From positions 1 through 38,498 of IMG/VR virus record IMGVR_UViG_3300024500_000058: 38,498 nt of DNA, one strand, 5' to 3'. Shown piece after piece: positions 1-38,498 of the stretch. The notes under the pieces are model-generated. The model was not told the origin of the DNA, searched no databases, and saw only the letters and a list, made by a program, of their open reading frames with translations. The stretch is from a virus. How positions within the stretch are numbered: the stretch's first letter is position 1; every line of letters starts with the position of its first letter. The position numbers were made by a program, and so were the translations under genes.

Positions 1-420
1 ACTACGCTAGAGGAAGCGGCCCCGGCCGGTTTCTACTTCGGCAGCCAGGAAGGCGACGGCGCCTGCTTTGGCTTCTGGCTGGATCGAGACTGGGTGGATC
101 TGCTGGAGCACTGCGGCTTCGCTTCCGACTCTGACCCAGAGGCAGCCGCTGCAGCGGTGCAGAATCTGCTCGCTTCCGGCGTCGATACAGACAACTATGA
201 AGACGCCTACCAAGGCGAGGCCGAAGGCTACAACGAGACAGAAGCTGGCGCAGAGTTTGCCGCCCAGCTGGCGGAAGACGCCGGCATGATCCAAGCCACA
301 GCCCACTGGCCGCACACTTGCATCGACTGGGAGGAAGCCTGGCGCGAGCTGGAGCTAGGCGATGGCTTTTGGCTGCAGAAGATCAACGGCTGCCAGTGGG
401 CTGTATTCCGTAGCGTCTGA
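1..420 (+). CDS. ArdA-like antirestriction protein (5' end outside the window)
   Basis: The frame is open from the first base and stops at 418-420, so the N-terminus is missing. The C-terminal half is acidic and resembles the ArdA layout: a Y-x-G-E-A segment, then an E-F/A-A-Q-L-A-E-D-A-G-type helix, then an I-D-W-E-x-x-W-R-E-L segment, and a terminal G-x-x-W-A-V-F-R ending like the Y/H-V-F-R end of ArdA. ArdA proteins mimic DNA with their acidic surface and block type I restriction enzymes and methylases. The gene lies on the late strand and is followed at once by a terminator. Family assignment is by eye, not by search. A generic acidic phage protein remains possible. Confidence 0.6.
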   Translation, partial: TTLEEAAPAGFYFGSQEGDGACFGFWLDRDWVDLLEHCGFASDSDPEAAAAAVQNLLASGVDTDNYEDAYQGEAEGYNETEAGAEFAAQLAEDAGMIQATAHWPHTCIDWEEAWRELELGDGFWLQKINGCQWAVFRSV

Positions 421-443
421 GCTGGAGCTCTACCGATCACACG

Positions 444-468
444 GCCCGGCCTAGTTGCCGGGCTTTTT
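444..468 (+). terminator. Rho-independent terminator after the ArdA-like gene
   Basis: A perfect 7-bp GC stem (GCCCGGC / GCCGGGC) with a 6-base loop is followed by five T. It lies 24 bases after the stop of the first gene, so it separates that gene from the terminase genes. Confidence 0.85.
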
Positions 469-538
469 GCTGCGCGGCCTGCGGCCGCTTGCAAACGTGA
501 GAGCGTATCATACGGCTAGCGAGTTTGTGACTCTAACC

Positions 539-991
539 GTGCTGGAATCTGACGGCCAGGAAGTAACGAAACCTACGACCGTTGCGAATGACGAGTCAAA
601 GCGCTGGCGTGGGGGTCGCAGCACGCAGGCCCGCATGGATGAGCGGGTGAACTACGCCTACAGCTTGCTGCTAGAGGGCAATACGCGTCGGGCCAATGCT
701 GAACTCGTTGCCTCTCGCTTCAACATCTCTATTCGCACAGCGCACGATGACATCGCAAAGGCGATGGAGCTTCTCAAACAGGAACGTTTAGAAGATCGCG
801 CCGAAATGTTGAACATTATCACCGCGTCACGGTTAGCTGTACTTAAGAAGGCAATTCGCAAGGGAAATTATCAAGTTGCGTGTCACCTGTTAGATAGCCT
901 TGGCCGTGCAGCTGGAGAACTAACTCAGGAAGTGGCGAGCCAGGCAGCACCAACCCTCAACATTGAGATCTCGGACAAGCGGCAGGCCTAG
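539..991 (+). CDS. Terminase small subunit-like DNA-binding protein (start uncertain)
   Basis: The product is a basic, mostly helical protein of about 150 residues. A stretch R-x-A-N-A-E-L-V-A-S-R-F-N-I-S-I-R-T-A-H looks like a helix-turn-helix, and it is followed by a long helical tail. Position just upstream of the large terminase gene and the HTH make it the likely small subunit, which recognises packaging sites. The frame extends upstream to 455 with a TTG lying inside the terminator stem, so that start is rejected. GTG at 497, 527 or 539 and ATG at 635 are candidates. I chose 539 because TATCAT at 506-511 lies 33 bases before it, like the -10 boxes of the other late genes. A 116-residue product from 635 is the conservative alternative. 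Confidence 0.6.
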   Translation: MLESDGQEVTKPTTVANDESKRWRGGRSTQARMDERVNYAYSLLLEGNTRRANAELVASRFNISIRTAHDDIAKAMELLKQERLEDRAEMLNIITASRLAVLKKAIRKGNYQVACHLLDSLGRAAGELTQEVASQAAPTLNIEISDKRQA

Positions 992-1010
992 TTTCCGGGC
1001 TGTTCTGTGA

Positions 1011-1016
1011 TACAAT
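1011..1016 (+). promoter_or_regulatory. Putative late -10 box TACAAT (extended by TGA)
   Basis: TACAAT lies 32 bases before the ATG at 1043 and is preceded by TGA, giving an extended -10 look. It is a variant of the TAnACT family found before other late genes. No convincing -35 element is visible. Confidence 0.45.
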
Positions 1017-1042
1017 ACGGGAGCACCTAGGGAAACCGTCCC

Positions 1043-1162
1043 ATGCTTCGCGCTTCCGCCTTCCTCGCCTTCGGCCTGGCCGCTTGCTCTGCTGCTCCAG
1101 CCGTCTCGCTTGTCTTACTTGCGACTGGCGCAACCGCTTTGATCGTCGATCGCAACCGCTAA
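1043..1162 (+). CDS. Small hydrophobic protein, 39 aa, possible lipoprotein
   Basis: ATG at 1043 runs to TAA at 1160-1162. The product has a short basic start (M-L-R), a hydrophobic stretch, L-A-A-C at residues 12-15 that resembles a lipobox, a second hydrophobic stretch, and a basic tail V-D-R-N-R. It could be a tiny membrane protein or a lipoprotein. It lies between the terminase subunit genes behind its own candidate -10 box. Function unknown; coding status rests on the promoter-like signal and the membrane-type composition. Confidence 0.45.
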   Translation: MLRASAFLAFGLAACSAAPAVSLVLLATGATALIVDRNR

Positions 1163-1351
1163 CCGTCGCCGCGCCTTTACCCTCCGGGAGTGATAATCAT
1201 TCTCATTCCCGGGGGAGGGTTGCGGATTTCTGCGGGCTGGTGCGAGTCCCTAGGAACCTACTGATATAACCCCAATTCCTCCTCCTGTTACACACCCGGG
1301 GGAGGGGTTCGAAATCCTGTAATACCCTAGAAGGTACCCGTCTACTACAGA
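1163..1351 (+). other. Intergenic region between terminase genes: G-rich repeats, possible packaging site
   Basis: No gene is seen here. The 12-mer CCCGGGGGAGGG occurs twice, at 1208-1219 and 1295-1306, 87 bases apart. Each copy can pair with an upstream C-rich arm: ACCCTCC at about 1179-1185 for the first, CCTCCTCC at about 1278-1286 for the second. Position next to both terminase genes suggests a pac or cos recognition region, but no cleavage site can be read from sequence alone. A TACCCT at 1323-1328 lies 29 bases before the large subunit start and could be a weak -10. Confidence 0.4.
1191..1205. promoter_or_regulatory. Fur-box-like 7-1-7 palindrome
   Basis: TGATAATCATTCTCA differs from the 7-1-7 Fur box consensus TGATAAT-N-ATTATCA at one position. 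It sits in the loop part of the first G-rich inverted repeat, about 147 bases before the large terminase gene. It may be coincidental; binding by a host Fur protein is inference. Confidence 0.3.
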
Positions 1352-2602
1352 ATGACCCAAGCAGCTGGAACGCTGAACCTGAGATACGCACAAGGGCAGG
1401 TATTCAGCAGCCGCAAGCGCTTCAGAGTGCTAGTAGCGGGTAGACGTTTCGGAAAAAGCTACCTGTCGTGTATCGAATTGCTGCGTGGGGCGATCGAAAG
1501 GCCGGGCGAAACATTCTTTTATGCCGCCCCTACATACCGGATGGCGAAAGACATTGCCTGGAAGGTAATGAAAAAGCTGGTCCCGAAAGCCTGGATCAAG
1601 TCGAAGAACGAGACAGACCTGAAGATCGAGCTGGTGAACGGCAGCACGATCGAACTGAAGGGCACTGAAAACGCCATGGCCCTACGCGGCCGCAGTTTGG
1701 CTGGCGTGGTGCTGGACGAAGCCGCCTTCATGTCCAGCGAAGTCTGGTTCGAGGTGATCCGCCCCGCTTTAGCGGACAAACAGGGTTGGGCACTTTTCAT
1801 CTCCACCCCGGACGGCACGGCTAGCTGGTTCTACGAACTCTGGCAATACGCGGACAGCGGAGATTCCGACTGGAGCCGCTGGCAATTCACAACGATTGAC
1901 GGCGACAACGTCCCCCCGGAGGAAATCGAAGCCGCCCGAGGCCAGTTAGATGCTCGAACATTCCGCCAAGAATTTGAAGCCAGCTTCGAAAACCTCTCGG
2001 GCCTGGTGGCAGTCAGCTTCAGCGACGAAAACATCAGCACCGAAGCCGAAGACATCAGCGTCCTACCCATCCTGCTTGGAGTGGACTTCAACGTGGATCC
2101 AATGTCTGGCATCTGCGCCGTCCGCAAAGACGACACCCTCTACGTTTTCGACGAAATCATGCTGACTGGTGGAGCTACCACCTGGGATTTCGCCGAAGAA
2201 GTCACCCGCCGCTTTGGCGTGGAGCGCCGCGTCATTGCGTGCCCGGACCCCACCGGCGGCGCCCGCAAAACATCCGGCGTGGGACTCACCGACCACAACA
2301 TCTTGCGCCGCAGCGGTTTCAACGTCTCCAGCCCCAAAGCCCCCTGGAAAATCCGCGACAAGATCACCTGCGTCAACACCGCCCTCCTCGACGCAACTGG
2401 AGCCCGCCGCACCTTCATTCACCCCCGCTGCAAGGAACTAATCAAATCTCTCCGCACCTTGACCTACGCCCCCGGCACAGGACTCCCCAACAAAAACCTT
2501 GGCGTTGACCACGCCTTCGACGCCTTTGGGTACATGTGCCTACAACAATTCAACCTGGCGAAGCACGGCGTCCTCGGCCAAACCTCTTACCGCCTTTATT
2601 AA
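1352..2602 (+). CDS. terL: Terminase large subunit
   Basis: The 416-residue packaging motor drives DNA into the prohead with an N-terminal ATPase and cuts concatemers with a C-terminal nuclease. Walker A G-R-R-F-G-K-S is at residues 30-36, and Walker B V-V-L-D-E-A-A-F is near residue 120. The RNase H-like nuclease starts with L-G-V-D-F-N-V-D-P near residue 245, with a further acidic D-H-A-F-D-A-F motif near the C-terminus. Length is typical for the family. ATG at 1352 gives a normal N-terminus ahead of Walker A. The gene follows the repeat-rich intergenic region described above. Confidence 0.95.
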   Translation: MTQAAGTLNLRYAQGQVFSSRKRFRVLVAGRRFGKSYLSCIELLRGAIERPGETFFYAAPTYRMAKDIAWKVMKKLVPKAWIKSKNETDLKIELVNGSTIELKGTENAMALRGRSLAGVVLDEAAFMSSEVWFEVIRPALADKQGWALFISTPDGTASWFYELWQYADSGDSDWSRWQFTTIDGDNVPPEEIEAARGQLDARTFRQEFEASFENLSGLVAVSFSDENISTEAEDISVLPILLGVDFNVDPMSGICAVRKDDTLYVFDEIMLTGGATTWDFAEEVTRRFGVERRVIACPDPTGGARKTSGVGLTDHNILRRSGFNVSSPKAPWKIRDKITCVNTALLDATGARRTFIHPRCKELIKSLRTLTYAPGTGLPNKNLGVDHAFDAFGYMCLQQFNLAKHGVLGQTSYRLY

Positions 2603-2608
2603 CCCGAA

Positions 2609-2614
2609 TAGACT
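2609..2614 (+). promoter_or_regulatory. Putative late -10 box TAGACT
   Basis: TAGACT lies 26 bases before the ATG at 2635 and continues as GGAACAAAT, nearly identical to the site at 3991. An AT-rich TTTATT lies 8 bases upstream instead of a classical -35. Confidence 0.5.
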
Positions 2615-2634
2615 GGAACAAATACCGCAGCACG

Positions 2635-2817
2635 ATGGCCAAAAAACCCACCAAAGCCCAGAAAAAGGTGGAAAAAGTGATGCGCGAATACGGCGCCGGC
2701 ACTTTGAAATCCAGCTCGGGCCAAAAAGTGACTTCTCGCAAGCAAGCCATCGCCATTGCGATGTCTGAAGCGGGCATGGCGCGCAAAAAACCGACCAAAA
2801 AGGGGGGCAAGAAGTAG
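2635..2817 (+). CDS. Small basic protein, DUF6496-like
   Basis: The 60-residue lysine-rich protein has K-V-M-R-E-Y followed by L-K-S-S-S-G, then K-Q-A-I-A-I-A-M-S-E-A, the pattern of the DUF6496 family of short proteins in phages and bacteria. Function is unknown, though the composition suits nucleic acid or virion association. The start at 2635 was chosen because it begins the family-like sequence and follows the -10 box by 26 bases; the same frame is open further upstream inside terL. The next gene starts 2 bases after its stop. Confidence 0.75.
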   Translation: MAKKPTKAQKKVEKVMREYGAGTLKSSSGQKVTSRKQAIAIAMSEAGMARKKPTKKGGKK

Positions 2818-2819
2818 TC

Positions 2820-2990
2820 ATGCCACGCAAAAAACCCGGCGATCCCGGCCTTTACGCAAATATCGCCGCCAAGCGCAAGCGCATTGAGGCTGGCTCGGGC
2901 GAAAAGATGCGTAAACCCGGCACCCCCGGCGCCCCAACTGCCAAAGCCTTCAAAGAAGCAGCCAAAACCGCCAAAAAACGGAGGAAGTAA
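2820..2990 (+). CDS. Small very basic protein, 56 aa
   Basis: ATG at 2820, two bases after the previous stop, runs to TAA at 2988-2990. The product starts M-P-R-K-K-P-G-D-P-G-L-Y-A-N-I, contains A-G-S-G-E-K-M-R-K-P-G, and ends K-K-R-R-K. I recognise this layout from small uncharacterised phage proteins, mostly of cyanophages and other aquatic phages. The last A of its stop is the first base of the next ATG, so the two are translationally coupled. Function unknown; a virion-internal or DNA-neutralising role is only a guess from its charge. Confidence 0.75.
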   Translation: MPRKKPGDPGLYANIAAKRKRIEAGSGEKMRKPGTPGAPTAKAFKEAAKTAKKRRK

Positions 2991-3331
2991 TGGCTCTCAC
3001 CATCTCACGCGGCACCAATCTGGTGGAACACCACCAATCCACCCCGTTGACTGCGGTCAATCAAACCTTCGAAGTCCACGCCGACAGCAGCGAATTTACC
3101 TTCGCGGCCGTCGTAACAGGCGGCGCCAACTTCACACTGTCCTTCGAAGCCAACTACAACGGCGGCAACACCTGGTTCGAGCTAGATACCAGCAAAAATA
3201 TCAACTCCAACGGCCAATACGCCTACTTTTACACCGGCAAACCCGCAAACAAAGTGCGGATGCGTATTGCCTCAATCAGTTCTGGCACGCCTAGTGTTGT
3301 GCCGATCGTTGCTGTCGCTTACCACGGCTAA
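2990..3331 (+). CDS. Beta-rich virion-associated protein, paralog of the gene at 24524
   Basis: The 113-residue protein is rich in T, S, N and F and predicted beta. It shares a clear pattern with the 107-residue protein at 24524-24847: a G-x-N-x-x-L-x-F-E motif, then a short segment with F-x-L-D, then N-G-x-Y-x-Y, then V-R-x-R-x-x-S-x-S-x-G-T-P-x-V near the end. A decoration or fibre-associated beta sandwich is plausible given its place in the structural cluster. No named family is recognised. It is coupled to the preceding gene by a one-base overlap. Confidence 0.7.
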   Translation: MALTISRGTNLVEHHQSTPLTAVNQTFEVHADSSEFTFAAVVTGGANFTLSFEANYNGGNTWFELDTSKNINSNGQYAYFYTGKPANKVRMRIASISSGTPSVVPIVAVAYHG

Positions 3332-3333
3332 TC

Positions 3334-3516
3334 ATGGAAATCACCCCCGAAATGCTCGCCGCCATCGTCGCGGTCAAGGGCAAATCCAATCCCAAGCTCT
3401 GGGATCCCCGGTGCGCCGCTTTCCTCGCAAAGCAAGCAATCATCGCCACAACCCCCAAAAAAGCCAAAAAGGAGGTTGAGCTTGCCCTGGAACTCGCCGA
3501 GGAGATTATCAACTAA
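3334..3516 (+). CDS. Hypothetical protein, 60 aa
   Basis: A short helical protein starts at ATG 3334, two bases after the preceding stop. It contains W-D-P-R-C-A-A-F-L-A-K-Q and ends in an acidic helix. No family is recognised. Tight spacing and consistent codon use with neighbours support it as a real gene. Its position before the tail proteins suggests a structural or assembly role, unproven. Confidence 0.65.
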   Translation: MEITPEMLAAIVAVKGKSNPKLWDPRCAAFLAKQAIIATTPKKAKKEVELALELAEEIIN

Positions 3517-3519
3517 ACT
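3514..3519 (+). promoter_or_regulatory. Weak candidate late -10 box TAAACT
   Basis: TAAACT overlaps the TAA stop of the preceding gene and lies 34 bases before the GTG at 3548. It matches the TAnACT family but its spacing is slightly long. Confidence 0.3.
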
Positions 3520-3547
3520 CAAACTAACCCCTACTTGATAAGGACCC

Positions 3548-3964
3548 GTGGCTTTCTATCGCGGCGAGGAGGGCTCCATCAGCTTCAAGGACAGCTCCGG
3601 CGCCGTTGCCGCAGTGTCCGCCACCCGCAGCTGGAGCTTCACCATCAACAAAGACACGCTGGACGTAACCGACCAAGGTTCCACCAGCCGTGAGTTCATC
3701 GGCAGCCTGCTTTCGGGCAGCGGCAGCGCCGAGGTCATGTACACCGCCCCTGGTTCAGGCGAAACCCTGAATTTCATCGACGACGTCCTGACCACCCGCG
3801 ACCAAACCGACGCCCAGTTCGAGCTTTACCTCGACACCTCCGGCACCAAGAAAATCACCTTCACCGGCATCATCACCAGCGCCGACTACAGCGCAACCGT
3901 GGGTGAGCTGGAAGTTGTCACTGTCAACTTCATCAGCTCTGGCGCAATCACCGCCTCCATCTAA
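3548..3964 (+). CDS. Major tail (tube) protein-like, copy 1
   Basis: The 138-residue protein starts with GTG at 3548. It resembles small phage tail tube proteins: a beta-rich fold with W-S-F-T-I-N-K-D-T-L-D-V-T-D near residue 30, S-T-S-R-E-F, then F-E-L-Y-L-D-T, and G-I-I-T-S-A-D-Y-S-A-T-V-G-E-L near the end. Tube subunits stack as hexameric rings around the tape measure. It is about 70% identical, by ungapped hand count, to the next gene. Location before the portal gene is unusual, since tail tube genes usually follow the connector genes. Confidence 0.75.
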   Translation: MAFYRGEEGSISFKDSSGAVAAVSATRSWSFTINKDTLDVTDQGSTSREFIGSLLSGSGSAEVMYTAPGSGETLNFIDDVLTTRDQTDAQFELYLDTSGTKKITFTGIITSADYSATVGELEVVTVNFISSGAITASI

Positions 3965-3990
3965 TAGCAAACACCCCTTGATTTAGGTCA

Positions 3991-3996
3991 TAGACT
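3991..3996 (+). promoter_or_regulatory. Putative late -10 box TAGACT
   Basis: TAGACT lies 30 bases before the ATG at 4021 and continues as GGAGCAAAG. TTGATT lies 7 bases upstream. It is in the 56-base gap between the two tail protein genes, so the second copy may have its own promoter. Confidence 0.5.
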
Positions 3997-4018
3997 GGAG
4001 CAAAGCGTTTTGCTCCGG
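3995..4018 (+). other. Hairpin just before the start of tail protein copy 2
   Basis: An 8-bp perfect stem (GGAGCAAA / TTTGCTCC) with loop GCGT extends by T-G and C-G to 10 bp. It ends 2 bases before the ATG at 4021, so it would sit in the 5' leader of the mRNA. There is no T-run, so it is not a normal terminator. It may control translation or stability of this transcript. Confidence 0.5.
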
Positions 4019-4020
4019 TC

Positions 4021-4437
4021 ATGGCCTTTTTTCGTGGCGAGGAAGGTTCCGTCAAGTTCGAAAATGACGGATCCACTGCTGTTGCCCTTGCATCCACCCG
4101 CAGCTGGTCCCTGACCATCAACAAGGACACGCTGGATGTGACCGATCACGGCTCCACCAGCCGCGAATTTGTCGGCGGCCTGATCTCCGGCTCGGGCACC
4201 GTGGAACTGATGTACACGGCCTCCAGCGCCGACGAAACCGCCGCCTTCCTGCAGGACGTCCTGACCACCGAGGACAACGCCAACGCAGCCTTCGAGCTGT
4301 ACTTGGATACGAGCGGCGGCAAAAAGATCACCTTCTCGGGCATCATCACCAGCGCCGACTTCAGCGCCACGGTCGGTGAACTCGAAGTGGTGACCTGCAA
4401 CTTCATTACCAGCGGCACCATCACCGCTTCCATCTAA
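4021..4437 (+). CDS. Major tail (tube) protein-like, copy 2
   Basis: The 138-residue paralog of the preceding gene has the same length and is about 70% identical without gaps. Differences cluster at residues 11-25 and 68-90; the core R-S-W-S-x-T-I-N-K-D-T-L-D-V-T-D and the C-terminal G-I-I-T-S-A-D-x-S-A-T-V-G-E-L-E-V-V-T are kept. It arose by tandem duplication followed by divergence. The two could form a mixed tube, or one could serve as the initiator or terminator ring or decorate the tail. ATG at 4021 directly follows a hairpin and candidate promoter. Confidence 0.75.
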   Translation: MAFFRGEEGSVKFENDGSTAVALASTRSWSLTINKDTLDVTDHGSTSREFVGGLISGSGTVELMYTASSADETAAFLQDVLTTEDNANAAFELYLDTSGGKKITFSGIITSADFSATVGELEVVTCNFITSGTITASI

Positions 4438-4450
4438 TCCAACTGGAGCG

Positions 4451-4648
4451 ATGACGATCCAAACCGTCACGGGCAGTTGCGTCCACGTCGAGATTGACGG
4501 TGAAGAGGGCTTAACGCACGCCACCTTCACCTTCAAAACCCCATCTATCCCCGACACCCTGGGTTCCTTCATCAAGATGCTCGCCATGGGCATCGAAGTG
4601 CTGGTGCCCATCGACGACCCCGACGACGAGGAAGACGACGATGATTGA
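4451..4648 (+). CDS. Hypothetical acidic protein, 65 aa
   Basis: A small beta-rich protein ends in a run of about twelve D/E residues. CTGGAGC ends just before its ATG at 4451. Its stop region overlaps the next gene by 8 bases. No family is recognised. By position right after the tail tube-like genes it could be an assembly helper, but a classic tail chaperone pair is found elsewhere at 10484. Confidence 0.65.
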   Translation: MTIQTVTGSCVHVEIDGEEGLTHATFTFKTPSIPDTLGSFIKMLAMGIEVLVPIDDPDDEEDDDD

Positions 4649-4913
4649 ATACCGAGGCGAAAAATTCGCCGGCTACAACAAACCCAAGCGCACCCCAAAT
4701 CACCCAAATAAATCACATGCAGTCCTCGCAAAAGAGAACGGCGAAGTAAAACTCATCCGTTTCGGCCAACAAGGAGTCTCTGGTTCGCCCAAACGGACTG
4801 GAGAGTCTGAGGCCGACCGCAAACGCCGCGAAGCATTTAAGGCAAGGCACGCAGCTAACATCAAGAAAGGAAAGATGTCAGCCGCTTACTGGGCGGATCG
4901 CACCAAATGGTGA
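4641..4913 (+). CDS. Small phage protein with C-terminal R-R-x-x-F-x-A-R-H motif
   Basis: The 90-residue basic protein overlaps the previous gene by 8 bases. It has a central H-A-V-L-A-K-E-N-G-E-V-K-L-I-R-F-G strand pair and then K-R-R-E-A-F-K-A-R-H, a pattern known from small uncharacterised proteins of many aquatic phages (DUF5872/DUF6321-like; exact family not certain). In those phages it is often beside portal and head genes, as here. Possibly virion or maturation associated. Confidence 0.65.
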   Translation: MIEYRGEKFAGYNKPKRTPNHPNKSHAVLAKENGEVKLIRFGQQGVSGSPKRTGESEADRKRREAFKARHAANIKKGKMSAAYWADRTKW

Positions 4914-4917
4914 CTAA

Positions 4918-6390
4918 ATGACCTACTCAGTACCCGGCCAATTCCCCACCCACATCGTCGCCACGACGTATCAAAACGGCGGCGACAGCCCATTTATCCG
5001 CACTGCTGCAGTGCTGGACATGATGAAGGGCTGGGAAATCATGAAAGCCGTGACACGCGGCACCGAATACCTACGCGAGAACAGCGAAGCCTTCCTCCCC
5101 CTGGAACCCCGAGAGGACTACCGGGCATACATGAGCCGGGTCAACCGGGCTGTCTTTTCTCCTTACACGCAACGCTTGATTCGAGCTGCTGCAGGCTTGA
5201 TCCTGCGCAAACCCATCGCCCTTGAAGGCGACCCGTACTGGCGCGAAGTATTCGCCCGCGACGTTGACGGCCAGGGTTCGGATTTGGACGAGTATGCCCG
5301 CCGCCTATTGATCTGCAGCCTGACCTACGGCCAAGCCCACACGCTGGTCGATTATCCAGCCCAGACCGAAATCCGCAGCCTGGCCGAAGAACGCGCCCTG
5401 GGCCGCCGCCCGTACTGGGTCGAAATCGACCCTTACAACATCTACGGCTGGCGCCTCGACCGCGACGCGGCCTACGGCACGTTGACGCAGGTCCGCATCT
5501 ACGAAAAAGCGATTGTGCCCGAGGGCCGCTTCGGCGAAAAAACCTACGAACAAATCCGTGTCATCGAGCCCGGCCGCTACGAGGTCTACCGCCAAAAGCA
5601 AGCCATCAAACCCCTCGGCCCCGGCTTCCTGGAACCCAACGCCCAAAGCGGCGACTACGAACTGGTCGATGCTGGCACCTACAGCCTGAACCAGATCCCA
5701 CTGGTTACCACCTACTCCAACAAGGTGGACAACCTGATCAGCCGCCCGCCGCTGATCGACATTGCATACCTCAACCTCGCCCATTTCCAACGCCAAGCCG
5801 ACCTAATCCACAGCCTCCACATCGCATCTCAGCCGATGCTTGTCCTTGAAGGCTGGGACGACCAGACCAAGGACATGTCGGTCAGCGTGAACTACGCAAT
5901 GGCCACTGCCCCAGGCAACAAGGTCTATTACGTGGAGCCCGCGTCTAGCGCTTTCGAAGCACAAAGCAACGAAATCAAGGAACTGCAGCAACAAATGGCC
6001 ACGCTCGGCATCAGCACTCTGAGCCAGCAGAAATTTGTTGCCGAGTCTGCCGACGCCCGCCGCCTCGACCGCGTCGACACCAACTCAATGCTGGCCTCGG
6101 TCAGCCTTGACCTCGAACAAACCCTTCAAAAGGCTTTCGATTTAGCCGGCGCGTATCTCGGCATCGAGCCCCCTGAAGTGAGCATCAGCCGCGACTTCGA
6201 CATCGACCGCCTGATCGGCCAAGACGTCACCGCCATCACCGCCCTCTTCGACAAAGGCGTCATCACGCTGGAGGAAGTCCGCGCCATCCTCACCCAAGGC
6301 GAAATCCTCCCCTCGATGGAACTCGGCAGCCTCCCCACCGAAGAACCGGGCGAGCTGGAATACATGGATGACGAAGAAGAAACCGTTTAA
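4918..6390 (+). CDS. Portal protein (DUF4055-like)
   Basis: The 490-residue protein matches the DUF4055/SPP1-type portal pattern: an N-terminal helical W-E-I-M-K-A-V-T-R-G-T-E-Y-L segment, Y-R-A-Y-M-S-R-V near residue 65, a middle domain with an E-I-D-P-Y-N-I-Y-G-W segment, and a long C-terminal helical stem (residues about 340-430). The C-terminus is acidic. The portal forms the dodecameric ring through which DNA enters the head. ATG at 4918 is 5 bases after the preceding stop. It is followed by a short gap and then scaffold and capsid genes. Confidence 0.88.
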   Translation: MTYSVPGQFPTHIVATTYQNGGDSPFIRTAAVLDMMKGWEIMKAVTRGTEYLRENSEAFLPLEPREDYRAYMSRVNRAVFSPYTQRLIRAAAGLILRKPIALEGDPYWREVFARDVDGQGSDLDEYARRLLICSLTYGQAHTLVDYPAQTEIRSLAEERALGRRPYWVEIDPYNIYGWRLDRDAAYGTLTQVRIYEKAIVPEGRFGEKTYEQIRVIEPGRYEVYRQKQAIKPLGPGFLEPNAQSGDYELVDAGTYSLNQIPLVTTYSNKVDNLISRPPLIDIAYLNLAHFQRQADLIHSLHIASQPMLVLEGWDDQTKDMSVSVNYAMATAPGNKVYYVEPASSAFEAQSNEIKELQQQMATLGISTLSQQKFVAESADARRLDRVDTNSMLASVSLDLEQTLQKAFDLAGAYLGIEPPEVSISRDFDIDRLIGQDVTAITALFDKGVITLEEVRAILTQGEILPSMELGSLPTEEPGELEYMDDEEETV

Positions 6391-6401
6391 TTCTTTTGTT
6401 G

Positions 6402-6407
6402 TAGACT
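6402..6407 (+). promoter_or_regulatory. Putative late -10 box TAGACT
   Basis: TAGACT lies 30 bases before the ATG at 6432, in the gap after the portal gene, with TTAATT 9 bases upstream. It would serve the scaffold and capsid genes. Confidence 0.5.
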
Positions 6408-6431
6408 AGAACTGCATCACCCCTATTCGGC

Positions 6432-6614
6432 ATGAATAAGCACCTCGTAGAGGTTCCGCAGCCGGATGGCACGTCCAAGTGGGAACTTGTCGAACTACGT
6501 GCTTCCGAGCTGTACGAAAAGGACAAGCCCCCCGCTGAGGACGACAAGCCCAAGCGCACCCGCAAAGTGAGCCTGGAGCCCACCCCCGAAACCACCGAAA
6601 CCCCGGATTTTTAA
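6432..6614 (+). CDS. Hypothetical protein, 60 aa
   Basis: A short protein with a W-E-L-V-E-L-R-A-S-E-L-Y-E segment is followed by a disordered, charged, proline-rich tail. It lies between portal and scaffold, 3 bases before the scaffold gene. Family unknown. It might assist head assembly. Confidence 0.65.
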   Translation: MNKHLVEVPQPDGTSKWELVELRASELYEKDKPPAEDDKPKRTRKVSLEPTPETTETPDF

Positions 6615-6617
6615 TTC

Positions 6618-7325
6618 ATGGAAGAGCAAGTCATCCAGGAGACGCCCGTGGCGACTCCTGACCAGCCCGTGGCTGGAACCGACGCTCCACAGCCTGATTA
6701 CCGAGCCGAATACGAGGCTCAAATCACCGCTCTGAAGACCCAAGCTATCGAAGCCGAGGAACGTTTCCAAGGCATCAAGGCAAAACTCGACGAGGTCTAC
6801 AAGAAGCAGGACGACCAGCGCAAAAAGACGCTGGAAGACCAAGGCCAATGGAAAGACCTTTGGGAGGAAGCCAACCGCACCGCCCAAGAAAAGGACCAAC
6901 AAATCCAAGACCTCCAGCGACAACTGGAGGACATGCGCCAGTCCAACGAATCCGCCGCCATCCGCACCCGCGCCATGGCCGCCATCAGCCAGGCTGGAGC
7001 AATCAATGCAGAACAAATGCTGCAACTTATGCAGAACAATCTGCGTAAGAACGAATCAGGCGCCGTCGTCGTGCTCAACGGCGGTGTAGAGCAGGACCTC
7101 AACTCCTACCTAGCCACCCTGAAAAACCCCGGTTCGGGTTACGAGCACCACTTCAAACCAAGCTCTGCATCTGGAATGGGCGCTAAACCTATTCCCGCCG
7201 GAGTTGCCTCGACTGGAGTAGCAAACCCCTGGAAAGAAGGTTCTATCAACCTTACCCAGCAGCTGCTAATTTCTAGTCAGGACCCTGATCTCGCAGCTGT
7301 GCTGAAGAGAGAAGCAGGACTCTAA
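6618..7325 (+). CDS. Capsid assembly scaffolding protein
   Basis: The 235-residue protein has a low-complexity N-terminus and then a long charged coiled coil (residues about 30-115, rich in E, K, Q and R). After it come an I-S-Q-A-G-A-I-N helix and a C-terminal part with P-W-K-E-G-S-I-N-L-T-Q-Q near residue 205. This layout and the place directly before the major capsid gene fit a phage scaffold that guides prohead assembly and then leaves. No protease motif is seen. Confidence 0.85.
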   Translation: MEEQVIQETPVATPDQPVAGTDAPQPDYRAEYEAQITALKTQAIEAEERFQGIKAKLDEVYKKQDDQRKKTLEDQGQWKDLWEEANRTAQEKDQQIQDLQRQLEDMRQSNESAAIRTRAMAAISQAGAINAEQMLQLMQNNLRKNESGAVVVLNGGVEQDLNSYLATLKNPGSGYEHHFKPSSASGMGAKPIPAGVASTGVANPWKEGSINLTQQLLISSQDPDLAAVLKREAGL

Positions 7326-7345
7326 ACCGCGTCTGTGGCGCTTCA

Positions 7346-7362
7346 CCTAGTCCGTGACTAGG
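7346..7362 (+). other. Hairpin in the leader of the major capsid gene
   Basis: A perfect 7-bp inverted repeat CCTAGTC-CGT-GACTAGG sits 33 bases before the capsid start. No T-run follows, so it is not a terminator. It may stabilise the capsid mRNA 5' end or mark a processing site. Confidence 0.45.
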
Positions 7363-7394
7363 ACCCCGCAAACCCCAATCCCTGGTACGTCGAA

Positions 7395-8474
7395 ATGGCC
7401 GCACCATTTCAGAACTATTCCGGCGGTGTCCTTCTGGCGGACATCGTCAAGCGCAATAACCTCAGCACCTATGTGTCTGAGGCGATCAAAGAGCGCAGCC
7501 TCTTCCTGAAGAGCGGCGCTGTTGTCCGCAACAGCCTGCTGGATGCCCGCGAAGGTGGCACCCGCATCCAGGTGCCCGAGTTCAACCCCGTATCTCCCAC
7601 CGAGGAGATCATGAACGGCACCGCCACCTGGGGCACCAGCACCGCTGGCTACCTGACCCCCCAGAAGATCGGCACCGGCACCCAAATCGCCACCATCTGC
7701 CATCGCGGTTTTGCGTATGCAGTGGACGACGTTGCGATGCTCGCCGCTGGGGAAGACCCCATGCTGCACATCCGCAACCAGCTGGCCGACGCCATCAACA
7801 AGCTGAACAGCGCCCGCCTGTTCTCCCAGCTTGCTGGTCTGTTCGGTTCTGCCCTGTCTGCCAACAGCCTGGACCTGGGTGTGGCCGCCGCTTCCGGCGC
7901 CGCCGAAGCCAACTTCCTGACTGGCGCAGCCGTTGCCCGCGCCCGCAACCTGCTGGGTGAGCGCGGCGAAGAGCTGGACACCCTGGTGGTGCACCCCACC
8001 GTGGGCTTTTACCTGTATCAGGTCGGCCTGCTGACCTTCTCCACCTCCGCACTGGCCGCTTCCGGCTCTGTGGTGTGGGGCGGCGGCGGTGTCGGCGTGA
8101 ACGCCCGCATGATCGGCGAGTTCGCCGGCTGCCGCGTGATCATCGACCCTCAGGTCAACACCGTGGTGCCCGGTACCGCCGGCCACCAGCGTGAGTTCTA
8201 CTGCTATCTGACCAAGTCGGGCACCATCCTTGAGGGTGTGCAGCAGGACCTCCGCATCGAAGCCGACCGCAACATCCTGTCCAAGCAGGACGTGCTCTCC
8301 GTCGATTACCACACCGCCTATCACATCATGGGCACCAAGTGGAACGACGCCGGCGACAACCCCACCAACGGTGGTCTCGCCACCAGCGGCAACTGGGCTG
8401 CCACCTACGACATCGACCTGATCCCCCTGGTTCAGCTCACCGTCAACAGCCCCCTCGACACCACCACCATCTGA
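7395..8474 (+). CDS. Major capsid protein
   Basis: The 359-residue coat protein lies between scaffold and connector genes and is followed by a strong terminator, as expected for the most expressed virion gene. Visible features: a P-F-Q-N-Y-S-G-G start, G-G-T-R-I-Q-V-P-E-F near residue 55, W-G-T-S-T-A-G-Y-L-T near residue 80 before a long spine-like helix (residues about 115-150), V-V-H-P-T near residue 195, and a beta-rich C-terminus. This fits an HK97-fold coat protein without a long N-terminal delta domain, in keeping with the separate scaffold. Confidence 0.9.
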   Translation: MAAPFQNYSGGVLLADIVKRNNLSTYVSEAIKERSLFLKSGAVVRNSLLDAREGGTRIQVPEFNPVSPTEEIMNGTATWGTSTAGYLTPQKIGTGTQIATICHRGFAYAVDDVAMLAAGEDPMLHIRNQLADAINKLNSARLFSQLAGLFGSALSANSLDLGVAAASGAAEANFLTGAAVARARNLLGERGEELDTLVVHPTVGFYLYQVGLLTFSTSALAASGSVVWGGGGVGVNARMIGEFAGCRVIIDPQVNTVVPGTAGHQREFYCYLTKSGTILEGVQQDLRIEADRNILSKQDVLSVDYHTAYHIMGTKWNDAGDNPTNGGLATSGNWAATYDIDLIPLVQLTVNSPLDTTTI

Positions 8475-8496
8475 TAATCAGATCGTGGACGAAGCT

Positions 8497-8521
8497 GCCC
8501 CACCTTCGGGTGGGGCTTTTT
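8497..8521 (+). terminator. Rho-independent terminator after the capsid gene
   Basis: An 8-bp stem GCCCCACC / GGTGGGGC is closed by a TTCG (UUCG) tetraloop and followed by TTTTT. It begins 23 bases after the capsid stop codon. Confidence 0.92.
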
Positions 8522-8530
8522 CATTGCCGC

Positions 8531-8536
8531 TACACT
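8531..8536 (+). promoter_or_regulatory. Putative late -10 box TACACT
   Basis: TACACT lies 29 bases before the GTG at 8560 and 10 bases after the capsid terminator. It continues as GCAATAAAG, like GGAGCAAAG at 3997. It would restart transcription for the connector and tail genes. Confidence 0.5.
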
Positions 8537-8559
8537 GCAATAAAGAATGATTAGTTGCT

Positions 8560-9090
8560 GTGGCCGCCACGATTAACGCCACTTTGCGTAGCGCCTCGGC
8601 CAACAGCTACGTCACGCTGGCCGAAGCAAATAGCTATTTCGAAACCGTCCCCAACTCCAGCACCTGGACCGACAAAACGGACGACGCCAAAAACCGCGCC
8701 CTGATCTCGGCCACGCGCTGGATCGACAGCCTCAACTACCTCGGCGACCGCTGCGACGAAGACCAAGCCCTGAAGTGGCCCCGCAACAACTACGACGTTG
8801 ACGGCGTCGAACTGGAGTGCTCGCTAATCCCAGCCCAGATCAAATACGCCACCTACGAACTGGCCCGCGCTCTTGCCAACGACACTGGCGCCATCACCGA
8901 CGAAACTGGCACCACCGGCCTCTACGACGAGGTGCAGCTTGGCGACATGAAGGTCAAATACAACACCCGCAGCCAAGCCGTTGGCACGATCAACAACGTC
9001 TTCGACAAATACCCCTGGCTCCAGAGCTACCTCGGCCCCTACTGCTTAGGCGGTTCCGGCTCCTTCCAACTCCGCGTCTACCGAGGCTGA
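8560..9090 (+). CDS. Head-tail connector (DnaT-like family in phage annotation)
   Basis: The 176-residue protein starts with GTG at 8560. The pattern Y-V-T-L-A-E-A-N-S-Y-F, then A-L-I-S-A-T-R-W-I-D-S-L-N-Y, then A-L-K-W-P-R-N, then a helix K-Y-A-T-Y-E-L-A-R-A-L is that of the family labelled DnaT-like ssDNA-binding in domain databases. In phages this family sits at the head-tail connector position, directly after the capsid gene as here. It most likely caps the portal as an adaptor ring; a DNA-binding role is not supported by context. Confidence 0.8.
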   Translation: MAATINATLRSASANSYVTLAEANSYFETVPNSSTWTDKTDDAKNRALISATRWIDSLNYLGDRCDEDQALKWPRNNYDVDGVELECSLIPAQIKYATYELARALANDTGAITDETGTTGLYDEVQLGDMKVKYNTRSQAVGTINNVFDKYPWLQSYLGPYCLGGSGSFQLRVYRG

Positions 9091-9091
9091 C

Positions 9092-9478
9092 ATGGCTGGA
9101 ACACTCGACACACTGTTCAAAACCGTCGCCAAGGACGTGGTATCAGATCTTGGTACCGCCTTCGACACCAGCATCACGTATACCCGCAAAGTTTCCCCGT
9201 CTTACGACGTAGACACCGGAGCACTAACTACAACCAACACCAGCTACTCCAGTATCAAAGTTCCGGTTGAGTTTGTCGTTTCAGAGGAAGAGGAAGGCCG
9301 CGAACAACGCCAGGCCAAGGTGTACATAACGCCCGACAAAATCGGCAGCAACCAGCCGACTTTGCAGGACGAGATCATCCTTACTTACGCTGGATCTAGC
9401 CGCACAGCCCAGATCACCGACATCCGCACCTATCGCGGCGGCCAAGAATACCTCTACATCCTGCTGGTGCGCTTCTAA
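9092..9478 (+). CDS. Head closure / head-tail joining protein
   Basis: The 128-residue protein is beta-rich in its second half (Q-A-K-V-Y-I-T, D-E-I-I-L-T-Y, Y-I-L-L-V-R-F). It follows the adaptor-like gene by one base and overlaps the next gene by one base. Size, fold type and order (adaptor, stopper, tail completion, terminator) fit the head-closure protein. Sequence identity to named families is not obvious. Confidence 0.65.
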   Translation: MAGTLDTLFKTVAKDVVSDLGTAFDTSITYTRKVSPSYDVDTGALTTTNTSYSSIKVPVEFVVSEEEEGREQRQAKVYITPDKIGSNQPTLQDEIILTYAGSSRTAQITDIRTYRGGQEYLYILLVRF

Positions 9479-10029
9479 TGGCAGCTCGCAGCTACAAAAA
9501 CCTAAAAGCGGATATAAAAGCTCAACTAACGGCGGATTTTAATGCGCTAATCCAACTAAGTATCGAAGAACTGGCGCGACCCACAGTCAGTCCTGTTTTG
9601 ACTGGTTTTTTTGCTTCTAGCTGGAAAGCCGGAACTACCCGCCCCCGTGCCCGCGACGAAAGAGAGAACTTCTCCCCCTGGAGTGCCATCAAAACCGAAA
9701 GTCGCGCCAACGGTTACGTGGTGCTTGCTGCCGGTGAGCAACCAATTATTGAACCTCGGTATCCAGTACCTCAATTCAAGTTGGGTCAATCGGTATTTAT
9801 CGGCAATACCGCTAAGTATGCCGCTGATGCCCTGGCATCCCCCAAAAACCAGATTCCCAATTTTGTGCAGGGCGAAATGAACGATCTGATCAAGTCTGTG
9901 TTTAGCGATAGCAACAGACCCAGGATTCGCGTTGCTTCTGGCCGTGGAGAAGGTCCACGCGGTCTGTTTGGATTGCTCGGCGGCAATCAGCAGTATGTTT
10001 CGTATGAAGTGCCGGGTGAAATGCCATGA
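9478..10029 (+). CDS. Tail completion / neck protein (HK97 gp10-like)
   Basis: The 183-residue basic protein has L-S-I-E-E-L-A-R-P-T-V-S-P-V-L-T-G-F-F-A-S-S-W near its N-terminus, the 'P-V-x-T-G-x-x-x-x-S-W' pattern of the HK97 gp10/neck family. A later G-N-T-A-K-Y-A segment is also typical. Position between head closure and tail terminator fits. The next gene starts 4 bases before its stop (ATGA). Confidence 0.72.
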   Translation: MAARSYKNLKADIKAQLTADFNALIQLSIEELARPTVSPVLTGFFASSWKAGTTRPRARDERENFSPWSAIKTESRANGYVVLAAGEQPIIEPRYPVPQFKLGQSVFIGNTAKYAADALASPKNQIPNFVQGEMNDLIKSVFSDSNRPRIRVASGRGEGPRGLFGLLGGNQQYVSYEVPGEMP

Positions 10030-10454
10030 GTCTTGTAAATGTCCGCGCCGCATTCGAAAAAGCAGTAAAAACTGCTGTCAACGCCGCCGATAACACTGTC
10101 ACCTTGGTCTACGACAACACTCCTTACACCACACCCAGCAAAACGACGAAGTATCTGACCATGTCGGTCAACTTCAATCGCTCTACGCTCCAGAACATGG
10201 GCGCGGCAAGCGATTTCTACACGGGCGTCATCACCTGCCGAGTATTCGTACCTAAATCCGCTGGAACGTCTGTCCTTGCCGCCATCAGCGAAGCGGTGAT
10301 CGACGGCCTGACTTCCGTCAACGCCTCGGGCTACACCGACAGCTACAGCTGCGACCCCCGCGTCCTCGACATCGTCGGCCCCACACCGTTAGACATTGAA
10401 GACCGCTCCCACTTTGTGGGACTGATCTCTTGCCAGTTCACAGCAAATGCCTAG
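10026..10454 (+). CDS. Tail terminator-like protein (DUF4128-like)
   Basis: The 142-residue protein begins with a helix V-N-V-R-A-A-F-E-K-A-V-K and continues as an alpha/beta fold with F-Y-T-G-V-I-T-C-R-V-F-V-P. In phages the gene just before the tail chaperones usually encodes the terminator ring that caps the tail tube. The ATGA overlap with the preceding gene supports coupling. Family placement is moderate. Confidence 0.68.
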   Translation: MSLVNVRAAFEKAVKTAVNAADNTVTLVYDNTPYTTPSKTTKYLTMSVNFNRSTLQNMGAASDFYTGVITCRVFVPKSAGTSVLAAISEAVIDGLTSVNASGYTDSYSCDPRVLDIVGPTPLDIEDRSHFVGLISCQFTANA

Positions 10455-10456
10455 TG

Positions 10457-10462
10457 TATTAT
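10457..10462 (+). promoter_or_regulatory. Weak candidate late -10 box TATTAT
   Basis: TATTAT lies 27 bases before the ATG at 10484 in a 29-base gap. It matches the sigma-70 -10 consensus at five of six positions and has the same spacing to the start codon as the TAnACT boxes. Confidence 0.35.
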
Positions 10463-10483
10463 TGAAGAAGCATCTTTTTTGAA

Positions 10484-10834
10484 ATGCGAGCTGCAGAACT
10501 CCTGCGCAACAAGTTCGGCGTCAGCCAGCTGTACAAGCACGAGGTAAAAATCGAAGGCGAGACCGTGCTGGAGATCTACTGGCACCCTTTGACCATCGCC
10601 GAGCGTGAGTCAATCCAGAAGAAGTCCGACTCTGAGGACGCCAACGAGTTTGCCCTCAGCCTGATGCTGGAGAAGGCTCTCGACAAAGACGGCAAGCGCC
10701 TATTTGCAGACGGCGATCGTGCCACTCTCCGCCGTGAGGTCGAAGCCAGCATCCTCCAGGAAATCCAGCTGGCGATGCTGACCTCCGGCGCCGAGTCCCG
10801 CGTGGAGGAAGCGAAGGCTGCGCTTAAAAGCTAA
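10484..10834 (+). CDS. Tail assembly chaperone, short form (G-like)
   Basis: The 116-residue protein lies directly before the tape measure region, where lambda gpG-type chaperones lie. It contains E-I-Y-W-H-P-L-T-I-A-E-R-E-S-I-Q and helical segments ending E-E-A-K-A-A-L-K-S. It binds the tape measure protein during tail assembly and is not in the finished virion. Its last codons CTT AAA AGC TAA form a probable slip site that yields the longer GT form. Confidence 0.8.
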   Translation: MRAAELLRNKFGVSQLYKHEVKIEGETVLEIYWHPLTIAERESIQKKSDSEDANEFALSLMLEKALDKDGKRLFADGDRATLRREVEASILQEIQLAMLTSGAESRVEEAKAALKS

Positions 10835-11015
10835 CCGCGACTGGTTTTTTATCTACTTCTTGGCCAAGGAGCTGGGCACGACGGTTGCCCAGCTCTCACA
10901 GCACCTAACCCAAGAAGAACTTGTCGGCTGGGCAGCCTTTTTCGAGCTGCGCAACGAAGAGGAAGAAAAAGCCATGCAACGGGCAAAAACACGATCCCGC
11001 GTAAACACGATGTAG
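10484..11015 (+). CDS. Tail assembly chaperone, frameshifted long form (GT-like)
   Basis: A +1 shift on the AAA at 10826-10828 (slipping to AAA at 10827-10829) joins the first 115 codons to an open +1 frame of 61 codons ending TAG at 11013-11015, about 176 residues in all. The added part begins A-N-R-D-W-F-F-I-Y-F-L-A-K-E-L-G and contains E-L-V-G-W-A-A-F-F-E-L-R, the signature-like segment of lambda-type T chaperone domains. The +1 frame has a stop at 10779-10781, so the shift must occur between 10782 and 10834. No ATG precedes the conserved T domain, so separate initiation is unlikely. Confidence 0.72.
10823..10834 (+). other. Predicted +1 ribosomal frameshift site
   Basis: CTT AAA AGC TAA in the G frame: tRNA-Lys can re-pair with AAA one base downstream, just before a stop codon two codons away. 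The outcome frame is +1 (equivalent to -2). Confidence 0.6.
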
Positions 11016-11054
11016 TCGCAGTAAGCTGGGACGTAAGAATCCCGACGCGCACCA

Positions 11055-14000
11055 GTGGCTGAATATAACGTCGATATTCAGGTCAAAGCCCAAACAGGGC
11101 AGGCCGAAAAGGAAATTACACGCCTTGTCGGAAAACTGAAGCAGATCGAGACTGTAGACATTCTTCCGAAAACTTCAACAGCAAATATAAAAAGAGCAAC
11201 GCAGGATGTAGATAATCTCAGTAAAACCTACAACAGATTAAAACTGGTATTGGGGACTGGCGGTGTCGCTGGTGCTGTAAGTGTACTATCGCGTGGTGTC
11301 GGCGATCTCGGTAGTGTTATAGCGGAAATTGGTAAAATTCCAGGCCTCGGAGCATTACGTGACTATGGTGAACAAGCTATACAAGCTACCGCAAACGTAA
11401 ATCACTTAACTAACTCACTCACGTCTTTAGCTAGCCATGCTCCGGTTACAACAGCCGCTATCGGTGCCCTTGGTGTAGCCGCTTATGCTTTTAGTGATCA
11501 AATAGGCGCTGCCACAGCAAAAGCAGGTCAATTTTTTGGTGAAATAAGAGACTTGATTGCGTCTGGAGTAGTCACGCAGCTGAATGATGATCTTGTACTC
11601 ACAAACAAAGCTCTTGTAGAATTAGCTAAAGCTGAGGGACTTACAGGACTCAAACAACTTCTTAGAGATGCACAACAAGAATCAAACGGCTTAATTTCAA
11701 CAGACGAAAAATATAGAGAGTCTGTTATCTTAACTTTAGATGTACAAAAAGCCATCAACGAAGAGATGGCACGAAGGCGGCTTATTTACAGCAATCTGAC
11801 TTCGGATGAAAGATCTTTACGTGCTCAGATAGAACAAAATGTACGTGCCAGCAAGGCCGGTAGACAAACAAGCGGTTTTGCCGAGTTTAGTCAAGCGGCT
11901 GGTGCGCAAACAGCTATTGATAAATCCATTCGGAGACAAGAAGATCGTATAGCTAAACGGCTTCGCGGTTTTGAATTTCAAATCCCTCAGCTTGCCCTAC
12001 CGGCATTTGAAGAACGCGGATTAAACACGCTTGTTGATAGCTACGATACAGCTTTAAGTAAAACCCAACAACTCACAAACGCTACCACTACAGCTGCTAA
12101 TGTATCTGCTGCATTAGCCGACAATAATACCCGAGGGGCACGCTTTATAGAGAAAAGTGCGGAATACGCGGAGTTACTGGGGGCATATTACAAAAAAGAC
12201 GCTTTACCTGCAATTAAAGATACACAAAAACAAGTTGCTGACACGAACAAACTGTACAAAAATACTTTAGATATAACCTATCCACAGATAGAGGCTCAAA
12301 GACAACTGTTGGATCTGGAAAACGCACAGACAGCTGCTACTAAACGAACTAATGCCGCACAAAAAGAACGCGGCAAGTTACTAGAAAACCTTGCCCTTGG
12401 AGCTGGTTTTCCACTCTTATTCGGAGGAGGTATTGGTGCTATCGGAGGAGGTCTGGCCGGTTCATTTGTCGGCCAAGGATTTGGCGGTCAAATCATAGGT
12501 AGCGCTTTAGGGCAGATAGTTGATCGTGCAATCCAAGCTGTAGGAACTCTCGGGCAAGCTCTTGTGCCCGCTACTGCAGATATAAACGCGCTTACTAAAG
12601 CAGCAGGTCTGGCAGGAACAGAGACAGAGCAGCTTATAGGTAGTTTTGAATCCGCAGACGATTCTGCGACTGCTTTGGATGCGGCTACGCGCCAGATGGC
12701 GTTGACAGTAGGTAATGAGGGCGTAAAAGCGTTGATTGCTTTTGGAAGTGAAACGCAGCAATTAACAAACCAGTGGAACATTTTAATGACACAAGTAGGA
12801 GCAGGGCTGGCCACACTGCTGACAGGTCCTGTAAGTGAACTTGTAAAGATGGTGGAGCGCACTGCTGCTATCGGTGTCGCCCGTACATCAGAAGATCCTG
12901 TACTTAAAAGTTTGTTCAACCAGCTAAAAGCTGCACCGTCTCCGATCGTACTCGGTCCAGGATCTACAGTCGATTTTGGCGAAGGCAGAAGACTGGAACT
13001 CGAAGATCAGATCTTAAAACGTGTACAGGAACTTAGAGCAGAAGAGGAAAATAGACTGAGAAATTTAGAGCGTATTAACACGACACGAAAGACTGAACTG
13101 GATATTTTAGATATACAAATCAGCCTAGCTGGTACCTCTGGCAAACTAGAAGATAGTAATGTATACGCTCTACAACAAAAACTTATTTACCGGAAATTTG
13201 ATCTGGAATACCAGAACGCTGTAAATAAAGGTCTATCAAAAGAACTGGTGCTGCGCCAATTAACCTTAGATCTTGCGGTCCTAAAACAGCAACGAGAGCA
13301 AGCTCTTGCACAAGCACAAGAGCAAGCTGCGCGAGAAGCTGAGCGCCAGCAGAAAGAGCAGGAGCGTATAGTTGAAAAAATGAACGCTCAGTATCTGGCT
13401 AGCAGACAAAGTCACGAACTTGCTAAAAGAGATCTGGCGATAGCTCAATCAGAACTCGGTTTCAGTCGGCTGCAGGCGGAATACGACAAAGATCGTGCCG
13501 TGCGGATGGATGATTTCCGTAAGAAATACAGTGAGGCTTTAAGCGAGCAAGAACAGGAAGAACTTGTTGCTACTCATCTGTTACAAGCAGAAACTGCACG
13601 TTTAGAGTACATAAAAGCTCAAAATGCAGAGTTTTATAGGCAAGTAGATTTGGCTTCTATGGTAGACGATAGAACCAGAAGCATTGTAAATAATTTAGAG
13701 TCTTTATTTACGCTAGACATTGATTTTAGTGGGCTTTTAGCTGCAGATACATTTGCCTCTGAGTTAGAACGTGTACGTGAAGAACTGGAAAAACTTGTCA
13801 GCCCTGTCGGCCAGGTAACAAAAGCAGCCGAGGGCATTGGTGGCGCATTTTCAACATCTTTCACCGATGCTATTAACGGTTCTATTTCTGCTCAACAGGC
13901 ATTAGCCAACTTCTTCCAAAATACCGCTAACGCTTTTATGGATATGGCTGCCCAAATGATCGCAAAGTATATCCAAATGCAGATTATCGGCCTGGCCACC

Positions 14001-14372
14001 AGCTTTTTCCCTGGAGGAGGTCTGTTCAAAGGGGCAGGACCTGTGCAATTCCCTAGCAGCACGAATGTAGGTATCAGTGGCTTTGCAATGCCAAAACTGA
14101 TCGGTAAAGCGGCTGGAGGTCCGGTTTCCGCTGGTTCGTCCTACCTCGTCGGCGAGCGCGGCCCGGAGATGTTTGTGCCACGCACCAGCGGCAGCATTTA
14201 TCCCAACGATGCCATGGGCATTGGCGGCGGAAATATCACCGTTAATGTGGATGCAACTGGAACTAGCGTCCAAGGAAACGGCGACGATTCGAAGCGGTTG
14301 GGCGAGGCTATCGGCGTCGCCATCCGCCAAGAACTCATCAAGCAGAAACGCCCCGGAGGCCTGCTCGCATAA
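11055..14372 (+). CDS. Tail tape measure protein
   Basis: The 1105-residue protein starts with GTG at 11055. Long helical and coiled-coil parts (residues about 1-60, 380-440, 650-860) flank glycine-rich hydrophobic segments. One near residue 445 reads L-G-A-G-F-P-L-L-F-G-G-G-I and continues G-A-I-G-G-G-L-A-G. The C-terminus has A-A-G-G-P-V-S-A-G-S-S-Y-L-V-G-E-R-G-P-E, typical of tape measure proteins. It sets tail length and later leaves with the DNA. Most of the gene (about 11.1-14.1 kb) is clearly richer in A+T and uses codons such as AGA, TTA and GTA that are scarce in neighbours; base composition changes sharply near 14110. Confidence 0.92.
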   Translation: MAEYNVDIQVKAQTGQAEKEITRLVGKLKQIETVDILPKTSTANIKRATQDVDNLSKTYNRLKLVLGTGGVAGAVSVLSRGVGDLGSVIAEIGKIPGLGALRDYGEQAIQATANVNHLTNSLTSLASHAPVTTAAIGALGVAAYAFSDQIGAATAKAGQFFGEIRDLIASGVVTQLNDDLVLTNKALVELAKAEGLTGLKQLLRDAQQESNGLISTDEKYRESVILTLDVQKAINEEMARRRLIYSNLTSDERSLRAQIEQNVRASKAGRQTSGFAEFSQAAGAQTAIDKSIRRQEDRIAKRLRGFEFQIPQLALPAFEERGLNTLVDSYDTALSKTQQLTNATTTAANVSAALADNNTRGARFIEKSAEYAELLGAYYKKDALPAIKDTQKQVADTNKLYKNTLDITYPQIEAQRQLLDLENAQTAATKRTNAAQKERGKLLENLALGAGFPLLFGGGIGAIGGGLAGSFVGQGFGGQIIGSALGQIVDRAIQAVGTLGQALVPATADINALTKAAGLAGTETEQLIGSFESADDSATALDAATRQMALTVGNEGVKALIAFGSETQQLTNQWNILMTQVGAGLATLLTGPVSELVKMVERTAAIGVARTSEDPVLKSLFNQLKAAPSPIVLGPGSTVDFGEGRRLELEDQILKRVQELRAEEENRLRNLERINTTRKTELDILDIQISLAGTSGKLEDSNVYALQQKLIYRKFDLEYQNAVNKGLSKELVLRQLTLDLAVLKQQREQALAQAQEQAAREAERQQKEQERIVEKMNAQYLASRQSHELAKRDLAIAQSELGFSRLQAEYDKDRAVRMDDFRKKYSEALSEQEQEELVATHLLQAETARLEYIKAQNAEFYRQVDLASMVDDRTRSIVNNLESLFTLDIDFSGLLAADTFASELERVREELEKLVSPVGQVTKAAEGIGGAFSTSFTDAINGSISAQQALANFFQNTANAFMDMAAQMIAKYIQMQIIGLATSFFPGGGLFKGAGPVQFPSSTNVGISGFAMPKLIGKAAGGPVSAGSSYLVGERGPEMFVPRTSGSIYPNDAMGIGGGNITVNVDATGTSVQGNGDDSKRLGEAIGVAIRQELIKQKRPGGLLA

Positions 14373-14719
14373 TGGCTACCTTCCCTTCAATCACACCCAC
14401 CTACGGCGCCCAGAAAACTAGCCGCCCCAATATCCGCACTGTCCAGTTCGGTGATGGCTATCAACAACGCTTGCTGTACGGCATCCCTTCCCACATGAAC
14501 CCGAAGGAGTGGAACTTGACCTGGGAAGTCTCGGAAACTGATGCGGACACCATCGAAACATTTTTGAACGCCCGCGCCGAAGACGCCGCCAGCTTTGACT
14601 GGACACCCCTAGACGAAGCCACCGCTTACAAGTGGATATGCCAGGAGTGGAGCAAAACCATCCCCTATAAAAATCGCGCCACGATCAGCGCCACCTTCCG
14701 GCAAGTATTTGAACCGTAA
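14372..14719 (+). CDS. Minor tail protein M-like
   Basis: The 115-residue protein fits the lambda gpM family: an F-G-D-G-Y-Q-Q-R motif near residue 28, W-N-L-T-W-E near residue 50, and a C-terminal T-I-S-A-T-F-R-Q-V-F. GpM-type proteins form the distal tail ring at the tube end. Starts overlapping the tape measure stop by one base and itself overlaps the L-like gene by one base. Confidence 0.85.
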   Translation: MATFPSITPTYGAQKTSRPNIRTVQFGDGYQQRLLYGIPSHMNPKEWNLTWEVSETDADTIETFLNARAEDAASFDWTPLDEATAYKWICQEWSKTIPYKNRATISATFRQVFEP

Positions 14720-15462
14720 TGGCAGTCCCCACTTCTGAGCTACAGAAGATCAACCCAAGCAGCATTATTGAGCTGTTTGAGCTGGAACTGTTCGCCAACA
14801 TCCATGGCACGGCGTTCACCTACCGATTCCACGCTGGCACTAATGCGCTAACTACAAACGGGAATATCGTCTGGGCGACCAATACCTACACAGCTCTTCC
14901 GATTGAGGTTGAGGGTTTTGAATACAACGCCGAAAGCGGCAGCCTGCCACGCCCGACAATCCGCGTCGCCAACCTGCTAGGCAGCATCACCGCAATCCTG
15001 CTGAGCGTCAATCAGACCACACCCGGCAATGATTTGACTGGTGCCAAACTGACGCGCATCCGCACGCTGGTCCGCTACATCGACGGCGCAAACTTCACAG
15101 GCGGCACCAACCCCTACGGCACGCCTGACACCAGCGCCAAGCTGCCAGACGAGATTTACTACATCGCCCGCAAGGTTGCCGAGAACCGCGACGCGGTGGA
15201 GTTCGAGGCGGCGGCATCGTTTGACCTTGCCGGTGTCCGCGCACCGAAGCGGCAGTGCAGCGCCAACCTCTGCCCGTGGGTCTACAAGGGTTCCGAGTGT
15301 GGCTACGCCGGGACTAAGTATTTCGACGAGAACGACAAAGCTGTTGCCAGTTCTGCCAGTGATGTATGCGGCAAACGGCTAAGCAGTTGTCAGGCGCGAT
15401 TCGGCGCTACGGCTGAACTACCCTTCGGCGCATTCCCCGGCATTGGTGCGTTCAACGGATGA
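14719..15462 (+). CDS. Minor tail protein L-like, probable Fe-S protein
   Basis: The 247-residue protein starts with the family-like [15 protein letters not shown] segment. The C-terminal domain carries C-S-A-N-L-C-P, then S-E-C-G-Y, then V-C-G-K-R-L-S-S-C, the cysteine pattern that binds a 4Fe-4S cluster in lambda gpL. It forms part of the tail tip between the tube and the J-like protein. One-base overlap with gpM-like and 4-base overlap with gpK-like genes. Confidence 0.87.
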
Positions 15463-16166
15463 ATCCAACCGCTAAGGCTGCAGCACTGGAACACGCCAAG
15501 GCGGAAGACCCGCGTGAAGCCTGCGGTCTGCTGGTGGTCATTAAGGGACGCAAACGCTATGTCCCATGCCGCAATCTGGCGGAGGGCAATGAGTTCTTCA
15601 TCCTTGACCCCGAGGACTATGCCGCCGCAGAAGATAAGGGCGAAGTGGTTGGCGTTGTCCATAGCCACCCCATCACCCCACCGATACCGAGCGAAGCGGA
15701 CCGCGTTGCCTGCGAAAAGTCCGGACTGCCTTGGTACATCGTCAACCCCAAGACTGAGCAATGGGGCGAGCTGTCGCCTGAAGGCTACAAAGCACCGCTG
15801 ATCGGGCGGGAGTGGGTCTGGGGCGTCAGTGACTGCTGGACGCTGGTGCGCGACTGGTATGCCGAGCAAGGTCTGGAATTGCCCGACTGGGATCGCCCGA
15901 CCACACCAGCGGAGTTCAACGCGGCGCCGATGTTCGATGACTGCTGGCGTGAGGCTGGTTTTTACGAAGTGGACATTGCCGAGATGCAGCCGGGCGACGC
16001 GATGCTGATGGCAATCGAATCAAACAAGCTCAACCATGTCGGTGTCTACATCGGTGACCAACTGGTGTTGCATCACCTGCGCGGTCGCTTGTCCAGCCGT
16101 GATTTGCTGGGAGAATGGCTCTTAAAATGTACGGGTAGGGTCTTGCGCCATGGAAAGGGAACTTAG
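15459..16166 (+). CDS. Tail assembly protein K-like: JAMM peptidase plus NlpC/P60 domain
   Basis: The 235-residue protein has two domains. The N-terminal JAMM/MPN domain has E-A-C-G-L-L near residue 20 and a complete metal site H-S-H-x7-S-x2-D near residues 68-81. The C-terminal NlpC/P60 domain has catalytic S-D-C-W near residue 125 and N-H-V-G-V-Y-I-G near residue 193. Lambda gpK has the same layout; the peptidase parts are thought to act on tail tip proteins or cell wall. The gene overlaps both neighbours. Confidence 0.88.
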
Positions 16167-16806
16167 GCTCTACGGTCCGCTCGCCAAGTTCGTTGGACAG
16201 CGCAAGTTTTTAGCTGAGGTTGCCAGTGCTGCTGAGGCAGTGCGAATGCTGCTGGTGAACTTCCCCGGATTGGAACGCCACATGGCAGACCAGCATTACA
16301 AGGTGATTGTTGATGATATAGATGCGCAACTAGACGAAATCCATCTGCCATTTAGTCAAACAATCAAGATTGTTCCCGTGCTTGGTGGTGCTGGTGGTGG
16401 CACAGGAAAGATTTTGGCGGGCGTTGCCTTAATTGCGGCAGCCATTGTTTTTGCCCCTGTTGGCGCTGGCTTTCTTGGCGCAGGTTTAGGCGCTACTGCC
16501 GGAGCCTTCACGCTTGGCGCAGCCGCGTCAGTTGCTATTGGCTCTATTGGTGTCTCGTTGATTTTGGGAGGCGTGTCCCAACTCCTATCGCCAACACCAC
16601 AGCTCGGGCAAATCGGTCCGGCATCTATGAATCCCGGTGGATCACTGACCACCAGCGAAGGCACCGAGCTAGACCCACAGGAGTCCTACAGCTTCAGCGG
16701 GATTCAGAACACCAGCCGTCAGGGAACGCCCTGTCCAGTGGTGTACGGCGAAACTATCGTGGGGTCGGTGGTGATCTCCGCTGGCATCGACGTTGACACG
16801 ATCTGA
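16150..16806 (+). CDS. Tail assembly protein I-like
   Basis: The 218-residue protein has an N-terminal ubiquitin-like part ([21 protein letters not shown]). A strongly hydrophobic glycine/alanine-rich middle segment (residues about 80-150, [14 protein letters not shown] and similar) and a C-terminal part [10 protein letters not shown] follow. This is the lambda gpI pattern. It overlaps the K-like gene by 17 bases and ends just before the J-like gene. Confidence 0.85.
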
Positions 16807-16807
16807 C

Positions 16808-19800
16808 ATGGCTAAGAAAAAGCAGAATCAGATTATCGGTGCAGGTGGCGGACCAGCAGTCGGAGCACAAGTTCAACAAACAGTCGTTGTTCAGCAGGCT
16901 GCATCACCAGCGGTCAGGACACCAATCCGCACAGCGGACAACCTTGCCTCGACGGCAAACGCCAACATCCTCGACCTGCTGAGCGAAGGCGAGATTGAAG
17001 GCTTCCCATCTGCTCGTGCCTACGCCCGCGATTCTGATAATTACAACCTTGCCCTGCTGAAAGACGTTTATCTGACGGATACGCCTGTTCTGCGATCTGG
17101 AGCGGATGTAACTAACCTCAGCGAATCTGATTACAACTTCAAAGGCGTCACGGTTACGCCGCGTTATGGCACCAATGCGCAGACATATATCCCCAAGTTT
17201 GGCGAAACAACTGAGGACGTTGTAAGCGTCAACGTTGAAGTCCTGCAGGCAACACCTGTCACGCGCCAGATCACAGATAGCAACGTCGATGCTGTCCGCG
17301 TAAGTATTGCTATTCCGCGCCTTGAGGCAAGCAACGAACAGGGCGACGTGCTTGGAACTAGCGTCACCGTTCGCATCCAACTGCAGTACAACGGCGGCGG
17401 CTACACCACCGTCAAGGAAGACACGATCAGCGGTCGCACGGCAGATAAGTACGAACGCGATTATTTAATCGACATCAGCGGCACCTTCCCGGTGGATGTG
17501 CGCGTGGTGCGCGTGTCTGCCGATAGCAGCGCCACCGATGTTAACCCGACCATCTGGACCGCCTACACCGAGCTGATTTATCAGAAGCTGCGCTATCCAA
17601 ACAGCGCACTAGCTGCAATCAGATTTCAAGCTGAGCAGTTCAACTCCATCCCTGCGCGTGCGTATCGCATTCGCGGAATCAAGGTCAAAATCCCCAACAA
17701 CGCGACTGTTGATAGCGATACCGGCAGGCTGACCTACAGCGGCACATGGACTGGGACATTTGGTGCTGCCCAGTGGACGACCTGCCCCGCGTGGATTCTG
17801 TATGACTTGCTGATTAGCAGGCGTTACGGCTTTGGTGATCACGTTGCTGAGGCGCAGCTCGATAAGTTCGCCTTCTATTCCGCGTCCCAATACTCCAATG
17901 AGCTTGTGGACGATGGCACTGGCGCAGGCACAAAAGAGCCACGCTTCAGCTGCAACGCCCTAATTCAAAACCAATACGAGGCGTACAAGCTGATCAACGA
18001 CCTGTGCAGCGTGATGCGCTGTCAGCCGTACTGGTCCACTGGTGCGTTGACGATCACGCAGGACAAGCCGACTGATTCCACCTATCTGTTCAACCGCGCC
18101 AACGTACTGGAACCCGGCTTCAGCTACGCCGGTTCAGACCTGAAGACCCGCCACACCGTCGCTGTTGTCAGCTACTTAGATCTCGATACCCGAGAGCAAA
18201 ATTACGAAATCGTTGAAGATCGCGCCGCGATTGATAAATACGGCTGGATCGCAACCGAAATCAAAGCCTTCGCCTGCACCTCACGTGGTCAAGCCAACAG
18301 GCTCGGGCAGTGGATTTTGTACTCCGAGCAAAACGAAACCGAGGTAATTAGCTTCACCGCTTCGATTGAGGCTGGCTCGCTGATTCGCCCTGGCGCGGTC
18401 ATCGACGTGCAGGATCCGATGCGCGCTGGTGTGCGCTACGGCGGCAGGATCGTTACTGCTGGTACACGCACAGTTTCGATTGATGATGCAACGGGCATCC
18501 CAAGCGATAACGCAACCATCAGCGTGCTGCTGCCTAATGGCACGCTTGAAACCAAAAACATCGTCAGCCGTACTGGCATCCTGATTACGGTCGATGCTGA
18601 CTGGTCCACTGTTCCGCAAGCAAACAGCGTCTGGGTTATCCAAACCACCTCGCTGCAGACCCAGCAGTATCGAGTGCTGACGGTCCGCGAAAAAGACGGA
18701 CACCTCTACGAAATCACCGGACTGCTATACAACGCCAGCAAGTACGCCCATGTGGAGCGTGGGTTCAAGCTGGCAACGCGCACCATCAGCAACCTCAACC
18801 CGATTCCAACGCCGCCGACAAGTCCTACGGCATCTGAGAAGTTCTACGAGCAGAACAACAAAGCCAAGGTCAAAATCGTTGTCAGTTGGGCAGCGGTTAA
18901 AGGCATCCCGCAGTACAAGATCCGCTACCGCGCTGGCAATGACAATTGGGAATCAGCAGTGGTCAGCAAGCCTGACTACGAGATCCTCGATACCCGCGCT
19001 GCTACCTACAGCATCGAGATCTACAGCATCAACTCACTAGGGCGGCAATCGTCGGACTTCGCCAGCCTGACCTTTGCTGCAGTCGGTAAAACCGCCATTC
19101 CCGGTAACGTTCAAAACCTCAGCTTTGAGGCAATCAATGCCAACTCGGGACGGCTGCGCTGGGCATTGGCAGATGACCTTGACGTGCGGGTCGGCGGCAA
19201 AGTCCTGTTCCGCCACAGCAACCTTACCGATGGCTCAGCTACTTGGAGCAACAGTGTTGAGCTGATCGCGGCAAAGAACGGCAATCAGACCGAGGCGATT
19301 GTGCCTCTAATTGAAGGTCAAATTCTGGTCAAATTTGAAGATGACGGCGGGCGGCAATCTGCTGCAGAAACCAGCGTCATCATCGACCTGCCTGACACGC
19401 TGGCACCACTGACCCTGATCAACCGACGTGAGGATCAGGACTCCCCGCCATTCCAAGGCAACCGCACCAACGTCTTCTACAGCGAGGAGTTTGATGCGCT
19501 GACGCTTGATGGCTCGGACTTGTTTGATGACGTGGTGGATGTTGACCTGCTGCCGACGTTTGATGTGATGGGCGACGTTCAATCATCTGGAACGTATGAG
19601 TTCGCCACCACTGTCGATTTTGGCAGCACGTTCTCGATTGATTTCAGCCGCTATTTCGTCACCCGTGGCTACTTCCCCAGTGACTTGGTGGACAGCCGCG
19701 CTGGCAATGTGGACGACTGGGACAACTGGGACGGCGACGTGATTTCCCGCGTTAATGCCGAGCTGGAACTGCGTAGCACCACCGACAACCCAAGTGGCAC

Positions 19801-20215
19801 CCCGACATGGAGTGCATGGCAACCGTTTGTGAATGGGACATTTCGTGCGCGTGGCTTCCAGTTCCGCACCACGCTGACCAGCACCGACGTGGCGGAAAAC
19901 ATCTTGGTGGATGAGCTGGGCTATCTGGCAAGCGTGCAGCGGCGGACGGAGCAGAGCGTGGCACCTGTCAGCGGCACTACAAATACGGGCGTGATCTTCA
20001 CCAATCCGTTCTTCACTGGTACGGCGAGCATCGGCGGCACCAACGCCTACCTGCCCAGTGTTGGGATTACGGCTCAGAACATGCAGACCGGCGACTACTT
20101 CCAAGTCAGCAGCGTGAGTGGAACTGGCTTCACGGTTAGTTTTTATGATTCAACCGCTACTCCGGTGACAAGGCAGTTCACTTGGACTGCAACCGGATAT
20201 GGACGTGCGGGCTAA
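16808..20215 (+). CDS. Tail tip / host specificity protein J-like
   Basis: The 1135-residue central tail tip protein starts at ATG 16808, two bases after the stop of the I-like gene. An in-frame TTG at 16793 is less likely. The N-terminal half has the J-family pattern S-E-G-E-I-E-G-F, L-K-D-V-Y-L-T-D-T-P, W-I-L-Y-D-L-L and R-Y-G-F-G-D. A fibronectin-like part lies near residues 650-740. The C-terminal part is variable and probably mediates host contact. It anchors the fibres encoded downstream. Confidence 0.9.
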   Translation: MAKKKQNQIIGAGGGPAVGAQVQQTVVVQQAASPAVRTPIRTADNLASTANANILDLLSEGEIEGFPSARAYARDSDNYNLALLKDVYLTDTPVLRSGADVTNLSESDYNFKGVTVTPRYGTNAQTYIPKFGETTEDVVSVNVEVLQATPVTRQITDSNVDAVRVSIAIPRLEASNEQGDVLGTSVTVRIQLQYNGGGYTTVKEDTISGRTADKYERDYLIDISGTFPVDVRVVRVSADSSATDVNPTIWTAYTELIYQKLRYPNSALAAIRFQAEQFNSIPARAYRIRGIKVKIPNNATVDSDTGRLTYSGTWTGTFGAAQWTTCPAWILYDLLISRRYGFGDHVAEAQLDKFAFYSASQYSNELVDDGTGAGTKEPRFSCNALIQNQYEAYKLINDLCSVMRCQPYWSTGALTITQDKPTDSTYLFNRANVLEPGFSYAGSDLKTRHTVAVVSYLDLDTREQNYEIVEDRAAIDKYGWIATEIKAFACTSRGQANRLGQWILYSEQNETEVISFTASIEAGSLIRPGAVIDVQDPMRAGVRYGGRIVTAGTRTVSIDDATGIPSDNATISVLLPNGTLETKNIVSRTGILITVDADWSTVPQANSVWVIQTTSLQTQQYRVLTVREKDGHLYEITGLLYNASKYAHVERGFKLATRTISNLNPIPTPPTSPTASEKFYEQNNKAKVKIVVSWAAVKGIPQYKIRYRAGNDNWESAVVSKPDYEILDTRAATYSIEIYSINSLGRQSSDFASLTFAAVGKTAIPGNVQNLSFEAINANSGRLRWALADDLDVRVGGKVLFRHSNLTDGSATWSNSVELIAAKNGNQTEAIVPLIEGQILVKFEDDGGRQSAAETSVIIDLPDTLAPLTLINRREDQDSPPFQGNRTNVFYSEEFDALTLDGSDLFDDVVDVDLLPTFDVMGDVQSSGTYEFATTVDFGSTFSIDFSRYFVTRGYFPSDLVDSRAGNVDDWDNWDGDVISRVNAELELRSTTDNPSGTPTWSAWQPFVNGTFRARGFQFRTTLTSTDVAENILVDELGYLASVQRRTEQSVAPVSGTTNTGVIFTNPFFTGTASIGGTNAYLPSVGITAQNMQTGDYFQVSSVSGTGFTVSFYDSTATPVTRQFTWTATGYGRAG

Positions 20216-20243
20216 AGTGGGTCATAAGACTGTGTAAGCGGCT

Positions 20244-21020
20244 GTGGCAACCCACGACTATGTGATCGCTAATGGCACAGGTGCGGCGGTCCGTAGCGAC
20301 CTGAATAACGCCCTTGCCGCAATCGTCAGCAATAACAGCAGCAGCACCGAACCCACAACCACCTACGCGTTTCAGTGGTGGGCGGACACCAATACCACCC
20401 TGCTGAAGTTCCGCAATGCGGCAAACAGCGCATGGATCACGGTCGGTGATTACAGCACCGCCAACTTCGGACTGCTGACCAGCGCCACGGCGGCTAGCAC
20501 CTATCTGGCGTTGTCGGGTGGCACGGTCACTGGTGCGCTGAACATCGGCACCGCTGGCTCGCTGGTATTTGAAGGCAGCACAGCGGATGACTTCGAGACC
20601 ACGCTGGCGGTTACGGATCCAACAGCTGACCGGACAATCACGCTGCCCAATGCCACTGGCACGGTGCCGCTGCTGAGCTTGGCGCAAAGCTTCAGTGCAG
20701 CACAACGCGGCGCGATTTCGGCGCTGACGGATGGGGCAACGATTACGCCTGATTTTGCGCTGTCGAACAACTACAGCGTGACTCTTGGCGGCAACCGCAC
20801 GCTGGCAAACCCGACCAACCTTACCGCTGGGCAATCAGGTTGCATCTTCATTTCACAGGACGGCACCGGCAGCCGGACACTTGCGTTTGGAACCTACTGG
20901 GACTTCCCTGCTGGTACGGCGCCAACGTTGACCACAACTGCATCAGCCGTGGATCTGCTGGTTTATACGGTGCGGACTACGACTAGCATCCAAGCACAAC
21001 TGATCGCAAACTTCAGCTAA
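20244..21020 (+). CDS. Tail fibre protein
   Basis: The 258-residue protein starts with GTG at 20244. Repetitive T/S/A/G-rich sequence includes the fibre-stem motif Y-L-A-L-S-G-G-T-V-T-G-A-L-N-I, then a phage fibre segment D-R-T-I-T-L-P-N-A-T-G-T-V-P-L, then a beta-rich C-terminus. It lies after the J-like gene and overlaps the following adhesin gene by one base. Probably a trimeric stalk linking the tip to the receptor-binding proteins. A TAAGACT-like segment at 20225-20231 lies near its start but fits the late promoter poorly. Confidence 0.8.
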   Translation: MATHDYVIANGTGAAVRSDLNNALAAIVSNNSSSTEPTTTYAFQWWADTNTTLLKFRNAANSAWITVGDYSTANFGLLTSATAASTYLALSGGTVTGALNIGTAGSLVFEGSTADDFETTLAVTDPTADRTITLPNATGTVPLLSLAQSFSAAQRGAISALTDGATITPDFALSNNYSVTLGGNRTLANPTNLTAGQSGCIFISQDGTGSRTLAFGTYWDFPAGTAPTLTTTASAVDLLVYTVRTTTSIQAQLIANFS

Positions 21021-23392
21021 TGGGCGTCCCCGGATCTGCCAACCCGATGCTGCTGGCTGGTGGTGCGGCGGCGTACAAGATCAACCAGAGCTTGCGGTTT
21101 AACTCGGCGGATTCAACTTATCTATACAGAACATTTGGCAGCGGAGATCGCAACAACTGGACTCTGAGTGTCTGGGTCAAACGTGCTGGTGATTTAGCCG
21201 CTGCAGATTGCGACATCTTTTATGGATATGACGGAAGCTCTTCCGCTCTTGGCTTGGTTGAGTTTAATTCTGGTCCGATTAACCACGACCAAGGTGGCAA
21301 CTCCAACGGACGAGCCGAGACAAGCGCAACCTTGCGCGATCCTTCGGCGTGGTATCACATTGTAGTTAGTGTTGATTATGGAAATGCCACTGCAGCTAAT
21401 AGAGTTCGGATCTTTGTTAATGGTGTTCAGCAAACTCTCGGAGTTAACACTGTTACAACAAACGATGGACAGATAAACGGTGCTTGGCAGCACAGGATTG
21501 GCGCAAGATCCTCGTCTACTTTTAATGGTTACATGGCGGAGATGCATTTTATCGGTGGCACTACAGTCACCAATGCATCCGATTTCGGTGAAACCGATCT
21601 CACCACCGGCGCGTGGATTCCGAAGCGTTATACCGGCTCCTACGGCACCAACGGTTTCTATCTGAAGTTCGACCCCAGCGCCACCAACGGCATCGGTCAC
21701 GACCACAGCGGCAACGGCAACAACTTCACGCCTTCTGGCTTCAGCACCTCCGGCACTGGTACGGACGTGATGAGCGACACGCCGACGACCAACTACGCGA
21801 CACTGAATCCTATCCTGCCCAGCCTGCTGCAGGTCAAGGACGGAAATCTGATTTGTGATAGCACTAATCGAACCACTAACTACACGAACACAACTCTCGC
21901 CACTATGGGCGTCAGTTCTGGCAAGTGGTACTACGAAGCAACAGTCAATTCGGGTTCGATGATCGTCGGATGGGCAAAGGCTGGTGTAAATCTTGATTAC
22001 TTCTTAGGTGTTGACAGTCTTGGCTGGAGTTACAGCTACAGCGGGCAAAAATGGAATAACAACTCTGCCCAAGCTTATGGTGCCACATACACCACAGGCG
22101 ACGTAATTGGCTGTGCCTTGGATCTTAGTGCTGGAACGCTTGAGTTCTTCAAGAACGGAACGAGTCAAGGCGTAGCCTTCACTGGACTTAGTGGCGAGTT
22201 TTTCCCCGGTGTTGGCGATGGATCTTCGAGTGACAGTGTTGTAGCTTCAGTGAACTTCGGACAACGCGCCTTTGCCTACACCCCACCGACCGGCTACAAG
22301 GCACTGAACACCCAGAACCTCCCAGAGCCGACGATTAAGGATGGCGGGAAGTATTTTAATACGGTGCTTTATACAGGCAATGCATCTTCAACACGCGCTA
22401 TTACCGGCGTTGGATTCTCTCCTGATTTTGTTTGGATCAAAACCCGAAGCAACAATGACAACAACAACTTGTATGACGCTGTAAGAGGAGCAACCAACTT
22501 TCTGATGAGCAACAACACCTACTCGGACCAAGCCAACGCGGCGACGCTCAAGTCTTTTGATAGCGATGGCTTTACTGTTGGCGATGCTGCTCTTGTCAAC
22601 TGGAACACTTGGACCTACGCCGCATGGTGTTGGGACGCAGGCGGCAGCGGCTCAAGCAACACCGCAGGCAGCATCACCAGCACGGTGAGCGCCAACCCCT
22701 CCGCTGGGTTTTCGATTGTTACTTACACGGGGAACAGTACGGCAGGAGCAACTGTTGGACATGGCTTAGGTGCTGCTCCATCAATGATCATCACAAAAGC
22801 CAGAGGCGCTACTTCTGAGTGGGGTGTGTATCACTCAGCTCTAGGCGGCACAAAAGCTTTGCTTTTGAATCAAAATTATGATCAGCAAACAAATGTTCTT
22901 TATTGGAACAATACAAATCCAAGCAGCACGGTGTTCACGCTTGGTGGCGGATCAACTACTAACAACACTACAACCTACGTCGCCTACTGCTTCTCCGAAG
23001 TCGCGGGTTACAGCAAGTTTGGCAGCTACACCGGCAATTCCAGCTCAGACGGACCATTTGTCTATCTCGGCTTCCGCCCACGGTTTATCTGGATCAAGGC
23101 AATCACTTCAGTTTTAAGCGGATATGACTCATGGCGCAGCTGGTACATGGTTGATACTGAACGGTATCCATATAACTCATCAGACGAAAATCAACTCTGG
23201 GCAAACTTAAGTGCAACTGAAGATAAACGCGGAAACGGAAGCGATGCTGGGAACCTTGGCATCGACATACTAAGCAATGGTTTCAAGATTCGACGTGATT
23301 CGAGTTACGCGGTTGAAATTAACTACACCGGAGCCACGATGATTTACTGCGCTTGGGCAGAACATCCCTTTAAATATAGTACAGCGAGATGA
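21020..23392 (+). CDS. Receptor-binding adhesin with LamG-like and SPRY-like domains
   Basis: The 790-residue protein has several beta-sandwich modules. Residues about 20-220 look like a concanavalin/LamG fold (W-T-L-S-V-W-V-K, W-Y-H-I-V-V-S-V-D, N-G-Y-M-A-E-M-H-F-I). Residues about 280-420 look like a SPRY domain (G-K-W-Y-Y-E-A-T-V, G-W-A-K-A-G, G-C-A-L-D-L-S-A-G-T-L-E-F-F-K-N-G). The C-terminal half contains D-F-V-W-I-K-T-R twice in diverged form, as in fibre repeat domains (DUF7483-like). Such proteins usually bind surface glycans. Its stop overlaps the start of an HNH nuclease gene. Confidence 0.82.
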   Translation: MGVPGSANPMLLAGGAAAYKINQSLRFNSADSTYLYRTFGSGDRNNWTLSVWVKRAGDLAAADCDIFYGYDGSSSALGLVEFNSGPINHDQGGNSNGRAETSATLRDPSAWYHIVVSVDYGNATAANRVRIFVNGVQQTLGVNTVTTNDGQINGAWQHRIGARSSSTFNGYMAEMHFIGGTTVTNASDFGETDLTTGAWIPKRYTGSYGTNGFYLKFDPSATNGIGHDHSGNGNNFTPSGFSTSGTGTDVMSDTPTTNYATLNPILPSLLQVKDGNLICDSTNRTTNYTNTTLATMGVSSGKWYYEATVNSGSMIVGWAKAGVNLDYFLGVDSLGWSYSYSGQKWNNNSAQAYGATYTTGDVIGCALDLSAGTLEFFKNGTSQGVAFTGLSGEFFPGVGDGSSSDSVVASVNFGQRAFAYTPPTGYKALNTQNLPEPTIKDGGKYFNTVLYTGNASSTRAITGVGFSPDFVWIKTRSNNDNNNLYDAVRGATNFLMSNNTYSDQANAATLKSFDSDGFTVGDAALVNWNTWTYAAWCWDAGGSGSSNTAGSITSTVSANPSAGFSIVTYTGNSTAGATVGHGLGAAPSMIITKARGATSEWGVYHSALGGTKALLLNQNYDQQTNVLYWNNTNPSSTVFTLGGGSTTNNTTTYVAYCFSEVAGYSKFGSYTGNSSSDGPFVYLGFRPRFIWIKAITSVLSGYDSWRSWYMVDTERYPYNSSDENQLWANLSATEDKRGNGSDAGNLGIDILSNGFKIRRDSSYAVEINYTGATMIYCAWAEHPFKYSTAR

Positions 23393-23922
23393 TGAAAAGC
23401 ATACAAAGAAGAGCCGGAATCACCATAGGACAGCCGCCTAAATACACCGGCTTTGAGAACAGCATGTATGTTGTACTAAAAATTGCGTCTGGTAGTCAAA
23501 GCAATAGGGCATTGCTTTATGAGTGCCGCTGTAAAGAGTGCGGTGGCATTCACCTGCGTGACGCAAGACAGATTAAAAGACGTATGCGGTCCCGAGAATG
23601 CCCTAAGTATCGCTCCCCTAACTGGAGTGGTCTGACGCGAGAAGACGCAATCATGCGGCGTCAGTACGGAATTTCTATGAAAGACTTTGAAGAGCTGCTA
23701 GAGCATCAGCAAGGTGGCTGCGCTATTTGTGCCAAGCCGATTGACGTACTGAATCGTCGAATGAACATCGACCATTGCCATGAAACCGGCGTAGTTCGTG
23801 GAATCCTATGCACCGGGTGCAATACTGGTCTGGGGCATCTGGGTGACAACATCGAAGGATTGGAAAAGGCACTGGAATATCTGAAAAATCCGCCTTTTGC
23901 CAAATACGCCAACGCCCGCTGA
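23389..23922 (+). CDS. Endonuclease VII-type HNH nuclease, probable homing enzyme
   Basis: The 177-residue protein has an N-terminal zinc-binding C-R-C-K-E-C-G-G segment. The C-terminal recombination endonuclease VII domain holds C-A-I-C, then N-I-D-H-C-H-E-T-G-V-V-R-G-I-L-C, and C-N-T-G-L-G-H-L-G-D-N (residues about 115-160). Metal ligands (C-x-x-C pairs) and the catalytic D-H-C-H are intact. It starts inside the stop of the adhesin gene (ATGA) and separates two fibre-region genes, as free-standing homing endonucleases do. A Holliday-junction resolvase role is the alternative. Confidence 0.85.
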   Translation: MMKSIQRRAGITIGQPPKYTGFENSMYVVLKIASGSQSNRALLYECRCKECGGIHLRDARQIKRRMRSRECPKYRSPNWSGLTREDAIMRRQYGISMKDFEELLEHQQGGCAICAKPIDVLNRRMNIDHCHETGVVRGILCTGCNTGLGHLGDNIEGLEKALEYLKNPPFAKYANAR

Positions 23923-23960
23923 CCTATGAAACGGGCATCCACCACCGCTACGATCTAGCC

Positions 23961-24488
23961 ATGGGATTCGAACTTAACGGTCAGCCGCTGGCAGTAGACC
24001 GCCCCTTCACCGACGCCAATGGCGTCAAATATCCAGCCAACTGGCTCCGCCTTTCCACCGAGGCAGAGAAGGAAGCAATCGGCATCACATGGGTGCCAGA
24101 TCCGCCGCAATACGACGGTCGCTTCTACTGGGGCTATGACGCCGAAGGTCACCTGATCCCCAAAGATCACGCGCAGCTCGTTGAGCAATGGACGCAGCAA
24201 ACCCGCACCACTGCTGGCACGCTGCTGGTTCCTAGCGACTGGATGGTGATCCGCGAAGCCGACAATGGCACGGCGGTATCGCAAGATTGGAAGGACTGGC
24301 GCGAATCAATCCGCGTTGCTGTTGGCGTGAAGAACACCGCTATTGCTGCCACGGCTGACACCGACGAGCTGGCGGCATACATCACCGGACCGGACTACAA
24401 CGCATGGGCACCTGATCCGAATGCACCGTTAAATACGGAAGAACTTGCAAGTGATGCTGGAGAGGCTGTCCTCGGCACAGAAGCCTAG
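23961..24488 (+). CDS. Tail fibre accessory/assembly-like protein
   Basis: The 175-residue protein has an N-terminal segment with P-A-N-W-L-R-L-S-T-E-A-E-K-E-A-I-G-I, then Y-D-G-R-F-Y-W-G, then a helical part with L-L-V-P-S-D-W-M-V-I-R near residue 90. Proteins with this order are common beside tail fibre genes of aquatic phages and may act in fibre assembly or as a fibre subunit. No catalytic motif. It follows the HNH gene after 38 bases with no convincing promoter. Confidence 0.65.
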   Translation: MGFELNGQPLAVDRPFTDANGVKYPANWLRLSTEAEKEAIGITWVPDPPQYDGRFYWGYDAEGHLIPKDHAQLVEQWTQQTRTTAGTLLVPSDWMVIREADNGTAVSQDWKDWRESIRVAVGVKNTAIAATADTDELAAYITGPDYNAWAPDPNAPLNTEELASDAGEAVLGTEA

Positions 24489-24497
24489 ACCCCTAAG

Positions 24498-24503
24498 TAC
24501 AAT
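24498..24503 (+). promoter_or_regulatory. Putative late -10 box TACAAT
   Basis: TACAAT lies 26 bases before the ATG at 24524. Same hexamer as at 1011. Confidence 0.45.
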
Positions 24504-24523
24504 GAGTCTATCGGTATAGAACC

Positions 24524-24847
24524 ATGGCACTTTTTCCTTTTAACGTCCAAACCCTTACGACGTTGACTGCCGCTGGGGCGACTACTGCTGTAGAGGTAAC
24601 CAGTAATGCGGTTACCTTTCAGGTAACAGTGACAAGTATCGGCACCAACGTTGTGTTGAGGTTCGAAGGCAGCCTGGACAACACCAACTTCTTCAACTTG
24701 GACCAGGGTGGAGCGGATACCACGATCACGGCAAACGGCACCTACGGCTATGCACTTAACGGATGCCCGGTGAAATATATCCGCCTCCGTCTTGTCAGCC
24801 TTAGCGGTGGCACACCTAGGGTTGCCAGTAAGGTCGGGGCGCTCTGA
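24524..24847 (+). CDS. Beta-rich virion-associated protein, paralog of the gene at 2990
   Basis: The 107-residue protein shares its second half with the 113-residue protein at 2990-3331: G-x-N-V-V-L-R-F-E, an F-N-L-D segment, N-G-T-Y-G-Y, I-R-L-R-L-V-S-L-S-G-G-T-P-R-V. The C-terminus differs. Located between fibre genes, with its own candidate -10 box. The fibre neighbourhood of this copy suggests a role at the virion surface for both. Confidence 0.7.
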   Translation: MALFPFNVQTLTTLTAAGATTAVEVTSNAVTFQVTVTSIGTNVVLRFEGSLDNTNFFNLDQGGADTTITANGTYGYALNGCPVKYIRLRLVSLSGGTPRVASKVGAL

Positions 24848-24849
24848 TC

Positions 24850-26661
24850 ATGGCTAAGAATCTAACGACCGGACTGCAGCGCGGTCTGCGGCGGAGTATT
24901 GCAGGTGGCCTTGGAACGGGCGACCTATTTTCAACTGCTGCACTGGATCTCCAGTTTGCGCGACATAAGGCGTTAGATCCCCGCATCACCTTCACCCGCG
25001 CCAGCAGTGGGACGTATGTGGGCAGCGACGGGCTGATCAAGACGGCGGTGACGAACCTGCTGACGTTCTCAGAGCAGTTTGACAATGCAGCGTGGAGCAA
25101 TAACAGCTCTAGCGAACAAGCCGATGCCGCTGTCGCGCCTAACGGAACAACAACTGCAGACAAGCTGATTGAAAACAACACCACAAACGTCCACGGTTTT
25201 GCAAGGGGTGGCGGCTCTGAATCCCTTGTGACAGGACTTGTTTACACTTTCAGTGTTTACGCAAAAGCTGGTGAGCGCTCGTTTGCCTACTTGCAGGCAA
25301 CAAGCAACTTCGCCAAAACCTATTTTAATCTTTCCACCGGTGTTGTCTCTGCTACGGGCAGCGGACATACCGCATCAATAACAGCAGCAGGCAACGGCTG
25401 GTATCGCTGCGCGATTACCTTCACGTCCGATACCACCAACAACTCAATTCGCGCCATTGGCATGGCTGCTGCCTCTGGCATAGAAAGCTATGCAGGCGAC
25501 GGCACCTCCGGCATCTACCTCTGGGGAGCCCAACTAGAGCGATCCAGCACCGTCGGTGAATACGTCAAAACCACCAGCACGATCAACAGTGCTCCACGGT
25601 TTGATCACAACCCAGAGACGGGTGAGAGCTTGGGGTTGTTGGTGGAGGAAAGTAGGACGAATTTGCTGCTTAGGAGTGAGGAGTTTGATAATGCGAGTTG
25701 GTCAGTCGCTGGTGGTGCTGTAGCAACAGCGGGAACGGCTATTGCGCCAAACGGAACAGCAACAGCCGACACCTTGACAGATACAAACGGAACCACAGCA
25801 AATCCGTCTGTTTTTCAAACCGTCACCCTTGCTGATAGCACAACGTACACAATATCGTGCTACTTAAAAGCTGGCACGAAAAGCACGGCACGAGTCGGCA
25901 TACGCGACAAAGCGGGCAATGTTATTGTCAGCGACTTTAATTTAACCGCTGGCACGACAAGTGTAGGCAGTGCTGTTTTTTCTTCAATTCAGCCGGTCGG
26001 GAGCGGTTGGTATCGTTGCATCGTTGTTGCAAATTCAAGCACGGGCGCCACAAGTCAGCGTGGGTTAATCTATCTAGATGTAGGTTCGTACACCCAAGAT
26101 GGCACAGGGACATTGTTGGTCTGGGGCGCCCAGTTAGAAGCCGGAGCCTTCCCCACCAGCTACATCCCCACCACCAGTGCCACGGTCACCCGCAGTGCAG
26201 ACGTGGCGAGTATTACGGGGGCAAACTTCTCAAGCTGGTATCGGCAGGATGAGGGGACGGTGTTTGCGGCTGCCCAACGATTAACAAATGCCGGCGACTT
26301 CAACAGGCTTCTTTCTTTTAACGCAGGCACAACGGCAAACGTTTGGTCGATTTATGCCAGCGTTAATAAGTACGACAATTACAAAAAAGTAGGCAGCGGG
26401 GCCGACAATTTTATTTCTGGGCCTAACGTTGGAACTCTTTTGAGTAATCATCGAACAGCAGTTGCCACTAACGCTAGTACGTTGATTATGTCTACCGATG
26501 GTTTGCTTAATACCGAAACAGCAGTTTCTGGGATGCCGACAGTAGACAGGTTGGCAATAGGCTCAGAGTATTACCCGGCTCCTCTCAACGGCACCATCCG
26601 CCGCCTCACCTACTGGCCTGTTAGACTTGCAAATAACGTCCTGCAGGAGATTACGCGATGA
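24850..26661 (+). CDS. Tail fibre / spike protein with two carbohydrate-binding-like repeats
   Basis: The 603-residue protein starts with an F-T-R-A-S-S-G-T-Y-V motif near residue 48, typical of phage spike fibre proteins. Two related modules follow. Each opens N-L-L-x-x-S-E-x-F-D-N-A-x-W-S, continues A-P-N-G-T-x-T-A-D, then a Y-T-x-S-x-Y-x-K-A-G segment, and ends G-x-G-W-Y-R-C and L-x-W-G-A-Q-L-E. They span residues about 68-235 and 270-440. A LamG-like C-terminal part ends R-R-L-T-Y-W-P-V-R-L-A-N-N-V-L-Q-E-I-T-R. An HNH gene begins inside its last codons. Confidence 0.82.
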   Translation: MAKNLTTGLQRGLRRSIAGGLGTGDLFSTAALDLQFARHKALDPRITFTRASSGTYVGSDGLIKTAVTNLLTFSEQFDNAAWSNNSSSEQADAAVAPNGTTTADKLIENNTTNVHGFARGGGSESLVTGLVYTFSVYAKAGERSFAYLQATSNFAKTYFNLSTGVVSATGSGHTASITAAGNGWYRCAITFTSDTTNNSIRAIGMAAASGIESYAGDGTSGIYLWGAQLERSSTVGEYVKTTSTINSAPRFDHNPETGESLGLLVEESRTNLLLRSEEFDNASWSVAGGAVATAGTAIAPNGTATADTLTDTNGTTANPSVFQTVTLADSTTYTISCYLKAGTKSTARVGIRDKAGNVIVSDFNLTAGTTSVGSAVFSSIQPVGSGWYRCIVVANSSTGATSQRGLIYLDVGSYTQDGTGTLLVWGAQLEAGAFPTSYIPTTSATVTRSADVASITGANFSSWYRQDEGTVFAAAQRLTNAGDFNRLLSFNAGTTANVWSIYASVNKYDNYKKVGSGADNFISGPNVGTLLSNHRTAVATNASTLIMSTDGLLNTETAVSGMPTVDRLAIGSEYYPAPLNGTIRRLTYWPVRLANNVLQEITR

Positions 26662-27245
26662 CGAGTGGGATTATGACAGACCAGCGACTCAAAAATTTTT
26701 GGCTTAAGGTAGACAAATCCAGCGGCGAAGCGGGGTGTTGGCTATGGACTGGAGCAAAACAAGGCGGCAAAAATGGAAGATATGGCGCGTTTCAACTTGG
26801 GTGGAAAGTGCAAAAACGTGCTCATAGGATTTCTTTTGAACTTGCGAATGGGCAGATTCCTGATGGCATGATGGTTTGCCATTCTTGCGATACGCCACTT
26901 TGCGTTAATCCATCTCACTTGTTCCTTGGAACAGCTAAGGACAACATTGATGACATGGATGCCAAAAATCGTAGAGTTTTTTGCACTGGCAAAAGAAACG
27001 GTGCCGCAAAATTAACGGAGGAAACAGTGCGAAAGATTTACCTGGATGCTCGCACTAATCGAGAAATCGCCGCTGACTACAACATCAACCCAAACTTGGT
27101 TAGTCAAATTAGGCTTCGCAAAATATGGGCAGAAGCAACCTCTGGCTTACCAGATCAGCCACGACGCAAACCAGGTGCAGGCAGCCCTGCCTTTCGGTTA
27201 CGTCAACGCCTGCCCAACAGCACCCTTCAAACCATCACCCAATAA
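26658..27245 (+). CDS. HNH homing endonuclease with C-terminal HTH and fibre-derived tail
   Basis: The 195-residue protein carries an HNH_3-type nuclease domain: C-W-L-W-T-G-A near residue 27, K-R-A-H-R-I-S-F-E near residue 53, V-C-H-S-C-D-T-P-L-C-V-N-P-S-H-L near residue 74. A helix-turn-helix follows (L-T-E-E-T-V-R-K-I-Y to I-A-A-D-Y-N-I-N). The last residues, R-L-P-N-S-T-L-Q-T-I-T-Q, mirror the R-L-A-N-N-V-L-Q-E-I-T-R end of the upstream fibre. The gene therefore appears inserted near the 3' end of a fibre gene and now carries the old fibre end. It starts 4 bases before the fibre stop. Confidence 0.85.
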   Translation: MTSGIMTDQRLKNFWLKVDKSSGEAGCWLWTGAKQGGKNGRYGAFQLGWKVQKRAHRISFELANGQIPDGMMVCHSCDTPLCVNPSHLFLGTAKDNIDDMDAKNRRVFCTGKRNGAAKLTEETVRKIYLDARTNREIAADYNINPNLVSQIRLRKIWAEATSGLPDQPRRKPGAGSPAFRLRQRLPNSTLQTITQ

Positions 27246-27247
27246 CC

Positions 27248-27556
27248 ATGGAAGACGAAATCCTCACACCCCCAACGCCTACCTTCTTCCGTTTCCCGGA
27301 TGCTGCTGTCGGTATGGCTGCACTTGATAATGCTGGTCTGCTTGATGAAGACCAGAATTCCATCACCGCTAGCCACAATCACGCTCTTGATGTTGTCGGC
27401 ATCATCTCCCGTGGTGGTGAATGGGATGAAGACGGCAACGTCATCACCGAACCCACCGTCCTAGACGGCTGGCACATCAATTATCGCGGTGAAGTGCCGG
27501 ACGAATGGCTGCAATATGCTGTGAGTCCTGAGCAGCCGGTGCGGGTGTTTTTCTGA
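27248..27556 (+). CDS. Small fibre-region protein, 102 aa
   Basis: Starts at ATG 27248; the same frame is open further upstream over the HNH gene but that part is a shadow. It contains F-R-F-P-D, a helix near residues 15-30, then L-D-G-W-H-I-N-Y-R-G-E-V-P-D-E-W and a final P-V-R-V-F-F. The W-H-x-N-Y-x-G ... P-V-R-V-F pattern occurs in small proteins beside fibre genes of many phages. Function unknown. Confidence 0.68.
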   Translation: MEDEILTPPTPTFFRFPDAAVGMAALDNAGLLDEDQNSITASHNHALDVVGIISRGGEWDEDGNVITEPTVLDGWHINYRGEVPDEWLQYAVSPEQPVRVFF

Positions 27557-27690
27557 TGGCAGTCAAATCGAAAACCGCACTGGGGCGTGTTGAGCACAAA
27601 CCCGGCAAGCCGAAGCGCACCAGCATCGGGCAGGGTCAGCATTCACGCCCGCGTAACCGCAAAAAGCTAAGAGGGCAGGGCAAAGGCTAG
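27556..27690 (+). CDS. Small very basic protein, 44 aa
   Basis: ATG at 27556 uses the last base of the previous stop (TGATG); TAG at 27688-27690. The product starts M-A-V-K-S-K-T-A-L-G-R-V-E and continues K-P-G-K-P-K-R-T-S-I-G, ending K-K-L-R-G-Q-G-K-G. This M-A-V-K-S-K-T ... K-P-G ... R-G-Q-G layout is one I recognise from small uncharacterised cyanophage proteins. Together with the basic proteins at 2635 and 2820 it supports an aquatic, probably cyanobacterial host. Function unknown. Confidence 0.72.
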   Translation: MAVKSKTALGRVEHKPGKPKRTSIGQGQHSRPRNRKKLRGQGKG

Positions 27691-27691
27691 T

Positions 27692-27697
27692 TAAACT
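27692..27697 (+). promoter_or_regulatory. Putative late -10 box TAAACT
   Basis: TAAACT lies 32 bases before the ATG at 27724, right after the previous stop. It would drive the lysis genes. Confidence 0.45.
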
Positions 27698-27723
27698 ACA
27701 AAAAAGGCCGTTTTCGCCTCACG

Positions 27724-27975
27724 ATGGAACACCACGAAGAGGTGCTAGTTACGGCGAAACCGCCTGAAAGCCCATTTAATCAAATTGTTCCGGCACTTCT
27801 GACCGCTGCGGTGGTTGGACTTGCCGGACTTTTTATACAAGTCGCCAAGTTGGATCAATCCGTCGGCACCGTTGCCGCCGACATCCAAGAACTCAAAAAC
27901 GACAGTAAAGAACGCCTCAGCGACCTCGAAACTCGGGTCCGCCAAATCGAAATGCGCATCGGCTACGGCAAATGA
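27724..27975 (+). CDS. Holin-like membrane protein with coiled coil, 83 aa
   Basis: One hydrophobic segment (residues about 19-40, I-V-P-A-L-L-T-A-A-V-V-G-L-A-G-L-F-I) is followed by a charged helix (residues about 45-80) with heptad spacing. A single membrane helix plus coiled coil resembles XhlA-type or pinholin-like lysis proteins. Position upstream of the endolysin supports a lysis role. It overlaps the next gene by 4 bases. Confidence 0.6.
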   Translation: MEHHEEVLVTAKPPESPFNQIVPALLTAAVVGLAGLFIQVAKLDQSVGTVAADIQELKNDSKERLSDLETRVRQIEMRIGYGK

Positions 27976-28304
27976 TTGTCCACTCCACCAAATTTGAAGG
28001 CGGCTTCTCCCTGGAGCAGCTGGAAAACGAACGCGGTGAAATTTACTACCGCGCCTGCACCGGCAGCATTTGCCGCTACGCGGAAGACGAGTACATCGCC
28101 CGCATGTACTTAGAGGGAATGGGTTGGGATCCTACGCAGCCTGAGCTGGATCAATCCACTCCTCAATCTCAACCTCCAGCCGCTGATCCCAGAAATCCTG
28201 CTCCCGAAACCACTCCCGCCAGTCCCGACTTGCCTTCCGAACATTGCACGACAGACACGCGGGTATCAGGTTCCTCGGATTGGTGTGGCCGCCTTTACTT
28301 TTAG
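27972..28304 (+). CDS. Hypothetical protein whose C-terminal part overlaps an antisense HNH gene
   Basis: The first 55 or so residues (M-I-V-H-S-T-K-F-E-G-G-F-S-L-E-Q-L, Y-Y-R-A-C-T-G-S-I-C-R-Y-A-E-D-E-Y-I-A) look like a compact domain. The rest, from about residue 54, is a P/Q/S/T-rich disordered tail encoded by the antisense strand of the HNH gene at 28132-28437. The HNH gene probably arrived later and changed the end of this gene. Function unknown; it sits in the lysis cassette and is coupled to the holin-like gene. Confidence 0.6.
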   Translation: MIVHSTKFEGGFSLEQLENERGEIYYRACTGSICRYAEDEYIARMYLEGMGWDPTQPELDQSTPQSQPPAADPRNPAPETTPASPDLPSEHCTTDTRVSGSSDWCGRLYF

Positions 28305-28437
28305 CCAGCACGTGATCGAGCGTAGCCGACCGCCCCAGGTCTGAATTGCAATAGGCACATCTATTACGCCACCGCCAAATAATCTCTTGTCTAAACCTTA
28401 ACGTAGCTTCCTTTTTGTTTAAGTATTCGCCATCCAT
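28132..28437 (-). CDS. HNH endonuclease on the opposite strand
   Basis: A compact HNH nuclease of about 101 residues from the ATG at 28437 (106 from 28452). Motifs: C-A-Y-C near residue 28, L-D-H-V-L-A-K-S-K-G-G-H, N-L-I-P-A-C-L-S-C-N-V-R-K, then S-R-D-W-R-E-W-F-R-E-Q near residue 77. Similar short HNH proteins are common in cyanophages. It is the only leftward gene within the late region and overlaps a rightward gene by 173 bases. Likely a mobile homing or DNA-nicking enzyme; packaging-linked HNH activity is the alternative. Confidence 0.85.
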   Translation of the reverse strand: MDGEYLNKKEATLRFRQEIIWRWRNRCAYCNSDLGRSATLDHVLAKSKGGHTNPRNLIPACLSCNVRKASRDWREWFREQDFWDQRLEVEIEEWIDPAQAA

Positions 28438-28522
28438 GATCTGATGGTCCATACCGCTGCATCGCTATGCAAAAGGTAGCGGCAGAAACTATTAAGCGCT
28501 GGCCCTTCTTATCTAGTACAGG

Positions 28523-28528
28523 TAAACT
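28523..28528 (+). promoter_or_regulatory. Putative late -10 box TAAACT
   Basis: TAAACT lies 27 bases before the ATG at 28550, after the antisense HNH gene. Confidence 0.45.
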
Positions 28529-28549
28529 TCAGCGAGATTCCAGATTTCC

Positions 28550-28690
28550 ATGGATCCCACCACCATTGCCGTCGTTGCGATCATCGCTGCCGCCGGTTCC
28601 GAGATCATTGCTCTGCTCCCTATCCGCAGCAACAGCTGGATCCAACTGCTGACCCTGGTGCTGAAAGTGATTGCCCGCAAAAAGCCCTAA
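28550..28690 (+). CDS. Small membrane protein, 46 aa
   Basis: ATG at 28550, TAA at 28688-28690. The product has an N-terminal hydrophobic helix (T-I-A-V-V-A-I-I-A-A-A-G-S-E-I-I-A-L-L), a polar turn, then an amphipathic basic C-terminal helix ending A-R-K-K-P. It directly precedes the endolysin and has its own candidate -10 box. A small holin or holin-like role is plausible. A longer frame at 28467-28652 is read in another phase and is a shadow. Confidence 0.6.
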   Translation: MDPTTIAVVAIIAAAGSEIIALLPIRSNSWIQLLTLVLKVIARKKP

Positions 28691-28717
28691 GTCACACCTC
28701 CCCTTGGCCTTGGTCCG

Positions 28718-29842
28718 ATGGCTACCAACAAGATCCGCCTCGCCGACCTATTTCGCTACTACAAGGCGCTGCCCCACCAGCTAGCGGCCATCACCGAGCT
28801 GGAGCAGGCCATCGATAAGGTCAATCCGCATATTCTCGGCCGCGATCAAGGCTGGTTCAAAACCTGGAGTGTTGCCGGCAAGCAAACCAACTTCCCCAAC
28901 AGCTGGGAAGGCGTCCTTGAAGCCGCCCGAGTTGCTGGCGCCAAATTCCCGGAACTCGTTGCAGCGCAATGGGCTTGCGAATCCGGCTACGGCAAATTTG
29001 TATCTGGCCGCCACAACTACTTCGGCCTCAAGGGAAGCGGCACCGGCACCAAAACGCAGGAGTTCATCAACAATCAGTGGATCACAATCACCGCTGAGTT
29101 CATCGACTTCCCGGATCTACTCTCCAGCGTGATGTACCTGGTGGAGCGCTGGTACAAGGACTACAAGAACTATCGCGGCTGTAATAACGCCGGCACCCGC
29201 GAGGAAGCCGCAAAGTGGCTTGTCAAAGAAGGCTACGCAACGGACCCCAACTACGCCGGCAAACTGATCCAACTCATGGACCAGCACGCTGGAGCAGAAC
29301 CTGCAATTCACCCACGAGAAAAAATCCTCCGCGTCCCATATGAGTACCAGCTTGGTACTGATGACGGCCCCAAGGGTTACCGCCAGTGCTTCAGTTCCAG
29401 CTGCGCCATGGTCGCCCGGTACTACGGCAAGATCTCGGGCGACTACGAGTACAACAAGATTCGCGCCCGCTTCGGCGACACCACCGACGCCAACGCCCAA
29501 GTTGCCGCCCTCCGCTCCCTGGGCTTGAAGGCCAGCTTCGAGATGGAAGGCACCAAAGATCTGCTGGAGCAGTTCATCACCGACGGCTACCCCACCCCCG
29601 TCGGCTGGCTACACCACGGCACTGCAACCAACCCAACCGGAAGCGGGCACTGGAGCGTTGTCGTCGGATTCACGCCCACGCATTTCATCCATAACGACCC
29701 CTACGGCGAGGCAAACCTGGCAGCCGGCGGATACATCAGCCATAAGGGTGGCGCCGGAATCGCATATTCCCGCAAAAACTGGCTACCGCGCTGGCTCGTG
29801 GATGGCAACGACACGGGCTGGTACGTCAAAATCCGCCCGTGA
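28718..29842 (+). CDS. Endolysin: glucosaminidase/muramidase plus C39-like peptidase
   Basis: The 374-residue protein has two domains. An N-terminal FlgJ-type glycoside hydrolase (residues about 60-200) has the catalytic-type Glu at residue 88 in A-C-E-S-G-Y-G, followed by H-N-Y-F-G-L-K-G and a Y-x-x-D-x-N-Y-A-G-K-L segment. The C-terminal cysteine peptidase of C39-like fold has R-Q-C-F-S-S-S-C-A-M near residue 225, G-H-W-S-V-V-V-G-F near residue 310, and H-N-D-P-Y-G-E near residue 325. The two would cut sugar and peptide bonds in peptidoglycan. No signal peptide, so export needs a holin. Confidence 0.85.
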   Translation: MATNKIRLADLFRYYKALPHQLAAITELEQAIDKVNPHILGRDQGWFKTWSVAGKQTNFPNSWEGVLEAARVAGAKFPELVAAQWACESGYGKFVSGRHNYFGLKGSGTGTKTQEFINNQWITITAEFIDFPDLLSSVMYLVERWYKDYKNYRGCNNAGTREEAAKWLVKEGYATDPNYAGKLIQLMDQHAGAEPAIHPREKILRVPYEYQLGTDDGPKGYRQCFSSSCAMVARYYGKISGDYEYNKIRARFGDTTDANAQVAALRSLGLKASFEMEGTKDLLEQFITDGYPTPVGWLHHGTATNPTGSGHWSVVVGFTPTHFIHNDPYGEANLAAGGYISHKGGAGIAYSRKNWLPRWLVDGNDTGWYVKIRP

Positions 29843-29846
29843 AGCC

Positions 29847-30068
29847 ATGCGCCCCATCGAACACTCAACCGAATCGCAATTCCACAAAGCAGCCACCGAC
29901 CAGTGGCTGATCGAGCGCTTTAATTCCGGCGATTATCGAGGTCTGCTGGAGGCCGCGCTGATCTTGAACACGCTCCACCAGCTGGAAAGAACAAAGGCCG
30001 ACTGGGCCATCCACGAAGCAGCGGACAACCTAGCCGACCAATTTGGACTGGATCGGGACTCGGCTTAG
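29847..30068 (+). CDS. Hypothetical protein, 73 aa, last late gene
   Basis: ATG at 29847, 5 bases after the endolysin stop; TAG at 30066-30068. A helical protein with F-N-S-G-D-Y-R-G-L-L-E-A-A-L-I-L-N near residue 27. The upstream extension of this frame overlaps the endolysin and is a shadow. Its stop overlaps the stop of the converging early unit. Function unknown. Confidence 0.65.
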   Translation: MRPIEHSTESQFHKAATDQWLIERFNSGDYRGLLEAALILNTLHQLERTKADWAIHEAADNLADQFGLDRDSA

Positions 30069-30238
30069 CGGCCGTTGTACTTCTCGTACAGTCCGGTGTA
30101 GGTGTGATGATAAGTATGAAACTTGTCATCCCGACCATCCCAGGCGTACAGCTGTTCCAGCAGATCAACCCGACTTTGATCGACGATCACGCGCCCCCAA
30201 GCCTGTTTTGCCCACTGGGGCACTTCAGTTTTGCTCAC
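30065..30238 (-). CDS. Hypothetical protein, 57 aa, last early gene
   Basis: GTG at 30238 is chosen because a GGAG lies 8 bases upstream and it overlaps the preceding gene by only 14 bases. The upstream extension is a shadow. The product contains P-Q-W-A-K-Q-A-W-G-R-V-I-V-D and a C-terminal H-T-Y-H-H-T-Y-T-G-L-Y-E-K-Y. No family recognised. Its TAA stop overlaps the stop of the rightward gene. Confidence 0.55.
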   Translation of the reverse strand: MSKTEVPQWAKQAWGRVIVDQSRVDLLEQLYAWDGRDDKFHTYHHTYTGLYEKYNGR

Positions 30239-30536
30239 GCTGTTTCTCCACAAGGTTGAGACGCCTCCGGGCCGTTTCTTTGGGACCGGGGGATGACCGC
30301 GCCAGTTTAGGTTTCCCGGCAACAGAACCAGGCACTTCAATCCGGCACTTTGGGTAACGATTCTGGGCAAACTCAATCGCCTGCTTCAGCGACTCCGCCC
30401 GCACCAGATCCCGCATCGGCCCCTGCCCCGGCAACCAAATTCGCAGCTCAAACAGCTTTGCCTTTTCTGAGCTGGTGCGCGAGACGCCTTCGCCCAGCTG
30501 CACTTCCCGATCTTCTTCCCACTGGAGCGGATTCAC
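30225..30536 (-). CDS. Hypothetical protein, 103 aa
   Basis: The central part reads L-F-E-L-R-I-W-L-P-G-Q, then R-A-E-S-L-K-Q-A-I-E-F-A-Q-N-R-Y-P and has a basic C-terminal tail. The beta-strand plus helix with 'L-x-x-A-x-x-F-A' is common in small phage proteins of unknown role. The ATG at 30536 overlaps the stop of the preceding gene (ATGA). Confidence 0.6.
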   Translation of the reverse strand: MNPLQWEEDREVQLGEGVSRTSSEKAKLFELRIWLPGQGPMRDLVRAESLKQAIEFAQNRYPKCRIEVPGSVAGKPKLARSSPGPKETARRRLNLVEKQREQN

Positions 30537-30742
30537 TTCACACCTCGGTAGGCAGGTTCTTCAACAGCATGAATGACCACGGTTTTGCTGGTGCATTCGG
30601 CAACGACCCGTGCAACAGCGGCAGCACGATCATGCGTGCTCCAGCTGGAGGCATCTTCTTTTCGAGTAGTGACTTGGAGTGTTTGATCGGGGTAGACGGC
30701 AGTGATCCACCGATCCCCGGCCATGATCGCGTAGCGCGTCAT
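30533..30742 (-). CDS. Hypothetical protein, 69 aa
   Basis: A small alpha/beta protein (M-T-R-Y-A-I-M-A-G-D-R-W-I-T-A-V near the start, H-D-R-A-A-A-V-A-R-V-V-A helix, V-V-I-H-A-V-E-E strand). It overlaps the next gene by 4 bases. No family recognised. The 77-base gap upstream holds TAAAAT at 30779-30784 on the minus strand, a possible but weakly supported -10. Confidence 0.58.
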   Translation of the reverse strand: MTRYAIMAGDRWITAVYPDQTLQVTTRKEDASSWSTHDRAAAVARVVAECTSKTVVIHAVEEPAYRGVK

Positions 30743-30819
30743 CGCTTTTTAGTGTTTACTGTGTAAGCCTAATGATTTTATCCTGATTCCCCCAGAATAT
30801 GTAGACATCTAACTGCGTC

Positions 30820-31095
30820 TTATGCGTCTTTATCTGACTCCCCTTGTTCTTGCTTGGAGCGCAATCTTCCCTCAACCCGTTTTTTCACCGACTCTCTCCA
30901 AACCGCTTCGTCAGCCGCAAGAGCTGCCTTGTATTCGGAGGCTGGCAGGGCTTTTTCCAGTGCTGCGTAAACCATTTCGCGCAACATACCCGTCACCTTT
31001 TTCCCCTCAGCCGCTGCCAACTGCTCAGCCAGCTTGTAGCGGTTGGAGTCCAGAAGCAGCTGGCAATAGATTTTCGAGCCGTGGCGGAGCGGCAT
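30820..31095 (-). CDS. Ribbon-helix-helix-like DNA-binding protein
   Basis: The 91-residue protein begins with a short strand (K-I-Y-C-Q-L-L-L) and two helices (Y-K-L-A-E-Q-L-A-A-A-E-G-K-K-V and T-G-M-L-R-E-M-V-Y-A-A-L-E), the ribbon-helix-helix arrangement of small repressors. A charged C-terminal helix follows. A 19-base dyad lies 21 bases before its ATG, so self-repression is plausible. A short AGGA lies near the start codon. Confidence 0.65.
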   Translation of the reverse strand: MPLRHGSKIYCQLLLDSNRYKLAEQLAAAEGKKVTGMLREMVYAALEKALPASEYKAALAADEAVWRESVKKRVEGRLRSKQEQGESDKDA

Positions 31096-31115
31096 AGTCC
31101 TGTCTCTACTCTCCT

Positions 31116-31134
31116 ACACAATAGCATACTGTGT
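31116..31134. promoter_or_regulatory. Candidate operator dyad ACACAnTAnnnTAnTGTGT
   Basis: The 19-base palindrome has 14 symmetric positions and lies 21 bases upstream of the ribbon-helix-helix gene. It is a good candidate binding site for that protein. Confidence 0.45.
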
Positions 31135-31144
31135 CTCAGTAGTC

Positions 31145-31348
31145 CTACCACCGGACATCCCCATCCACATTTTTCCTCCACGCATTGGCCTGAGCCACGC
31201 GAGCCCCACCCCTCTGCCTGGAGCACCCCTTCCTAATCCCCCGCGCCCACTCCAAAAACGCAGCCGCCCTCTGCAAATCTGCCGTTTTGGCCGCACGAAT
31301 TTCCCGATACAACCACTCCAGCACAATCTCCCTGCCGGTGCGACTCAC
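31145..31348 (-). CDS. Hypothetical protein, 67 aa
   Basis: GTG start at 31348 overlaps the stop of the preceding gene (GTGA). The first half is a clean helix R-E-I-V-L-E-W-L-Y-R-E-I-R-A-A-K-T-A-D-L followed by A-A-A-F-L-E-W-A-R-G-I-R. The basic C-terminus is less ordered. No family recognised. Confidence 0.58.
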   Translation of the reverse strand: MSRTGREIVLEWLYREIRAAKTADLQRAAAFLEWARGIRKGCSRQRGGARVAQANAWRKNVDGDVRW

Positions 31349-31524
31349 GAGACTACTGGTGAGATCGCCTCTTTGGTCCGGCGGATACTAACGACATGCT
31401 GGTCCGGGCAAATCCGCAGCGCATATTCCCGCGCCGTGAACGCATCTGGAGCCTCCACGAACAAAGCATGAGTGGCCCCATGACGAGGCCACATCGTTAC
31501 TAAGTATTCCGCCAGCTCGATCAC
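31345..31524 (-). CDS. Hypothetical protein, 59 aa
   Basis: GTG at 31524 overlaps the stop of the polymerase gene (GTGA), and its own TGA at 31345-31347 overlaps the next GTG, so it links two genes in a coupled chain. It begins V-I-E-L-A-E-Y-L-V-T-M-W-P-R-H-G, then A-L-F-V-E-A-P-D-A-F-T-A-R-E-Y-A-L and ends V-S-I-R-R-T-K-E-A-I-S. It is easy to miss because it lacks an ATG. Alpha/beta fold likely; function unknown. Confidence 0.6.
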   Translation of the reverse strand: MIELAEYLVTMWPRHGATHALFVEAPDAFTAREYALRICPDQHVVSIRRTKEAISPVVS

Positions 31525-33347
31525 TTTGCCTGGTCCCAGCTCAATCCGACCTTAGCTTCGGCAAGCGGCGGAATCGTATCCAACCAACGAGCTTCAGCTT
31601 CTTCCATGATTGTCTGCAGCTGGAGCGCCCAAGTATCGGCGTGTTCTTCTTTTACGAGCAGGATGATCTCGTCATGCACCACGCCGGCCAAGCGCACAAT
31701 CTCCTCCCCGTCGGCTCTAAGGAGCGGCCACAATTTGCCAAGCGTAAGTTTGAGGACGGCTGCACCAGCTCCTTGGATTGGAGTGTTACAGCGCGTGGTG
31801 AGTTTGTTGTTCTCACCCGGTAGAAACCGCCGCAAGCCCGAGATGCGTATGCGGATAGATGGATTCCCCTTAGCCGCATCAGCAGCGCGAGCATTTTGCT
31901 GCTGCCATTCGGCGATGCCTTTATATGCAGCGTGGAACTTCCTCCGCACCTCCGCCGCCTCATCAAGATCCATCTGGATTCCCATTGTTGCGGCGTAATT
32001 CCTAAGTCCTTTTGCCCCACTCCCGTAAAGAAGTCCGAAGTTGGCCGACTTGCTGACCTGCCGCTGCTCCTTCGTAACCTCATCCTCCGCGACCCCGTAA
32101 ATCTGCGTCGCCGTAATCGTATGAAGGTCTTTCCCCTGCTGGAACACCTCGGTCATTAAGGGATCCTGCGCTTCTGCCGCCGCCAACCTCAACTCCATCT
32201 GCCCATAGTCCGCAACTACCAGTCGCCAACCAGTTGGAGCTTGAACACAAGCCCGGAACCGCACATCCCTGGGAATCTGCTGAAGGTTTGGACTCATGCA
32301 ACTCATGCGCCCCGTATCCGCCCCCATCTGCAGGTAGCTGGCGCGGATAAACCCATCATCCGCCAGATTCTTCAGCAGAGTTTCGGCCATCTGCCGCCGC
32401 TTCTCCACCCGCTTCCACCGCAAGTAGTCAGCCACCACCTTGTGATCGCCGACATACTCTTGGAGCGCAGACCGACTGGCACTCGGCTTCTCGGACTTCA
32501 TATCCATCGGCGCCTTACCCAGCAGCGCCGTGAACTTCTTCAGCAGCTGCACCGGGCTATTGAGATTGAAGACATTGGGATCCGGCTTCTTACCCTTCGC
32601 CCCAGGCTTGGTCTGGTACAGCAGCTTCCCATCAATCCCCCGGCAGAGCTTGTGCTCATCGGGCAGCGCAGCATCAAAATCCTCAATAAATTTCTCACCA
32701 AGTTCTACGTGCTCAATATCCAGGTCCTCGATTACCTTTTCCAAATCCTGCTTGTTAAATGGCAGTCCAGTTCGCCACAACTGCGCCATTGACGGCAGTG
32801 CATTGCACTCCAGATACCAAGCGTGATAGTGCATACCTTCCGCCATCCGCTGCTCAATCTGCTGGTACAAATCCAGCAACACGAGCACATCAGTGGCCGC
32901 ATATTCCATCTGACTAAGCGTCAGATCCTGGGACCAATCGCTGCGCTGCTCTTCCTTCGAAATCTCGCGTTTGAGATAGCGCCGCACAACATGTTGTAGG
33001 CCATGCTTTACATTTACCTGCCCGTTGGTTAGTACACGACTGGCGAGCATGGTGCAGAGCACGCGCCCCTGCGGATACAGCTCGTGCTCCTGCAACCACC
33101 CCAAATCAAACACCGCGTTGTGCGCAACCCAGGTCCGCTCCACCTCGAAGAACTGCTCCAGCTCAATCAGGTTTTCGTCGGACAACTCCCAAAAGTCCAG
33201 CACCACAGGGTCTTGTCCCGGCGTAGCCAGCTGGAGCAACCGCAATCCCCCGATCTTCGGCTGGAGCCCGGTGGTTTCAACGTCAAACGCCACGAGCTTG
33301 GCATCGTCCAGGGTGTGGAGATGCTGGATGCCTTGGAGAATTTTCAT
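31521..33347 (-). CDS. DNA polymerase family A with 3'-5' exonuclease
   Basis: The 608-residue replicative polymerase lacks a 5'-3' nuclease domain. Exonuclease: F-D-V-E-T-T-G-L with D22 and E24, H-N-A-V-F-D near residue 75, Y-A-A-T-D near residue 150. Polymerase: motif A V-V-A-D-Y-G-Q-M-E-L-R, motif B R-Q-V-S-K-S-A-N-F-G-L-L-Y-G, motif C V-V-H-D-E-I. The position equal to E. coli Pol I residue 762 is Phe. Motif A has Gly where many have Ser. TAGAGT at 33373-33378 (minus) lies 31 bases before the start, a weak -10 candidate. Confidence 0.95.
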   Translation of the reverse strand: MKILQGIQHLHTLDDAKLVAFDVETTGLQPKIGGLRLLQLATPGQDPVVLDFWELSDENLIELEQFFEVERTWVAHNAVFDLGWLQEHELYPQGRVLCTMLASRVLTNGQVNVKHGLQHVVRRYLKREISKEEQRSDWSQDLTLSQMEYAATDVLVLLDLYQQIEQRMAEGMHYHAWYLECNALPSMAQLWRTGLPFNKQDLEKVIEDLDIEHVELGEKFIEDFDAALPDEHKLCRGIDGKLLYQTKPGAKGKKPDPNVFNLNSPVQLLKKFTALLGKAPMDMKSEKPSASRSALQEYVGDHKVVADYLRWKRVEKRRQMAETLLKNLADDGFIRASYLQMGADTGRMSCMSPNLQQIPRDVRFRACVQAPTGWRLVVADYGQMELRLAAAEAQDPLMTEVFQQGKDLHTITATQIYGVAEDEVTKEQRQVSKSANFGLLYGSGAKGLRNYAATMGIQMDLDEAAEVRRKFHAAYKGIAEWQQQNARAADAAKGNPSIRIRISGLRRFLPGENNKLTTRCNTPIQGAGAAVLKLTLGKLWPLLRADGEEIVRLAGVVHDEIILLVKEEHADTWALQLQTIMEEAEARWLDTIPPLAEAKVGLSWDQAK

Positions 33348-33370
33348 GCCTGGTAGGGCGGGTTCGTGTA

Positions 33371-33652
33371 CTACTCTAGCACACCTTCAACTTCCCTGGC
33401 AGCGCACCCTTCTGCGTGGAGCGTTCCAGCTTCTGGAAAGCCGAGCAGGCAGCGATGCTCCCAGTGAACGCAGTGCCGACATGGACCACCATCAGCAACA
33501 CGGCGGTATCTCGACAGCATTGTTGCCCGGCACTTATCCGCCCGTCCGGCCGGTGTCCGGTCATAGCACTTGGCGCAGTACAGCGGGTTCCTGGTGTTGC
33601 CGCCGCAAGCGATGCAAACGCGCTCGTCGATGTTGAGTGAAAGTCGCTTCAT
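33371..33652 (-). CDS. Zinc-finger protein 1 with C-x-x-C-x-H-W and P-E-A-G motifs
   Basis: ATG at 33652 overlaps the stop of the upstream gene (ATGA). The 93-residue protein has an N-terminal C-I-A-C-G-G with Y-C-A-K-C-Y, forming one zinc site. Its C-terminal part reads C-R-H-C-V-H-W-E-H-R-C, then P-E-A-G-T-L-H-A-E-G-C. The C-terminal pattern recurs in the protein encoded just upstream. No family recognised. Could be a DNA-binding or regulatory protein of early infection. Confidence 0.68.
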   Translation of the reverse strand: MKRLSLNIDERVCIACGGNTRNPLYCAKCYDRTPAGRADKCRATMLSRYRRVADGGPCRHCVHWEHRCLLGFPEAGTLHAEGCAAREVEGVLE

Positions 33653-33984
33653 GACTTTTTGAAGAGTGAACATTCAGTGGCAAAAGTCCCACCCGCTTCG
33701 GGCAGGTGCATGGAACACCCGTTGGCATCCCAGTGAATACAGGCGTAGCAGGAGTCAGTGTCATCCAGCTGCAGGTGCAACACCACGGCTTCCTCCAATC
33801 GCTGGAGCGCCTCGAAGTGTTTCATCTGCGCGGAGTCGATCTCAAAAAACGTATCGACATGCCCGCAAACACCGCATTGGCGCCTGACTCTCGTTGCGGG
33901 AGTGCGCCTCCGCACATTGGCCTCCCTTGTCCGGGATTCTTTGACGCGGAACGATTTGTTCCCGCACTTAGGACAAAACTTCAC
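33649..33984 (-). CDS. Zinc-finger protein 2: NrdR-like zinc ribbon plus C-x-x-C-x-H-W / P-E-A-G motif
   Basis: GTG at 33984 has a GGAG 8 bases upstream and places the protein start one residue before the first zinc cysteines; the frame is open to 34050 but that part overlaps the upstream gene. The 111-residue product has F-C-P-K-C-G and C-G-V-C-G-H-V-D-T-F with basic residues between, like the NrdR zinc ribbon. A C-terminal C-Y-A-C-I-H-W-D-A-N-G-C and P-E-A-G-G-T-F-A-T-E-C follow. A tandem relative of the next gene. Confidence 0.68.
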   Translation of the reverse strand: MKFCPKCGNKSFRVKESRTREANVRRRTPATRVRRQCGVCGHVDTFFEIDSAQMKHFEALQRLEEAVVLHLQLDDTDSCYACIHWDANGCSMHLPEAGGTFATECSLFKKS

Positions 33985-34165
33985 TGACAGAACTCCAGGC
34001 TTGACCGTTGCAAATTCGCCAGGCGTGCTTGCGATCAACGCCGAACTCATCCGAGAGCTGGCTGTAACTCCAGCCCTGTTTCTGAAGTTTCCGCATTTTC
34101 ACTACAAGTTCTGGCGTGAGGATTGCGTTGAGGTTGTGCTCACCGCGTTTGAAGCGTCTACCCAT
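33968..34165 (-). CDS. Small helix-turn-helix protein, 65 aa
   Basis: The basic start (M-G-R-R-F-K-R-G-E-H-N) precedes L-T-P-E-L-V-V-K-M-R-K-L, S-Y-S-Q-L-S-D-E-F-G-V-D and R-I-C-N-G-Q-A-W-S-S-V. The helix-turn-helix resembles the DNA-binding tail of HNH homing enzymes, including the one at 26658, and that of the protein at 35094. No nuclease domain is present. Probably a transcription regulator derived from such a module. Confidence 0.68.
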   Translation of the reverse strand: MGRRFKRGEHNLNAILTPELVVKMRKLQKQGWSYSQLSDEFGVDRKHAWRICNGQAWSSVSEVLS

Positions 34166-34322
34166 TCCAGTGGCGAATAACTCCTGCGCAGATGAAAACG
34201 TTGGTGATCATGTAACCGCCAAGGATAAAGAGACGCACCATCGCAACCTGATCTGCGACCCGGCTGTGCTGGTGCGCCTTTTCACCAACGGCCTTGGCGA
34301 GAATCCGCCACCAGTACCTCAT
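34158..34322 (-). CDS. Small membrane protein, 54 aa
   Basis: ATG at 34322 overlaps the DUF3310 stop (ATGA). A basic N-terminus (M-R-Y-W-W-R-I-L-A-K) is followed by a membrane helix (M-V-R-L-F-I-L-G-G-Y-M-I-T-N-V-F-I-C-A-G). The TAG stop lies within the next gene's first codons. Early-expressed single-pass membrane protein of unknown role; superinfection exclusion or host inhibition are guesses. Confidence 0.58.
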   Translation of the reverse strand: MRYWWRILAKAVGEKAHQHSRVADQVAMVRLFILGGYMITNVFICAGVIRHWNG

Positions 34323-34585
34323 TTTTCCTGATAAGCCTCTGTCGCCAGATGATTTACCAGACGGTTGAGGTACCACTGGGCTTTTCGAGCATCCTCGTAG
34401 GGATCCTTCTTTAACCACATCCGACTGATGTACTTGATAACCTGCCATTGAAGGCCACCAACTACAGCATCGGGCGCGGCCTTCACCCAGTCTTCGAGCA
34501 CATCAATCACTTCAGTTTTCCCAGCCGTGTAATGACTGGGGTGATTGACAGCATCAACAGCCGACAGTTTGAACTCGTTCATCAT
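34319..34585 (-). CDS. DUF3310 protein
   Basis: The 88-residue protein has V-N-H-P-S-H-Y near residue 12, then E-V-I-D-V-L-E-D-W, V-I-K-Y-I-S-R-M-W-L-K and D-A-R-K-A-Q-W-Y-L-N-R-L. This is the DUF3310 pattern found in many phages next to nucleotide metabolism genes. It may act in nucleotide metabolism (a nucleotide kinase label is often used but not proven). Overlaps the dCTP deaminase stop by 4 bases. Confidence 0.85.
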   Translation of the reverse strand: MMNEFKLSAVDAVNHPSHYTAGKTEVIDVLEDWVKAAPDAVVGGLQWQVIKYISRMWLKKDPYEDARKAQWYLNRLVNHLATEAYQEK

Positions 34586-35094
34586 CCTTTAGAGGCTTGA
34601 ACTCTTAGGTCTCCCTGATAGCGCCCGGTGACTGAGTAGTCCTTATTCGGCAGGAGCGACATCTTGTGGAACACAATCTGCCCAATCCGCATCCCAGGCC
34701 ACAGAGCGACTGCATGCATAGCGCGTGCATTTTGCAGCTCCAGCGTCAGCCGCCCCTTGAAACCTGGATCGACATACCCAGCCATCAAGTGCTCGATACC
34801 TTCCCGAGCCCGACTGGACTTAAGCGCCAGCTGCCCAGCCACAACATTCGGCACCGAGAAGCACTCGAACGTCTCCGCGAGAACGAACTCATGTGGCTGG
34901 AGCATGAACGGTTTTTCCTTCGTATGCCCCGCAATGGAATAGGGGACAAATTCCGGGCTTGTTGGAATTTCAACCAGGAGATTTTCCCCAAGCCTCACAT
35001 CAAGTGAGGCCGGGTTAATCATTTCCTGATCGAAGGGTTCCACGAGACCTTTCCGCGCCAGGCAGAAGATCTCGTAATCAGGAAGGATCGACAT
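34582..35094 (-). CDS. dcd: dCTP deaminase
   Basis: ATG at 35094 starts on the last base of the preceding gene's stop (TGATG), giving 170 residues. Motifs: N-P-A-S-L-D-V-R-L-G near residue 28, K-S-S-R-A-R-E-G-I near residue 93, V-D-P-G-F-K-G-R-L-T-L-E-L-Q-N with the catalytic-type Glu near residue 122, then I-G-Q-I-V-F. The enzyme converts dCTP to dUTP, supplying thymidylate synthesis for phage DNA. No dUTPase domain is fused. Confidence 0.92.
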   Translation of the reverse strand: MSILPDYEIFCLARKGLVEPFDQEMINPASLDVRLGENLLVEIPTSPEFVPYSIAGHTKEKPFMLQPHEFVLAETFECFSVPNVVAGQLALKSSRAREGIEHLMAGYVDPGFKGRLTLELQNARAMHAVALWPGMRIGQIVFHKMSLLPNKDYSVTGRYQGDLRVQASKG

Positions 35095-35447
35095 CAGGCC
35101 GTAACTTCCTGCTGGAGCTGAACGTGCTTCCAGGTCTTGCCCCACTTGATGCAGTTGATGGTGGTGATGTGAACGCCGTACTCACGGGCAATCTTGGCCA
35201 CGGACTTGTTACCAGCAGCCAGCTGACGCTTGATCTCCATGACCTTGGCGTCGTTCAGCACCGACACACCCCTCTTGCCGCTGGACTTACGAGTCTTAGT
35301 TTGAGACTTCGCAGTGGCTTTGGCGGTAGAGGTAGCGAGCTTGCTATCAAGCACCACGCTGGTGCAGCTTTCCAGGATGGTTTGGACTTTGGCCAGAGCG
35401 TGTGCCAATTCCTGGTGCTGAGAATCAGAAAGGATGTGCATGTTCAT
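35094..35447 (-). CDS. DNA-binding protein with C-terminal helix-turn-helix
   Basis: The 117-residue protein has an N-terminal helix and a K/S/T-rich basic linker (residues about 40-62). The C-terminal module is V-L-N-D-A-K-V-M-E-I-K-R-Q-L, K-S-V-A-K-I-A-R-E-Y-G-V-H and I-K-W-G-K-T-W-K-H-V. The HTH matches the pattern of the proteins at 33968 and 26658. A TACACT on the minus strand at 35464-35469 lies 22 bases before the start. Probably a regulator. Confidence 0.65.
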   Translation of the reverse strand: MNMHILSDSQHQELAHALAKVQTILESCTSVVLDSKLATSTAKATAKSQTKTRKSSGKRGVSVLNDAKVMEIKRQLAAGNKSVAKIAREYGVHITTINCIKWGKTWKHVQLQQEVTA

Positions 35448-35485
35448 GGGTAAGAACGCGAGCAGTGTAGTAGAGAAAGGCCCGA

Positions 35486-35743
35486 CTAGGAGTCCAGTTC
35501 GAGCTTGATTGCTGCCTGGAAATAACCTGCAACCTTGATGCGCCGGTAGATGTGACCGGCTTCCTCGCTCTGCTTGTTCTCAATGGTGTCGTACTGGGCA
35601 CGAGCCTCATTGAGGGCAGACAGAGTCTCAATGTTGAGCAGGTTCAGCTCGGAGTCAGCCAGCTCCGAGAGCTTATCGAGGTAAACGGACCTGCCCCCCA
35701 ACAGGTAGGACCGGAAAAAGGGCAGCGTCGAAATTTCAGTCAT
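35486..35743 (-). CDS. Hypothetical protein, 85 aa
   Basis: Starts at ATG 35743; the upstream extension overlaps the next gene and is rejected. The product is mainly helical: Y-L-D-K-L-S-E-L-A-D-S-E-L-N-L-L-N-I-E near the middle and V-A-G-Y-F-Q-A-A-I-K-L-E-L-D at the end. No family recognised. Confidence 0.6.
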   Translation of the reverse strand: MTEISTLPFFRSYLLGGRSVYLDKLSELADSELNLLNIETLSALNEARAQYDTIENKQSEEAGHIYRRIKVAGYFQAAIKLELDS

Positions 35744-35759
35744 GTAAATCCAGTAGTGA

Positions 35760-35945
35760 TCAGCCGAAGTACAGCTTGCGCCGCTCTTCAACCCAAGCAT
35801 CGTATTCGGCTGGAGTGGCAAAGCGATCCTTGAAGCAGTCCGGCACCGAGGTGCTGGGACGACGCGGCTGGCAACGCAGCTCACGCAGATCATTGTCGTT
35901 GTAGCCCCGCGATTGGCGGTAGTAGTCGGCGTACCAGTCAGTCAT
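35760..35945 (-). CDS. Hypothetical protein, 61 aa
   Basis: The product starts M-T-D-W-Y-A-D-Y-Y-R-Q-S-R-G-Y-N and has A-T-P-A-E-Y-D-A-W-V-E-E-R-R-K at the C-terminus. Its ATG overlaps the preceding stop (ATGA). No family recognised; codon use and coupling support it. Confidence 0.6.
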   Translation of the reverse strand: MTDWYADYYRQSRGYNDNDLRELRCQPRRPSTSVPDCFKDRFATPAEYDAWVEERRKLYFG

Positions 35946-36268
35946 GCAAAGAAATTGGGGTCTTGGTGTTTTAACCGAGTGAGATCGGTGAGTCTTAGTT
36001 TGAGAATCTCGTGGATGGCGAGGTTGGCAAGTCTGCTGGAGCAGATCGTGTCGCTGGTGGCGAACACGTATATCAGATGTCTATACAGCTGGGTCAGAGT
36101 GCGAGCCCGGACCCAGTGCGTATCACCTGGAATGGGCTCGGTCCCGTACTCCCAGTCGTCGTAGTCGCTGGAATTACGGAGTTCCCGAGCCTCGCTCCAC
36201 TCAATCGTCCGGGTGAAGCACTTCCCAGTCGTCGATGCGGTTGTAGAAGAGTCGGGCAAGTTCTGCAT
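35942..36268 (-). CDS. Hypothetical protein, up to 108 aa, start uncertain
   Basis: The conserved-looking part begins about W-S-E-A-R-E-L-R-N and includes D-T-H-W-V-R-A-R-T-L-T-Q-L-Y-R-H-L-I-Y-V-F-A. The only ATG (36268) lies 68 bases inside the preceding gene, an unusually long overlap for this operon. No better ATG, GTG or TTG lies near the junction. Either the overlap is real or a non-standard start is used. Function unknown. Confidence 0.5.
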   Translation of the reverse strand: MQNLPDSSTTASTTGKCFTRTIEWSEARELRNSSDYDDWEYGTEPIPGDTHWVRARTLTQLYRHLIYVFATSDTICSSRLANLAIHEILKLRLTDLTRLKHQDPNFFA

Positions 36269-36446
36269 CGGTGGCCGGGATCAGATCTTCATCCGAAAGG
36301 TAGAAGGTGCCTCGGCACAAGGCAGGTCCGTACTCCGCTGGATCGAGCTGCGTTTGGTGGTGGACAAGCACCATTTCATCAACAACAGCAGTGACGGTGA
36401 CAAGGCCATCGGTATCCATCGTGAAGTCATAGATGTCCGTGATCAT
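36201..36446 (-). CDS. Hypothetical acidic protein, 81 aa
   Basis: ATG at 36446 overlaps the preceding stop (ATGA). A beta-hairpin-like start (I-Y-D-F-T-M-D-T-D-G-L-V-T-V-T-A-V-V) is followed by an acidic C-terminal half ending D-D-W-E-V-L-H-P-D-D. No family recognised. Confidence 0.58.
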   Translation of the reverse strand: MITDIYDFTMDTDGLVTVTAVVDEMVLVHHQTQLDPAEYGPALCRGTFYLSDEDLIPATDAELARLFYNRIDDWEVLHPDD

Positions 36447-36682
36447 TCGCCTAGCCCCCTGACAGTCTGCTTGGGATTCAGGGACTGCATCCACTCGTCC
36501 CAGCTCATCTTGAGGAACTGTTCCAGGTCGTCAAGCTGTTCGAGCTGGTGGATGTCGTAGACGGGGTTGAAACCGTTCTTCTCGTGCTGGACGATCTTGT
36601 CCTGGAGGATGCGTCGTGCCCAGCTAACGGCGAAGTACCAGGGGCTGAGCTTGAAGTTGTCTACTGGTGTGTGCGTGTTCAT
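36443..36682 (-). CDS. Hypothetical protein, 79 aa, first gene after the early promoter region
   Basis: Helical protein: W-Y-F-A-V-S-W-A-R-R-I-L-Q-D-K-I-V near the start and L-E-Q-F-L-K-M-S-W-D-E-W-M-Q-S-L near the end. It directly follows the dyad with TTGACA and so would be the first gene of the leftward operon that runs to 30065. Being first suggests early host-directed function, which is only inference. Confidence 0.6.
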   Translation of the reverse strand: MNTHTPVDNFKLSPWYFAVSWARRILQDKIVQHEKNGFNPVYDIHQLEQLDDLEQFLKMSWDEWMQSLNPKQTVRGLGE

Positions 36683-36729
36683 TGTGATACTTGATTGAAG
36701 CGGCCAGCGGTTGCTGACCTGTCCCTAGA

Positions 36730-36769
36730 GTTACACATGACCAGCAGGGTGTCAAGCTGGTCGTGTAAC
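36730..36769 (-). promoter_or_regulatory. Early promoter/operator: long dyad holding TTGACA
   Basis: Arms GTTACACatGACCAGC (36730-36745) and GCTGGTCGTGTAAC (36756-36769) are complementary apart from a 2-base bulge. The loop holds TTGACA on the minus strand (36755-36750), a perfect -35 hexamer. Seventeen bases further the minus strand reads AACTCT, a poor -10. The next gene starts about 45 bases beyond. A regulated promoter is likely, although the -10 is weak. Confidence 0.55.
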
Positions 36770-36901
36770 ACTCTGCAATGTGGCAGTGGCGGCCTGGAGT
36801 CGCTACCTTTGTGCTCCGTCCTTTCTTTGAGGGGAACGGGTAGTCCGCAGTAGCCCGGCTGCGGTGAGGCTGGCACCTCGGGAGGACCAGCCACCGGGCA
36901 C
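36770..36901 (-). other. Structured non-coding stretch with two adjacent hairpins
   Basis: No gene seen. Right after the stop of the gene at 36902 lies a nested stem GGCTGG / CCAGCC with inner CCTC / GAGG (36868-36892). Three bases on comes CCGCAG / CTGCGG (36845-36864). No T-run follows, so this is either an atypical terminator or a structured RNA leader. CTGGAGT and a pyrimidine-rich stretch lie nearer the promoter. Confidence 0.4.
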
Positions 36902-37246
36902 CTACTCCGGCACACCAAGTGCTGCTGGCTCGTACTGCGTAAGAACGCACACGTCAGCGCCCTGTCGCAGAGCAGTCCCAACGATGTACTGGAACTGCTT
37001 CTGGGCGTCGTCCGACTCCTCGATCTGGTACTCCTCGACCTCGTAGGCCAAGCCCTTGCGGTACCAGGAGATCCGCACCACGGCCAGCAGCTCATAAGGG
37101 ATGTCCCCAACCGTGTACCCCAGGGTGGGCTTCCTGGGACGTTTCGGCTGGGGCGGTTCCGGCTTAGCCACGGGATCTCTCCAAAACAGCCACCCGGCAA
37201 CCCGGAGCAGCCCTAGGAAAAAGTTAGGCGGGCTGAAGTAGTTCAT
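36902..37246 (-). CDS. Hypothetical protein with N-terminal membrane-like segment, 114 aa
   Basis: The product starts M-N-Y-F-S-P-P-N-F-F-L-G-L-L-R-V-A-G-W-L-F (hydrophobic). A P/K-rich linker (residues about 28-40) leads to an alpha/beta part with L-L-A-V-V-R-I-S-W-Y-R-K-G and Y-E-V-E-E-Y-Q-I-E. Its ATG uses the last base of the upstream stop (TGATG). No family recognised. Confidence 0.62.
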   Translation of the reverse strand: MNYFSPPNFFLGLLRVAGWLFWRDPVAKPEPPQPKRPRKPTLGYTVGDIPYELLAVVRISWYRKGLAYEVEEYQIEESDDAQKQFQYIVGTALRQGADVCVLTQYEPAALGVPE

Positions 37247-38484
37247 CAGTCCCAGAAAGCCGAAGCATCGGCCTGGAGCCGCTGAATTTCCTCAGACGAG
37301 CGTTCCTCCCTTGGGGATACATCCAAAAGCTGTCCCACCGAACCAGATCCCTTGGTATGGCTGGCTTCTTTGCCGGGACAGCCCAAATCGGTGTCCCGGG
37401 GGGTCGTGCCAGTTGAAGGATCGTCAAGGGGGGCCGGGACACCCTCTACCCCCTGTCCCGGGTCACTTTCCAGTCGTACCAATGGATCTACCTTACCGGG
37501 ACACACATTTAAAGGCTTTTCACGCGAGGAAATTGCTTGGAAGAGAGGAGTAGCTGGAGCGCCATTATTCCCATCCGTCTGACCTGAGACACAAATAAGA
37601 CCTCGGGAGACCAAGCGCTGGGTCGCCTTCTTGATTCCGGCGACGCTGCCACCGCACAAGGGATCCGCAGCGAGGTCTGAACGGCTCACAGAGCGCGGGT
37701 AAGCCGCACGTATGCGCTGGAGCACCCGATCGACCACAGAGGCCGGACTGGCGCTCTCTGTGTCCAGCTCGACGTAGTCCGCCAGCGAGAAGGTCAGATC
37801 GTTCTCCAGCTTCATGAGGAGCTTGCTGCCGTCCCGTCCGGCCCTGGACTTCTCGACGGTGATGAGACGAGCGTTGGCGCCGGTCTGCTCCAGTTGCTTC
37901 TTATCGGGCCGCTTAAGCCCCCATACCTCGTCCACAGCATCCCGGATAGCGGTGCTGCCCCGGAACCCGCCAGTCTTGTTGGCGTGGTGAATCAACAGAA
38001 TGGTGCAGGCCGGGAAAGTCCTGCCGTTGTTGTTGGCCAGCCAGTAGATGGGGCTCGCAAACTCTTTCTTGTTTTCGTCGAAGGCCGAGCCCCGGCTGCA
38101 GCCAGTGATCGAGTCAATGATCACCAGCTTGGGACGATGCTTCTCGATCAGCTTGGTGAAACGGAAATACCAATTCAGATCCCACCCCATCACCACCGTC
38201 ACGGGGTCATCAGCGCGAAACTCCAGATCACGCAGCTGCTGCTGAACCTGCACTTCGCTCTGGTCACCGTTAAGGATCAACACAGGACCTTTCTGCACTG
38301 GGACGAGATCACCCCGCACCGAGAACGGAATCCCCCGCGCCACATGCTTGGCAATCGTCCAGGCCGACATTGATTTGCCATCACCGCCAGCGCCGTGAAT
38401 CATCACCGTGCCCGGGCAAGGCAGCAGATCAGGAATCAGGTACTCAAACTTGAGATCTTTTTCCAGCAGTTTGCTCATGGCCAT
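37246..38484 (-). CDS. RepA/AAA_25-type ATPase (replicative helicase-like) with C-terminal winged helix
   Basis: The 412-residue RecA-fold ATPase has Walker A G-A-G-G-D-G-K-S at residues 31-38, Walker B K-L-V-I-I-D-S-I near residue 122 and a sensor segment L-L-I-H-H-A-N-K-T-G-G-F-R-G-S near residue 163, typical of RepA-like hexameric helicases. Residues about 245-300 look like a winged helix (V-D-R-V-L-Q-R-I-R-A-A, S-D-L-A-A-D). Residues about 315-400 are disordered, and that DNA holds a regular inverted-repeat array. Start at ATG 38484; ATG 38478 also possible. It probably loads or acts as helicase at the phage origin. Confidence 0.82.
   Translation of the reverse strand: MAMSKLLEKDLKFEYLIPDLLPCPGTVMIHGAGGDGKSMSAWTIAKHVARGIPFSVRGDLVPVQKGPVLILNGDQSEVQVQQQLRDLEFRADDPVTVVMGWDLNWYFRFTKLIEKHRPKLVIIDSITGCSRGSAFDENKKEFASPIYWLANNNGRTFPACTILLIHHANKTGGFRGSTAIRDAVDEVWGLKRPDKKQLEQTGANARLITVEKSRAGRDGSKLLMKLENDLTFSLADYVELDTESASPASVVDRVLQRIRAAYPRSVSRSDLAADPLCGGSVAGIKKATQRLVSRGLICVSGQTDGNNGAPATPLFQAISSREKPLNVCPGKVDPLVRLESDPGQGVEGVPAPLDDPSTGTTPRDTDLGCPGKEASHTKGSGSVGQLLDVSPREERSSEEIQRLQADASAFWD
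37331..37503. repeat. Three inverted pairs TGTCCC/GGGACA, candidate iteron origin
   Basis: TGTCCC begins at 37331, 37392 and 37454; GGGACA begins at 37375, 37436 and 37498. In every pair the distance between starts is exactly 44 bases, and pairs repeat every 61-62 bases. Five of the six sites extend to the 8-mer CCGGGACA or its complement. The spacers are unrelated in sequence. The sites fall in all three codon phases of the RepA-like gene, so the DNA itself seems conserved. An AT-rich stretch (37504-37520) follows the last site. This resembles iterons of a replication origin within an initiator gene, as in lambda gene O. Confidence 0.6.
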
Positions 38485-38498
38485 CTCATCGTCTTGCT

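Follow-up and report, generated by a model that had tools for sequence, protein, structure and literature searches.

The window analysed here, the whole 38,498-nucleotide stretch of the viral record IMGVR_UViG_3300024500_000058, ends inside a minus-strand open reading frame (37246..38498) that stays open beyond the contig end at 38498. An earlier note had called this gene RepA-like and had placed a repeat array inside it; the array is indeed intragenic, but the gene is more correctly a 5′-truncated primase-helicase gene on the minus strand. Only its 3′ part is present: an AAA_25 domain is found in the window frame, and the Prim-Pol and PriCT-2 part is absent, as the gene runs off the contig (38484-38498). 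In relatives with more upstream DNA the full gene has about 800 codons, and its product carries Prim-Pol, PriCT_2 and AAA_25 domains (Pfam) followed by a C-terminal winged helix. PriCT_2 (PF08707) scores 58 bits, Prim-Pol (PF09250) is marginal at 23.0 bits against a cut-off of 22.8, and AAA_25, the sole ATPase family scoring over its cut-off, is presumed to be the helicase. Divergent genes for an SSB-like protein and a PD-(D/E)XK exonuclease lie upstream of the primase-helicase gene and a family A DNA polymerase gene lies downstream; the terminase large subunit is encoded at window positions 1352-2602. A genome-based search for hosts found no relative in bacterial or archaeal contigs.

AlphaFold models predict a winged helix with its recognition helix at residues 281-293, then a disordered linker encoded by the array DNA, and a final helix at residues 397-411. 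Folded alone, the winged-helix domain reaches a core pLDDT of 77-87, and its Foldseek neighbours are winged helices, including one in a Brucella phage primase/polymerase.

The array consists of six TGTCCC/GGGACA sites in alternating orientation (Table 1). The site coordinates bear out the original description of three pairs, each with exactly 44 bases between its starts, that recur with a period of 61 and 62 bases. Five of the six sites share the extended form TGTCCCGG, and no other 8-mer of the window is as clustered as CCGGGACA, which has 5 copies within 131 bp, at spacings of 42 and 19-20 bp, against 3 for the runner-up. In synonymous-codon shuffles of the gene, six hexamers never occurred in the last 450 nt (0/5000). 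Counted in gene sense the sites start at 981, 1025, 1043, 1087, 1104 and 1148, so that, as had been noticed, all three codon phases are used. The accompanying statement that no recent duplication explains the repeats needs a qualification: the outer 50-bp units of the array are inverted and partly similar copies of each other, and an old inverted duplication is therefore possible.

Another TGTCCC, at 36720, had been noted next to the early promoter dyad. We reject it as part of the system, as it is a single hexamer outside any array and is missing from most relatives, and the window in its entirety has no excess of TGTCCC (16 copies against 18.8 expected). Near this lone hexamer, in the early region, a 10-bp centre separates the 19-bp halves of an imperfect inverted repeat (79%) at 36727-36774, which is possibly a promoter or operator dyad separate from the array. 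Elsewhere in the window, GGCACC occurs six times in 126 bp (7557-7682) within DNA that codes for the major head protein, which perhaps reflects codon usage or a protein repeat.

Besides the sites, each 50-bp arm of the array contains a second element, A.A.CC-N9-ACTGG, at a position that is equal in all site types. At least one exact match to it is present in 103 of 159 related genes, and none in the 700 nt upstream. Adjoining the array is the AT-rich stretch that had been reported earlier: the first 20 bp outside it on one side have a family mean of 63% AT, against a background of about 38%. Beside the array, conservation also extends to the nucleotide level at CTCGCGTGA, where codon identity at codons 320-321 is 5.1 and 3.6 times that expected.

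Table 1. Features of the array and of the gene that contains it (window positions).
Feature	Position	Strand	Basis
3′ part of the primase-helicase gene, cut by the contig end (about 800 codons in relatives)	37246..38498	-	
Winged-helix codons (residues 250-317), proposed site reader	37534..37737	-	AlphaFold models, Foldseek matches
K285 codon, recognition helix, follows site type	37630..37632	-	
Linker codons (residues 320-394, predicted disordered), hosting the array	37303..37527	-	pLDDT about 30
Whole array, two-fold symmetric layout, candidate replication origin	37331..37503	.	sequence
Outer site TGTCCC	37331..37336	+	
Site TGTCCC(GG)	37375..37380	-	
Site TGTCCC(GG)	37392..37397	+	
Site TGTCCC(GG)	37436..37441	-	
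Site TGTCCC(GG)	37454..37459	+	
Outer site TGTCCC(GG)	37498..37503	-	
Second element, one arm, AGATCCCTTGGTATGGCTGG (class-independent; one mismatch to consensus)	37345..37364	+	
Second element, other arm, AGATCCATTGGTACGACTGG	37470..37489	-	
AT-rich array flank, candidate melting region	37504..37521	.	
CTCGCGTGA, nucleotide-level conservation beside the array	37520..37528	-	codon identity

Relatives were chosen by protein similarity alone and comprised the 80 nearest and a more distant set (53-87% across the whole protein). The earlier note had proposed to test whether the hexamers and their 44-base spacing persist in homologous phages while the spacers drift, and this is what we observe: the array occupies the equivalent place in 80 of the 80 nearest relatives, and most of the more distant ones retain it. 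By the tests applied, some distant relatives (L367-L370) showed no array. In its fullest form the array has eight sites, at 0+, 44-, 61+, 71+, 96-, 106-, 123+ and 167-; the positions of each mirror pair sum to 167, and the layout thus has exact two-fold symmetry. The window array corresponds to six of these eight positions, one of them shifted by 1 base. For counting we used 159 distinct genes from the protein-selected loci, with a stretch of the ATPase part of the same genes and shuffled sequences as controls. In 110 of the 159 genes the array region held two or more pairs of one hexamer in mirror positions, compared with 0/159 in the control stretch and 0/159 after shuffling; both exact halves of the layout were found in 81/159, and at least four TGTCC cores in 144/159. 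Array length varies at the centre (111, 161, 173, 194, 206 and 230 bp), and the outer spacings of 44 and 17 remain constant. The changes in centre length of -12, +21 and +33 are near whole helical turns; that of +57 is not. Some of the more distant relatives (L335 and L354) have four to five centre-facing sites per side, in steps of about 10 bp (10-11).

The array is tied to its gene. Ten of ten contigs contained a single array per genome, and a DNA-pattern scan of the viral collection returned 348 array matches (both strands counted), 346 of which adjoin a homologue of the primase-helicase gene; the remaining two are cut or antisense views.

Each site is composed of the TGTCC core and a variable tail that a genome's sites have in common and that varies from lineage to lineage. 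The tail types are CGG, CACC/CACTG, AGCTG/AACTG, TCTTT and CCCCC, plus a rarer AT-rich group; TCTTT and the AT-rich group are less uniform, with outer sites that bear different tails. Residue 285 in the recognition helix varies along with the tail. It is Gly in 15 of 15 TCT arrays and Arg in 11 of 11 CAC arrays, Lys in the CGG and CCC types, and Thr or Arg in AGC. A tree built from ATPase codons only requires at least 18 changes of site type, and among independent pairs on this tree A7 (A at position 7 of the site) goes with R285 in about 7/7 and T6 (T at position 6) with G285 in 5-6/6. Nearest-neighbour agreement in tail type is 0.97-0.98 at residues 265-310, but only 0.55-0.79 across the 245 residues that precede residue 250, and 0.61-0.65 in the gene that follows. 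Judged from these comparisons, site type belongs to the winged helix and the array rather than to the flanks, and we read the recognition domain together with its sites as a cassette that is exchanged by recombination. The concerted changes of site and residue 285 argue for a protein-DNA contact without proving it, since the two parts are neighbours and joint transfer could account for their association in part, or even by itself.

Relatives with a diverged winged helix illustrate how far the site sequence can depart. Three of them (L357, L358 and L362) carry eight copies of TCGGAAAA (YCGGAAAA in L362) in the order +-++--+-, forming four exact mirror pairs, and a fourth (L366) has an array of TTGACAAA with five mirror pairs at one mismatch. 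As these relatives keep the order with another site sequence, the layout outlives the sequence of its sites. Separately, sites resembling GGAACAAA and ordered +-++-- form a partial array in the last 310 nt of the primase-helicase gene of two loci (L343 and L344), probably a further, less clean site type.

On the basis of what is directly observed, namely the array with its symmetry, position and conservation, its occurrence once per genome and the concerted change of sites and winged helix, we consider it likely that the 173-bp array serves as the initiator-binding core of a phage replication origin, with this origin lying within the gene that encodes its initiator. The combination of Prim-Pol/PriCT-2, ATPase and winged helix fits an initiator, and the ATPase/winged-helix protein that the earlier note had named remains the best candidate for the binder, for which there are no binding data. 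In the proposed mechanism the winged helix would bind TGTCC and the type-specific tail at six to eight mirror-ordered sites, and the two arms would recruit copies of the protein that face each other across the centre. The second element of each arm may assist, perhaps via bending or a second protein. The AT-rich DNA just outside the array would then open, and two helicase-primase assemblies, using their own primase and ATPase, would launch forks in both directions. Binding, melting and a bidirectional start are all inferred without experiment.

Not every expectation of an origin was fulfilled. The predicted minimum of cumulative GC skew near 37.4 kb does not exist at the array in the window, and in the window and six longer relatives the skew has no turn at the array and follows the gene strand instead. 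The shortness of the AT-rich flanks (20 bp) also speaks against an origin, as does the lack of an array, by the tests applied, in L367-L370. The role first proposed on the strength of the repeats is thus supported by their conservation but not by the skew, and in the absence of binding or replication-mapping data it is still an inference.

An operator array is the alternative that survives best, improbable as we consider it. In this reading the winged helix or another phage repressor would silence the replication genes at the level of transcription and play no part in starting DNA synthesis. Winged-helix folds are commonest in transcription regulators, weak matches to transcriptional regulators were obtained, and a long array across a transcribed gene could block RNA polymerase. 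However, in full-length relatives the array is located more than 2 kb from the gene start and not over the promoter, it stays in place while the genes downstream differ between relatives, and site type does not vary with the gene that comes next; nor does an operator need exact mirror symmetry.

It is very unlikely that the array functions as an extended hairpin or cruciform of the kind found at the pRN1 and BIP-1 origins, or as an mRNA structure, and not as a set of separate protein sites. The window stretch does fold into one hairpin that pairs the mirror sites (z -1.9 as DNA, -2.4 as RNA), and agreement is slightly higher between mirror sites (0.67) than between the other sites within an array (0.55). 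Yet the type-specific tail is common to non-mirror sites too (0.55, compared with 0.37 between genomes), mirror pairing is absent from the 11-bp spacers (0.31, the level of slid controls), the interior of the arms pairs solely at the invariant second element, and the tandem sites one helical turn apart in L335 and L354 form no hairpins. With pairing outside the sites and the second element at control level, we reject RNA or a cruciform as the main feature. Symmetric multi-site arrays occur in packaging, partition and site-specific recombination systems too, and the binder of the present array has not been shown, but a DNA site for one of these jobs is hardly to be expected inside a primase-helicase gene, away from the terminase genes, with an array type that tracks the DNA-binding domain of the primase-helicase itself.

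Returning to the replication origin, a broader proposal can be advanced only tentatively, as we are slightly inclined to doubt it as a whole. A single gene may constitute a self-contained origin and initiator, in which a two-fold symmetric site set borne by the disordered linker assembles head-to-head copies of the protein and allows replication to start in both directions with no need for a host helicase loader, and phages may trade the recognition domain and array as a specificity cassette, with the layout kept and the site sequence swapped. More than 100 natural matched pairs of a DNA-binding domain and a candidate origin, in one geometry and at least six site types, make both the protein-DNA code and the geometry for loading two replication machines directly testable. 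For a large set of uncultured phages they also predict where the origin should lie and how the phages fall into compatibility groups, and they provide a case of a coding linker shaped by a constraint at the DNA level.

No mirror array was found in 12 isolated phages with distant AAA_25 or PriCT-2 proteins (S-CBS1, S-CBS4, Pam2, pAN, Caulobacter RW, Klebsiella KA2-1, Gordonia Mahdia, Alteromonas ZP6, the Vibrio phages H188 and pYD21-A, Torfinnsbu and Manatee Spring podovirus). Repeats of other kinds were observed in three of them. Pseudomonas phage vB_PstS-pAN has direct repeats CAACACA/CCCAACA at 7716-8005, many at 9-10 bp steps, which immediately follow the gene for a distant PriCT-2 protein and form an iteron-like array outside it. 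Pseudomonas phage Torfinnsbu carries ACAAAGCA in 8-bp steps at ~3237-3260 and 5865-5975, flanking the primase gene on both sides, and Manatee Spring podovirus has six copies of CGCGGAA in ~100 bp (5556-5655), a few hundred bases before a repA-like gene.

It is well known that mobile elements encode fusions of archaeo-eukaryotic primases with helicases and HTH domains (PMC5862659). In the open literature, subscription papers being excluded, we found no report of a mirror-symmetric intragenic array or of its type switching. The parallel drawn at the outset, with the lambda origin inside gene O, stands up as a working analogy. In lambdoid phages, too, the repeats lie in the initiator's own gene with AT-rich DNA adjoining, and the number of O iterons varies between relatives, adding residues to the O protein (PMC7466680; PMC5043065). 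The array likewise lies within the open reading frame (37331-37503 in 37246-38498), in the relatives as well, its status as an origin being inferred. In contrast, the lambda iterons are inverted repeats for O dimers, whereas here the set of sites as a whole is mirror-symmetric. O is neither primase nor helicase and obtains the host helicase via P; the present protein unites Prim-Pol, PriCT_2 and AAA_25 in one chain and thus fails to match an O-type initiator.

The α protein of the satellite phage P4 has an SF3 helicase and a DNA-binding domain of winged-helix fold, and its ori and crr repeats lie outside its gene. It resembles the protein described here in that primase, helicase and a C-terminal DNA-binding domain that reads the origin repeats reside in one polypeptide, its primase being of the Toprim type (PMC4234260). 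The C-terminal winged helix of the primase-helicase, as deduced from AlphaFold, Foldseek and domain order, meets the P4-type feature. A Toprim primase and SF3 helicase are not matched: Pfam gives Prim-Pol/PriCT_2 and AAA_25, and the repeats are within the gene.

Further counterparts are pRN1 ORF904 and phage BIP-1, in which an archaeo-eukaryotic primase, a helicase and a C-terminal winged helix form one protein and the origin is symmetric DNA on the 3′ side of its own gene (PMC4234260). The primase-helicase shares this composition, given its marginal Prim-Pol match. The differences concern the helicase, SF3 in theirs and AAA_25 here, and the origin, which in theirs is an iteron-free stem-loop past the stop codon and in the present case would be an in-frame array of repeated sites without conserved spacer pairing. 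By analogy, the array system may work like lambda ori, P4 α and pRN1 ORF904; by the features tested it is a member of none of these systems and combines features of all three.
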